Shown here: positions 1-64,000 of the stretch, piece by piece
Position numbering within the stretch: the first letter of the stretch is position 1
Layout of the letters: each line of letters starts with the position of its first letter
From: Ceratorhiza oryzae-sativae
Taxonomy: Eukaryota > Basidiomycota > Agaricomycetes > Cantharellales > Ceratobasidiaceae
Length of the DNA stretch: 64,000 bases
Assembly: GCA_030998015.1 (NCBI GenBank)
Contig: JARWMV010000003.1
Span: forward strand, 310,001 to 374,000
Reading direction: 5' to 3'
Program-made: the position numbers and the translations under genes
The notes under the pieces: model-generated
Databases searched by the model: none
What the model saw: the letters and a program-made list of their open reading frames with translations, nothing else
Told to the model about the DNA's origin: nothing

Positions 1-1168
1 GATAGTCGTCAAAGACCCAAGGCGATGTGATTAGCGATGTGAATATGCCACAGCAGCCGAAATGCGTAAAATTTGGGCTACGATAAGATGACCTCACGAT
101 TGCTTCCTTCAAGAGTACTGAACGGTATATAGGTTAAGCGCTGGTAGACGCTTGGTTTAGCAAGGTTTGCGCAGGTTGTGCGAAAATGTCGGCAAGCAGA
201 AATAAGCCCAGTTGCTAATAATGAATATATTGTAGGCGGATTTTATGTCGAATACGATGACTTGATAACCGAATGAGTACCCCTTGGAGGCCGTGTACCT
301 TCTACGGCCGCTTTGGATACAATGCTAGACCCCATGAATATTGCATTACACAACAGCGATTGAGCTTTAACACAACTAGGGAAAGTGGGTGAGAAAGCCA
401 AAACCGAAACCAAGCTGGCACAAACAGTCGCGGTCGGCGAGTTCTAGCGAGCCAAGAACACATGACCTGTATTTGTATAGAGCATTATGCGAATTTCAGC
501 TGCGATCGCTGCGGGCAAGACTAGCCCGTGTGGTTCCGCAAGCTGCGGCGCACAGGCCCTATTTTACTATTCTGTACCAAAAAGAAGCCAAAAATATCAC
601 TGTGAAAGCAACATCCATTCCCCTGAATAAGTTGTTGAACGAGATGGTACGCCGCGGCGATTCCAGCGCATGTAGCCACCTTGAGTCCGTGTTTCCAAAT
701 ATAGCTATCCATTTCTTCGTTTTATGTGCGTATGGATCATTGTATTTCGCTTTAAAATTTCAGCAAGGAAATTTGCCCTATATCATGTAGGCAAACACAA
801 GCACCAGTAACCGCTTTCCCAACTGCCAAGAGCAATGGCTCGATAGAGGTAATAGTTAATTTTACGATGTTTAGCGAACTCGCCAGCACCATCCCCTCTA
901 TCATCAATCAATGAGCCAAGCAACCATTTTTAGCCACCCAAAGACCCAGTCGTCCTTCCTTCGAACTAGTTCATACCCTGGTTCAAACAGTCGCTCAGTG
1001 CATAGCTCCCGAATGCCCATCCACCTAGATCTCGTTTGAACATCTCGGCAGTGTCCAGAAGAGATACATCAAGAGCACCAAACTCATGAATTGTGGTTGT
1101 CTATGTTTTTATTTTTACATGTGAGGGCATAAATACATAAACCCATGTAAAACAGACCCATATCCCAC
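1..1168. other. Intergenic, no gene supported
   Basis: I see no convincing gene here. An open frame at 389-790 (+) has no recognisable domain, no intron structure and a lysine/arginine-rich start that looks like chance. The stretch is AT-balanced and lies downstream of the F-box gene that ends at 1169. Confidence 0.5.
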
Positions 1169-3013
1169 CTAAGAATCTTCGAAACACCGACCCCAAGACT
1201 CCTTATTCAAAACACGAACATCCTTATACTCGAATGACAAGTCCTCGTTGCAACAGTACAACGCAGCAAGATGATCATTGATCAACGAGATCATCCGTTT
1301 CTCAACCCGAGACCCGCCCATGCGTTCCTGGTACGGATTCGTAACGATGCGGACATTCCCCCAGACTGAAAAAATGTGCCTAACCAAGATGTCAGTCGGG
1401 AATCAGATTCTTGGTTCGGCCGTGACTACGACCTCCCCCCCCCTCCCTCCACAAGGACGTACTTGACCAACATGATGGCATCACTGTAACCAAAATCTTT
1501 GATCCTTGTATGTGGGTTTGGCTCGTGGCGCCCGAATACTTGTGTTTCGATGGTATGGAGTGAACAAGGCCGGTTCCGCGCTGGCCAGCCAGTAGTCGAC
1601 GGTGGTAAAAAATCGAAAAGAGCATACACGCATACATGCACCAGATGTGGCATCCGAGACGCAACCAACGGGAGTTCTCGAAGGTGTATTCCAGCATTTG
1701 AGATCACAATCTCTCTCGAGTCGGGAAAGATTTCACCTATCACAAACGTACTCTCATGTTTTCCCATGACAGATCCGGGTACAGGCATGATACCGTCGAG
1801 CCTTAACGACCGAAACGGTAGCTTTTTAAGTCTCCAAAAAACAGATGCTTGGACTGGGTACTGGCACTGCTCAGATTCAGTACGAGCTAGCCGAAGTGAT
1901 AGCTTCTGAAGTTTGGGACTTTCCATAGTGAGAAGTGTCAAAACAGCTGAAAGAAGGCCATGAAGTGAACTTTGTATCCCTAAATTCCATAAAAAGCGGA
2001 GTGTGACTGAAGTCAAGTTGCGGACCATCGCCTGAACTCGCCAGAACGAACGGAAGATGAAATATGTGGCCTGGTTTAGCGAAAGGTGTTTTAACGAACG
2101 GAAAGCGGATTCGGGCATGGGAGAGATCGCGACCTCGTACCCGTTCCGATGGGTAACGATTTCCAACGATTCGAGGAACGGCCATGAAGCGATGATCCGA
2201 AAAGATTCCTCGTCGAGCACCTGATCTGTGCACGAAAAGCTCACAAGAGGGCATATACCAGCCAAAAAATAATCCAGTTTCCCAAGTCGATACTTGACAG
2301 ACAGAAGACTATCTGTAGAGAGAAACCGAATAGCACGATTCTCGAGCCGCGGAGTACGGTCCCCATCGGGGTATATCGCCAGCGTGTGCAGGTTGGGGCA
2401 CTTTTGAGCCAACAAGTGTAACGCAACTGAAGTCTCGGTAGTAGATACGTGATGGATTTGTAAAAATTTCGTGATGATAAACTTGACGCTCAACAGGGAT
2501 GGCGACAGAAACGGTAAGATCAATTGGGTATCCGGGCCGGCAAGACGGTTCGCACAAGTGATTGATAACAGATTTGGCAACAAAGTGCGCTGGCTCGAAA
2601 AGTAGCAAAGAGCATCCAACGGCGGTTGACTGAGGTTACAGAGTCCGTTTCTACAGACCTCGAGATGTTTCACCCATGGGGCGTATATATCGAAACGTGC
2701 AAATGTGTCGAAACCTTGCGAAGCACACTATGGAAAAGGGAGGAATGGATCTGCCGCCCCAAGAAGCCGGGACAAGAATACCACTCACTTCAGATGTATG
2801 CAGCCTTCCTTCATGAGGAACGCACCAATCCGATATGAGACTCAAAAGTTGACACACGCCATCAACACGTTCCCAGAGTTGTGGCATAATCGCAGCGAAG
2901 AGTGAGCGACATGTGAGGGCTAGAGCGGACCTATCTCGAATCTTCAATCGCATGTACACCTGGCTGGCGAGCTCAGGAATCTCGAAGATGTTTCTGTGGG
3001 TGAACCGCGACAT
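1169..3013 (-). CDS. F-box protein with leucine-rich C-terminal region
   Basis: Predicted substrate receptor of an SCF ubiquitin ligase. I resolve three exons: 3013-2789, 2727-1463 and 1379-1169, with GT-AG introns of 61 and 83 bp. The joined length is 1701 nt (566 residues) and the phases agree at both junctions. An F-box-like segment lies at about residues 7-55 (start MSRFTHRNIFEIPELASQ, then a run ending LTCRSLFAAIMPQLWERV), followed by FARFDIYAPWVKHLEV just after intron 1. The rest has irregular leucine-rich spacing as in fungal F-box/LRR proteins, with no clean consensus repeat. The ATG at 3013 is the first in frame and sits immediately before the F-box. The family is strongly expanded in Rhizoctonia-like fungi; the target protein cannot be inferred. 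The family assignment is from pattern recognition. Confidence 0.8.
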
Positions 3014-3196
3014 GATGGTCGGCCGCAGAGGGACGGACTACAGACAAGAATAGCTTATATAATAAGAGATCCAGACCCTTCTAATTAAACGCCAATACCC
3101 ATCATATCCTACAGAGACTATCCTACAAAGCAGCATCTTGCCAAAGAACCCACAAAAGGAAAGAGCGGAGAGCAGGAAACACAGTAGGCAGCGTAT

Positions 3197-4644
3197 TCAC
3201 TTGTCCGCCACACTCCCAAACGAGGAAAAACTAACCACCGTGCCAAAACTCTCGCCTCGGACACTGCTTCTCACATGGTGCACCGCGCCTGTTCTATGCC
3301 TCGGCCTGGTTCCGAGTTCGATGTCGGCCGTGCGGACCGGGAGGGTGATTTGCGCGCGCTGGCCCCACTCGGCTGGACCTTGGACACTTCGCATCGAGAG
3401 GAGCATACGGGATAGGGAGATAGTTGTAATGGACCAGACAGATGTATAGGGGAGGCCCGCGAGGCTTTGCTGTGGTCGGTTGTGAGCGGGGCTTTGAGAA
3501 GAAAGAGCAGACAGAGCTTACTCTGGCGTATCGCCAAACCAACAGATTAAACAACATGGCCGAGAATATAGCTATAAATACAAGAACCCGTCTCGAACGA
3601 CGACATTCATCAGAGGTGTTTTACTTGTCCTATTTCCGCCATGCATCAGACGACATTTTCTTTTCTGAAAACAGCCGAGACGGGGACGCACCTCGGGGTG
3701 GACAACCACAACCAAACTAGCAGACACAGGATCAACGCATGATACAGGATCCCGTTGAGCCAAACCGTCCACGTATCTTCCACGCTCCCACGACACATGT
3801 TCAAAACTGGGTTGTACGAGAACGAATATTGCCCAAGTCAGGACCCCAACCGAGAAGCAGAACCAACCAACTTACGATATCGCCTCATCAAGTTGCCCGT
3901 ACAGATAAACACATCCAATGCACAATGGATCACCCAAAAGGGTCCCAAAACGAAAAGCGCGAGTCGCTGGCTTTGCCAAATATCAAACACGCGCGTAGCG
4001 ACGATGACTAGTGGATTGTTCGGAGGAATAAGAAGGGGAACAGGCTCGGTAGAATGTGCCCGGGGAATTTGCTTACAGGCTGTGGTTTGGATGGCGATGA
4101 GCTCGAGATAGACGTTGAGGACGAGCCAGCGGCGACAGCTAGTGTGGTTGGGGTTTCAGCCTGGCACGAGAGATCAGCGGTGGAGCTTACTTACATCTAC
4201 AAATTGAATGTCAGCAGACATCGCGAGTGTGCACAACTTACTCACCGCGTCATCGAGAAACGTCGCCAGACCAGACATCACTGCACATCAAATAAGGTCA
4301 TCAGAAGACAACAGGGTCCCGAGGTAGGGACATACTGGTAAACGCAATGGCAATCCACAACGTGACCACGTAGCGATTGAAGAAGAAGATCGCCTTGACG
4401 ATTCCAAACTAGAATCGCGCTGAGCTTCTCATATATTTTCCCATACGAAGAAGCACATACCTTGGCTGGCCAGACAAGTGTGATTTCGTCGGCGAGTGTG
4501 ATCACTAGGGGGTGAAGGGAGTGAGTGCGAGACACAACCGAGGACGGCGCACGTACGATGATCCCACAAGAGGAGGGCGATGGATGCGAGGGTAAAGTAC
4601 TGGGTTGCCTGAACATCCTGCACACCGAGCAGAAAACCGTCCAT
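3197..4644 (-). CDS. DUF6533 multi-pass membrane protein, copy 1
   Basis: A multi-exon membrane protein of the agaricomycete DUF6533 family, function unknown. Exon 1 starts at 4644 and ends IALLLWDH. After an intron the reading resumes ITLADEITLVWPAK, the family hallmark (a Tyr/Trp-Asp-His then an acidic E and W-P in the first two helices). Later exons contain VFDIWQSQRLALFVLG and a last exon ending SMRSVQGPAEWGQRAQ and a Ser-rich tail, stop at 3197. Every block has a counterpart in the gene at 29437-30768, so the two are paralogs on the same strand about 26 kb apart. Exact internal exon borders are not all resolved. Likely seven helices with a cytoplasmic tail, by analogy with the family. 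No regulatory signal recognised. Confidence 0.7.
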
Positions 4645-5031
4645 CGCGGGTACATGTCCAGGTTTCCCAGCCAAGGCCAGCCAAGCGAGAGGGGAGGAAC
4701 ACTGCAAAGTGCAAGGGGATATATACGGTGGGGACCTCAAACAAGTCCGTAACGGGGAATGTCCATCACCGTCGCCATCGATAGCGGCGCAACCGACGCC
4801 ATCGGACGAGCCTAGACAAGGGTCATCCCTATGCTCATTTTCGTCCACCGCCGCGAGAAGCCATCAGCACACACGCATCACCAGGCTTCCATTCAATAGC
4901 CGCCCTAGATACAGACAAATTCCCGGCTTCTCACGTCCAATTAATATATTCTGCCTCTAAAATAACAAACCGTCCCGGATCCGAAGAATAACAAACAAAC
5001 GAAAAAAAAAGTCGATAGATAACCACCGAGC

Positions 5032-8000
5032 TCAATCGGTTCGTGAAAAATACGAACACTCGACATCATACCTGGCTTTTGCGATTTCCAGAATCGGCAG
5101 ATCGACCATCCACGCGTTTTTGGCTGGATCGTACGCAGGCTCAGCCTGGACCTGTCCATGCGAGGTGAATTCCGCGCTCCTAAACGAGTCTGCACGCTTG
5201 GGTGCGCCCCAAATGATCAGCCTGTACACAGGGCCGTATTGCTTTACCGGGTCAAAGTCGTGGTGCTGGTTCTTGGTCTCGACGCCAATCCGCCGCACGA
5301 TTCGCGAGTTGCGATGCTCAATCGTCTGCGCTCCATCAGTTTCACGCGCACCGCACGAGAGGATACAATCGCCTTTACCTGCGTGATTCGAATCTTCCAA
5401 TACACGTTCCTGGCTTGATCGTCTCCAAGCGCACCGTCCTCGATGGCTTGGCTAAACTCGGTGTTGGGTGGTGTATTGGGCGTCACAGGAGCCAGACTTT
5501 CCCGAAGTCGTCGAACCGTAGGGGCAGTCGCGGCTGACACTCCATCATCCAGGTACATGTCATAGTACTGTGGCGCGGCGAGGGCTTAATTGGTGCATGA
5601 TTGAAATGCCGGGCCAGGATGCTAACCTTGCTGGTCTTGAGATGACCAGGATACACGTGGATTGAGATCGGCCCTTGTGCCACCCAGTCTTCCGCATACA
5701 AGCTAGGCTCGATTTGTGGAATGATAGCGCCTGGCACCATCTAAAGTTTCAGATCCAACCAAACCGATCCTAGAAGGGAAAAAAAAAGACTCACCGAATC
5801 GTATAAACATGGGCGTAATCCAACATACATCTTCGAGCGACCTATTCATATGTGCCCGGTAAGGAATGAGCGAACCACCTTTGAACTCGTCATGCAGCCG
5901 AACCGCGGATAACGCTCCGCCTGCCCGTAAATTGCACTGCCACCAAGAGTGGGGGCGCGGCAAATATACGGTGCGCGTCGGTCGTTCGGGGTCGTCCCCT
6001 TGAGGGTGCAGGATCGGCGCGACGAGAAGATCATCCCCAACGGTGTATTCATCATCGAGAAAGTCCGAATTCTATCCGATTTGGTCATTTGATGCAGTTA
6101 AGAATATGACTCAGGCTCACCTCTGCCACTAGTGAAGAATCATCCTCGTTTGAAATCACCTTGGTAATAATTCAAAGCGCAAATCCCATCTACAAACGAG
6201 ATTTGACCTACCAGTGATCGCGCGATTGGCAGACCTGTGAACAAATTGTCGAACATTTGATCATACAAAAGCTGGAGCAGCGTGTATCGCAGCTGGACAT
6301 AGTATTGGCATACGGGCAACGTGTTTTTGTAAAGCCACTTTTGATTCTCGGGCACATGATCGACGTATTCCCGAAAACGAAACGGCTCCTGTGTGGTGGT
6401 CAATGCCAAGGGAATACGGACCAGCCCAAATCGGACACTTGCCTGGAACAGCTTCTTTCCGGGTTTGCCATTATAGTGATTCCTATGGTGCGCACACCAG
6501 TCAACACTTGGTCAGTTTCTGAAATCCAACCACAGGGTTGGGTTTAGACGCGCATATATAGCCGCTTGACTTACCTGAACCACGGTAATAACGAATAGGC
6601 ACAATACCACCGCATCACCAACTCTGGAGACGCCCACTTTCCACCATCTCTCCCAGGTTCAAACCCCCCGACGTCCCCACCGGAAATCGTAATCCCGGAT
6701 AACCCGAGCGACAACACTTGGGCCACAGACACTCGAAGAAAATCCCAATCCGACGCGTTATCGCCAGTCCAAAGTCCGGCAAACCGATGCAAGCCAATGT
6801 ACCCTCCGCGGCCGATGATAAAGTTTCGTTTCTTTTCGCGTTCGGGGTTGGTATACCAGCCTCGGTAGGTTGCTTTGTGTAGGTTAAAGGCGTACAGGGA
6901 CCAGATTTGAATGGCCGGATGTTCGTCCGATATCCCGTGGGTTGCGTCCGAAGTCAGCAGCAATCGAAATGGGAAACTATCACAGGAGAGTTAGGCGACG
7001 TCGCTCATGAGGATCTAGTCGCACCTTCGCATATCACCATAACTCGCGCCCATGCAAGGCGAAGTCATATCCTGCCATACAAACTCGAGACCCAAGGAAA
7101 TCAGATACTCGTACTGCCTGCCCCACCATCTCCGAACCGCGCGCCGATTTAAATCCGGGTAGTATCCTGGCTATAGCAACAGTCTCGGGGTCAAAAACGA
7201 TCCGGGGCTCAACTAGTGTTTAATCTAAAATTACCCTGCCTCGATCTCCGCCGTACCAGACACCGCCCCGAAATGGTTTCCCAGTGTTCCAAGTGGTTTC
7301 TAGATGGCTACAAGGTCGAAACGGATTAGAGACTTGTCAGTGGCCAGGATATTACTGAGCATATATCCTGTGCTTACACGTCGTCTACGGGCGCGTAATG
7401 CTTTCTTGGCTCTTGGTCGAAATCACATGCCTCAAACTCGACTCGACGTCCGCCAGAGTACAGGACGTACTTGTCCTCTTGCACGTTGCACGGACCGCCC
7501 GAGGCTAGGTAACGCTTGTCCTTGACAAAGTGCCTAGGCCCAGCGATCCAATCTCAATATCAGGGGCAAACTGTGGCAAACCACTTACCCTTCCTCTAGC
7601 CCGCTACACAGCGTCGAATAGGTCGGGTCCTCGTCTCCATTAATAAAGGGTGTAATGTTGGTGCTACACTTTACTCCTTGCGCCCGGAGTCTTGAGAAAA
7701 ATGCTTTTGGATTGGGAAATCTCCTCTCGTCTATAGTAAAAGTCTTATAGTCCCGTTGAATGTCCACATCGATGTGTATCCCGTCCAGCGGAAAGTTGAG
7801 CTCTCGATACTGCCTGACTATGTCCTCGATTTTCTCCGAGCTGTCGTACCCGTAGCAGCCCTGGTGGTAGCCTAGCACGTAGCGAGGCTTTAGGCGCGGC
7901 CGGCCGACGATCAGCGTATAAGTGTTGATCACCCGGCCAATCGACTCGTCTGCAATCACGAATAGTCGCATGCTGTTGAATCGGGTGGCCACTCGCAACG

Positions 8001-9157
8001 AGCTGTTGTCTTTAGTGCCGATATCCAGGCAGACCTGCGAAAAATTGTCGACAAAGCTCGCTACTTTTAGCCTGTGTTCTGGATGTTGTCGGATTTCCAT
8101 CCAGAAAGGTTCCGAATGATATAATGGCTCTCGCGAGTCAAGGGGTCCTTGGCCGTATACCTGGGAACAGGTCATATTATCGTAATCTAGAGGACAAAAC
8201 AGGAATGTCAGTCAACGGCCACCGACAACGAAGAAAACTGGACGCTAGACTCGCTGAAATAATCGACCACGACTTTTGTTTTGAGCAATTGCCTTCCTCC
8301 CTGTTCGCCAAAGCCTGTAAAAATGGCATTCCAAATTTAGAATTTGAAACATCGTCTGGTCGCGACGAAGCAAAAACGCACCAAGGTAGTTGGCCATGCT
8401 CGGTTTGCTCACTTCCACTATGGTCGAAAGGTCGTCGTACAAGATCCCGTGGACTTTGGTCTGCCATACGATCCTCAAGTCTCGAATGTCATCGTCCATT
8501 TGAGGCTTGACGACGCCGAGTTCAAGCAGATAGTCGTCGTCCCGGGTTTTGCGGCGGGCAATCGGTTGAACTACGATGATCTTGAACCGCTCCTTGCGGA
8601 CATAGATCCGCATATGATACTGATCTGGTACAACTGGGATAGATCGCGACTCGAGGATGATATACTCGGGAGTATCCTCGCAAACGACTTCCCAATGGAG
8701 TCGCTCAAAATGGTCCAGTGTGTCGATGAGCTTTTTCATCGTTGTCTTGACCAGGTTTCGTCTAAAATATAGTGCCAATCAGAGAGACCAGATTTCAATG
8801 TAGAGAAAAAAAGAGCTCTTACGAGTTATTATCGAGATAATGATCGAGTGAATCATGCTTGGGGCTAAACCGTATTCGGAACGCGGTCGGCCGGACAAAG
8901 TCGATCAAGAGGACCTTGTCACCGTTGCTGCAGAGTGCGCGGCCGTGATGGCAGGCGGCATGGATGACTTCGCCGTCAGGGCCGAATTGGTCAGGGTGCA
9001 GGTGGACACGCTCCACGCGTCTGAACCGAGCGTCTCCGTCGCGCGAGTCCACGTTCTCGAAAAAGTCTTCGGCCTTGACGTAGCTGTACGCATCCGCCGC
9101 TTTGTCGTACGACATGGCCGCCAGGAACGCGTCAGGTCGCGCTACAGTCGTCGTCAA
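5032..9157 (-). CDS. GH31 enzyme, alpha-1,4-glucan lyase-like
   Basis: A large multi-exon glycoside hydrolase family 31 protein. Exon 1 is 9157-8823, exon 2 8761-8382, exon 3 starts at 8314; more introns follow, and the stop is at 5032. Blocks in order: an N-terminal beta-sandwich region, GYHQGCYGY with FPLDGIHIDVDIQ, CSTNITPFING, the nucleophile segment EFVWQDMTSP (Asp codon 7069-7071), FIIGRGGYIG then AGLWTGDN, LSLGLSGITISGGDVGGFE, and a C-terminal MYLDDGV. In GH31 hydrolases the nucleophile segment is usually W-x-D-M-N-E; here it reads WQDMTSP, as I remember it in fungal alpha-1,4-glucan lyases, which cleave alpha-glucans by elimination to give 1,5-anhydrofructose. No signal peptide is evident at the start (MTTTVARPDAFLAAMSYDKA), consistent with a cytosolic enzyme acting on glycogen. 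A hydrolase remains possible. Some internal splice sites (for example near 8190-8230) are unresolved. Confidence 0.8.
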
Positions 9158-9363
9158 ATAGGGAAAGGAACACGGTCACGTGTTTCGCGCGCCAAAAGTC
9201 TAGACCAGGCCCTCGTTCCTTGCCGTTTTCAAGTAAGGTGCTCTAAAGTCGTCCATTGCACAAATTACATCAAATCTACAAAACGACCACCCTACTTCTT
9301 CAAAACATCTCGTCCACATACAAAAAGTGATACAGGAGGATCGTTACATACGAGCTATACAAG

Positions 9364-10930
9364 TTACATAGACCAGCCGGACAAGGCCGGGCTCGAGTAC
9401 AGCGCGCGACGTCGATCGGGGAGTGGGGGGATATATTGGGAATAACTCGCCACGTCCCAGGCATCACCGACCGAGGAGCCGGATCGGGCGAATGAATTAT
9501 CTGATGACATTTGCTGGAAACGGCTTAGTGTCATCTGGGCGGCCTCGGGAGATTTCAACGTACTGTGGTCGGATGGAGGATGGGGGGGGGGGATGAGGCC
9601 TGGGTCTCGGCGTTGACGGTGTGCGCACGTCTCGTCTATTCGGTCCGCGTTCAGAAGAACCCGTGGAGCGATGGGCGAGACCGGTGATTTAGCGTATTAT
9701 GGACTAGTTGCTATTGAACATGGTGTAAGCTTGACGGAGAAAATCATAACGAGGATCATCTCACATGCACGGCGGAAGCCCGCATCAGCCATAAACTAAA
9801 AACCTGTTCAATTTCGTCAGTGTTCGATTTCAGCAAGTTCAATCGGCTGGTAAATACCGGTAGTGCTGTTTGCCCCCGGGACTCGAGTCGCCTCGAGTCC
9901 CGGGGGTTGGGGTGCCGAGCGGAATGAACAGGGGTCGAGCTGTACGTATTGAGATTATCCCGCGCATGGGGTGGGTGCCGGGCACTTAGTCGAGCAAACA
10001 GTGTGCATAGATCAATCTCAGACGTACCATAGTTGGGTGCCACCTGCCACTCCCGAGACCGCAGGCCGATTCGGGTTACCAAGGTGGAGCGCCAGCGGGA
10101 TGTTGCCTACAGCCAGTTGTGAGCATCCCAATAAATCAGGCAGAGGAATATAAAACGCTCACCACAGGTAAACGGTCGACAGGGCATGTTATAGGCATAC
10201 GCTAACGCGAGGAAATTCAACCTTGGCATGACACGACGAGGGCATTCGTGGACTTACATGAACGGGTACTGGCCCCGCATCACCTATAAGCTCAAGTCTC
10301 TATCGAGTAATTGGTATCGAATTTCATGAAATATGGAAATATTCATAATTACCGTTTCTGTACCCGCGGATGCTGTCACCTTGGTGGAGAGGGAGAGGAG
10401 AGGGGGGAGAGGGGGAGAGGGGATAGGGGATAGGGGGGAAGGGGGAGGAGGGGAGGAAAACGATCAAGGAAAAAGATAAATCTGTATTGAAATCAATCAA
10501 TTATTTGGGCTTTCGTTCAAAGAATCAAAGTACTCACGAATGGTTAAATAGAAAAAAGGTCCCGACTCGGACGCCGAAGATGCCGCCAACGCGGGGGCAT
10601 AGACGACATAAAATACATCTTTCGTGCATCAACGTCAGAACCGCGCATACAGATCGAATAGCTCGAGATAGTTACCGACAGACCACGCCTGCGCAACCTG
10701 CTCGTGCAGAGATGTGACGGGCATACGCTGTACATCGTGAGACAGAATGTTCAGTCTTTCTCTTGTGCTACGAACAAACAAACTTACATGAACGGCCCGA
10801 GTCCGCATCGCCCACCAACATGCACCTATCAAACACGCTTAGCCTACATGTGAGGGTGCTCAAAAGTCGACTCACCAGCAAAGCTGCGTTTAGCAGCACC
10901 GCGCGGATCCGAGTTGGGAAGAAAGAACGA
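9364..10930 (-). CDS. Putative SAC3/GANP-type (PCI-like) protein, copy 1
   Basis: A chain of short exons on the minus strand, supported by conserved peptides in the duplicate at 16737-18005. In order: WWAMRTRAVH ending at a GTAAGT donor (10787), then VTSLHEQVAQAWSVGNYLEL with FDLYARF, then APALAASSASESGPFFYL, later LNFLALAYAYNMPCRPF (near 10190) and FMADAGF (near 9785), with a Ser/Pro-rich tail that stops at 9364. The pattern (aromatic-Ala-x-Arg-x-Arg-Ala, then Gln-Ala-Trp-x-x-Gly-Asn-Tyr and Phe-x-Leu-Tyr) resembles SAC3/GANP domains of mRNA-export and splicing factors. That is a moderate inference. The start codon and several junctions are unresolved, and the 3' part may be a separate exon or gene. 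It may be a relic: the duplicate copy is clearly broken. Confidence 0.4.
10381..10456 (+). repeat. Purine-rich G/A tract
   Basis: An interrupted run of GGAGAGG-type units, almost pure purine on the + strand, lies between exons of the copy-1 gene. A shorter G-run occurs at the matching place in copy 2 (about 17514-17545). It is low-complexity DNA inside an intron or non-coding spacer; I see no gene in it. Confidence 0.6.
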
Positions 10931-11074
10931 TAAGATATTTTTTTGGTTTTTATATTTTTGATTTTTTTTGGGGTTTCGAATTTTGATGTTTTTTGTGATT
11001 TTGTGGAAATAATATGTGAACCGAGTCAAAGTCGAATAAATGAGTGAATGTGTCTGTAAGAAGAGAGTGTAAAA

Positions 11075-12573
11075 TTAGTGGTTGGCGCTCATGGCGCCAC
11101 CCGCATCCACAACCATAAAGTCGCCGCTCTGGTGGAGCCGGCGCGGGGATTTGTCGTAGGCATCGGCAATGGGCGGGAGCGGGAAGCAGGGACTGGAAGG
11201 TGTCAGCGGTGGAGTCGAATTCGGCGAGGACGATGCCGTGCCGCAAGAGAGCCGAGGCGAGAGTAGCTCGTCGCGACCGTCGAGCATGTAAGCCTCATCG
11301 CAGGGTTCGCTGTCACCGTCGTCGTCATCGCCGGCCAAGTCGGACATATTGCCATGATGTGCGTGATCGGCAGGGTCCGCATCACCGCACTTGGCAGGAT
11401 ACTTGTTCCCACCAACCACGTTCGACCTGTCTGACTGGTCGGTCGACTTTTCCAGCTTGCTCACCGGCGAGAGCTGTGTCGGCGTTGGCGGGATGGTGAT
11501 ATTCGAGCTGTCCGGCTGGGGGCGGCGACGATGCTCCGGTGCCACGCTCGCCACAGAGCTCCTTTCGGTGATCTCTCCACCGCGTCTAGAAACCGGCCTT
11601 CAGATCGGAAAATGGTCAGTCATATCGCACCAGCTATCAAATCCCATGCTTCTCACTTGGACAGGAGAACGGCGATGCTGGCCGAACCTGGGTACACGCG
11701 CAGTGGCTTCATCGGGGGAGCCTTGATACACTCCGCCTGATAACGAAACAAAAAGGCTCGGACGTTTTCGCCGCTGTGAGTAGAATACGAATCAATCACC
11801 CGCGTCAATTCCGGCAACAGACAGCGACATACCTTTTTGGCTTCCGCTCGAACAGGGAACCCGGCTTTGGCCGCGTGTCGTCGACCAGCTTCTTGATCAT
11901 CTCCCGCCGCAGTGGGCTGGTTCGACCAACTGGAGCCTTGCGAATCTGGGCTTCCAGGGCTTTTTCTTGCTGGTGGGGTGACTTGACGCGGTGACTTGGG
12001 ACGGACGCTACCAGAGATTGTTCAGGCCGGCTGGGTGGCTCGGGATGAGCCACCGTCGCCTTGTGCAGCGAGTTCCCAACCTGACACCCGACGAAGCAAA
12101 CTTCATCGTTGTCCTTGGATTCTGGGTCGGGACCTTGCTTCTTCTCCTCTGTTTGCTTGTTCACCGGGGGTGTTGGACGCTTCAGGGGTATGTCAGCTAC
12201 CCGACCTCCTCACGCTCCACCGCACTCCCTTCGACTTACTGGCTTGGCCGAATATGACAACATTGTCCAATCGTTTCTACCCTTCGTTGTGCTTAAACCA
12301 ACGGACGCTGTCCCTCTTGAGACTGCACGAGTCACACTGGAGTCGCGCCAGTGCGGGTATAGCATGGTCATGAGCCCACCTCGCATACAGCCCGAGTAAA
12401 AGGAGCTGCAGCTTGGTGTGCACTGGTGCGAGTTGTTGGATGTGTTTTTGTACGAGTGCATTGTCGATATGGTTGTGGATGTCGGGAAAATCAGAAATTC
12501 GAATATCCACCGAGTCCCCCTATTAGTCTAAGCGCCAGCGGCACGCGACCTCGAGCATTTTGGCTCGCGGCAC
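11075..12573 (-). pseudogene. Unrecognised duplicated gene A, copy 1 (decayed 5' end)
   Basis: Protein of unknown function, recognised as coding because its peptides are conserved in copy 2 (18185-19667) while the DNA has drifted. Blocks in order: VDIRISDFPDI and QLAPVHTKLQLLLLGLYAR in exon 1; a Lys/Pro-rich exon with TSPLRREMIKKLVDDTRPKP and SLFERKPKR; GENVRAFLFRYQAECIKAPP with PPMKPLRVYPGSAS; then SVASVAPEHRRRP and an acidic Asp-rich tail ending at 11075, with the stop at the same place in both copies. Compared with copy 2, the initiator ATG is GTG (12571-12573) and two adjacent stops (TAA TAG, about 12521-12526) interrupt exon 1. An internal start could still give a shorter protein from this copy. 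No domain recognised. Confidence 0.55.
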
Positions 12574-12667
12574 TGGGATGCAGCATCCGTCTGGGCAGTT
12601 GAACTGCCGCTTGGTTTGGAAAGCTGAGGTTAAGCATCTCGAGTTCGACTGGAGTGCAGAACTATTC

Positions 12668-13272
12668 GTCGGAAGCGGCATTCATAATGGATTTTGTGAG
12701 ATTGAATTAATTCTGATCGCTCAATAACCAACCAAAATCTGGCTCGCATACTCAACTTTTTCTTCTTGTGAACGATGTTACATAAATGCGTCAAACATCG
12801 TCCAAATCATGCGCTCTATTTAGTCCTAAATATTTTAATCTCACTCACTCGATCCTGAGCCGAATGAGCATCTCTCCGAGCTACCAGCTGAGATACACGA
12901 GGATGGACCGTAGCTATGGGCCTATAGTATATCGTGGTGAGATGAGAAGTCCCTCTTTGCCTATCTTTGCGCTCTTTTCTCGCGCGGTCACCAGAGTCAA
13001 GGAGCTTCGTCGTATTCGAGGACCATGACTGTGTGCATATGGTCAGGCAACGTGTAGCGGAAACCTTACTGATTAACATAAACCAAATTCAATAGCGGCT
13101 GAAAGATGGATGGCGCCGCACTCGCGGGCTTCAGGACGGGCCGAAGCATCATCCTGTGCCTCCACAATTCTAAAAAAGATTGAGGGAAGCCTTAACCGGA
13201 AATAGTCTAACCATAATTCTATTTGTACGATAAATAAGTCAATCGAATTGTCTTTCTACCCCAGCCTTTGGA
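12668..13272. other. Intergenic, no gene supported
   Basis: No open frame with codon-like structure or recognisable domain. The stretch separates duplicated gene A from the 3' end of the isocitrate-lyase-family gene. Confidence 0.5.
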
Positions 13273-14422
13273 CTAGATTGAGCTCAACGCCGTGCCACCT
13301 GCTCGCCTGTCCACCTCGATCACCTCGTCCAGCCCTACCACCTCGAAGAACGCTCGTGGATCCATTCCCCGTGCACTCTGGTGGTCCGTTCCCGTTTTCT
13401 TCAGCAGCGCCATTGCTTCACGTATCCCGTGTACCGCAGCCACGCACGACACCAGCGAGAAAATGATGATCTTCGCCCCCATCTTCTCCGCCTCTTTCGT
13501 GGTGAACGACGGAGTCAGCCCACCTGAGATCACGTTCACCACACCTGTCAAATACCCGAAACTCTCATTAATCAAAACCTCAATTTGATATCATCAGCGG
13601 ACATACCGGAGTTGGCGTCAGCGCATTCACTGTCTTCTCCAACAGCTCCTTCGTCTTTACTCCTTCGATGAACGCAACGTCTGCTCCTACGGCCGCCGCA
13701 GCTTGTAGCCTCCTGATCGCTTCGTCCATCCCGAGGACCTGTGCCGAGTCTGTCCGAGCGATGATCACAATGTCACTGCCAGGGATCGCATCTCGCGCTT
13801 GCACCGCAGCCCGGATGCGAGTGACAAACTCTTCAGTCGATACGACCTGTTTACCAAGTAGATGGCCGCATCGCTTCGTCTGCACCTTGGTCTCGATATG
13901 CAGAGCAGCAACCCCGGCTCGATCGTACATCTGAACTGTGCGAGCGACCATGGCGGGACCTCCAAAGCCCGTGTCTGCGTCTGCGATGAGGGGAGTGGAG
14001 TAGCTGAGGCCAGTGATCATGGTTGCGTTCTGGACAAAATCAGGCAGCGTGGCGATAGCAAGGTCGGGTTGGCCGAGCTTGGCGGCTGTGGTGGCGGCTC
14101 CACTGTACAAGTCACCATTCTGGTAAGCGGAATAGATTGATTCGATCGCACGGAGAATGTACCTTTGGTAAAGGCAGGTAAAGCCTGCCTCGAGCGCGCA
14201 CCTGGCGCTGAGCCCGTCGCACACTCCGGGTGCGACCACGATCTCATCGCGGGCGAGCATCTGGCGCAGGCGGGTACTGGCTTTCCAGTGCAGCGGCTCG
14301 TCGGCGGTGTGGATCAGATGTGCTGGCTTGACATAAGTGCCGTCGGGGGCCCAGTTGTCCAAGGCAGAGGCAGAGGTGGAGACAACCGAGGAGTACAAGG
14401 TAGAAATGGGCTGAGCAACCAT
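13273..14422 (-). CDS. Isocitrate lyase/PEP mutase superfamily enzyme
   Basis: A (beta/alpha)8-barrel enzyme of the isocitrate lyase/phosphoenolpyruvate mutase superfamily, which makes or breaks C-C or C-P bonds of small 2-oxo acids with a metal ion. Exon 1 is 14422-14163, intron 14162-14103 (60 bp), exon 2 from 14102; a second intron starts at GTATGT near 13609. Motifs: APGVCDGLSARCALEAGF, PLIADADTGFGG (metal and substrate binding), the KRCGH loop (KRCGHLLGKQ) and IIARTDS. The last exon contains NVISGGLTP and stops at 13273. The gene is close to fungal carboxyphosphonoenolpyruvate mutase-like and oxaloacetate hydrolase-like proteins; the substrate cannot be decided. Oddity: the consensus acceptor of intron 2 (CAG at about 13551) does not keep the frame, so the junction or the sequence there needs care. 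Confidence 0.8.
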
Positions 14423-16250
14423 GGCGAGTGGAAGTGCAGGAGAGAACGATTTGTATGTGGAAAGCTGAGAGGACTGTGTAGATGATGGCTCTGAAAGCTC
14501 GGACAGAGTCTAGTTATATACTGCGATACATCATGCATGCGCTGAGCCTTGATGGGCTTAAAGCGTTTTGACAGGAGGAGCTTCGCCGCCAAGTACGTGT
14601 ATACAACTAAGCTCGGTACACAAGTCAAGATATTAACCCCCGGACCAAGCTAACTATGCTGTGGACTCATTCTGCGCTGAGAGTTCGACAGCTGTCCCGC
14701 AATCGAAGGCCAATGGACATGTAGACAAGATCCGGAGGTGGTCAATGCCCACATTTTCGTCTTGGTCGTCTAATCGAGACACAATTTGGGTGCCAAGTCT
14801 GATTCGCTAGCGGTTGAGGTCAAGCACACGGCCAAGGCCGGTGGCTGTGCCCTCTAATCTGTGCATGTGATGATAAGATAAGATAATCTCTTGTTCAAAG
14901 CTGATCAAAGACATGCTCGTGAAGGCGGCTGAAACTTGTATCGGGGTACGCATATATCTTCAATTTCCCGCGGATCCACGCCAGAATAGCGTTTGATGTG
15001 TCATAAATGGCCGCCCTTACAGTACTTAGGTATTTGGTTGCTGCGTTTATGGCCTTTTACCCTAGCTCACCAAGAATGCCCAATAGAGGCACTAGGAGAA
15101 CATAATCCTTGAACTTTCCATTATTCTTACATGGAGCCCTCGCTGAAGGTGGGCTCGGGCTGTACACACTCGGAGTAAAGGTCGATCCTTTGCCCACTTT
15201 TACCGCCTCGGCTTAAGTCGACTTGTTGCACGTCAAACGTCAAACACCAATGACCACAGCGAGCCTGTATCGTCTATCCGTCTACTCTACGCGCAATAGT
15301 ATGGCGGTAATTTTCCGTTACAATGATCTATGGTCACCTGTGGGAATGTCCATTTCTCTCCGTAGATTTTTTTGGCAAGCACGCCATCGAACATGGGTGC
15401 TGAATTAAAGGCCTGAGCAGGGGGATTGATTATTTAGATTATTGACCAGGTGACCGGAGAAATCTTGTGACTCGTACAGTGGAAAAAGGTTGCGCGGGCG
15501 ATGTTAGCAGTTTAAAAGTCTTCTCTTTGGGACCTATCTAGTGACTATTCTGAATGATGATGCCCCGCTTCCTGTACTACAAGGCAAAGCGGTTAAAGCA
15601 ACTTTGCCGAACCACACAATTGGCTCACTTGCAAACTTTTTATTATCAGTTATCCTTTCACCCAGGATCTTGGTAATCGAACTTGTGCAAGAAGCGAGAC
15701 CCGTCGGCACGTTTCCTCCCTGAATAGAAAGGCTTTCTCGCTCGAAAGATGTCTAGAAGGATAGAAAAGATACATTATTTGACGCGAATCCAATGCAAAT
15801 TTATTCCCCCGATCTGTACCATCGTACGTACCGCAAGCTGAATAGGGTGCTCTCCGGATTCGTACAGGCCCCCGCTCGGGCTCGATTTCACGGCCCCCCT
15901 CGGTGGGCTCTCTGCACCCTTCCAGGTGTTACGCCACTGACCTCATCGAGAATCCAGGATAGTCTCCCCCGTCCGTTCGGTTAGGATTCACGATGGATGT
16001 TGCTAGTGTAAACGGCAATATTTCACTCCACTTGCTTCAATTGATTCCCATGCCTGGAGAACGAATGCTGTACCATCGCGAGTCAATATATGCGCGATAC
16101 ATACCACCGTGGCCACCCCGTAGAATTCCACAACACGAGATCGCCGCTCGAACCGAAATGCAAAATCGAATTGGAATATATCACGTGGTCAAGGATTTTT
16201 TTTGGACCCAATTCGACATTTACCCTCAGCGATAATGAATAAAATGCCCC
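14423..16250. other. Intergenic, no gene supported
   Basis: About 1.8 kb of unique-looking DNA upstream of the isocitrate-lyase-family gene. The proximal part (14423-14650) must hold its promoter, and a TATATA is present at about 14512-14520 in the minus orientation. I find no domain, tRNA or repeat in the rest; open frames such as 15541-15723 and 15993-16235 are short and unsupported. Confidence 0.45.
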
Positions 16251-16736
16251 AACAGTATCCATTGAACAAAGTACATCGAATATACAAAATTGGCTACCAT
16301 GTTTCTTCGAGTGGCATCTCGTCTACATCCAGATTTGTACAGGAGGATCGCTACACGAGTTGGGAAAAGTCTGGACAGTCCGTTCATCCATAAAGGTACA
16401 ATAGAGTAAACAGACAAGGCAGACCCCGAGAATTGGGCGCTGAGATGGAGCTGATCGAGGGATGAGAGCGAGGCTGAACCATGGTTTGGACGGGGAAGAT
16501 CATGTATAATCGACGCACAGGATGGTCGGTCGAAATAGTCGAGATAATGGCGAGGAGTGGTTTCTGGGAATAGGTCGCCATTTATTAAGCATACTCGACG
16601 GGGAAGCTGTCTAGGGCGAAAAAATGATGTTTTGAAAGCTGCTTATGAAGTTTTAGTCAAATCCAGAAAGGCTTTGTGATACTTCGGCGTACTATGTTTA
16701 AACGAGAGGATGGGAAATAAAAAGGGGGCCATTGGC

Positions 16737-18005
16737 CTATAGCTTGGCAAGGCTGTTGCGAGCATACGTCGTTTGCTCGATCAGCACCGAGGGGCGCGCA
16801 TCGAGCAATGTGCAGGGCCGGTGGTTTAGCGTATTATGGGCTATTTGCTGTAAAGCACGATATTAGTTCATTAAGGGGGTTGAAGGTCAAGTCCGACTCA
16901 CATTCAAGGCAGAACCCTGCATCAGCCATAAACTAAAACCTGATCAACACGATTAGCATCCACTTTCGGGTGTTTGAATCTATTGGTGAATACCGGTACT
17001 GCTCCATTGTTCGACGGCTGTCGGGGATGAAGGAGTAGGACGAACTGGCGAAATTGGTATGAGGCCGCGCGTGTGCGATAGAGAGCGGACGTAATGCGGA
17101 ATAATCAGCGGTTGAGCAATGAGAGAGTAAGAGTCAGACACACTATGCATCAATATCGATTGCCATGCAGAAGACCAACGGCCATTCGGGACGCCAAGGG
17201 AGTGAGTCGAGAGCAGAATCTTTCACGCGACCAATCGTGAGTAAACGTGCAGACCACTCGAAGTGCCCTGAAGAGCTCACCGTGGGTAAATATTCGACAA
17301 GGCGTATTATAGGCATATGCTAGTGCGAGGAACGTCAATCTCCAGATTGATCTGCCAAGGGAGGGACGTACATGAATAGCGCTAGCCTGCATCACCTATA
17401 AGCTCAAGTCTGGCGAAGATATTAGTATCGAATTCGATGAAACACGAAATATATCACCGTTACCTAACCTCTACCCATGATAGCTGTGGCCTTGGCGGGG
17501 CCCAAGTTGAAAAGGGGGGGTGTCGATGTGGTGGGGGGGGGGGGAAGGATAAATCTGTATTGACGTCGGACCGATTGGCCGCAACTGCGTCTCGGTGATA
17601 AAACCACTCACACTTGATATGTAATTGAATATAAATGTCGGGAAATTAAATATCCAATCGGATGCCGGAGTTGCCGCACGGGGGGTGTGGACGGGATACC
17701 GAGAGTCTTTGACGTTGAAAACGTTAGACATTCCCATACAGATCGAGTAGGCTTCAAAACCTACCAACAGAGCACATTTGAGCTACTCGCTGGTTCACCA
17801 TTGTGAAGCGCACATGTCGTAGATTGGGTGATATGCTCGTTAGTTTTTCGGTTTTGCCTCAAACAAACAAACATACATCGACAGCCTCAGTCCACAACGC
17901 CCATCAAGATACTCCTATCAAACGCGCTTAGCTACAAGTGTGGACGCTCAAAAAGAAACTTACGAGTAGAACGTTAGTCGGCAACTCGCGATGAATCCGA
18001 GTTGG
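16737..18005 (-). pseudogene. Putative SAC3/GANP-type gene, copy 2 (broken)
   Basis: Decayed duplicate of the gene at 9364-10930. Aligned exons are recognisable: WALWTEAVD, then NQRVAQMCSVGRF, FLALAYAYNTPCRIF and FMADAGF. The first two of these exons are each interrupted by an in-frame TGA at positions where copy 1 has a sense codon (near 17907 and near 17755). The C-terminal exon is better preserved than in copy 1 and ends NSLAKL with a stop at 16737-16739. Loss of function is inferred from the two stops; an annotation program may instead place spurious introns over them. Confidence 0.5.
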
Positions 18006-18184
18006 ACAAGGGAAGAAGCAGATGAAAAATATTTTTTTTCTGTTTTTTTTTTCGTTTTTTTTTTCGTTTTTTTTTCGGGTTTTTTCGGTTTTTTGTGTGT
18101 TTTTTATATATATTGTTGTTTAAATGTGCGAATCGAGCTGAAGTTGAACAAATGAGTGGATAACTGTGCGATGTGTGTGTGACA

Positions 18185-19667
18185 TCAGTGAGTGGCGCTG
18201 AGAGCGCCACCCACATCCGCAACCGTAGTACAATCGCCGCTCTGGTTGAGGCGGCGCGGGGATTTGTCATATGTGTTGGAAATGAGCGGGAACGAGAAGG
18301 TGAGGTCGGCAGGCGTGAGCGGTGGGGTGGAATCCGGGGAGGTTGACGCCGTGCTAGGAACGAGGCGAGGAGAGAACGGCTCGATGTCGGGATGGTCTAG
18401 CACTCCAGTGTGCTTGAGTGCTCCGGTGTCCTCGCCTTCGTCGGTCGGTCGAACGGGTTGGCATTGTCCGAGTGATTGGCAAGGTCTGTGTCAATATGCA
18501 TCGAGGGACGTTTGTTCCCGCTGACCACATTCGAGCCGTCTGACTTGTCCGTTGACTCTACTGGATACTTCGTCGTCGACGAGGATTTGGCTGACATGAG
18601 CGGGGTGACCGTGCCTGAGCCGCCCAACTCGGGCCGGCGACGATGCTCCGGCGCCACACTTGCCACCGACTTACTCTTGGTGATCTCTCCGCCACGGCTA
18701 GAGACCGGCCTGCAGATCGGAAAACAATCAGTCATGCTTCAGATGCCACCGAATCCGATGCTTCTCACTTGGACATGAGAACGGCGACGCTGGCCGAACC
18801 CGGGTACACGCGCAGCGGCTTCATCGGGGGAGACTTAATACACTCTGCCTGGTAACGGTGCAAAAAGGCTCGGACGTTTTCACCGCTGCGAGTAGACTAC
18901 GAGTCAATCCCCCGCGTCGATTCAGGCAACAGACAATATCATACCTTTTTGGCTTGCGCTCGAAAAGGGAACCGGGCTTGGGCATCGTGCTGTCAATCAA
19001 CTTCTTGATGACGTCCCGCCGTAGTGGACTGGTCCGACTGGTCGGAGTGCGTGCGGATTTATCCTCGTGGCTGAGCAACTTGACGTGGTTCTTTCGGACG
19101 GGCGTCGCCCCGGGTGGTTGGGACATGCGGGGTGGCTCGGGACGAGCCACGAGCGCCTTGCTAGGAGAACCTCCGGTCTGGCACCCGACAAAGCGAGCTT
19201 CATCGCTGTCTTTGGGGGCAGGCTTGAGGTTGCGGTGGTTCTCCGTCGGGCCCGGGGACGTTTGAGGTGTCGATTGCTTCAGGAGTATGTCAGCTACTCG
19301 ACTCCATCGCACCCCCCTTCGACATACCAGTTTGGCCATATAGGACAGCATCACCCAGTGCTCGCTCCTTCTCATTCCGCTCAATCCCACAGAAGATATC
19401 CCAGTTGGAACCATGTTTGTAGCCCCTAGGTCGCACCAATGCGGGTATAGCATTGTCGTCAGCCCCCCTCGCATACAGCCCGAATGGAAGGAACTGCAGC
19501 TTCGGGTGCACTGGTGCGAGCTGTTCGATGAGTTGTCTTGTGAGCACATGGTCGGTTTGGATGTTGATGTCGATGTGGAGAAAGTCAGAAAATCGAATAT
19601 CCACCGTGTCCGGGTGTTGGACTAAGCGCCGGCGGCACGCGACCTTGGATGCACTGGCTTGAGACAT
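18185..19667 (-). pseudogene. Unrecognised duplicated gene A, copy 2 (frameshifted)
   Basis: Duplicate of 11075-12573. Here the 5' end is intact: ATG at 19667 gives MSQASASKVACRRRL and then VDIRFSDFLHI. Resolved junctions include a donor after the CCAAACTG triplets near 19336 and a 60-bp intron after SLFERKPK (GTATGATATTG to CTCGCAG, about 18943-18884). It then reads GENVRAFLHRYQAECIKSPP, PPMKPLRVYPGSAS and SVASVAPEHRRRP. Near 18403 the frame is lost by one nucleotide: one frame ends at a TAG there while the homologous C-terminal block (SPRLVPSTAS onward to the stop at 18185) continues in another. Copy 1 reads through this point, so the frameshift is private to copy 2. Confidence 0.55.
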
Positions 19668-21300
19668 TGGCGTGCCAAATCCGTCTGGGCGGCTGGACTG
19701 GTAGTCAATTCGGAAAGCTGTGGTCCAATATTTTGCGCTCGACCCGAGTGTTGACCTCATGTTCGGAAGCGGGGTTCATTCCCTTCATGCCTCTCCACCG
19801 TATCTTCATACCTTCGAATCCGGTCAGCGAAACAGTGGATTCACAAAATCACTTCAGCGCATGCAGGAAAATATTTTGATAATATCTAAACTCGATATCC
19901 TGTGAAGGTAGATTGAATCTTGGAGAGGCTGGAACAGGGAGGATATCAGAGTCAGCGGTTTGTTCTTGTCGATCGAGGACGTGAAGCTTGGGGGGGGGGG
20001 ACGGAACAAGAAATGCAAACTTACGTGTAAGCATACATTCTCGCTATTGAATGATCTCATTCTGAAGGAAAGTCAGTCGTCGTTCGGGAACCTAGCACAT
20101 ACTCACCCATCCGATACTCCGCGCCGAATTGTAAACTCATCCGGGACCGGGTGATGTACATGTTGTTTTCCAGACGAATTTAGTTTTGATTGCCGTAGTT
20201 CAAATGATCTCCCCCAGACAGTAGTTTCGTGGTTTCGAGATTCTTTCCTTGTCATCCTTTGCTCGAACCTTGCCAGCATAAACTGTTGCCAACAGTCCAG
20301 TCAACGCAAGTACGTCGGCCAGATCCAATGTGGCCAAAATGGAGGTGTGAGCTAACTTCAACATCAGGGGCAAATCACAGTACTTATATTCATGACGAGG
20401 CAACATATATGCGCTAGTGTCTCACGTCCTATGGACTGTATTCATCGCTGGAAGGATCTTTGGAGGGCTAGCAATCGAATTTCAGCCAGTTATTCACCCC
20501 GGAGAGAACACTGCACAGCCCCAGGTTATTGGATAAGTTCCTTAGCTCTGGCAAGTTGAGAGATCGCATGTCGCATGATGCTATTACAAGTTATTTTGTG
20601 CACGTGCAATCGAAGTAGCTCCGCCTTTTCGATGATCAACGGGAGGTTGACTCTCATCCTTGAGTTGTTATGCCGGGACCACTGTGTCCCTCAAAATTTC
20701 GAGAGTAACTAGGCTGATTGATTCACGGATACGAGTCAAACAACGTTCTCACTGTCTTACCCCACCGCGCATACATCCATACCTGGCTCTCTGTTTCTTC
20801 ACGGCCTCCCAGTCTGCGTATCTGTATTCGTTTTCGAATAGTAAACAACATTATCGAACATGCGCTGAATATTTGCTCGAGCCAGGTGAGGTTGGAGTGT
20901 GGACGGTCTGGCGTTCTAAAGGAAGAACACCTGCGATACTTGCTTATGTCACCAGCGGACAGGTTTGGCGCCGCGTGCGATTCCTTGCTGCGCCATCACT
21001 CGAAGAAATACCGACCAGGCCCCGAATACAGCAGATGGCGAGTTATGCGGATCTCGCGCAAGTCCGCATTAGCATGAATAGGGTTACCAAGTAATTCACC
21101 ACTAATATCCCGAACTCGAACGTGATCCGCCGACCCACGTGCCTCGAGTTAAAGGCCTTTCGTTCGCGAGTCCGGTCTGCGCTCGGCCTGCGCTGTGCGT
21201 CGCCATCAAATCGACATAAGTTATCTGATATTTCGCTCGTGATTGACTTAAAAACCAGCCATCCGACAGGATGTAGTACCAGCTCCCCTTCTCCCTTGAC
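19668..21300. other. Intergenic, promoter side of the FAD oxidase
   Basis: No supported gene. Contains a G-run at 19989-19999 and a short minus-strand frame (20200-20406) with a hydrophobic stretch but no family match. The last 200 bases before 21301 must contain the promoter of the oxidase; no clear TATA box was identified. Confidence 0.4.
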
Positions 21301-23338
21301 ATGCGGTCGCTTCAAGTTTTATTGACTGGTGCTCTTGCGTCTTCTGGTACTCTCGCACGCGAACTCTGTACTGCTTCCCAAAAATGTTGGCCCCCACCCG
21401 ACGTCTGGGCCTCCTTCAACTCTTCAATCAACGGCCGTCTCGTCGCACCGCGTCCTCCTGCCTGGCCATGCCACGACCCAAACTATGACGAAGCAGCGTG
21501 CAACAACGTCAAGGCCAACTGGAGTAGCTCATTTTGGCGCTCGGATCAAGTCGGCGCAATGGAAAGCACCCTCTGGGACAGCCTAGACTGCGGCATCGAT
21601 ACACCTCGCAACCAAACCTGCAGCCAAGGCTACGTTCCGGCTTACTCGGTCAGGGCCCAAGGAGCGAATGATATTAGCCGGGCTGTGTCCTTTGCGGCGA
21701 AGCACAATATCAAGCTCGTCATCAAGAACACAGGACACGACTAGTGAGTAACACGCTTCTCAGGCATCGCCTTTGCGATCCTGACATAATTCGAATAGTC
21801 TCGGTCGATCGAGTGGGGCTGGATCATTGAGCATTTGGACACATTTGCTCAAGGGGATCAACTTTACCGACAGATTTGTGGCGGATGGGTGTAAAGGTGA
21901 AACGGCAATGCCTGGTGTTACCATTGGTGCGGCCGAACAATGGCGTGGTATGCATTTCCACCACGTTGACCATTCCATGCATATTGGCTAATAACATGGC
22001 TAATAGACGTCTATAAAGCTGCAGACGACCACAAGGTCATTGTCGTTGGCGGAGCGGCCAACAGTGTTGGAGCAGCGGGCGGTTGGTTACAGGGCGGCGG
22101 TCACAGTCCACTAGGGGTGCTGCATGGGATGGGTGTGGATAGTAAGCGTACCTACAGGCGTTTCCGATTCCGGCTACTAACCATAGCCCGCAGATGTGTT
22201 GCAGTTTACAGTCGTCAATGCCAATGGAAAAATCGTAAAGGCAAATGCTTGCCAAAACACGGATTTATTCTGGGCTTTACGCGGAGGCGGAGGGAGTACT
22301 TGGGGGGTAAGCACGCCTAGAACGTTATCGCTCTAGAGTCGCCTAAATTGTTCGTAGGTGGCGCTCGATGTGACGTACAAGACTCACGCTCCGCTCGGCG
22401 GAATTGTCGGATTGGCCTTTACTTCGAACGTGACCAGCACGGCGAAGCTGACCGAGCTGACCGAACTGTTCTTCAGTGCGCTCCCGGACATAACTGACCA
22501 AGGTGGGTATCTAGAATCTCTGTGCCTCCATTTCATCGTTAACGACGGTACGTAGGTATTCGAGGATACGCTTTTTGGCCCTCACCCGTTACATTCGCCT
22601 TCATCGCAATTCATCCCAACGCTCCTAGCGTTGCAATGACCAACAGCAGCCTCACGCCCCTGTTCGACTGGGTCACACGTAATCCCGGGACACAAGTTCT
22701 TTCTGCCGGCGCGCTCCATCCCACGTTTTACAACTTTTTCACAACCTGGATCTCGGATATTGGTATCGCTGCTCCGGTCTGGATCGGAGGCCGCCTCATT
22801 TCCAGGAGTGCCCTCTCGAAGAACGCAGCAAAGCTGGCTGACTTGGCGGTCAACATCCCTCCGTATATATCGACTACTATCAATATCGGTATGCAGTTTT
22901 ATTGATGGTGATGAGTGGCGCTAACCCTATATGCTAGTCGGGGCCGGAGCTGTCGATAGAGTCGACCCCGATTCAGTTGGCCTCAACCCACAATGGAGAA
23001 AACAGGCTCTGGTTAGCTGGAACCCTGCAACTGGTTGGACTCAAGACACGCCGGCGGATGCAATCAAGATGCGAAAGGCATCCGTCACGAGCATTACCCA
23101 ACAACTCGGAAAGCTTGGGGGATTGGATCATGCGGCGTATCTGAACGAAGCTGATCCGTGCGTGCCTATGGTGCTCTGTGAAATTTCAATCTTACTGACA
23201 ATGTTATGAATAAACAGACAAGAGCCCCAATGGAAGAAAGCGTTCTTTGGCAGCCATTATAACCGTCTGGTCAATATCAAGCGCCAAGTGGATCCACAAG
23301 GGATTTTCACTTGCAATCGTTGTATCGGGTCTGACTAG
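21301..23338 (+). CDS. Secreted FAD-linked oxidase (BBE/VAO type)
   Basis: A flavoprotein oxidase of the FAD-binding type 4 / berberine-bridge family; the closest fungal group by motif is the isoamyl-alcohol-oxidase type. Eight exons are resolved: 21301-21743, 21799-21947, 22007-22141, 22194-22306, 22358-22502, 22556-22888, 22938-23157, 23218-23338. They sum to 1659 nt (552 residues), with all phases consistent and GT-AG borders. The N-terminus ([19 protein letters not shown]) is a signal peptide, so the protein is secreted. FAD domain: [20 protein letters not shown], where the His (codon 21736-21738) is the expected covalent FAD attachment residue; then [20 protein letters not shown], which lacks the second Cys linkage found in bicovalent family members. 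C-terminal BBE motif: [18 protein letters not shown]. The substrate is unknown, probably an alcohol or sugar; H2O2 is the expected by-product. Confidence 0.88.
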
Positions 23339-24445
23339 TACCTCGATGCGTCTTTAACCAACATACTTTCGCTTTTCATGTAAAACAATCCCTACGACTC
23401 GGGCTTAATCAAAAGAGAGCTAAGGAAAAGTCGATCGATCGTAACTTGCTGCCGTGGGTGATAAGCGTCACTGTAGAAAACCCTCGTACCTCACCAGAGT
23501 ACGTAGTTCGCGTTGTAGCACCAAATGTCCGCAAAAGTACGCCCCTGAGTTGAAATATAAAAGGGTCTAATTGCGAATAAAAGCCAACTTATGAACCAGC
23601 CGTTGGAAAGGTTTTTTCTGTATCTTAAGCCTGCTAAATGCTGTATTTCTCCCGCAACTATTGGCCGCTTCCATGCTACGGCACACCATGTCTTGGGCGG
23701 GAGGCACCACACCTGAACGTTGTCCTAGATCTGGCAAGTGGGGCGTCACACGCACATCTCACAATGGTGGAACGGCCGGATTTATTTGGCCACGCTTGGG
23801 CGAGATATCGTACTAAACTGAAGTTCCAGGTCGAACTTAGGCGGACGTTTGGTACCACATTTTAATATTGTGGGCAGATGTCTCTGACATTAGGTTAACA
23901 GCTCTGTAGTACTTAAGTTAGGTTCACGTCGTGCTTCCGTCAGGTTCCTGTCAGAGCTGAGACAAGGTTCGTGTTGCACTTCAGCGGAGTACCGATTCTT
24001 TCTTCAGTGCGTACAGGCATGATAGCAAGCCGAATGTTGAGCTTGCCTTTAAGCGCGAATTATTCTGGGTTAAGTTTTAATCCCTCTATGCACTGAGATC
24101 AAGACTGTTGATTAGGCGTCTGCCCCGAGGAGGCCAAGCAAAACAAACAAATTAGAGCCCGGTCTGATGATGTAATTCGAAGATCTTATTCAGAACTCAA
24201 TTCGCCCAATCGACCATCACAGAAAGCCTCAAGCTTGATTGAAATGAGGACAATTCGTCAACACTACAAACGTGAGGAAAATGTACCTTTCCAAGCGAGT
24301 ATAACCCGAGTATATGCACGTGATAACGCTATTAGACTAGTTATTTGTCGTTGTTTGTTAGGCTGTGGGCTCCTATCCTCCTGGTTCCAACCACAACCAC
24401 AAGAACTGCCCTCTTCTCCCTTCGTCCGCGCACTCTTTATTTATC
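23339..24445. other. Intergenic, no gene supported
   Basis: About 1.1 kb between the oxidase and the next plus-strand gene. Only short unsupported frames occur, on both strands. No repeat or RNA gene recognised. Confidence 0.45.
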
Positions 24446-25541
24446 ATGTCCGTTTGCGACTCGTACCATATTAAATATCCCAGCCAATCCGGGCTCTACT
24501 CTTCAGATTCAGACCTGGACCCGCCTCAGTTCTTGTCAAGGATCACCTCCCCTAACGACACAGACAATGACAGCCCACCAGAAACTCCTAATCGCTCCCT
24601 TCTTCTGAATGCCCCAAGCTTTTCGTTGTATCCCAATACCAAGGACGTTACCGCATTCAAGGCAGTGCACATGGCTGAACCCCTAATCGTCGCCAACCCG
24701 CATCCAGTTCGGCCTATTCTGCACTCGTTCCATCCGTTCACTCACCAACATGTTGCCAAAGATGTCGGATACGACTCGGAACACGAATGCCTCGTTCGTC
24801 CGCCGCTGCCGCGCTTCAGGTCACATCGACGCACCCCGGATGTAGCCAAATCCTCCCCTCTCACAACCCCGAAAATTGGAGTATCCTCGGGCGCATTTTG
24901 GAATCCTGTCGAAAATGTCTCTCCCGTTCAGAAGCGTCCGCGCCATCCGCCGCCAATGGAACTCCCCCAAAGCATGATATGGGAATCCAAGCCGAGTTTA
25001 ACTCTGCTCTGACTCCTCTTGAGTCGCCCCTGTTTGATCCAAATTTGGACCGTGAAGCGCTCTGGCGTGGACTCGAGAGCACTGGTATCCCGTTCTGCGT
25101 GCGCAAAGAACGAAGGAACGAGTTCACTGGTTTAGGAAACGGTTTGCCGTCGTGCTTGGAGGAAGATACGTCTCGCATCCCAACCGTTGTTCCTAATCCA
25201 GCTAGTGGCCTCTATCCCGCAACGTTCGAACCTCATATTGTGGTATTTCTAATGAAGAGATGGATTTACAGAACGTTTTGGCTCCGGCACGCAATATGCC
25301 CAGGGCTGATGCCCCCATTCTCATTCCAGTCGAAATCAACGACGAGGATGAAATGTCTCCTCTTGCTCTTCCGGAGCCTGTCCTCGCTGGGATATTTCCA
25401 CCTGAAGAGCAATTGCTCTTGCACTACACTCATGGTGGAGATTACCTCGATCCTACAGTGTCGTACCCAACCATCCTGCTCTCCGAAGCTGAATGGGAAA
25501 CCCACCTGGACGCCATGCTTCTGGCAGAGCTAGACGTATGA
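24446..25541 (+). CDS. Hypothetical Ser/Pro-rich protein with a frame break
   Basis: Unrecognised protein. The likely start is MSVCDSYHIKYPSQSGLYSS at 24446, continuing open to 25012 (Ser/Pro-rich, with SHRRTPDV and KSSPLTTPK phospho-site-like segments). Downstream, NSALTPLESPLFDPNLDRE and the following residues lie in another frame up to about 25238. A short intron (about 25239-25271, GTATTT to TTACAG) then leads in phase to a last exon with NVLAPARNMP, the acidic block EINDEDEMSPLALPEP and the stop at 25541. No canonical intron explains the frame change between about 24950 and 25010, so there is either a frameshift, an odd intron or a sequencing error. Low-complexity, phosphorylation-site-rich proteins of this size are often cell-cycle or transcription regulators, but I do not assign a function. 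Confidence 0.45.
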
Positions 25542-25741
25542 AGTCGAGCAGGTATTGAACCACGCTTACTCATTTTCTCTGCATCCCGGTATTTCTTTCG
25601 TGTTCAATCTGGACGATAGATTTTTATAGACGAGGCTTCTCCCCCCTCACTCCAGCACTGTATCGCCTTTAGCCATCACTGAGTTTGTACAATTTAGTTT
25701 AATTGTAACACACAGACGTTTCTTTGATGAGATTGGTCCGA

Positions 25742-27767
25742 CTACTTCAACGTGAATATCAAGAGAGTAAACGAATGCTCCTTGAACACGATCGGTTTGC
25801 CCCCGTGCCAGTCCTCAGTGGTCTTGACCACACCCACAGCATCCGGCGCGTAATCGTATTGACTGCACTCACGTCCTCCGCCCAGACTTGATGTTTCTCA
25901 TACTGACCCAGCACCCCATCTCCCGCAAAATTGAATACCGCACCCAACGCGAGATCAGGATGTCGGTTCACTACGGCAATTCGAACGCTCTTGGTTCCAT
26001 TGTCTTCGACATAGACAGCACTAGCATCTAGATATGATTGAGGTCCTGCAACATGTTGAGCCCAGACTGGGTGAGTAGCGCCGGTATATTGGGGAACGGG
26101 AGTGCCGCTAAATGCTAGTCGGATGGATGTGCCGTGTCGCATGTAAGTCGCAAAGAGATAATAAGGGTGATAGATCGTTTGGAGGATATGGCCTTTAGGA
26201 TGAGTTATGACCTATGAGATACGAGATTACCAGAGGAAGTTACGTGCAGAGCTGGAGACATACAGGCGAAATGACATTCACTGATTGCGCGATACATGCA
26301 ATCGCGACATGATTCGATTTTCGAATGAACACGTTCATCCAAGAGGCCACAGCGAGCGCGTCGGATAAATCATAAATCTCTGTAAATCAAACCAGATGAG
26401 GGTGAAGAGGAGGAAGAGACAGGACAAGCCCAACGCACGCTCTAGTCCGTTTTCGGGGGTTCCTTTAACAAAGTCCCATGTCTAACAACAACGCGATTAG
26501 AGCATTCATACGGAAAATGGCGCATAACTTACATTCCACTCGTCAAATGCGATCTTGACGGGCTTGGGAACCGCTTGCTCGATCCGCTGAAGCAGAGTCA
26601 ATTTAAAAATCGATGAACGGGGTCACAATCTGGAAGCTCACCGCCAAATCAATCAACCCTGCACAAATGTCGATAGCCTTGTCCGCTGCGGCCGGCCCAA
26701 AGACATTCCTCTCGTATCTTGCCCTTGCGCTGACGTCTTTAAAGTTCTCATCCGCTCCGGGACTCGTATACAAGTGGATTGAATGATAATCCACCCAGCC
26801 TACGAGCTTCTGAAGAACGGTGAAATCCCAAGTTGACACTCCGATCTCTCCGCAGCTGATGAGTGAGATTGATGGGTCCATAGATTTTAGAGCGTGCGCC
26901 CATTGGTAGGCTTTGGAAGCGTATTCTGTGGCGGATAGTTGGCCGATTTGCCACTTGCCTAAAGCAAATTTTGGTTGTACTCAATACAAAGATGGATGGC
27001 GAGACGGAAGCGCACCATACATCTCGTTCCCAAGCCCCCAGAGCTTGACATTATAAGGTTCGTCTCGACCGGAATGCTTCCTTCGAAGATTAGCCCAGTA
27101 GGTGTTACGGGTTCCATTGGCATATTCGAGCCAGGCGAGAGCATCCGTCAGCGATCCAGTACCCACTGTTCCAATGCGAGTGGTAAGATCAAGGGAAGAA
27201 AGATCGAAGATGTGGCCTACTGTTTAGGCAGATGTATGGCTCTGTCTTGGCTTCACGGCACCTGACGTCACAGGTGAGTGGGATATATGCCTATTAATGA
27301 CATCTAATGTGACTAACCATGCAATGTATTCGTCCATCCCGAACAAGTTGCTTTCCTCCGAGCCCCAAGCGAGCTCCGGTCGTCGAGGGCGGTTTTCCTT
27401 GGGTCCGATACCGTCTTGCCACTGGTATGCGCTGCAACAAGCCGAGGTATTAGGGACTCGGTAAGCGATGAAGCTTTGAACGTACCTTACAAAATTTCCT
27501 CCTGGCCACCTAACGATCGGGACCTTGAGCTCATCCCGAATCAGCTCGAGGACATCCTTGCGGAATCCGCTTGGAGTGATGAGCGATTCGGTCGTTCCTT
27601 CAACCGGGACGATTCCCCCATATATACCTGATCTCTCTTAGACAAAAATAGATCTCCAAAAACTATCCAAACTCACACCGTCCCAGATGTTCGATAAAGC
27701 CCGAGTAAAGCCTGTCGTCCACGACCGCGATGGTGTGTGCTGGATCTACGTTGATGGTCGCTGACAT
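25742..27767 (-). CDS. GH51 alpha-L-arabinofuranosidase
   Basis: Releases terminal alpha-L-arabinofuranosyl residues from hemicellulose or pectin oligosaccharides. The start at 27767 reads [20 protein letters not shown] with GFIEHLGR after it; no signal peptide, so probably the intracellular GH51 type. Conserved blocks: [12 protein letters not shown] (about 27490), [10 protein letters not shown], then [12 protein letters not shown] carrying the acid/base Glu (about 27025), [26 protein letters not shown] with the nucleophile Glu (codon 26539-26541), and a C-terminal beta-sandwich ending [11 protein letters not shown] with the stop at 25742-25744. At least seven introns are implied; not every border is resolved. 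Length and domain order match fungal GH51 enzymes. It lies back to back with the BTB gene, with about 390 bp between start codons. Confidence 0.88.
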
Positions 27768-28155
27768 TGTGGGCTACGGGGATCTCTCGTCTCTAAATCC
27801 TGGTTTATATTGCCCCCGACCGAGATGGGTCTGCGTGCTTCTTCGTCGGGCCGGAGAGCGCATGGAGAAGAAACACGGAGATTTCGCCTGTTTTGGTCGA
27901 TGATTGCTCAATTTGAAATGAAATGTTGTTCCAACCAGCCACAGGGTCGCCCAGATGTTCATCAACCACCACGCTCGTTGCCGCCACTCAGCAGTCATTC
28001 GAAACGATATAGTTATTCAAACCTGAACATGGTCTCTTTGTCAGAAGGTAGGAAACGGAACTTTAGCTGGTTTGTTCAAGCGACACTAACAAGGCCATTT
28101 TTCAGACTCCATTAGCTCAGCTTTTCTCTTCGAAACCCGCCCGCACAGCCCAACA

Positions 28156-29109
28156 ATGGCGCTCTCCAAGGAAGTCACCCTGGCAAACTCACTTTCCGAT
28201 TTGGTGCCCTCTTCTTCAAAAGCCAACACCAACCAAAGGCCAGGTGACACGATAATCACAACCCGCGACGGCGCCATGTTCCACGTCCATTTCGACATCC
28301 TAGCATTCGCCTCGCCTGTGTTTTGCAGGCTCCTCTCGCCTTGCTCGATTCACAATGCGTTTATCATCGACGAATTGTCTTCGGAGTTTTTCTGCTTTAT
28401 GAAGCTCGCCTATAGTCGGGACGTCCCGGTTCTGAGTTCGTTCCTCGCTCTGGACAACGCACTGCACATTGCAACCAAGTACGAGCTCGTGATCATGAAA
28501 AGGCTGCTTCGAGGAACACTGTCCGATCCCCACTCGCCGTGCTTTTTGGAAAACGACCCTCTGTCCTCATTTGGTGTCGCTCTTAGGCACAAATTTCAAA
28601 AAGAGCTCGCAGCGGCGTCTCGCCTCTTGGTGCAGTGCATCAATATTCGCGATCCCCAAGCCCTCGAACTCCTACGAGCCGATCCGACCGGAGCACACGT
28701 CCTCAACATGCTAGCGCTGCGCCACGCCAAACTAGCAGACGCCCTCCTATCCCAACAGCACGGGCTCGTGGTGATTGAAGACCCAAGCACCTTTGCTTTG
28801 CTTACTTGCGAAACGTGTTGCGCCGCAGCAAAGTCTCTCGGACTGAAGTATGTTCGATGGATGACAGATTGGGCTCAGAAGGTGTACGAAACTCTTGCGT
28901 CGTCGTGCATAACGACTCAAGGTTGGCTCTTCGGTGTTGGTTATATTTTGGAGATTACCGTGCAAGATCCGGCCCCGTGTCTGGGCTGTCGATCAGCAAT
29001 CATAGCCCATCCTTGGGCGTACGAGAGCTGGGTGTCAGGAATCCAGGCTAGACTCAAGGAACGACTGTTGGATGAATTAGAAGCCCAAATTGGACTGGGC
29101 TCGGAGTGA
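28156..29109 (+). CDS. BTB/POZ domain protein
   Basis: A 317-residue protein read from a single uninterrupted exon, unlike its intron-rich neighbours. The BTB core runs from about residue 28: RPGDTIITTRDGAMFHVHFD, then ILAFASPVFCRLL, FIIDELSSEFFCFMKLAYSR and ALDNALHIATKYEL, which matches the B1-B5/A1-A5 layout of small fungal BTB proteins. The C-terminal half is helical, with several cysteines (CETCCAAA, CLGCRSAI), and no second domain is recognised. Agaricomycetes carry many such BTB-only proteins, presumed dimerisation modules or CUL3 adaptors. The start at 28156 is the first ATG in frame. Confidence 0.8.
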   Translation: MALSKEVTLANSLSDLVPSSSKANTNQRPGDTIITTRDGAMFHVHFDILAFASPVFCRLLSPCSIHNAFIIDELSSEFFCFMKLAYSRDVPVLSSFLALDNALHIATKYELVIMKRLLRGTLSDPHSPCFLENDPLSSFGVALRHKFQKELAAASRLLVQCINIRDPQALELLRADPTGAHVLNMLALRHAKLADALLSQQHGLVVIEDPSTFALLTCETCCAAAKSLGLKYVRWMTDWAQKVYETLASSCITTQGWLFGVGYILEITVQDPAPCLGCRSAIIAHPWAYESWVSGIQARLKERLLDELEAQIGLGSE

Positions 29110-29436
29110 GGTTTCAACCTTTTGCCCTGAACTAATTAGACGGCACTAGCGGGTTTGTCAATTGAATTGGACCTTCAAGCCGCCATGTTCAAGAAAAAGC
29201 CTCTCCAACATACCATTGATTTCGTATTTATCCCTGTGTGCATATTGCGCCATCACTTTCATTAGCAATGTCACTTATAATCAGCCACTGCAGATCTTGT
29301 ATAGTTTTTTTTTAATATAATTGCCTAATCCGAGCCACACAAACAGCATTCAAACGTATGTCCATATGTAGCTTAAACTCTAAAAGCGACTATAGTGATA
29401 CAAAAGGATTCCACACACGAGCCAAAACAAAGCTGC

Positions 29437-30768
29437 TCAAACCGACTTGAACGATCTAAGTGACATGCCGCCCTGGAGATCTGGCATGATACTCGTTAGC
29501 TCAACGGCCGACGCCGAAGAAGGCACCTGGATTTTCGCACGCTGGCCCCACTCTTCTGGGGTTTGAACGCTACCCATGGCAAGAAGCATTCTCGATAGTG
29601 AGATCAATAGGATGCACCATACGCCGATATAAGGGAGCCCGACCAAGGTTGGCTGTAATGCATTTCGTTAGAACGTGAAACGAGCAAGAACGATTTTCGG
29701 CCTACTCGAGCGTATCGCCATATGAGAAGGTTGAAGATCATCGCACAGAATATTGTCACAAAATAATACAGCCCATCGCGAACCACAACTTGCATGAAAG
29801 GAGTTTGGCTCTTCCTGAATCAGGGAAGGTCAATTCGGGGTCCTCGATATCATTAGCAATCGGGGCTGAGAGTACCTAGGGGTGGATAGCCAAACATAGA
29901 GTAACACCAGAAGGATCGCAGCGTGGTACAAGATACCGTTGAGCCAGAAAAACCATGTTTGTTCGATCCTTGCATGGCAAATGTTGAAAGTTGAATTATA
30001 GCCGAAGGAGTCTGTTGGATATGCTGAGCGGGTCGAACCAGTCCACGCTCGAAATGGACCCACCGTAATAACGCACGACGTTGCTTGTTGCAATAAAGAT
30101 ATCCACAGCGCAATGGATAACCCAAAATGGCCCCAGGATGAAAAAGACGAGGCGCTGGCTTTGCCAAATGTCAAATACCCTGGCGGCCACAATAACTGAT
30201 TATGTATTTCAGCTCGAAGAAGGACTACTAGGTTCCAGAAGCAGGCTCACAACTAATCGTTTGCACGGTGGCAAGCTCGATGTAGACATTAAGCACGAGC
30301 CAGTTCCGACAGCTTGGGGTGAAACTCGCCGGATCAGAAACATCGAGAGCGTGGACTTTTTGGTATGACTCACAGCACCGGGGTGAGGAACGTGGCAAGT
30401 CCGCATAACACTTCATGGGCTGTGAGGAATTAGACAAACTACGTTACAAAGGGCTTACCTGAAAGCGAGATGGCGATCCAGACTGATATCAGATATCGAT
30501 TGAACAGAAATATGGCTTTGACGAGACCAAACTGTTGAACGAAGTTATTTCTGGTGGCAGTTCTCGTTGATGGGGAGGACGCACTTTGGCCGGCCAAATC
30601 AAAGCGACCTCATCGCCGAGGGTAATGACTGATCTGAAAGTCAGAGGACACGAGCAGTTGACGAGTTGATCGCATACTGTGGTCGTAGAAGAGGAGCCCA
30701 ACTGCGGCAACACTGACGTATTGGGTGAGTTGCACGTCGTGAGCAACCATTTGGATGATATCTGCCAT
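29437..30768 (-). CDS. DUF6533 multi-pass membrane protein, copy 2
   Basis: Paralog of 3197-4644. Exon 1 (from 30768: MADIIQMVAHDVQLTQYVSV) ends VGLLFYDH. After a short intron exon 2 gives ITLGDEVALIWPAK, the DUF6533 signature. Later exons: FGLVKAIFLFNRYLISVWIA, a Cys-containing extracellular stretch (HEVLCGLATFLTP), NWLVLNVYIELATVQTIS, VAARVFDIWQSQRLVFFILG, FAMIFNLLIWRYAR-like and a terminal exon with SLSRMLLAMGSVQTPEEWG, stop at 29437. The donor at GTGAGC within the VQTIS segment and other phases agree with the alignment to copy 1. Several hydrophobic helices are visible. Function unknown. Confidence 0.72.
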
Positions 30769-32223
30769 CCTCGACGAGACGGTATACTCGAAACCAATGT
30801 GGCGAAGGAAAGAGAGTATTCTGGCTGAAGATCCCAGCTCAACGACCAGCGGGATGTGGAACTAACAAGCCGACACAACGAAAGAAGGGGACACTGAAGA
30901 TATCAGGCAGCGCGGGGTCCGACTACGGGTATATATGCCTGATAAGCCAGACGCTACATCGTGGCTGAGACACGGAAGCCATACGCAAGTGGTTGGTCGC
31001 TGAACTGATCGGCGGCTGAGCCCTTGTTTGGCCGCTTACGTACCAGGCATAGTCTCTTGATGCTCGCTGGACGCAATTCGCCAATTCAGCGGCGGCTGGA
31101 CATCTGCCAACTTGCATCTATCACCACACATCGTATTTCATCAGCTAGTGGAAGAAATTTGGTGCATAACGCCAGTCGCTAGGTTTGTTGGTTTGTGTCG
31201 TCGAGGCTGAAGATCTCCACCACGTGGCTTCACTATTATTATCTTCGAAATACTCACACTTCAAATCCGGAGCGGAGCTCTATTGGATGACATTAGGCGA
31301 CAGGATGATGTGACAAGCCCGACGGCAAAGTGGGATAAATCTGGTAAGCCGCCGGGGCCTCCTGTCATCGGACATATCCCAGGGTTTGACTATGAATTCG
31401 TTCCTTGAATTGAGAACGCTTGTCAGCACCTAGCTTGGAACCCCTTCTGCTTGAATTCTTCGGCGCGGATAGGTCTTATGACAAGATTTCTACGGGAGGG
31501 AACGTGGAGAAGAGCAGAGAGCTTCCATAATTGTAGCGCGCACTTCGTTGAACTATTGCCCCTGACTGGTTCATTGCAATTCACTTCGAACATGGATAGA
31601 TTCGAGTGGGCGTGGCAGAGCCTGTTGAAGTGGGACGAACGGGGCGGGTTCCAGTAGTAAATAGCGCAGTGAATACAAAGCGGCTGGACTCAACGTTGTA
31701 GAATGCGAGTGAGAGTGTTAAATCTCGCGGAGGATTATGGCGACTATGTATTCGTTTATATAGGCGATACAATGAGAAACAACGGAGTGGAAACACGCGG
31801 ATCCATGGTTGTGAAAACGATGGTATTGCATCAGAAAACCCCCAGTTTTCTCATAGGAACTTGTAGGTTGATAAAATTTTGAGAATCCCAGAATTAGGTT
31901 CATTTATGGCCGTTTTCCTTGTAACCCGGTGATCAAAAAAATAAACACCAAGATCTACAACAATATGTTTATGAAAAATATGGATACATATTTGAGCTTG
32001 CCTCTGTGAGACAAGTATTGTCAGGGCAATTAATATGGATGTTAGAGGCTATCAGAACCCAGGGCCTATTGAGCCTGATAGCCTTCTGGGGAGGCTCCAA
32101 GTTTTAGAGTGGCTAGAAGTCTCACACAGGGAGGTTTCAGTGGCTAAGATACAAATCATACTTAGCTCAACTATGAAGATAGAGAACTTGCATTTACTGT
32201 ACATAAGATACAAATTGTACTAC
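30769..32223. other. Transition from genic DNA to repeat nest
   Basis: No supported gene. From roughly 31.7 kb the sequence becomes AT-richer and CpG-poor. A 25-bp block at about 32162-32186 (TTAGCTCAACTATGAAG, TAGAGAAC) recurs at about 39222-39248 on the other side of the Ty3 element, so the target was already repetitive. Confidence 0.45.
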
Positions 32224-32489
32224 ATGGTTGTCATGAACTGACATGCATATATCCACTCTATAATATTTTCTCGATTTATTACATTTTATGAGATCATCTT
32301 CAAAACATACTTGCCTTTTATGGTATATCTGTGTCATGTGATTCAGGGGATGTTCCAGGCCAATAACCAAGATGTATTTCAACTCTGATGTGAAATTCCA
32401 CAGTTCCGCAGTCACTTCTACTGCTTCTATCTCTTATCAGCCATGACTCACTGTACAGACTTGTTTGTTATGATGTGGCTTGTACTATG

Positions 32490-32497
32490 TATATAAA
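32490..32497 (+). promoter_or_regulatory. TATA box of the Ty3 LTR
   Basis: TATATAAA within the LTR. About 30 bp downstream (32520-32525) is the expected transcription start and so the start of the R region. A matching TATATAAA lies in the 3' LTR near 39056. Confidence 0.55.
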
Positions 32498-32522
32498 CCA
32501 GGTCAAGTTCACAGAGGACTCC

Positions 32523-32537
32523 TCAAGAACTTGACCT
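32523..32537 (+). other. Putative self-priming segment (RNA 5' end)
   Basis: TCAAGAACTTGACCT lies at the expected transcript start. It is the exact reverse complement, 15 of 15, of 32607-32621 directly after the LTR. In Tf1/sushi-type elements the RNA 5' end folds back on such a site to prime minus-strand synthesis. Confidence 0.5.
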
Positions 32538-32606
32538 CTTGTCGAATACAAGTTCTTTTACTTTCTTACTATCTTCCTTGTTGCCTGACTTGTTGTCATC
32601 AACATC

Positions 32607-32621
32607 AGGTCAAGTTCTTGA
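32607..32621 (+). other. Putative primer-binding site (self-complementary)
   Basis: AGGTCAAGTTCTTGA starts two bases after the 5' LTR, where a primer-binding site belongs. It complements the LTR segment 32523-32537. I could not match it to a tRNA 3' end by eye. Confidence 0.5.
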
Positions 32622-32896
32622 CAATCGTAAGTCTCAGTTTCGTCTGGGGTACGTCTGGAATGCTGTCGGCATCGTCTCAAGATAACTCCCTGTTGCCTTC
32701 CCCAATCCCACTCCACCTATCCACAGCCATGAGACATCGTTGCCCTATACGTGCCTCTGTGAAACCTTGCATAGTCAGGTCCCTCACACGTCGTAACAAG
32801 CTTTGGTTCTCTAATCTCTTTCGTCGACAAGAGGTGGGGTCGCTCATTGCCCTTAAGTAGCTGAGCAATGGAGGTCACCTTCCTATTCCAATAGAC

Positions 32897-33870
32897 TTGG
32901 GAAAGGGTCTATTTTTCCTTTTTATCTTGCTCTTGCTCAAGTACGTCTCTGACAGAATGCACAGCCCTCAAGTGGCACAACCTTTTACAGAAGACCAGTG
33001 CTGCTGTTTGTGTGGGTGGTTTGGACACCTGTCTATCCACTGCTTCACCCTCAATTTGGTTGAAAGTATCCTTGAAGAGGCTGGGCACATCGATTTTAAC
33101 TGAGTAGTAATCATCAAAGTCCGCCCCCAGAAAGTTGGACGTGCCCAACAAGCCTTCGTTACTGAGCCGGGTGCCCCTGAGTGCAAAATCTGCCATTGGG
33201 CGAACAGAGCCACCTTCCCAGCGCACTGCCCCTATTGTCCTAAGAAGGACAAATTCCTCTACTACTACACCATCCCCCACAACCAGCTATAAGCTGGAGA
33301 ACCTCAGCCAACAACTCCTTCGTCACCTGTTAAATACCATTGAAAACTTCCAAGACAGGTACTGTTATTACTGAAATAAGTATGAAGAAACTTGGGAAAA
33401 ACTTCACGAAGCCAAGGCCCATTGTGCATACTTAACCGAGCGTTTGCACAAACACCAGGAGGACTACCTATCCCTCCTCCAAGACCATCTCAGACTAGAA
33501 GCTATAGTCTGAGAAACAATTGAACCCCACAAGTATGCCTTCCCCATCTTCTCAACGCCATCAGACCTTCCTCACCCCACCTTTCTAAGTGGCACGAGCT
33601 CACCAATTCAGGAAGAAGCACCCCTTCCGGCAGCCCAAGTCGATCCTCCCCAAGGAAACACTCCTCCAGGATCAAACTAAACTGAAGAGGGTGGAGTGCC
33701 CATATTGTTGTCAAGACACCAAAAGCTGGGACTTGGACGATATGTGGCTAAGGTTTGAAGGAGTTGGAAATTTTGAAATCTATAGACTTGTGCAGGGAAC
33801 CAAAATCCTTTGCTATCAAAACAACTCTCAATTTCCTGTACTCCCTTACTGTCTCTGTTGCCTTTAAAAA
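32897..33870 (+). pseudogene. Decayed leader ORF with CCHC zinc knuckle
   Basis: Between the 5' LTR and gag a plus-strand frame reads MHSPQVAQPFTEDQCCCLC followed by GWFGHLSIHC. This fits C-x2-C-x4-H-x4-C, a retroviral-type zinc knuckle separate from the one in gag. The frame is then cut by stops and continues as a Cys-rich stretch (CKICHWANRA, HCPYC). It is either an extra 5' gene of this family or the remnant of one. The antisense strand also has an open frame (32909-33280), which I take as a shadow. Confidence 0.4.
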
Positions 33871-33891
33871 TTTACTTGAGTTCCTTCTGAA

Positions 33892-35282
33892 ATGGCATCA
33901 TCAGCCCCTGCCCCTGCTTGGGCAAATATGTCTGATGGAGATAAGGTCATTTATATGCTTCAATCAATGGACAAACTGCGAGAGCGAACCAACAATCTCC
34001 AAAATGATATCGGAGACGTCGAACACAATAATAAAACCTACATGGACTCACTCGAGGCCAAACTTACCACCAATCAGACAAAATAGATGTGGATGTGGCC
34101 GGACTAGCCACCAACGTCAACAACCTAGTGGGGATGTTAGCCATTCTCCAAACCACTATCATGTGCATTGAAGCACAAATCAACACCTCCATGGGTGGCT
34201 CAGGTGCTGCTCAAGTACTAGCTCCCTCCAGTGCAGCCCAACCACAACCAACAGCACCCGCTCCCTCTAGTGGGTCAACTGCAAAAGTCAAGATGGCCAC
34301 CCCTCAAAAATTTGATGGCACAAAATGAGAAGACGCCATCTCATTCAGAATTGAATGTGCCTGATACATCAATACAAACATGAGTGGGCATTTGGCTGAT
34401 CAAGTGGTTGCCTTCATCACCTCTTATCTTGAAGGGTCCATGGCTGAATGGGTCAACTCCTATGAGGAATTTGAAATCTTAAACCCTGGAACTGCAATCC
34501 CATGGCTTCATGATGCCAACCTGTTTTGGCAGGAATTCACCACCCGATATGGGGACTTGAACCATACTGAAAATAACCTTGACAAATGGCGGAAACTGAA
34601 ACAATCCAAGAAGGTCCAAGACTACCTCACTCTGTTCAACCTATACTCAACTGGGCTCAACTACAACGATGCAGCTATGTGTGATCAGTTCTATGATGGT
34701 TTGTCATCTGATGTAACAGACAGCATGGTAGCCCAAAATTACGATCCCCACACAAAGACATTCGCTCAGCTCACACAGCAGGCCCTGGAAATCAACTGCC
34801 ACCTCATTTCTTTCAGTAGCAAGAGGACATCTCATGGGGGTAACAAGTCCAGCAGCAACAATGCCTTGACCAGTAGGCCAACAAATAACCCCCAAAGCAC
34901 TCCCCAAAAGGAGAAATTCAAGAATGGGGAACAAGTATACAAGATTAAGGATGGCAGGGCTGTAAAAGGTCAAATTGTAGCCATCAGGCCCAACGCAAAG
35001 GGCTTCATGGTTCCAACCGTCCACTATGATGGCAGCAATGCCAACATACAAGAATCCTTCAAGGACATAAAGAAGGATAATCATCCGCTGGCGGCCCCCA
35101 AGGCAAAGGATCCAGACGCAATGGATCTGGATAGCGCAGGAAAAGGGAAGGGGACAAACACCTGCTATAACTGTGGAGGGCGCGGCCACATTGCTGCCAA
35201 ATGCCCCTCAGCCAAGATGTCAGGATACGAGGCAGTGGTTGAGGACGTAGAAACAACCGACAATGAGTCGGTAAAAGAATGA
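33892..35282 (+). pseudogene. Ty3 gag (nucleocapsid), broken
   Basis: The start at 33892 reads MASSAPAPAWANMSDGDKVI. The frame is lost by one nucleotide at about 34083. In the following frame TGA codons occur at 34326-34328 and 34362-34364, and then the frame is open to 35282 with the capsid-like DYLTLFNLYSTGLNY and the zinc knuckle CYNCGGRGHIAAKC near 35161-35202. It ends in ATGA, shared with the start of pol. The two TGA codons stand where an Arg codon would fit. Confidence 0.8.
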
Positions 35283-38200
35283 GCTCAAACCATGCCAGGG
35301 GGGCAGTCTTGGGTGCTATGTTACAAAATGCGCATAATGAAAATAAAAATATGGAAATGGAATGTATGTCGTTAGGAAACCAATCACAACTACAGTTTTT
35401 CTTTCATGCATTCCCTCTGCGCATAACCCCTGAACACAAGTCTGCATATAACATGAAAAAATTCAATGGATGGGCCATGATTGACTCAGGGGCCATGTCA
35501 GTATTTATACATGAAGATTTGGTTAAACAATACTGTATTCCTACTGTCGCCCTAAAAACACCCAAGAAACTGAGGGTAATTGATGGAAGGGAGATAGACT
35601 CTGGGTCTGTGACCCATTACTGCACCTTTGAGTTGTGCATTCAAGAGCACCAAGAGATCCTCAGTGCTTACATTGTGAATGTTGGCAAAAATGACCTAGT
35701 CCTGGGCATGTTGTGGCTCAAATTCCATAACCCAGACATTGATTGGGATGGAAAGGATATGAAGTTCAACTCACCAATATGCTTGAAGCACTGCATTACA
35801 AAACCCCTACATGTGCAAGCAAATGAGCCCAAGGAGCTCCAGCTGGACTCTTTAGATTCGCTCCCAGCAAAATATAGGGAGTTCAAGAAAATATTTGCTG
35901 AAGAAGACAATGTCCAACCACTGCCACCCCATAGGAAGTGGGACATGGAGATAGACCTAAAACCAGGTGCTGAGCCAAGGCATGGCCCCATATATAGTGT
36001 GGGTGTCAAAGAAGATGCAGAACTGCGCAAAACCCTAGACCGCCAACTGAAAGCAGGTCATATTAGACCCTCAAGGTCACCAATGGCTTCCCCAGTTATA
36101 TTTGTTAAAAAGAAAAATGGGAAGCTGTGTATGTGCATCAACTACCAGCAGCTAAATGAAATGACCATCTCCAATGTGTACCCACTCCCATGCATCAATG
36201 ATATTGTGGAGACCCTGCATGGAGCAAAGATATTCACCAAGTTTGACCTGAAGTGGGGCTTCAACCTCATATGAATTCGGGAAGGGGATGAATGGAAGGC
36301 TGCTTTTAAGACCAAATATGGGCTGTATGAGCCCTTAGTCATGCAATTTGGCCAAAAGAATGCACTGGGAACTGTCATGGCTATGATCTGGGAAGAGTTC
36401 CAAGACATTGAGGGCATTTATGTTGTAATCTATATGGACGATATATTAGTGTTCTCCAAAAACCAAGAAGAACATGATGAACATGTCAAAGAAGTCTTGT
36501 GTCGTCTCCAAAAAGCTGGCCTATACTGCGCTTTGGAGAAGTGTGTTTTCGTCACCGAAGTTGATTACCTGGGAATAGTAGTGACTCCCCAGGGAATTAA
36601 AGTAGACCCAGCCAAGGTTGAAAAGGCTGTTGAATGGCCAACCCCTACAAACCCAACCAAAGTCCTCGAAGGGTTGGGGTTTGCAAACTGGTTAAGGCAC
36701 TTCATAAAAGACTTCTCAAAAATCACAAAATGTCTTTACAAACTCATCAAGAAGGACACAAAGTGGGAATGGACAGAAGAAAGGGATTGGGTGTGGAACC
36801 TGCTGAAGCAGAAATTGAAAGAAGCCCCCCTCCTAATTCAGCCAGAACCCAGCAAACCATTTATTTTGGAAACAGACGCCTCAGGCTATGCCACAGGTGC
36901 TGTATTATTGCAATACAGAGAAGATGGAATGCTTCACCCAATCTCCTACTATTCCAAAGCAATAGTTCCAGCAGAAAGAAACTATGATATTTACAACAAG
37001 GAAATGATGGCAATTATAAAAGCCCTCAAACACTGGTGTCACTTACTAGAAGGGGCTGAACACCCAGTAAACAATGTTTGTGACCACAAGAATCTAGAAT
37101 ATTGGAAGACAAACCAGCCACTGAATGGCCAAGTTACACGATGGCACGAGTTCCTGTCCAGGTTCGAATTCAAGATTCTATACATTGAAGGGGCAAAGAA
37201 TGGCTGGGCAGACATACTCTCTAGGCTGTCAAGGCACATCCCTAAAGAGGGGGGTGAGAGCCAAGCTCTGCTTGCACAAAACCAATTTTTGGAATTAAAA
37301 TCTCTGTGGTTACAAGCAATCACACCAGACCATGACCTGGAACAACTCATTAGGGATGCTATCCCAGGGGATGAGTACCTGTCAAAAGTGCTAAAAGCCC
37401 TAGACGACAATGAAAAAGTCAAAAACTGGGAATGGGACAAAGGACTTTTATGATACAAGGGCCGAATCTACGTCCCAAATAACAAAGAACTTCGCAAGCT
37501 GATCATTGAAAGCTGTCATGACAACCCAGCTGCAGGACACCCAGGACAGTTCAGAACATATGAATTGTTAAACCACAAATATACATGGTCATCAATGAAA
37601 AAATCAGTCAATGAATATGTCACACATTGCAAATCCTGTATTAGGAACAAGCACAGCAACCAGGTTCCCCCAGGGCTTCTAAACCCAATACCAGCACCAG
37701 AAAAACCTTGGGAGGAAATTACCTATGATCTGATCACCAGGCTACCCCTTTCAGAAGGGTTCAATGCTATATTTACAGTTGTGGACCGCCTGACAAAAAT
37801 GGTCCACTTTATTCCATGTCAGTCAGAGGCTAGTGCCATGGATTGTGCAAACTTGTTCCTAACCTATGTATGGAAACTCCATGGGTTACCATGAAAAACC
37901 ATCTCAGACCGTGGCCCCAACTTCACATCCAAATTCTTAAGGCACCTGTACAAACGGCTGGATATAAAACCATCCTACTCCACAGCATACCACCCCCAAA
38001 CAGATGGCCAGTCTGAAAGGGCTAACCAAGTAGTAGAAGGGTACCTGAGACACTACGTATCAGATTGGCAGGATGACTGGGTCTCACTCTTACCTCTGGC
38101 TGAATTTGCCTACAACAATGGTGTCAATGCCTCAACTGGCAAATCACCATTCTTTGCAAACTATGGTTTCCATCCAAGACTGGCAGTTGGGGACAAGGAG

Positions 38201-38806
38201 GAACAAGAATTCCCCTTAGCAGACAATCATGCAGAATGGCTTCAAAAGGGCCATGACAAACTTAAGGCTGCTCTGGAATTAGCAAACCAGAGGACCAAAG
38301 AATACTATGATCAGAAGCATCAGACCCCAGAAGCCATCAAGGTGGGAGACAAAGTCTGGCTTGACACCAGGAACATATGCACACAACAGGCCTCCAAGAA
38401 ATTGGCCCACAAGAGAGTTGGACCATTCAAGGTGGTAGCACAACATGGCACTCACACCTTCAAACTGGACTTGCCAGTAACCATGAAAATACACCCAGTA
38501 TTTCATGTTTCACTCCTGACCAAACATAAAGACGATCCCTATGGACGTCAGGCTCCCCTGCCACCACCTGTGGTAACTCCAGAAGGAGAAGAAGAATTTG
38601 AAGTAGAACAGATCATAAAGTCGCGATACAACAAGAGGTCTAACATCTTCGAATACTATGTCAAATCGCTTGGTTATGACGAGCAACAATGGTTAACTTA
38701 CGATGACCTGGTAAATGCACCAGAACTCACTGCTGACTATGTCAAGTCACATCCAAAGGCACCCCACGACCCCCATGCCTTGAAGGGGGGAAGTGTCACA
38801 AACTGA
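35279..38806 (+). pseudogene. Ty3 pol: PR-RT-RNaseH-IN-chromodomain, broken
   Basis: A single 3528-nt frame interrupted only by TGA at 36272-36274, 37451-37453 and 37892-37894. Domains: aspartic protease around MIDSGAMSVFIHEDL, with Ser-Gly following the catalytic Asp; reverse transcriptase with VIYMDDILVFSKN; RNase H with FILETDASGYATGAV; integrase zinc-binding HCKSCIRNK and the DDE core (TVVDRLTKMVHF, ISDRGPNFTS, TDGQSERANQ); C-terminal chromodomain EVEQIIKSRYNKRSNIFEYY. The order places it in the chromoviruses, whose chromodomain targets integration to heterochromatin. Some RT positions are also substituted (MQFGQKNALG). Confidence 0.88.
38782..38793 (+). other. Polypurine tract
   Basis: GAAGGGGGGAAG immediately before the 3' LTR, the expected plus-strand primer site. 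Confidence 0.7.
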
Positions 38807-39170
38807 CATGCATATATCCACTCTATAATATTTTCTCGATTTATTACATTTTATGAGATCATCTTCAAAACATACTTGCCTTTTATGGTATATCTGTGTC
38901 ATGTGATTCAGGGGATGTTCCAGGGCTGATAACCAAGATGTATTTCAACTCTGATGTGAAATTCCACAGTTCTGCAGTCACTTCTACTGCTTCTATCTCT
39001 TATCAGCCATGACTCACTGTACAGACTTGTTTGTTATGATGTGGCTTGTACTATGTATATAAACCAGGTCAAGTTCGCAGAGGACTCCTCAAGAACTTGA
39101 CCTCTCATTGAATACAAGTTCTTTTACTTTCTTACTATCTTCCTTGTTGCCTGACTTGTCGTTGTCGACA
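38794..39170 (+). repeat. 3' LTR of the Ty3 element
   Basis: 377 bp, starting TGTCACAAACTGACATGC and ending TTGTCGACA, followed by the target duplication ATGGT. One of its differences from the 5' LTR, CGACA versus CAACA near the end, is a CpG-type change. Confidence 0.92.
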
Positions 39171-39398
39171 ATGGTACAGTGAGAATAAAATACATAGAAA
39201 AGAAAGAAAAATACAATACCTTAGCTCAACTATGAAGGTAGAGAACTAAGGAAGGGAGAGGGGGTTCATGTGAACTTGCACATGATGTCATGGCCTAGAC
39301 CATGAGCACAAATTTATTCTGATTTTATCTTATTTTATTCTCATTTGCTTTCCTGGTTTTTGGACAAGTCCTGTTTATTCAGACACATGCACAGAATT

Positions 39399-39805
39399 GT
39401 TGACTAAGTCATGTGACCTTGTTGTTGTTGACCACTGTTGATGTGGCACCACCTCTCATATTGTACAATTCTCTCTAGCTTCTCATTTCATATGTACAGC
39501 ATCCCCCATGAATACATAAGTGAGAGTCTGAGAGCCTTAAGCCTCAGAACTCAACCTCCTGTCAATATCCACCCTCTACCTGTGCAGTCACCAAGCCAAG
39601 CAGTTTCTGCCCAGTCCTCTTTAGGACAAGTGCACCTCTAAGTCTTCTGTGTGTTGTCACAACCCCTTCCCTTGCTGCATGTCCACCCCTAGACATTGTG
39701 GCCTTGACCCTTGGCATCATAGCCCTTGGGTTTGCCTTTGCCTCACAAGTGTTGGGCATTACCATTCAGGTTGTCAGCTCTGACACATGATATCAGAGAG
39801 GGGAT
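39399..39805 (+). repeat. Copia-type LTR remnant with primer-binding site
   Basis: DNA ending CAGCTCTGACA at 39785 is followed by TGATATCAGAGA (39788-39799), very like the TGGTATCAGAGC initiator-methionine tRNA primer site of copia elements. The LTR start is uncertain; TGTTGACTAAG at 39399 is a candidate. The internal leader continues to 39873 and resumes after 45701, because the DNA transposon at 39874-45700 inserted into it. Confidence 0.4.
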
Positions 39806-39873
39806 AGGAAACAAACACAAATATGCACATACATGCACACATATGATTGTAAATTCAACACACCCACTCAACC

Positions 39874-40090
39874 CAGACTCCTACCCATTCTCTAAGTTCA
39901 TGTGATCCAGGGTGAATGGCAGGGTCCTCTTCACACCTTGTGTGAACTAGAGACTGGCACAAAATGTTTGTTTATTTGTATTTTGTTTGGCTCATCAAGG
40001 AGCAATAGACCCTGATGAACCCCAAATCCCTGCTGTGTCTGGACTGACTGAGTGACTAAGCCATGTCTGTGAGCAAATCCCTGATGCCTG
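39874..40090 (+). repeat. Left terminal inverted repeat (217 bp)
   Basis: Starts CAGACTCCTACC. It matches the reverse complement of 45484-45700 without gaps; I count nine mismatches, eight of them in four TG/CA dinucleotide pairs. Confidence 0.9.
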
Positions 40091-40268
40091 TGATACACCA
40101 ATGCCTCGCACAAATTTTGGTTTGTAATCTGCTCAACAATCACAATGGCTCAAGCCACCTACTCAAAGTTCAGTGATGCAGCTTGATTCTTTGTAGAAAA
40201 CAACATAAATATAACCAATTTTATCATTTCAAGTAATTGAGGGTGGTTTCAGACCACACGAAGTTGCG

Positions 40269-42790
40269 TTGCAAGTGATTTCCAAACAGTTGTGCCATCC
40301 TCAAAGCCTTAATCGTGTTGCTTCAACCTTACTTATGGCCTCAGAAACACGTAGAACAACATTACAGATTGTTTGTAATATTTCAGCACAGGATTTGGTC
40401 AATGAAATGGCACACATAATCAATAAAACAAGTGGATATCACTATAACGTGAGCCACATGACAGCTGAGAAGGTCCTCAAGTTTTTGAGAGAAGAATTGG
40501 CAACAGAAATGAAAGACTGATGTCTGCACCTTTGGCATTTATTCCAACTCCTTCTGAACACTCCAGCCACCCAATTGGCTACTCGATACCTTGACAAGTA
40601 TAAGGATTATCTCACCAAAATCAATTTCGATTCTCCAGGTCCATCCTCTACCACCCCTGATACTTGCAATAAGGTCTCAGTGGATGCAAACTCAATTACG
40701 CCTCAAAGTCCAGGAGGAAAACCAAGTATTCAACAGTCTGAGCTGTCAATAGTTGTAAGTAATTAATCTAATACAACTGAAACAAGACTTACTTTGAGCA
40801 TAGAGAGGTGTCAGTGTATTCAGTATATTAATGCAGAGCAGTAACTCTCATTGTAATCAGCTACCGACGTTGGTTGGACTATTTATGCATTCGACACACA
40901 CACCTGAGAAGGTAGTTGAGCTATTTTCGCATGCTGGGCTGTCAATATCCCCTTTGTCAGTAAACAATGTGGTGGATTCCATATTGAAAAATGCACTTGC
41001 CATGATGAAAGATGGGCTGCCCAATGAAGTAAAAGGTCTCGCATTCAATAACCTTGACATACCTTTCAAAACCGAGATGCCAACAGTTGACTACCAGGGA
41101 AACATGGCCCATATAACCACTGGTGCGATTATACTGGTTCTAGGTGCAACACATGACGATATGTGAGTGTCTCAGGAAATTTGGGAGAAGCAAGACATTA
41201 ATCTTAAGAACCCACCTGGATTGTGTATAACCCCCACTCACAAAAATTTTGTACCACTCCTGAAGCCGATGGCTCTCCCACCCGATCATCTGCACAGTCT
41301 TGAATCCTGAATGGCCTGGCATGTTTGCAAGTTCTTGTTGTTGGAATCTGTGGATACACTTGAATCAACTTTGAAGGATGAACTACATGCTCACCTTGGG
41401 CTGCCAGCCACTGATCCAGAGCGCTTGATCCCAGTGGTCAAACTAGCACAGCGGCCAGTCCAAGCAATGCCAATCAATGTTGGGACAAATCACGGAAACA
41501 TCACGGCTATCGAAAATTTGATACAGCAAGCAGGAATCAATGATGAATACCTTGAGGACCATGTGGTGCTGATTCATGGCAACATAGGAACGGGCAACAA
41601 AGTTGATCATATCAAAAAGAGTTGATCCATCAAAAAGACTGCAAAAAATTGCTTACAATATGCACAGTTTGTACCAGGGTTCTTGCATATAGAGATGGCA
41701 ATAACAGACACATTATGGCGTCTCTACTTAAAGCACCAGGATACATCATCAGGCAAACCACTGGATCTGAAGTCGATTTTCTATCTATGTGGCCTTACAT
41801 GCCCTCATGAGATAAAGAAACTCACAATGGGGCCTGACCATCAAATGACTCACCACAGTCTATTATACTCTTGTTGCGCTTATTGTGGAGGTGTGGAGCT
41901 CTGCTGTAGAGGCAAAATACAGTGTCTCTTTGCAGCAGTGGAAACCCCAATGGGATGAGGTTGTTGAGATGTCACAAGAAGTGGTCGGAACCTATGTCGC
42001 TGATCTGGGATTCACCCCTATGCACCAAATGCCCTTGCCCAACAGCACCGTGTCTGACATGGCCAACAATGCAACTAAATTGTTCTGCTGAGATACTCTA
42101 TTGTGGGTCATAACTAGACATGCCTCCTGCCATGGCAATGTTGGATGCCTTGAAGACATACTGCCGTTTTGGATCTTAATCTGGAAACACACAGGAAAAC
42201 ATAAGTATGCAGAACATATAACCTGCTTCCTACTTAACCTTCAGAAGATTTGACCTACCAAGTTCGCAAATATCGTTTGTAAGAACTGGCTGGCAAACCT
42301 GACAGGGAAAGTTGGGGGGTTCCGAGGAGTAGATTGGGTAATTGAGTTGAACAATCTTATGCATAAGGTTATCCATGCCAGTGGTAGCTTGAATTGAACA
42401 CTAGCCAATATAATAAAAGAGTCACCCCTTATCGAAATCTACTGGCACCTATATGAAGTGGTCGAAAGGACATTTAATATAACAAAATCGACTCTGCATC
42501 ATCCAGAACCACAAATGAAGAATATGTTAGCAATGCTTCGAGAGCATATCAAGACACAAAAATTACACTCACATTTACATGAAGAATGGGCAGTATCTAC
42601 ACCCCCACTCAATGTGATGGTCAAAGCACTGCTATTAGGCACCCATGCACCAGATGCCATATTGGGTACAAGCAGCCCAGCAGTGGGGCGATCAGATGAA
42701 GAACCAGATGAAGATGGCAACAAATACTCAGACATCGAGTTCAACATTGAAAGCATATTGGGGGAGGATGATTTCGACAACAACAAATAG
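40269..42790 (+). pseudogene. DUF6589 protein gene of the DNA transposon
   Basis: Candidate transposase or accessory protein; function not established. Segments run in order but in different frames or behind introns: an N-terminal part (40269-40520), a linker (40575-40766), then PTLVGLFMHSTHTPEKVVEL and GLAFNNLDIPFKTEMP (40861-41166), VVKLAQRPVQAMPINVGTNH with EDHVVLIHGNIGTG (41311-41625), FVPGFLHIEMAITDTLWRLY (about 41665-41730), and a C-terminal part to 42790 ending in acidic residues (SILGEDDFDNNK). The HGNIGTG and FLHIEMAITDTLWR pair is the pattern I associate with basidiomycete DUF6589 proteins. Some breaks may be introns; a TGA near 42400 (LN-stop-TLANI) is a clear lesion. Confidence 0.6.
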
Positions 42791-43255
42791 GGATGTGGTG
42801 GGATGAACTGGTGGGGTTGTGAAGGAACAGAGTTGAACCACCCAGGGTGGTAATTATAGTGAGAGGCTACTGGTGGACAAGGAGACACAGTCATTGGGGA
42901 AGGAGATGGTGGACATGTACTGGGAATGTACAAGAACAGACTGAATTGACTTTGAGGTTTGGAACGTAGAGGTGATGGGGCCCAAGGTGCGTAATGTTGC
43001 ACAAAAGAAGCAGGCTGTGTTGGAGTGCTACTAGTAGGTCTGGCATCATATGCGTGAGACTCAGCTAAGGGCAAGGGGATATGGTGGGTTCAGATCAGAC
43101 TTGGAGACAGCTGGCTTGGCAGTGGTATGTTTGCCAGATTTCGTGGGGACTTGGGACAGAGAGAGTTTGCCACTGCAATTGTCGAAACAGTCAACTAGCA
43201 ATAATACAATGAGATTGTATCAGCATGTACCATTATGCCCAGTTAATCCACAAGC

Positions 43256-45439
43256 TCAGCATTTATATACACGAACACCATTTGCTTGCCGCTTTGAAGC
43301 AGTACTTTCTGAGTCACTGCTGACAGGCAAATCTGGAGTTGGAGGGAAAGGGGTACTAGGTGTGGTGGTAGGTGTTGAGTAGGAAACAGCTGGTTTTATG
43401 TTGTTGGGAAATGCTTGATGTATAATCGATAAAATTTCAGCACTGTACTCATTATGATAACACCACTCAACCTGAGCCTGGAATGCTTTGTTGTTGGGCA
43501 ATAAACCCATGCAAGCAAGCCTGACAATCCATTTGACTTGTGGATCACCTATAATAACAAGCCCTCCAAGAGGGAAAAACAGCCCATATATCCACTCAAC
43601 AACCTCCTCCCTCCAAGCCTTGATGCATGAGGTCAACTCAACACATTCTTTTGGGACAGGTTCAGCAGGCTGTTCAACCTTAGCACACCAAGGACCTGTC
43701 TTCTTGCTTGCTGGTGGATCCATTGAGCCAAAGAGCTCTGGTATGATTGAGGGGGTACAGACGTTGCAGCAGTGAGATGGGGGTGGGTCTTTAGGGCTGC
43801 AGCGCTGGCAACATCTGTCGCCTTGAACAGCTGATACATAATTGATGCATCAGCATTGACAAACCCTGGCAGAATCACCACACCGAACTCACCTTCGGTC
43901 TGGTTCTCAAAGTACTGATTTATCACCTTGTGTTGACAATGTTGGTCCACCTCACTGCTGAGATGTGAGTTGATAAAAATATCCAATCCTTTCTCTATAG
44001 TCGTTGATTTGTTACAACGACCTTGCTGAGAGCAAGATGGAAGGGGATTGACAGGACAGGGACTTGTGGACTGTTGGGTGGAATCTTGAGTTGCTGAGGT
44101 ATCTGTGGCATCCTTCAAGAGCACTTCATGCTTCCTCTTCCATGCATTAACCCTTTGTGTCTCCGCCCTCTGTTGAATTCAAGCCTTCTCATCACTAAAG
44201 TGCTTTTTTTCAACAAAAACAATTCCAATTGCTTGGAGTAGTGTACTATGAGCAGCTTGACCCAAGCGCTGCCACAGAATACTAAGAGATGCAGGAAGTT
44301 GGTATTGTATAATGAGACCAATATCCAGGATATCAATGCCCTGTAGAATACACTTCAATTGTTAGAATTTTTGTGCTCAGTTTAAATCATTTTGCTCACC
44401 ATCCCAGCCACATCTGTGCATATGATCCCAAAAAGTGTTCCATCTCAGAGACCTGCAAGCACCTCTTGATTGTGTTCTCGAGACATATTGGCATGAACCC
44501 ATACAACCTTTGAGCAAAGATCCTTGGGTAGTTGGCTCCAGAGAAAGCGAGTCGCCTGTTCACAAAGTTCCTTGCTCTCCATAAATATCATAAATTTGGG
44601 GGGTCGCTTGGAGGAAGAATTAAAGCCAAGGGGGAAAATGAACAATAGTTCATGCAAAGACCTAACACTGAATTTCATCTCTCAAACCACAACTAAGATG
44701 TTGGACTGGTCGTTGGAGCAATGGATCAAGGGAACGTCGTGGGGAAGACCTAAGCATGATCAGATTTCGGCTAGCACAAGAGGTGGGAGAGTTGCTGAAA
44801 GGACAAGCAGTGTGGCTGAAGGCATGATGTAGTGGAGGAAACACAAATTCTTGTAGGATTTCTGAAAGTCAGCCCATTGACTAATACAATGTGCTTCATC
44901 AAACACTATGCAGCAAACCTTTGATGTGAACTTTTCCAACTTCCACAAGTGGATAAAGTGTGCATCCTCAGCAATATACTCAGGTGAGGCAACCACAAGC
45001 GAGTATATGCTGTTTTCAATATCCTATGGACAAGATTTATATAATTTAATAATGTTTGATACCCTTGTGATAGTAGACACAATACCTTGAATGCCTGATC
45101 TGTTGTGGTGAGTGCAGTTAAGTTAATCACTCATGTACCCATCTTATCAAGTAGCTTAGATGTTGTGTGCTGTTCCCCCAACAGTTGTAGAGGGCATATT
45201 AAAAGAGTGATACTAGCCATTTCTTGCCAGATAAGTGGTAAAAGGAATGTCAAAGATTTCCCAGAGCCAGTTGGAGAAATAAGAACAGAGCTCTCCCCTC
45301 ACAACTGATATGCACAGGAAGCAGCTTGGAACTGACAAGGAGTGATGCCTAGCTTTGCTTCTGATGTCTTGATGATATCTGCATGTTCAACTTCCAAGGA
45401 GCTGGCAGGTCGCTTGGAAGTTGAAGGGATGGACTCCAT
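43256..45439 (-). pseudogene. RecQ-like DNA helicase gene of the DNA transposon
   Basis: A superfamily 2 helicase of the RecQ type. The start at 45439 reads MESIPSTSKRPASSLEVEH. Motif I is SPTGSGKSLTFLLPLIW (about 45220-45270), motif Ia is LLICPLQLLGEQ, motif II is VFDEAHCISQW (about 44885-44915), motif III is LVLSATLPP (about 44770), and a helicase-C motif is VVWVHANMSREHN (about 44460). The tail to 43256 is Pro/Ser-rich and unrecognised. In-frame TGA codons at about 45308-45310 and 45133-45135 interrupt the first domain, both where Arg would fit. It converges on the DUF6589 gene. A helicase with its own copy-specific lesions inside inverted repeats suggests transposition-related unwinding, not host repair. 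Confidence 0.65.
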
Positions 45440-45483
45440 CCCTTGAGAGTCATTGTTGTTGTGAGGTTAGCTCAGCACAACAT

Positions 45484-45700
45484 CAGGCATCAGGGATTTG
45501 CTCATGGACATGGCTTAGTCACTTGGTTGGTCCAGACACAGCAGGGATTTGGGGTTCATTGGGGTCTATTGCTCCTTGATGAGCCAAACAAAATACAAAT
45601 AAACAAACATTTTGTGCCAGTCTCTAGTTCACACAAGGTGTGAAGAGGACCCTGCCATTCACCCTGGATCACATGAACTTAGAGAATAGGTAGGAGTCTG
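45484..45700 (-). repeat. Right terminal inverted repeat (217 bp)
   Basis: Reverse complement of 39874-40090, ending GGTAGGAGTCTG on the + strand, followed directly by the target duplication CACTCAACC. Confidence 0.9.
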
Positions 45701-45751
45701 CACTCAACCCTATGTGTGAATGTGCAGACAAAAGAAGATATCAAATCATAC

Positions 45752-47046
45752 TGTTATGGATTACTAACATTTTCTATTATTTTAGTCTGCTCTGCCAACC
45801 TCAAGCAATGCCTCTGTAATTTTCTTGAAATTAAATGAATTTGTATGTGTCTGAATTTGTACTATTTGTATCCCATTAAATTGTACAAAATCTCCTATTT
45901 CCAATGCATATTTTATTGTGATTTTATCTTAAGAACTCAGAGAGATATAGAGGTTGTGATATTTCCTCTTATCAGGAAATATTGATTACAACATCACACT
46001 GCTCATATCTCAGCAACTGCTCATGCTATCAATGCAACCTTATGCTCTATTGATAGCTAATTTTTGGCAGTATCTGCTGCCTGAAGATTGTTGCAATCCA
46101 CCAGATTCTTGTGCCAGAATGATTAGGATCTTACTGGACCATCAATCAAGATATAATGACTCCAGTGAGTCAGGAGAGCCTTCCAAATTGATCTAGATGC
46201 TTCTCTGACTCACTTTATGACTCACTGAGATGTAGCCTCCATTCATTACATGTATATACTAGATAATATGGTTTACAAGCCAATAGCAGGTCTCAGATGC
46301 ATCAATGCCTTTGATCCACACCCTGTCTTTACTTTTTTATCCTATACTGGGCTAGGGTGTACCTCAAGTATAGCAGTACCCTCTTTTGATGATTGCACTG
46401 GCATGTGTGCATCTATTTGGCTCTGGAATGCCCTCCTCAGGGTATAAAAGGATCTCCTCTGAGGCCCTTCCAGACCACCCTCCTACTCTTACTCAACCCA
46501 GACCAGTTATTGGTTTCTTTTCTCTTTCTATTTTCTCTTGTCTGTGTGTGATTTCATATATAACTAGTTCTGAGGAATAATGTACCATATTAGTTATATA
46601 CTGTCTGATTCATTGTATCTTATATACAGAGTTATATAAGGATACAATATTGCCTGATTGAGTGTGACATTAAGTACCAGCTATTAGAGGAAATCTAAGT
46701 ACCTGTAGCTGAGGAAGTACACACATTAGGCAGCCCACCATCTATCCTATAAGCTATCACTTAAGTTTAGTATTAAGATTAGTATCAGTTAGTCCAAGCG
46801 ACTAGGGCTGAACTACATTTAAGATATCTAAGGGAACCTGACCATAGTAGTCTTGCTCTTTATACCTATAAATTAGTCAGTTTACACTGTGAAAGATTAA
46901 GACTACCTTGAGTGTTACTTGATTGCATTGCAACTACTTTGAGCCTTCTTACTCTAGTCTAAGAAGTATTGAGTACAATTAGTGTATACTAACATATCTA
47001 CATTTTCTTAAGCTCTAGATATTCAAGTGTACCCTGACCCATAACA
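45752..47046 (+). repeat. LTR family A, copy 1
   Basis: 1295 bp from TGTTATGGATTACTAAC to CCCATAACA, same orientation as copies at 57923 and 60015. Contains GGTATAAAAGG (46441-46451), a TATA-like promoter. No matching target duplication (CATAC before, GTTGA after), so this copy is a recombination product or is bordered by a later rearrangement. Nearly every CpG present in copy 2 is TG or CA here. Confidence 0.85.
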
Positions 47047-47639
47047 GTTGACATATCCAAGTAGATTTAAATTGCAACAGCAATTATAGACAATACCAAG
47101 GTACATAGTGCCTTTAAGATAACACAGAACTTGCTTTCTGGAGTTCCAGTGTTCCTTGCCAGGATTCATAGCATGCTGCATGAATATACCAGTAGCATAG
47201 GCAATGTTGGGTTGTGTAGAAATCATAGCATGCATGAGGGAGCTGATAAGTTACTGGTAGCAATTCCAACCAATCAATGATGCTTCAAGCTTTGGTAGAT
47301 TGGGGAACTTGGCCATCAGAGTATTGGAAGATTAGCAGTCAGACATATTAAAGCAAGCAAGGATATTGTTGATACAACAGCACTGAGAGATCTTGAGAGT
47401 GCCAGTGCCGCAATCATGCTCAATTTCAATGCCTACAAACATTTTGGCCTTGCCTAGATCAACAATATCAAGTGATTTGGCAATTTTAGACTTGACCTTA
47501 TTAAGTATTTGTGTAGGCAATCCAGCCAGTAGTATATTGTCCATATGGCTAAGTATAATCACTACTTTGTCACCTTTGTGTAGCCAGAATACAGAGTGGT
47601 CCATATCACATTGCTTAAATCCCATGTCTTCAAGGATTT
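47047..47639 (-). pseudogene. Copia pol remnant: RT end and RNase H
   Basis: Minus-strand Ty1/copia fragment. FKQCDMDHSVFWLHKGDKVV then LSHMDNILLAG, LDIVDLGKAKMFVGIEIEHD, and farther on STQPNIAYATGIFMQ and HWNSRKQVLCYLKGT. The RT catalytic box, normally YVDD, is HMDN, so one catalytic Asp is lost. It ends abruptly in RNase H (LLGYVN) at the border of LTR-A copy 1. The upstream part of the same gene lies at 54905-56245, split off by nested insertions. Confidence 0.75.
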
Positions 47640-47728
47640 TCTTGTGTCATGAGCCAAGGTGGCTCATGACTGGAACTGGTGGCTATGACTATAAAGCTTA
47701 CTAATATTGTATTTTGGATGAGTAATGG
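47640..47728. repeat. Solo LTR family C, left part (with TCTTG duplication)
   Basis: Starts TGTCATGAGCC at 47645, preceded by TCTTG (47640-47644). It is interrupted after 47728 by the 47729-54551 element and resumes at 54557. Together about 427 bp. Confidence 0.75.
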
Positions 47729-48405
47729 TGTCGTGACCCTCTGGAGGCTCCCTTGTGGAGCACTTAAGTAGTGGCTGCGTTGACGGTTTGGTGCTATGCG
47801 GTATGTATTGAGTGTTCTAGTTACAGTGTTTGCTATGGTCTATGGTGGTTGACGAGATAAAGCAAGCTGAGGCATCCAGTCTTGCTTTATCCTCCTTATA
47901 TATACCTGTGGCTGCGGTGGCTGCAGACGTATTATCTAAGCACACTCCGCAGTAGGTGTAGGTCATGTACAGTACTATGGGTTAGGTAATTGTTTGTCTT
48001 AAGTTTGTGCGGCTCCGAATCTTATAGAGCCGCACGAGGTCCGAGGGTCATGTGACCTTTGGACTTAAGCACCTGGCGCTTAATCGCTGAATAAGCGCCG
48101 AGGTCACGTGACAACTCGCTCCTCGCTCCAGGTAACATGGGAGAGAAACGCTGGAGCGAGTTCAGGGTAACCACCGGCGCTTAATCGTTATGTAAGCGCC
48201 GAGATCACGTGACAACTCGCTCCTCGCTCCAGGTAACATGGGAGAGAAAGGCTGGAGCGAGTTCAGGGTAACCACCGGCGCTTAATCGTTAGGTAAGCGC
48301 CGAGATCACGTGATCCTGTTTATGGTTTGTTCCGCTTCGGGAAAAATGCCATAAATCTGTACAATATTCGGTTGTTAGGTTATGTCTGCTAGGCGGGTCA
48401 TAACA
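47729..48405 (-). repeat. LTR family B, 3' LTR (minus sense), 677 bp
   Basis: Plus-strand TGTCGTGACCCTC to GTCATAACA. Contains two full 101-bp tandem units plus a partial one (from about 48076). Each unit holds GGCGCTTA/TAAGCGCC and ACTCGCTCC/GGAGCGAGT inverted repeats and TCACGTGA. Confidence 0.9.
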
Positions 48406-48421
48406 TTATCCCCCCCTTTGG
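48406..48421 (-). other. Polypurine tract of the Rep-carrying element
   Basis: Reads CCAAAGGGGGGGATAA on the minus strand, directly against the LTR start TGTTATGACC. This fixes the element's orientation as minus. Confidence 0.65.
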
Positions 48422-48484
48422 ACATGTCTTGGGGGATCTCGAGGCATGTTTCTTTTCTGGGTTCTAAAAGTTTCTAAAAGGTAT

Positions 48485-48606
48485 CTCATATATTGAGGAG
48501 GTTAAGGGCGCTGGACTCGAACCAACGACCTTCTGTTCAATGTGTAATTGATTAGCTAGGAGATGATGAGTCAGGCTAGACCCCTTAACCTCTACGCTAC
48601 ATGAGA
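48485..48606 (-). ncRNA. tRNA-like structure with Pol III box motifs
   Basis: Minus strand carries GGTTCGAGTCC (B-box/T-loop consensus, about 48514-48524) and TAGCGTAGAGG (fits the A-box TRGYNNARNNG, about 48588-48598). They lie inside nested inverted repeats: GAGGTTAAGGG pairs with CCCTTAACCTC, and ATCTCAT pairs with ATGAGAT. I cannot fold it into a normal cloverleaf with a 7-bp acceptor next to the T-stem, so it is not a confident functional tRNA. A decayed or intron-containing tRNA gene, or a SINE-like remnant, is possible. Confidence 0.3.
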
Positions 48607-48703
48607 TTACTTTCTCCTTGCTTATTTCCTTATTTTAAGCTTACTTCTCGACACATGGTCTGTGAATAAAACAAGCTTACACAAAGATAATTTATTTTTA
48701 TTT

Positions 48704-49963
48704 TTAAGGAAAAATAAAAAATGGCTTCCCTCCTGAGTATACCCAGTCTACGTTTTTGGATACCCATAAGTCCCCTTCTTCCCCCTCTATGTCCGTCCAA
48801 CACTTCATTATGGCCGACCGGCTATTCCCCAGGATCACCGTTGGTCGTACCTTCATTGACTTCACATGAGCATATCTGCCTGTGAAGTCTGCTTCGTACT
48901 GGCTCAGGGCTTTGAGCGAGTACTTCCCGTTTGACTGGACCATGTCATCCAGGATCCAGATGTCGGCGTCCTCCGACAGATTCCCCACGTTCCAGACGTT
49001 GCACATCCGGCTATGGGAGCCCTTGGATCACGCATACGCCGTCTTCCCAGTTCCTGTTTCGCCTTCGATCACCAGGATGCGATGGCGCACGCCCCTCCCT
49101 CTCTTCTCAGGCTCTTCCGCAAACCATCGGTCCGCCCTGTCGATGTGCGCCCGGTCTTCTGGGACTTCCAACTCCACCGGGATTGCAGGCATGCATCCCT
49201 GGTCCTCCTTATACGTGTACTCAGCATATGCTCGTACCGAGTTCCACGTTGTCACCATCTGGAGGGGGCGCAGGCGCTTGAATGCCTGGTAGTATTCTTT
49301 TTTTGTCGCTGAGGCAACAATCTCCGCCCCGTCCTCCAGGTCCGCCTCCGCCCTTGACCTTTTCCTGCCCTTTCCCTTCACCAGGATTTCCTCTAACCTT
49401 TCCAAGGTCAGGTCCCCCGCCATCAGCTCCTCTACCTCCTCGCTGTTAGCTCCGACATCCTTCCAGAGGTAGTTGAAAGCCTCCCTTGCAGGGTTGCCTC
49501 CTGGTCCGTCCTTGAGGTCCTTCGGCAGGATGTTGGGGTGTTGCCCCTCGAAGTCCCAGAACCAGGTGTTCTGGGTGTTCCAGCCGCCCTTCCGCTCCTG
49601 ACTGATGGAGAGGGCGTGGACATGGAGGGGCCGGGCCGGGTCGTAGTTCGGTTCCTCGGGGTTGTGGCGTTCCACCACCGCCAAAGTCGCCCAATGATTT
49701 GGCCGTTGGCGGCAGAACGCCTCGTATCGGGCGACGAGCCCACTTGAGGGCTGATCGCGTAGCTTCGACCAGGTCAGCAGCACCGCCCTGGTCTGGACGC
49801 GGAACCGGTTTCGGTCGGCTCTTCGGACCCTCGATCCGTCGGCGTAGGCCGCATAGAAGCGGGTGAGGGGCTCGGCTTGATACCGAGGGCGCTGGCGATG
49901 GCGACGCCGACCTCCGCCCTTCGCTTGATCCGCTTGGCTGGGGTGTTGCCGCGTTCGATCCAT
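48704..49963 (-). pseudogene. CRESS-type Rep gene (HUH endonuclease + SF3 helicase)
   Basis: Replication initiator of the circular ssDNA virus/plasmid type, related to geminivirus- and genomovirus-like Reps. The N-terminal HUH endonuclease shows motif I VLLTWSK, motif II PLHVHALS and motif III FNYLWKDVG with the catalytic Tyr and a following Lys. The helicase part shows Walker A EGETGTGKT (about 49040), Walker B ADIWILDDM and motif C PTVILGNS. The frame runs 420 codons from 49963 to 48704, interrupted once by a TGA at 49028-49030, just after Walker A. A second frame starting at 50019 (with AKRIKRRAEVG, NLS-like) overlaps the 5' end and may be the original N-terminus after a frameshift. Such proteins nick an origin to start rolling-circle replication. 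As it stands this copy would yield only the endonuclease half. It lies inside the LTR element, on the same strand. Confidence 0.85.
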
Positions 49964-50019
49964 TTCCGCTTAGCATCGTTTACAGTTTTAGAGGTATTTG
50001 GGGACTGGGAAGAGAGCAT

Positions 50020-50517
50020 GAGAGTGTGGGTTATCTCGGGTCTTGTGCTTGTCTATATAAGCTGCAAGGTCCGTTTTAATTGTCACATGACTCCATCTTG
50101 CATTTGTTGTGATCACATGACCTTATTTTGGTGATGACGCATCTCCGAGGGGTGCCCTCCCATCCGTTCCTCCGCGTCGGCCTTGATCCTCGCTACGCTC
50201 GGGGCCTCCGCTCCCCCACTTCAGTCAGTGCCCCCTCTCCGACCCCTCCGGTAGTTAGGGGATAGCGTATATTCACGTGACTAGGCTGGGTCATGTGATT
50301 CCTGTGCTTTGTTGTTTGTTTTCTGGCAGGTGGTCACATGACTAGGCTAGGTCATGTGATTCCCGTGCTTTGTTGTTTGTTTTCTGGCAGATGGTCACAT
50401 GTCTGTTGGTGTCACCTGACCAGACCTTGTTTTGATGTTTGTGCACGTTATTGTGTTGCATCGTGATTTTTTAACGTTCGTGGTTTTGTTGTTTTCCTTC
50501 CTCATCCCCTCTCTACT
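50020..50517. promoter_or_regulatory. Divergent intergenic region with 61-bp tandem repeats
   Basis: Lies between Rep (-) and the spliced small gene (+). Two 61-bp units start at 50273 and 50334, with a partial third at 50395. Each begins TCACGTGA or TCACATGA, contains GGTCATGTGA as its inverted partner, and ends TTTGTTTTCTGGCAG. More TCACATGA copies occur near 50086 and 50112. The layout resembles the iteron-bearing intergenic region of CRESS replicons, but I find no TAATATTAC-type nonanucleotide on a stem-loop. The repeats could equally be a bidirectional promoter with bHLH-type sites. Confidence 0.55.
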
Positions 50518-51071
50518 ATGCGTGTTATTTCCCTTAACTACAATCCCCTTGACTGCACCTGCTGGTCTCTCCCTGAGGGGGAGTACTGCGCCTACTGTGA
50601 TGCCGTGTGCGACGCCTCCCTTGAAGACTTCTATCGAGGTGTTGGGGACTGGTTCTTCTGTGGGGTGCCCGGTATGTATGTTCGTTCTTCGTCGTTCTCA
50701 CGTAGCTAACTTGTTCTGTAGAAGAGCGCATCCTCCTTGACGGTCGGGCCCATGAGGCCACCCTTGAGCGTGTCTGGGCGCTTGTTGATCAGGACTGCCG
50801 GTTACTTGAGGAGCGGCAACACCAGGCTGCCCTTGCTGAGTTTTTTGAGGAGGGCTCGGCCCCTTTGTTCGACGAGGCCTCACCCTTTGCGGCTTCTGGT
50901 TCTGGATGCTTCCAGAACTATATGGCCGATCTCCCAGGGGGGGAGGCCCCCTGGCTGTTGCCTGAGAACCAGGCTGGTGGTTCTGCGGCCCGTACTACTA
51001 GGAAGGATAAGAGGGCAAAAAAACCCTATACCCGGCCCCTCAAGGGCAAGAAAAAAATAGGAACATTTTGA
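50518..51071 (+). CDS. Small spliced gene divergent from Rep
   Basis: Unrecognised 167-residue protein. Exons 50518-50671 and 50722-51071 are joined over a 50-bp GT-AG intron (GTATGTATG to TTCTGTAG); the sum is 504 nt and the frame is kept. The N-terminus is Cys-rich (DCTCWSLPEGEYCAYCDAVC, a possible zinc-binding cluster). The middle is acidic and helical (LERVWALVDQDCRLLEERQH) and the C-terminus is strongly basic (KDKRAKKPYTRPLKGKKK). It is transcribed against the retroelement. In a CRESS replicon the gene opposite Rep is usually the coat protein; the basic tail is on the wrong end for a typical one, and I see no similarity. Splicing shows adaptation to nuclear expression. Confidence 0.6.
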
Positions 51072-51139
51072 AATGTATTATTATATGATTGTGAAAATTA
51101 TTCTTAAGACATTCCAAAAACGTGTGATAGGCCCGATAA

Positions 51140-51958
51140 TCACAGGGGCTCCGGGGCCAGCAGGGGCACTTCCTCCAGGGCGCCTGTCAGCTCATCCTCC
51201 CATTTGGCCCAATCCGTTTGGGCTCCCTCTTGGGCCAGGTCCGGGGTTGGTTCCTTTATCGTTACCCTCGGCTCCTCCTCCTTCACCACCAGGGACTCCA
51301 GGCTTGTCGTGAGGCTTGACATATCTGTGTCGTAACCGTGCAGGTTTGGGCGTGCCTTCACCCAGTTACGGAAGTCGGCCAAGTTTGCTTCCTTCAACCT
51401 GATGGCAGTAAACATTTCATCAGTGGTAGTGGCCTCAAGCAGTCCCACATACGGTGCCGCCGGTGCCAGTTTCCACTGCTCCAACAGTGCCTTTGCCCGG
51501 CGCTCCACCTCCCAGTCCCCTCCGTCTGCCATTTGGCCTGTGGCCCTCCTCTGTTGCCTTGCTGCCTTGGTCACCACGTCGACTGTTGGTCCCACGATAT
51601 TGTCGACGACATACATCGGTGTTCTTAACAAGGCGTTTCTCGTCGTTGGCTTTCGGCTTCCATGCCATGTCAGGACCCCTAACCTGGGATCCAGGTACTT
51701 GTCATCGTCAATCCAGTTCCTTTCATCCCTTAACTTCTTTGGGATGTACACTAGGTTAGCCCCTGGCAACAGTCGTTCGGCGTACCTCTGGGCGTCTTCC
51801 ACACTGGAGCAGTACATCCCTGGTTTAGGACGATTTTCCCTGCCCGGGTAGGGTGCTGGCCGCCTGGTGGTGGGCGGCTGCCGAAGTGGGGCCACCTGAT
51901 TTTCGGCAAGTGGGGTGTAACGGTTGGGATGTGCGATTGGGTGAGTGACGAAAGGCAT
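51140..51958 (-). CDS. Orphan gene of the Rep cassette
   Basis: Intact 272-codon frame, unrecognised. It starts MPFVTHPIAHPNRYTPLAEN and has a Pro-rich N-terminus, a central folded-looking part (AERLLPGANLVYIPKKLRDE, LDPRLGVLTWHGSRKPTTRN, MYVVDNIVGPTVDVVTKAAR) and an acidic C-terminus (DWAKWEDELTGALEEVPLL). Same strand as Rep and the retroelement; it ends 69 bp from the end of the convergent small gene. No stop or frameshift, high CpG and GC-rich third positions suggest it is recent or still selected. A structural or replication accessory protein is possible; no evidence decides. Confidence 0.55.
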   Translation of the reverse strand: MPFVTHPIAHPNRYTPLAENQVAPLRQPPTTRRPAPYPGRENRPKPGMYCSSVEDAQRYAERLLPGANLVYIPKKLRDERNWIDDDKYLDPRLGVLTWHGSRKPTTRNALLRTPMYVVDNIVGPTVDVVTKAARQQRRATGQMADGGDWEVERRAKALLEQWKLAPAAPYVGLLEATTTDEMFTAIRLKEANLADFRNWVKARPNLHGYDTDMSSLTTSLESLVVKEEEPRVTIKEPTPDLAQEGAQTDWAKWEDELTGALEEVPLLAPEPL

Positions 51959-52045
51959 GCTTTTGGGGTTTTGCAGGTGTGTTGTGGTGCAGGTGAGGTA
52001 GTAGAGCGGGCTCTGGCCTCTCCTGGGTATCCTGGATGGCTCCTT

Positions 52046-53652
52046 TTAAAGCTTTCCAGATCCTCGTTTGGTTCTCTTTGGCCTGCCTTTCGAGTCACCT
52101 GAGTGCTGACTTGTCTTGACTGGCATTGGTGCGTCTGGTAAGCGCCTTTGCAAGTCATTTAGAACCTCTTTCATGTCAGCAAACTTGCTGGCACGTTCCA
52201 TTGTGTCTTCTATTGGGTCGTAGCCCTTCCATCTGATTTGGTAAAACAGCTCGCCATTCCGCCATTCATAATTTGCGATGTGGTCCACCTCGTATTCCTC
52301 CTCTCCTTTTTCCGTTATGATTGGTGGTGGTTTGGCCTGCCTTCTTTGGAAGTCTTTATCTTCTGTGAATGGCGAGAGGAGATTTACATGGAATACATTG
52401 TGTACACGTATGGTTTTTGGTAGGTCCAGGCGATATGCGTGGGATGAGATTTTTTCTGTGATTTCAAAAGGCCCCCCTTTTCAGTTGTCCAGTTTCTTGG
52501 AGGGTCTCTTGGACAAGAGGTTTGTTAGGAGCAGCCAAACCTTGTCTCCTACCTTGAATTCCCTCCCTTTCTTTTCCATTTGTTGGTGTAGTTCCATTGA
52601 GGCCCTTGCCTCATCCCATACCTTTTCCATTTGATTACGCATGTTGTCTGCGGCGGGTGCCTCAGATGGTTCTTCTCCCTCTCGGACAACCCATCTTGGG
52701 TTTTTTCCATATACTGTTTCAAATGGGGTTTGTCCTGTTGTAGCATTTACATGGTTGTTATGGCAGAATTTGGCAATGGGTAACCATTTTACCCAATCAT
52801 CTTGTCTATAATTGCAGAAGGTTCTTAAGAACCCTTCTACCCATTGATTTGTCCTTTCCCTTGGCCTTCCTGCTTCAGTTGTTTTCCGGAGCTCATTTCC
52901 TAGATCGGTTACCCGTTGTTCTAGTGCGATTAGGATCTCCCCTGTGTTTTCGGTTTTCTTCTCTAAGCTTTCGAGCTTTCGCTCTTGCATTCCCAGTACC
53001 CGGTTTATTTCCATGGAGATGTCCTTTAATTCTTTTATCAGGTTCCCCATTTCTGCTTTTAGGTCGTCCTGGTTCTTTGCCACATAGAGGACATTTTTGT
53101 TGGATGTTTCCATAGACCTTACCATCCAGTCCACGTTTCCTTCTTGTCGGGTTAGTGATATTTGACACTGATTTATACCTGTGATTGCCTTTTCTAGTTC
53201 CCTATGATTATTGTCTCTAAGTTCCTTGAGCCCCGCCCTGATGGCCGTGGCAATGGTGTGAATAGGGTTGGCAGTGGCTATGGTTCCGGGACCTGGCTGG
53301 GGTTGTGTCCTTGCCTCTTCCGCCAAGGCCATGCCTTGTTCGTATATGGTTCGGGTCATATCTTCTACCTCATCCCTTTCTGGATTTGAGATATCTTCTG
53401 GGTCTGGATTTATCAGGTGAATTGGCGGTTGAGGGCTGCGGAGTGGTATTCCCCCTATTTCCCCTCCCAGGATGGGGGCCCGAGTGGGGTTGGGTTGAGC
53501 CACTGGTCGTGGGTTTTGTGGCAACCCCCTGGCATTCCTTGGAGGGTCTCGTCTGGGTTACCTTCCGCCTCTGGGGAAGCAATGGGTTTGGGTGATTGTG
53601 GCCTACTGTTTGCCACCCTGCTTTGAGATCGAGTTTGTGGTCTCTGTGACAT
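52046..53652 (-). pseudogene. Gag fused in frame to integrase C-terminus and chromodomain
   Basis: Ty3-type coding region with a large internal deletion. A Gag start at 53652 (MSQRPQTRSQSRVANSRPQS) loses frame near 53530. The main frame from 53524 (LPQNPRPVAQPNPTRAPILG) includes a coiled-coil-like Gag segment (ERKLESLEKKTENTGEILIA). Near 52870 it passes without a stop into integrase (ERTNQWVEGFLRTFCNYRQD, then TGQTPFETVYGKNPRW). A TGA follows at 52481-52483, after which integrase-end sequence (HAYRLDLPKTIRVHNVFHV) leads to the chromodomain DHIANYEWRNGELFYQIRWK, stop at 52046. Protease, RT, RNase H and the integrase core are absent. Confidence 0.8.
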
Positions 53653-53773
53653 AGTTTCTTTGTGTTCTCTTATGTATCACAGGAGTTAGCTGGTTTTCTC
53701 GTGTACTCAGCCCTTAGTATCTGTGCAGTATACTTATGTTCGCCACTAGTTAAGTTAAGAGCTTGCTTTATAA

Positions 53774-54551
53774 TGTCGTGACCCTCTGGAGGCTCCCTTG
53801 TGGAGCACTTAAGTAGTGGCTGCGTTGACGGTTTGGTGCTATGCAGTATGTATTGAGTGTTCTAGTTACAGTGTTTGCTATGGTCTATGGTGGTTGACGA
53901 GATAAAGCAAGCTGAGGCATCCAGTCTTGCTTTATCCTCCTTATATATACCTGTGGCTGCGGTGGCTGCAGACGTATTATCTAAGCACACTCCGCAGTAG
54001 GTGTAGGTCATGTACAGTACTATGGGTTAGGTAATTGTTTGTCTTAAGTTTGTGCGGCTCCGAATCTTATAGAGCCGCACGAGGTCCGAGGGTCATGTGA
54101 CCTTTGGACTTAAGCACCTGGCGCTTAATCGCTGAATAAGCGCCGAGGTCACGTGACAACTCGCTCCTCGCTCCAGGTAACATGGGAGAGAAACGCTGGA
54201 GCGAGTTCAGGGTAACCACCGGCGCTTAATCGTTATGTAAGCGCCGAGATCACGTGACAACTCGCTCCTCGCTCCAGGTAACATGGGAGAGAAACGCTGG
54301 AGCGAGTTCAGGGTAACCACCGGCGCTTAATCGTTAGGTAAGCGCCGAGATCACGTGACAACTCGCTCCTCGCTCCAGGTAACATGGGAGAGAAACGCTG
54401 GAGCGAGTTCAGGGTAACCACCGGCGCTTAATCGTTAGGTAAGCGCCAAGATTACGTGATCCTGTTTATGGTTTGTTCCGCTTCGGGAAAAATGCCATAA
54501 ATCTGTACAATATTCGGTTGTTAGGTTATGTCTGCTAGGCGGGTCATAACA
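53774..54551 (-). repeat. LTR family B, 5' LTR (minus sense), 778 bp
   Basis: As 47729-48405, but with three full 101-bp units plus a partial one; the size difference of 101 bp is exactly one unit. Otherwise only a handful of substitutions between the two LTRs. Confidence 0.9.
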
Positions 54552-54556
54552 AATGG

Positions 54557-54904
54557 GGCCAACTGATGTGATCAGTCAGCCACTGTTGGTGCATTAGTTA
54601 TGTGAGGGATAGTAACTGCCAATCACCTGCATACTGATCCACCATTCATGCTGACTCACTCCCTCCACTTTGCTTACCGATCTGCCATTCATGCTCACTG
54701 ATACCAAATCATGTATGCTTATGTGATCATGTACATAGAGGAGTATAAATACAGCCATGAAGCTGCTCTGGGTCCCCCAGATTGCTTCATCTTGACATCC
54801 CCCCCACTATACTGGGGGGCAGGCTGGTGAAACCAGCCTGTCCCCATCACCTCTACTACACACACACACACACACCCAGGCAAGCAGTGGGTTGTGACAT
54901 CTTG
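54557..54904. repeat. Solo LTR family C, right part (with TCTTG duplication)
   Basis: Continues the LTR begun at 47645 and ends GGGTTGTGACA at 54899, followed by TCTTG (54900-54904), identical to the left flank. Contains a CA microsatellite (54859-54874) and AGTATAAATA (54750-54759), TATA-like. Confidence 0.75.
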
Positions 54905-56245
54905 AGGTGCATATAAAAGGCTTGTGCTGCCTGTTTGAGACTGTAAATCACTTTATTGAGCTTTCAAATGGATTGCAGGCCTTCAACAAAGCCTGGAGGT
55001 TACTCCATATAAGTCTCCTTGTCAAGATCCCCATGCAAAAAAGTGGTTTTAACATTGATTTGAAGAAGTCCAAGATTGAGAGCAGCTACAATGCTTAAAA
55101 GCATCTGTAAGGAATCAGCAACAGCAACAGGTGATGAAATTTGAACAAAATTGACTCCAGGGTGTTGAGAAAAGCCCATCACAACTAATTGAGCCTTGTA
55201 GTGCATGATTTTGCCATCAGGACCATGCTTATAGTCAAACACCCATCTGCATTTAACAACATTTTTGTTGATAGGTTGGCCCACAAGCATCCAGACTTTG
55301 TGCTGCTCAATTGATTTGAGCTGTTCTGTCATCACCTAAAGCCATAGATTTGCATCTGGGCAACACATAGCTTCCTCAACATTTGAGGTGGCAATTCCAT
55401 CATCACAGTAAGTGCCTCTTCATTCTCTTGTCTGTCTGTATGTGCTAAAACACCCACTTGCACTCCATGTCATACTGGTGCTCTTTGTTCACATAGATTG
55501 ACACAGAGGTAGTGGGTCTTGCTGTAAAACTGCAATCTCTTGCTCTTCAGGCTCCAAGTCTGAGCTATTGGAAGGTATGATTTCTGGTTCATTGGGTATG
55601 TGCACAGGTTCTGACAATTCAAATGGTTCATCAGATAATTTTGGTGAATGAGTCTTGATTTGGATTGGCAGTAATTCATCCAATTTACCCTCCTCATCAT
55701 CTGTTGGACTCTCATCATGGTCCTTAATAACCACACACTGCCAATTGTCTAGCACTTTGTCAAAGACCATGTCACATGATGTGATTATACAACTGATACT
55801 GCACTGAGCAAGCATGTGTGCCTTCCTATTAGGGGCAAATCCAAGTTATATGCACTTGATTGAGCATGCTTGGAGTTTCATGTGTGTATTGTCTGGCACA
55901 CAGGCCCAGGCCTTGCATCCAAAGATAAGTAATCCAGACACATTTGGAATCTTGCCACTAAATGCTTTGCTTGGTGTTTGGCCATCTAGGTGTTTCTTTG
56001 GTGTTATGTTCCAGAGGTGAGTTGCATGTAGGATTGTGTAACCCCAATACTTCTCAGGTAAATGTGTGTCAAATTGCATTGTGTGTTGACAATTGTTTAG
56101 GGTGTGTATTGCTCATTCAGCTACACCATTGCTTGCTGATGAATCAGCCTTGGTCTTCTGGTGCTGAATCCCCTCAGATTGCAGGAAAGCCTCAAAGGCA
56201 TTTGAACCATACTTGACACTGCCATCTGTTTGTAAATGTTTAATT
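54905..56245 (-). pseudogene. Copia pol remnant: integrase and N-terminal RT
   Basis: Upstream half of the copia gene continued at 47639. On the minus strand: LQTDGSVKYGSNAFEAF, then a TGA where NGVAER is expected, TMQFDTHLPEKYWGYTILHA, LWNITPKKHLDGQTPSKAFS, IFGCKAWACVPD (end of integrase), an acidic linker, then RT: MTEQLKSIEQHKVWMLVGQP, WVFDYKHGPDGKIMHYKAQL, TTFLHGDLDKETYME and YSLKQAAQAFYMHLK. It is truncated upstream near 56245. Several in-frame stops; non-functional. Confidence 0.75.
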
Positions 56246-56422
56246 TGTGTTGTAAGCCACCCTCAATTTCCCTCCCCTCTTTTCCCTTGTCACAACCTGG
56301 TCTCTAGGCCCTTACATGTACTCTTGAAGTACAGTTAAGGAGGATAATACCTCTGTGTATAGTCCTAATCACTGGCTTGGGTTCACCACTCAGCGTTGCC
56401 CAGTTGTCTGCTAAGGCCTCTG
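56246..56422. other. Repeat-derived spacer
   Basis: CpG-poor DNA between the copia remnant and an old family-B LTR. Nothing recognised in it. Confidence 0.4.
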
Positions 56423-57668
56423 TGTTGAGACCCCTCTGTCTGCCTGTCTCTATTGATTCCTTAAGTAGTGGCTATGTTGTCAGTGGTAATGTGCAGTGTA
56501 TATTGATAGTATTTATGTAGTATGTACAGGTGATCCCTGTGGTTGACAAGATAAAGCAAGCTGGTGTCCACTGTTATGACCTGCACAGACAACCATAACA
56601 TGACAAGAGAATTAGCATATAGTTTATAGCATTTTCTCCTAAGTTGAACAAGCTATAAACATAGTCATGTGACCTCAGTGCTTATCCTGGTGCTTACAGT
56701 GGTTATCTAACTTGCTCCTACAATTCTCTCCATTGTAACTTGGAGCAAGGAGTGAGTTGTCATGTGATCCTGGTGCTTATAACTGTCACATGACATTGGT
56801 GCTTACTGTGGTTATCTAACTTGCTCCTGCAATTCTCTCCATTGTAACTTGGAGCAAGGAGCAAGTTGTCACATGACCCTGGCACTTCACACATCACATG
56901 ATCTTGGTGCTTATGGTGGTTACCTAACTCACTCCTGCAATTCTCACCATTGTAACTTGGAGTGAGGAGTGAGTTATCATGTGACCTCAGCACTTAAATC
57001 ATGTGACCCTTGGACCTCATGTGGCTCTATAAGATTTGGAGCTGCAACAACCCTAAGAGCAACTTACTTAATACTTGTTTACACCACACATGACATATAA
57101 CATACTGCAGACTGTGGAACAGTCTGACTCATACCTTGAGGGGTATATAACTCATTGAAAGCAAGACTATGGACCCCAGCTTGCTTTATCTTGTCAACCA
57201 CAGGGACCACCTGTACATACTACATAAATACTATCAATATACACTGCAAATTACCACCGACAACATAGCCACTAGTTAAGGAATCAATAGAGACAAGGAG
57301 ACAGAGGGGTCTTGACATCCACAGGCTTGCTTTCAATGAGTTATATACCCCTCAAGGTATGAGTCAGACTGTTCCACAGTCTGCAGTATGTTATAGGTCA
57401 TGTGTGGTGTAAACAAGTATTAAGTAAGTTGCTCTTAGGGTTGTTGTGGCTCCAAATCTTATAGAGCTGCATGAGGTCCTAGGGTCACATGACTCCTTGC
57501 TCCTTGCTCCAAGTTACAATGGAGAGAATTGCAGGAGCAAGTTAGATAACCATGGTAAGCACTGAGGCTATGTGACCCTGTTTATAGCTTGTTCAACTTT
57601 GGAGAAAATGCTATAGACTATAGATTAATTCCCTTGTTATGTTATGGCCATCTGTGCAGCTCATAAAA
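56423..57668 (+). repeat. Old family-B LTR split by a second family-B LTR
   Basis: The plus-sense LTR starts near 56423 (TGTTGAGACCCCTCTG) and ends near 57668 (CAGCTCATAAAAAC). It is heavily decayed relative to the LTRs of the Rep-carrying element; for example CTCGCTCC units appear as CTTGCTCC. It is interrupted at 56571 by an inverted copy. Confidence 0.65.
56567..57322 (-). repeat. Nested solo LTR family B (inverted), duplication TCCAC
   Basis: 746-bp minus-sense LTR (56572-57317), TGTTATGACC to GGGGTCTTGACA on the + strand, flanked by TCCAC at 56567-56571 and 57318-57322. It holds several decayed 101-bp-type units. With the host LTR it forms a large inverted repeat. Confidence 0.75.
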
Positions 57669-57917
57669 ACAAGCAAGGAAGGAGGATGAGGAACTAGAAG
57701 GCTCAAAGGTAGCCTTATATACTTGAGAGAAAGACTGTTCAAGTCATTACATAGACTACAGTCATACTATAAGTGACTAGTTACAGTAAGTCATAGCATG
57801 GTCACTTTACTTGCTTGCTGACTTGTCTTATACATGTCAAGACCTAACCAGAATCTGAAAGATATTTGAACTGAGCTCACAACTGGAGGTCAAGTTCTTG
57901 GGGAACTCCCTTTGAAC
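57669..57917. other. Repeat-derived spacer
   Basis: No gene. Includes AGGTCAAGTTCTTGGGGAACTC near 57888, resembling the leader motif of the Ty3 element at 32607. Confidence 0.35.
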
Positions 57918-59237
57918 TTGATCTGTTATGGATCACTAACATTTTCTATTATTTTAGTCTGCTCTGCCAACCTCAAGCGATGCCTCTGTAATTAAATTGT
58001 GAAATACTTGAATTTGTATGCGCTCTGAATTGTACTATTTTCTGTTCCATTAAATAGTACAAAATTCCCGCTCTCCAACGCATATTTTATCAAGATTTTA
58101 CGATAAGATCTCAGAGAGATATAGAGGTTGCAATATTTCCTCTTATCAGGAGATATTGATTACAACATCGCACCGCTCATATCTCGGCAACCGCTTACGC
58201 TATCAAAGCGATCTTATGCTCTATCGATAGCTAATCTTCGGCAGTATCTGCTGCCCGAAGATCGTCGCGATCCACCAGATCCTCGCGCCGGAATGGCCCG
58301 AAGATCATTAGAATCTTACTGGACCATCAATCAAGATCTAATGACTCCAGTGAGTCAGGAGAGCTTCCCAAATTGATCCAGAAGCTTCTCTGACTCACTT
58401 TATGACTCACTGAGATGTAGCCTCTGTTCATTACATGTATATACTATGATAATATGATCTACAAGCCAATAGCAGGTCTCAGATGCATCAATGCCTTTGA
58501 TCCACACCCTGTCTTTACTCTCTATCCTATACTGGGCTAGGGTGTACCCCAAGTATAGCAGTACCCTCTTTTGATGATTGCACTGGCATGCATGTATCTA
58601 ATTGGCTCTGGAATGCCCTCCTCAGGGTATAAAAGGACCTCCTCTGAGGCCCTTCCAGACCACCTCCCTCCTCTACTCAACCCAGACTGGTTATTGGTTT
58701 CCTTTTTCTCTTTCTATTTCTCTTGTCTGTGTGTGATTTCTTATATAACTAGTACTGAGGAATAAAGTACCATATTAGTTATATGCTGTCTGATTCATTG
58801 TATCTTATATACAGAGATATATAAGGATACAATATTGCCTGATTGAGCATGACATTAAGTACCAGCTATTAGAGGAAATCTAAGTACCTGTAGCTGAGGA
58901 AGTACACGCATTAGGCAGCCCTCCGTCTATCCTATAAGCTATCACTTAAAGTCTAGTATTAAGATTAGTATCAGTTAGTCCAAGCGACTAGGGCTGAACT
59001 ACATTTAAGATATCTAAGGGAACCTGACCATAGTAGTCTTGCTCTTTATACCTATAAATTAGTCAGTTTACACTGTGAAAGATTAAGACTACCTTGAGTG
59101 TTACTTGATTGCATTGCAACTACTTTGAGCCTTCTTACTCTAGTCTAAGAAGTATTGAGTACAATTAGTGTATACTAACATATCTACATTTGCTTAAGCT
59201 CTAGATATTCAAGTATACCCTGACCTGTAACATGATC
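57918..59237 (+). repeat. Solo LTR family A, copy 2, duplication TGATC
   Basis: 1310-bp LTR (57923-59232) flanked by TGATC at 57918-57922 and 59233-59237. The best preserved of the three copies: CpG sites are retained at about 58165-58290 (for example CGCACCGCTCATATCTCGGC). Confidence 0.9.
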
Positions 59238-60009
59238 CCTGTTATATACCATTCATTGTACAGCTGAGAATACATAGTCACAAACTGCAATTGGTCATTT
59301 GATATCAAATATGATGTGTCAGCATCTGACAAATCAACCAGAAAGTTCCATGAGTCACCTGACCCAGAAACTATAGATAATAAGGAATATTAAAATACTA
59401 GAAATCATCATTAATTGCCATGACACCTTCTGGCTTGTGACAATACATGATTCACTAACTACATGACTCCTATTGCAATAAAGAGCATCAAGCTGAATAA
59501 GGTGGCCAGGTTGACTCCATCTCACCAGTACTGGGAAATGGTGATGTCTTATCTTGGAGGACATGGATCACACCTGACAATTGAGCTCTTGATGTATGCT
59601 GCCAAAGCTTGGACTGCCACAGTTGAGCTTCCTAGCCATATCAACAGGCATCCTGCAAACAGTTGACATTGGGCTTTTTCACCCCTTGAAGCACATCTAT
59701 CAAGCAGAAGTGGACAGATGGACATGAATTGGCTGAAAGCTCACTAAAGACCTATTTGTGACCTACAGGTTTCCTGCATCCAAAACTGAAGACCACCTTA
59801 CTTTGAAGATTCACAAGTGTGCTCCATGAAGCACAATAGGAGGCCTACACAGAGAAGATCATCAAAAGTGCATTGAATGTGACCAGTATTACTCCCCTAG
59901 ATGCATGGCATACAAGCATAGTGAAGAGGTGCTGAGAGGAGCTGCAATCAAAACTGACTCTGCACAAGCAGAGCATCCAAATTTTTTGGATGCTGAATTT
60001 GGATGTTAC
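59238..60009. other. Retroelement-like fragment between solo LTRs
   Basis: A short plus-strand frame (59463-59666) reads KSIKLNKVARLTPSHQYWEM, loosely like the N-terminal Gag of copia elements (Leu-x-x-x-Asn-Tyr/Trp region). Weak; otherwise nothing recognised. Confidence 0.25.
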
Positions 60010-61315
60010 AGGTTTTTTATGGATCACTAACATTTTCTATTATTTTAGTCTGCTTTGCCAACCTCAAGCGATGCCTCTGTAATTTTCTTGAAATTAAATG
60101 AATTTGTATGCATCTGAATTTGTACTATTTGTGTTCCATTAAATAGTACAAAATCTCCTCTTTCCAACACATATTTTATCATGATTTTATCTTAAGAACT
60201 CAGAGAGATATAGAGGTTGTGATATTTCCTCTTATCAGGAGATATTGATTACAACATCACGCTGCTCATATCTTGGCAACCGCTTACACTATCAAAGCGA
60301 TCTTATGCTCTATCAATAGCTAATCTTCAGCAGTATCTGCTGCCGAATATTGTCCCAATCCACCAGATCCTTGTGCCGGAATGGCCTGAAGATCATTAGA
60401 ATCTTACTGGACCATCAATCAAGATCTAATGACTCCAGTGAGTCAGGAGAGCCTTCTGAATTGATCCAGAAGCTTCTCTGACTCACTTTATGACTCACTG
60501 AGATGTAGCCTCTGTTCATTACATGTATATACTATGATAATATGATCTACAAGCCAATAGCAGGTCTCAGATGCATCAATGCCTTCGATCCACACCCTGT
60601 CTTTACTCTCATATCCTATACTGGGCTAGGGTGTACCTCAAGTATAGCAGTACCCTCTTTTGATGATCACACTGGCATGTGTGCATCTATTTGGCTCTGG
60701 AATGCCCTCCTCAGGGTATAAAAGGACCTCCTCTGAGGCCCTTCCAGACCACCCTCCTCTACTCAACCCAGACTGGTTATTGGTTTCTTTTCTCTTTCTA
60801 TTTCTCTTGTCTGTGTGTGATTTCATATATAACTAGTTCTGAGGAATAATGTACCATATTAGTTATATACTGTCTGATTCATTGTATCTTATATACAGAG
60901 TTATATAAGGATACAATATTGCCTGATTGAGTGTGACATTAAGTACCAGCTATTAGAGGAAATCTAAGTACCTGTAGCTGAGGAAGTACACACATTAGGC
61001 AGCCCACCATCTATCCTATAAGCTATCACTTAAGTTTAGTATTAAGATTAGTATCAGTTAGTCCAAGTGACCTGAACTACATTTAAGATATCTAAGGGAA
61101 CCTGACCATAGTAGTCTTGGTCTTTATACCTATAAATTAGTCAGTTTACACTGTGAAAGATTAAGACTACCTTGAGTGTTACTTGATTGCATTGCAACTA
61201 CTTTGAGCCTTCTTTCTCTAGTCTAAGAAGTATTGAGTATGATTAGTGTATACTAACATATCTACATTTTCTTAAGCTCTAGATATTCAAGTGTACCCTG
61301 ACCTGTAACAAGGTT
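60010..61315 (+). repeat. Solo LTR family A, copy 3, duplication AGGTT
   Basis: 1296-bp LTR (60015-61310) flanked by AGGTT at 60010-60014 and 61311-61315. Partly decayed at CpG sites, intermediate between copies 1 and 2. Confidence 0.9.
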
Positions 61316-63229
61316 TATGTAGGCAATGTATCCATATTGTGATGCAAAATACTTAAAATTGGGTGTTTTGCCCATTTTCTAAATGCATTTGTTGGGACCA
61401 GGACAATCCCAACAACATGAATACCAGCCTACTAAAGCTTTTGTTGAAGATGCCACAGTCCACAGGTCACCTAAAATCTAAAAGTGGACAAAACATCTAT
61501 TTTACATGGAATTGTCCAAAAAGTTTGGACATTCCCAATCTGCAGAGTGAGCTGATACAAATCCAAAAACGATCTGGTTATCAGGTGCCAAAAAGCACTG
61601 ACACAATGCCTTGACCTTGTAAACAATTCCCATGCAAGTGCTTAGCAGTTGCAACAAGGGCCCAGGGAGGTTTTATCAATGATTGAGGATACCTTGGCTC
61701 GGTTTGCAATGCTAGGATTAGAGCTTGTGTCTGCAAAGGTGGCAGCCCTTGATTGCCAGCATTGTAAAACAACTGGTAGCAAACGAGTCAGACAGGCTAT
61801 CATTTGGGTTCAAGCTGAAATAGAGGCATTGGGGAGTGGAAAGGTGAGGCCAAGGAATCTCGCAGTGCAAAAAGGGGTAGAGGACGAGAACGAAGCTAGA
61901 ATAAGGTTTGCAGTCGCAGTCGTGCCACTGGTAGAGGAGCTCGTCTCCTTGGAATGAGGCAACAGACTTCGCTGATGAAAACGACATCAATATAAGGGAT
62001 TTGTTTACTATATGCGTTTACGACTCACCTGTGGAAGTAGGGGCTGCGTATGATGTCTGATGCTTCGTTGCAATCCTCAAGGTAGAGAGGAACGTGGCGG
62101 CAGTGCAATCAGCGTTTACCGGTTTGGTTGCGACCTAAGTTTCACGCCGGCATCAAGCGGTCTCAATATCATATGGGATGACTTCTCTGCGACAGCACAT
62201 CTAGCATGCACAAGAGTCATATAGACTCGCTTGATGTTCAAAGCAGGGTCGTTGAAGGAAGTTATTAAACATCCCACAATTTTTTGATGGCTGAATTGAT
62301 TCAACAAGCACATTTGCCAAAATCACTATGGCAGAACCAGCACAAGCTAATGGGATAAATTTGTATGTATAGGGCGTTTGGTTGGCTCTATACACGTGCC
62401 AAAATTCAAGCCCCGTAAGAGACTCAAACCGTAGAACATGAGCCTGGTCCGCTTCCCTAATCCGGTATGGCAGATAGAACGCTCTGCAAGTGCCGACGAC
62501 GTCCTGACCTTCTCATATTCTCGTCAAGAAGCCGCGCTTGAACGGGAGTGTTTCTCTTTGTCCGGCACATTTCGGACGACGAAAGATCTCCAGACCGTCT
62601 CCATTGCATACCCGTTTGAGCTCGGCACTCCACCCAACCCAAGTCTTCGCTCCTCTAGAACCCAAGCCTACACCCAGAAGGTATAGCTTGAGACTCCGTA
62701 GGGCATAATCAAATAACACCGGCTCTAGGACGGTTCGGAGCGATAAGCTCCGCCCACTCACGAGCCATCTTATTAACTTCTACTCTAAAGTGTAGTAGAC
62801 AAAAATAAAATGCCGCAACCCAGGATTTACCCGGTCAGTCAAACAAACCGGGAAAGTAGCAGCAGCACATCGGACAGCTCCACCAAGACACAATTGACAA
62901 GCGGGGATCGACGTCTATCCCCGTCTCCCATTTAGCAAAACAGCCATGTCGACAAAACAGGTGGTTGCGGGATTTTGAAACAGACGCCACAGTGTGCGAA
63001 GAGCCACCATGACAAATGGATACCAAACCGGAACTTTTCGGAATTAGATTACAATAGGAAACAAGATGAACGGCGCCACCCGGCGGTACTCCATACTGCC
63101 ACGCGTCTTCAGATGCGGGCAAAAATAACACGGAAAACATGCGGCTCTATTACTACTAAGCGATGGTACACATTTCTACGATATCTTCACAAGCCGTTCC
63201 ACCAGAGCGAAAAAGGAGATGATGTGATT
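61316..63229. other. Return to unique DNA, no gene supported
   Basis: Repeat-like, CpG-poor DNA continues to about 61.85 kb, after which CpG rises as in the genic part. Frames at 61649-61957 and 62438-62686 (+) are open, but no domain, intron pattern or homology is recognised. The stretch beyond about 62.8 kb is the 3' flank of the GMC gene. Confidence 0.4.
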
Positions 63230-64000
63230 CTATGCGTCGGCCTTGATCAAATCCGCAGCCTTTTCGGCAGTCGTGACCACACCCGCACACGGGTGTCCGG
63301 ATAGCTGGGTTGGGAAAATCGAGGCATCGACGACACGCAAGCCTTGGATCCCGTGAACCTTGAGCTTGGCGTCGACGACGCTGTTCTCGGGTGAAGTGCC
63401 CATGCGCGCAGTTCCGACCTGTAGACCAGATATGAATATAAGATCATATCGGAGGAACAGAAAGGCGTACGGGATGGTAGATAGTTTGAACCTCACGCCT
63501 CAACCACCCTTCAATCACCTCGTCGGTGACAGTCTCGGGATCAGCATCACCCATAAAGTAGACGCTGCTCGTATCCTTGTTCTCCGGCTTGAACACCAGT
63601 TTCGAGGAAAGCGGGTCGGTATGCGCAACCCGAAGTGCTGCGCGCACGCCTTGGATCATAATCTTGATGTCGTGCGGGGACGAAAAGTAGCTGTACGAAA
63701 ATATATCTTAGCCAGACGCAAATAGACGATATTGAGAGGAACGCACTTGGGCTCAATGATCGCATCCTCCCAGACGTCCCCAGACTTGATAGTGATCGTG
63801 CCAGTACTCTGTGGGCGAAGGAGCACCGTAGCCTAGCACCACGCATCAATCAACCCACGGCTCAAGCCCAGCCCGAGTCCAAGGCAACTCACAATGGTAA
63901 ACGCCTTTTCGCCAGGGGTAATCGTCCTAAAGCCGTGCTCTATAAACGCCAGACTTGCACCGATGAGCTCCATGTCAGGGGCATTTTTACCCGAGGTAGT
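63230..64000 (-). CDS. GMC oxidoreductase, C-terminal part (runs off window)
   Basis: FAD-dependent glucose-methanol-choline oxidoreductase; only the C-terminal third is inside. Exons: 64000-63893 (5' end beyond the window), 63832-63747, 63690-63471, 63418-63230, with GT-AG introns of 60, 56 and 52 bp and consistent phases. Motifs: [32 protein letters not shown], the active-site His in YHP joined over intron 63470-63419 to [23 protein letters not shown], and [19 protein letters not shown] with the second active-site residue, His in SGHP. The stop is at 63230-63232. Family members oxidise alcohols or sugars (aryl-alcohol oxidase, glucose dehydrogenase, alcohol oxidase); which one cannot be told from this part. 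Confidence 0.88.

Follow-up and report, generated by a model that had tools for sequence, protein, structure and literature searches.

A Ty3/gypsy chromovirus family of Ceratorhiza oryzae-sativae carries a three-gene module with a geminivirus/genomovirus-type Rep gene

What does a DNA-virus-type replication initiator do inside an LTR retrotransposon? The question is raised by a 64,000-nucleotide stretch of Ceratorhiza oryzae-sativae contig JARWMV010000003.1 (positions 310,001 to 374,000, hereafter the window), which contains a Ty3/gypsy chromovirus with an extra module of about 3.3 kb, comprising ORF2, gene X and Rep, between the chromodomain and the 3' LTR. The original prediction described an LTR element with a gene cassette between chromodomain and polypurine tract, wholly enclosed by one AATGG target duplication, and both statements held: the LTR pair, polypurine tract, chromodomain and three genes were all found, and AATGG is present on the low side (47724..47728) and on the high side (54552..54556). 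The 5' LTR (778 bp, TG...CA, 53774..54551, minus strand) contains 101-bp tandem units, of which the 3' LTR (677 bp, 47729..48405, minus strand) has one fewer, and the two differ by 2 mismatches in 677 aligned positions. The polypurine tract AAAGGGGGGGATAA (48406..48421, minus strand) adjoins the 3' LTR, so that with the primer site described below and the 5-bp duplication the Ty3/gypsy hallmarks are present. In the Tf1/sushi group reverse transcription is self-primed, the 5' end of the transcript being complementary to the primer site. A candidate primer binding site of this type (53760..53771, minus strand) is complementary over 12 nt to LTR positions 53902-53913, with a TATA box 36 nt upstream of these, an arrangement that would fit a Tf1/sushi-type layout; such complementarity was reached by 2 of 5000 shuffled LTRs.

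The window copy is an internally deleted derivative lacking protease, reverse transcriptase (RT), RNase H and part of the integrase. Its gag part (52859..53660, minus strand, upper limit approximate) is fused by the deletion, at 52859, to a segment encoding the integrase C-terminus, a Tf2-type SH3 domain and the chromodomain (52046..52859, minus strand). The Chromo match of this copy (5.5e-5) was slightly below the cut-off, and the homologous stretch of locus L034 matched SH3_Tf2-1 (3e-20) and Chromo (7.6e-6). One relative, C39:67608-77786 (about 10.2 kb), is full-length, its LTRs enclosing gag, protease, RT, RNase H, integrase and the cassette; the chromovirus gene order, gag followed by PR-RT-RH-IN and chromodomain, is thus seen from gag to integrase in C39 and at the C-terminus in L034. 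The cassette genes have a GC content of 0.57-0.58 versus 0.45 for pol. A tRNA-like stretch around 48500-48600 was dropped, as ARAGORN made no call at default settings and only a weak one at a lowered threshold, Rfam returned nothing credible and the fold z-score was -2.1.

The Rep gene (48704..50019, minus strand) encodes HUH nuclease motifs (LLTWSK, HVHA, YLWK), a GRS-like motif and SF3 helicase motifs (GETGTGKT, WILDDM, ILGNS). The motif strings given in the original prediction were exact; its gene model required revision, since the frame is disrupted in the window, being open in other copies, and the gene extends upstream of 49963, to a putative start at 50019 in one of two overlapping frames. 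In the open copy L002, motifs I, II and III and Walker A, B and C occur in order and with plausible spacing, an arrangement reproduced by none of 200,000 shuffles of the same protein; the same motif expression matched 13 of 61 relatives, many of the others being fragments. Of the 28 distinct cassette loci fetched at first, 12 have a single open frame that spans at least 429 codons and includes all motifs; in 17 of the full set of 38 loci one open frame, sometimes short at the start, includes all six motif strings. The copies in this genome retain the nuclease and helicase residues: ten motif residues, including H133, H135, Y184 and K187, were kept in 27 of 27 copies. Among database relatives, counted as alignment rows with a letter at the position, some of which resemble shifted gene models, the figures were 35/39 for H133, 35/39 for H135, 38/43 for Y184, 37/44 for K187 and 24/39 for T83. 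Because many Rep residues are invariant, retention of the catalytic ones is by itself weak evidence. AlphaFold models were of low confidence (pLDDT 35 for the full Rep, 46 for the HUH part), which makes the Foldseek outcome, no match with E below 1.9, meaningless.

The two further genes of the original prediction were both confirmed, the one on the plus strand now being predicted to be spliced. ORF2 (51140..51958, minus strand and sense to the element, 272 aa) yielded no relatives and no Pfam match. Gene X is antisense to the element, with exon 1 at 50518..50671 and exon 2 at 50722..51071 (plus strand; predicted spliced product of 167 aa) separated by a 50-nt intron (50672..50721, plus strand) of the form GTATGT...CTAAC...TAG. 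The intron, measurable in 36 of the 38 loci scanned, spans 50-51 nt there and has GT...AG ends in 35; L038 aligns through it, L029 is cut inside it, and no intronless junction was found in the 38 loci. Two window ORFs overlapping gene X had no Pfam match. Neither ORF2 nor gene X is a recognisable viral gene. Between the divergent Rep and gene X lies an intergenic region (50020..50517) with a TATA box at 50059 (minus strand) and two 61-bp tandem repeats (50273-50394), each holding an inverted repeat of the type TCACRTGAC-N8-GTCATGTGA. The module thus consists of ORF2 in sense, an intron-containing gene X in antisense and, in sense with its own TATA box, a Rep of geminivirus/genomovirus type.

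Genome-wide searches with diagnostic short patterns located Rep at 143 places, the integrase-chromodomain region at 136 and RT at 134, with reversed-pattern controls giving 0; a second, subfamily-specific Rep pattern occurred at 63 places. Among 100 integrase-chromodomain places listed, at least 67 were followed 2-5 kb further downstream, on the same strand, by a listed Rep. When ten apparently unpaired places were fetched (three RT places and seven of 30 chromodomain places without a listed Rep), all ten carried cassette sequence; they comprised two further subfamilies, and in one case (L042) the contig stops before Rep. The LTR-cassette junction was identical in 34 of 38 loci. Both ends were examined at nine loci, of which five had matching 5-bp duplications, each with a different sequence (AATGG, CCCTG, CTTAG, ACAAG and GGTAC). 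The cassette moves with the LTR element, as originally proposed, and this family of chromoviruses, with its Tf1/sushi-like self-priming layout, has fixed the three genes as a module placed after pol and before the 3' LTR. Several loci with the same junctions and different duplications had been named beforehand as support, and these were found in the numbers just given, with Rep about as numerous as RT; the adverse outcome named with it, a cassette confined to this locus, with random junctions or an assembly join, is excluded by the 143 Rep places, the recurring junction and the duplications. The LTR association refers to this one genome, other Ceratobasidium species being represented by proteins.

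The duplications did not match at the remaining four loci (C36, C143, C186 and C164). Three of these, C143, C186 and C164, have a high-side flank in common with the window element (98.7-99.6% identity over 3 kb for C186 and C164, and identity over the 15 bases compared for C143), which led us to reject the idea that the deletion derivative had transposed four times. Their low-side flanks differ, and some LTR junctions may accordingly be recombinant or misassembled, and this pattern is what favours reading the whole structure as an LTR element joined to an unrelated repeat by the assembly. That reading is already contradicted, and we consider it vanishingly improbable, given 143 Rep places, duplications matching at five loci, one cassette-LTR junction in 34 of 38 loci and many cassette loci on contigs whose length ranges from 100 kb to over 1 Mb.

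Purifying selection acts on each of the three genes, and on the coding frame alone. The pN/pS ratio was 0.18 for Rep (bootstrap 0.14-0.22, 36 loci), 0.31-0.32 for ORF2, 0.17 for gene X exon 1 and 0.24-0.27 for exon 2 in the frame predicted by splicing, with the integrase-chromodomain yardstick at 0.34 and shifted frames of the genes at 1.00-1.64. These values bear on whether the module might be a viral insert caught in a single element and multiplied with no function of its own. Many copies, including that of the window, are indeed frame-disrupted, and N/S in Rep is higher among singleton variants (1.54) than among variants common to at least four copies (0.93). Such passive carriage is very improbable and already contradicted by ratios well below 1 in the coding frames of all three genes, by the cassette sequence in ten of ten further fetched places across subfamilies, and by Rep relatives of 48-80% identity among proteins that, where named, are from Ceratobasidium. 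We are highly confident that the module is a constitutive, selected part of the element family.

As to the origin of Rep, a GRS-like motif, WDFEGQHPNI, lies between motifs II and III and fits the geminivirus/genomovirus Rep lineage as judged against the genomovirus GRS strings in Table 3 of PMC8703526, among them RKFDVEGFHPNI. Gemini_AL1_M matched five of 15 homologues, at best with E 0.001 and 19.5 bits, below the cut-off of 24, in scans where unrelated sub-threshold matches were nearly as good (Jiv90, 0.0048; P53_TAD, 0.0052); Pfam Gemini_AL1 was absent from the listed matches, and neither Pfam nor PHROG gave a viral Rep match above cut-off. No named virus Rep, PDB chain or viral contig matched this Rep, and the 61 relatives found were, where named, from Ceratobasidium. 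No CRESS virus emerged from a set of 5.8 billion proteins (protein search, and profile search scoring the best 7,997 candidates), from the IMG/VR scan or from a DNA scan for the GRS motif, which matched one 11-kb contig. Rep very probably belongs to the geminivirus/genomovirus lineage. The same searches weigh on the proposal that Rep shields element and host from related ssDNA mycoviruses (superinfection exclusion) and is kept as an ally by host or element selection. As a precedent, such a role is argued in PMC6338049 for the viral helicases that insect retrotransposons carry; the protein, profile and IMG/VR searches found no ssDNA virus of the Rep lineage, and a decoy would not need active catalytic residues, so that we regard this as quite unlikely.

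A virus-type origin was sought in the window element, and neither TAATATTAC nor a CRESS stem-loop origin with the conserved nonanucleotide was found there. The sole TAATRTTAY match, TAATGTTAT at 48400 (minus strand), spans the polypurine tract-LTR boundary and lies in none of the listed hairpins; it is one of 20 matches to the loose pattern TAWWDHWAN. Among the LTR hairpins, variation falls more on the loop than on the stem, which is nearly, not wholly, constant. CRESS origins are known for the opposite pattern, and the LTR hairpin is therefore unsupported as such an origin. The 101-bp LTR units contain TCACGTGA and the dyad GGCGCTTA-N9-TAAGCGCC. All seven occurrences of TCACGTGA in the window are within the element, and the motif is over-represented genome-wide (2611 versus 608 for the reversed pattern). 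It is not favoured as a Rep iteron over a host CACGTG (bHLH) site of the kind known in yeast. Two suggestions made at the outset, spread of an ssDNA replicon by retrotransposition and a replication module for the element, drew no support from the search for an origin, from the variable hairpin loop or from ORF2 and gene X, which are not recognisable as viral. With no virus-type origin found and structure models of low confidence, a rolling-circle role is one that we infer. A hybrid replicator, in which the LTR element would also amplify its own circular or nicked DNA in rolling-circle fashion via the captured Rep, using iteron-like repeats, represented by TCACGTGA, that recur in the LTR and in the promoter region between Rep and gene X, appears rather doubtful.

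The explanation that we put forward is that a repensivirus-like mycovirus, or an endogenous copy of one, was the source of the captured Rep, which would now serve the element and not a virus. Most likely, Rep would nick and unwind the element's extrachromosomal DNA (cDNA, LTR circles) or its LTRs and so increase copy number or integration, and ORF2 and gene X would be its partners. The gene X intron may persist because the gene is antisense to the genomic RNA. We put this explanation as a whole, a selected module with a captured Rep serving the element, at even chances, and its more specific part, enzymatic action of Rep on element DNA, at not quite that. Alternatively, Rep, ORF2 and gene X might target host chromatin, silencing or the cell cycle and leave element DNA alone. 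Geminivirus Rep reportedly suppresses transcriptional gene silencing in plants, and a paper cited in PMC6338049 has the suppression of silencing by Rep as its title. Selection acting on three genes at once would suit such a role, as would the resemblance of Rep and gene X to separate, divergent transcription units and not to a polyprotein, and the absence of a recognisable origin from the element; moreover, a genomovirus Rep by itself slows its fungal host, an effect needing the ATPase domain, according to the portion of PMC12774355 available. A purely regulatory role, however, need not require the nuclease residues kept in every copy compared (H133, H135, Y184 and K187), and ORF2 is without known relative. 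We find host manipulation plausible and think that it will probably prove incorrect.

With Rep serving the element as the preferred reading, one mobile element family pairs reverse transcription with HUH-type initiation of DNA replication and keeps the genes of both by selection, which makes the use of a DNA-virus-type initiator by a retrotransposon directly testable. The arrangement suggests how ssDNA-virus genes could settle in fungal genomes for good and in many copies, and it could account for annotated Ceratobasidium 'hypothetical proteins' that match Rep; gene X may be a natural case of an orientation-protected intron surviving retrotransposition.

LTR elements with captured genes are known; here the captured gene is a DNA-replication initiator, and no LTR element with Rep was described among the matches listed from the open-licence PMC literature (titles and abstract starts). 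The family resembles Tf1/sushi chromoviruses in its gag, protease, RT, RNase H, integrase, Tf2-type SH3 domain, chromodomain, polypurine tract, 12-nt self-complementary primer site and 5-bp duplication, and differs in adding about 3.3 kb with three genes, one of them antisense with an intron, from the chromodomain to the 3' LTR. With the bdelloid rotifer LTR retrotransposons it shares an enzymatic ORF beyond gag and pol; their captured ORF3 is a GDSL esterase, a DEDDy exonuclease or a paramyxovirus env (PMC5408684), whereas here it is a DNA-virus-type initiator accompanied by two genes, one of which is antisense and contains an intron. Insect retrotransposons with viral SF1 RNA helicases likewise have a virus-derived helicase fixed in a retroelement, although theirs is an RNA-virus helicase fused to the polyprotein (PMC6338049, in part) and ours a separate DNA-virus-type Rep gene. 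The Rep transposon of Tuber melanosporum (Liu et al. 2011, PMC3198968) is also a multi-copy carrier of a geminivirus-like Rep in a fungal genome; as far as the accessible text of that paper goes, it ends in terminal inverted repeats of 37 bp and has two transposase ORFs and a Rep that is interrupted, with no obvious duplication of the target and neither LTRs nor pol described. Compared with Genomoviridae and Geminiviridae (Repensiviricetes), overall similarity to a named Rep is undetectable and a recognisable capsid gene or nonanucleotide origin is lacking, while motif order, the GRS-type motif, YxxK, GxxxxGKT, DD and N are shared by a Rep that is here part of a chromosomal LTR element.

The cassette of ORF2, gene X and Rep is a constitutive module of this chromovirus family, moves with the element and is under selection. 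Scanning of the genome (48.8 Mb, 253 contigs) for short patterns with up to three mismatches yielded 143 matches for Rep, 136 for integrase-chromodomain and 134 for RT, with 0 for the reversed-pattern controls; a second Rep pattern, picked from the first subfamily, matched 63 times. Among the matches listed, at least 67 of 100 chromodomain places had Rep 2-5 kb downstream, three had it farther off and 30 had no listed Rep. Seven of these 30 were fetched together with three RT places outside the best-scored cassette list, and all ten contained cassette sequence. The seven represent a more diverged subfamily, in which tblastn detected a Rep 69-88% identical in six; at the seventh, the contig stops ahead of Rep.

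The cassette-LTR joint was present in 34 of 38 distinct loci, the others being L043 (last 27 bp of the LTR only), L041 and L042 (joint beyond the fetched stretch) and L023 (truncated). Matching 5-bp duplications, all different, occurred at five of nine loci examined on both sides; the four mismatched loci were three with the window's high-side flank and one on contig C36. The original prediction that the cassette is mobile with the LTR element, and that several loci would share the joint and differ in target duplication, is thus borne out in this genome by the recurrent joint, the differing duplications and the similar Rep and RT counts. Copies on contigs C143, C164 and C186 combine the window's internal deletion with its high-side flank and differ at the other LTR edge (flank identity 98.7-99.6% over 3 kb for C186 and C164; C143 compared over 15 bases), and look like segmental duplicates, LTR-LTR recombinants or misjoined short contigs. 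Two Rep-carrying elements, L002 and L019, adjoin on C143, where the ORF2 of one is cut at the point where it meets the LTR edge of the other.

The window element lies on the minus strand from 54551 to 47729 (6,823 bp), enclosed, as originally noted, by AATGG at both ends. Its LTRs measure 778 and 677 bp; the 677 aligned positions show 2 mismatches, and one LTR has one more of the 101-bp tandem units, which are located at 48066-48405 and 54111-54551. After the 5' LTR comes a candidate primer site of 12 nt, complementary to part of the LTR that lies 36 nt downstream of a TATA box; self-complementarity of this extent was reached by 2 of 5000 shuffled LTRs. The complement and the TATA spacing are consistent with Tf1/sushi elements, a group with self-primed reverse transcription, and an SH3_Tf2-1 Pfam match (3e-20) in the homologous stretch of locus L034 agrees with this assignment. 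The window copy is a deletion derivative: likeness to it ends at 52859 in most copies whose fetched stretch extends that far, and in a full-length relative of about 10.2 kb (contig C39, 67608-77786; own duplication CCCTG) domains of gag, protease, RT, RNase H and integrase, spread over several frames, are followed by the chromodomain end and the cassette, with an LTR at either end of the copy. A degenerate Ty1/copia pol flanks the window element in two pieces (47011-47643 and 54901-56247, minus strand; 65-75% identity to copia proteins of L032), one resuming at the residue where the other ends, indicating that the element inserted into an old copia copy or next to one. The reverse nesting was found in L032 (contig C31), where a Rep-carrying element has a largely intact copia within its pol. 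At 56572-57646 lie old remnants of LTRs, in both orientations, that are 66-79% like that of the element and contain 108-bp repeats.

Pairwise pN/pS over 27-28 loci was 0.28 for Rep (residues 62 on), 0.31 for ORF2 and 0.17 and 0.24 for the gene X exons, and 1.00-1.64 for other frames. In an enlarged set, with bootstraps that resample codons and ignore the shared ancestry of copies, values were 0.18 for Rep (0.14-0.22, 36 loci), 0.32 for ORF2 (0.26-0.39, 37 loci), 0.27 for gene X exon 2 (0.17-0.39, 37 loci) and 0.34 for integrase-chromodomain (0.22-0.53, 31 loci). Synonymous diversity, calculated on differing locus sets, was higher in the cassette (0.20-0.21) than in the integrase-chromodomain stretch (0.044), and GC was 0.57-0.58 in cassette genes versus 0.45 in pol. 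Ten Rep motif residues, eight of them presumably catalytic or nucleotide-binding, were invariant in 27 of 27 copies. When L002 was aligned with 49 relatives from the databases, counting rows with a letter at the position, the relatives kept H133 and H135 in 35/39 each, Y184 in 38/43, K187 in 37/44, T83 in 24/39, K326 in 41/42 and D358 in 43/43.

Gene X, antisense to the element, is predicted to encode 167 aa with a cysteine-rich N-terminal start and a basic C-terminal end; its 50-nt intron carries GTATGT, CTAAC and TAG. The intron was measurable in 36 of 38 loci scanned (50-51 nt; GT...AG in 35); L038 is alignable across it, L029 is cut within it, and no intronless junction occurred in the 38. 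The low pN/pS of exon 2 is confined to the frame predicted by splicing. ORF2 (272 aa) had no relatives in the protein search.

The open Rep copy L002 has, in order, LLTW, HVH, the GRS-like WDFEGQHPNI, YLWK, GETGTGKT, ILDD and ILGN; the six standard motifs (GRS not required) with this order and spacing arose in 0 of 200,000 shuffles of the protein. Examples of genomovirus Reps in Table 3 of PMC8703526 read LLTYSQ/K, HLHA/HVHC, RKFDVEGFHPNI, YATK, GPTRTGKT, VFDDI and a terminal N. Gemini_AL1_M matched 5 of 15 homologues over nearly the whole profile (best E 0.001, below the profile cut-off); in the four inspected singly, the matched segment starts after motif III and continues to Walker A. Because the same scans returned families without evident relation at E about 0.005, the match is support, not proof. 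No named viral Rep matched in protein database searches, and membership in the geminivirus/genomovirus lineage is proposed tentatively, from the motifs. All 61 relatives found belong to Ceratobasidium (AG-Ba, 394, 395, 414, 428, UAMH 11750) or are JGI/lgn proteins; 13 have all six motifs by the same expression, and many others are fragments or seemingly shifted gene models. One AG-Ba cluster comprises 38 sequences (proteins only), so Rep is probably multi-copy there too. The first ~60 Rep codons (49774-50019; N-termini of L002, L004 and L009) contain two overlapping frames, each resembling by eye a different AG-Ba protein set (P0005-like and P0007-like); one of them may contain the start of Rep, or an overlapping ORF may be conserved here. 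The AG-Ba protein P0021, annotated as 560 aa, joins a Rep-like part to an unrelated C-terminal stretch.

We infer that Rep would be of viral origin and would work on element DNA. One idea is rolling-circle replication of the element, in line with the catalytic residue set intact in the genome's copies, the selection detectable among them and the occurrence of TCACGTGA both in the LTR units and in the intergenic region between Rep and gene X (all seven window matches fall inside the element). The 101-bp units hold this motif with the dyads AACTCGCTCC/GGAGCGAGTT and GGCGCTTA/TAAGCGCC. However, the element has no TAATATTAC, its sole TAATGTTAT spans the PPT-LTR boundary outside the listed hairpins, and the LTR dyad stem is nearly constant, with a more variable loop; TCACGTGA is also common throughout the genome and fits a host bHLH site. 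A role of Rep directed at the host is nearly as likely; a genomovirus Rep alone is reported to slow fungal growth in an ATPase-dependent manner (PMC12774355).

The element is not classed as a CRESS virus: it yielded neither a virus-type origin nor a Pfam match to a viral Rep above cut-off, and no capsid gene was recognised. No LTR element with Rep was described among the matches listed in the full-text literature. A Rep-bearing TIR transposon is already known from Tuber (PMC3198968), as are LTR elements with captured ORFs (PMC5408684), and the Rep-carrying element is filed as a variant within the latter.
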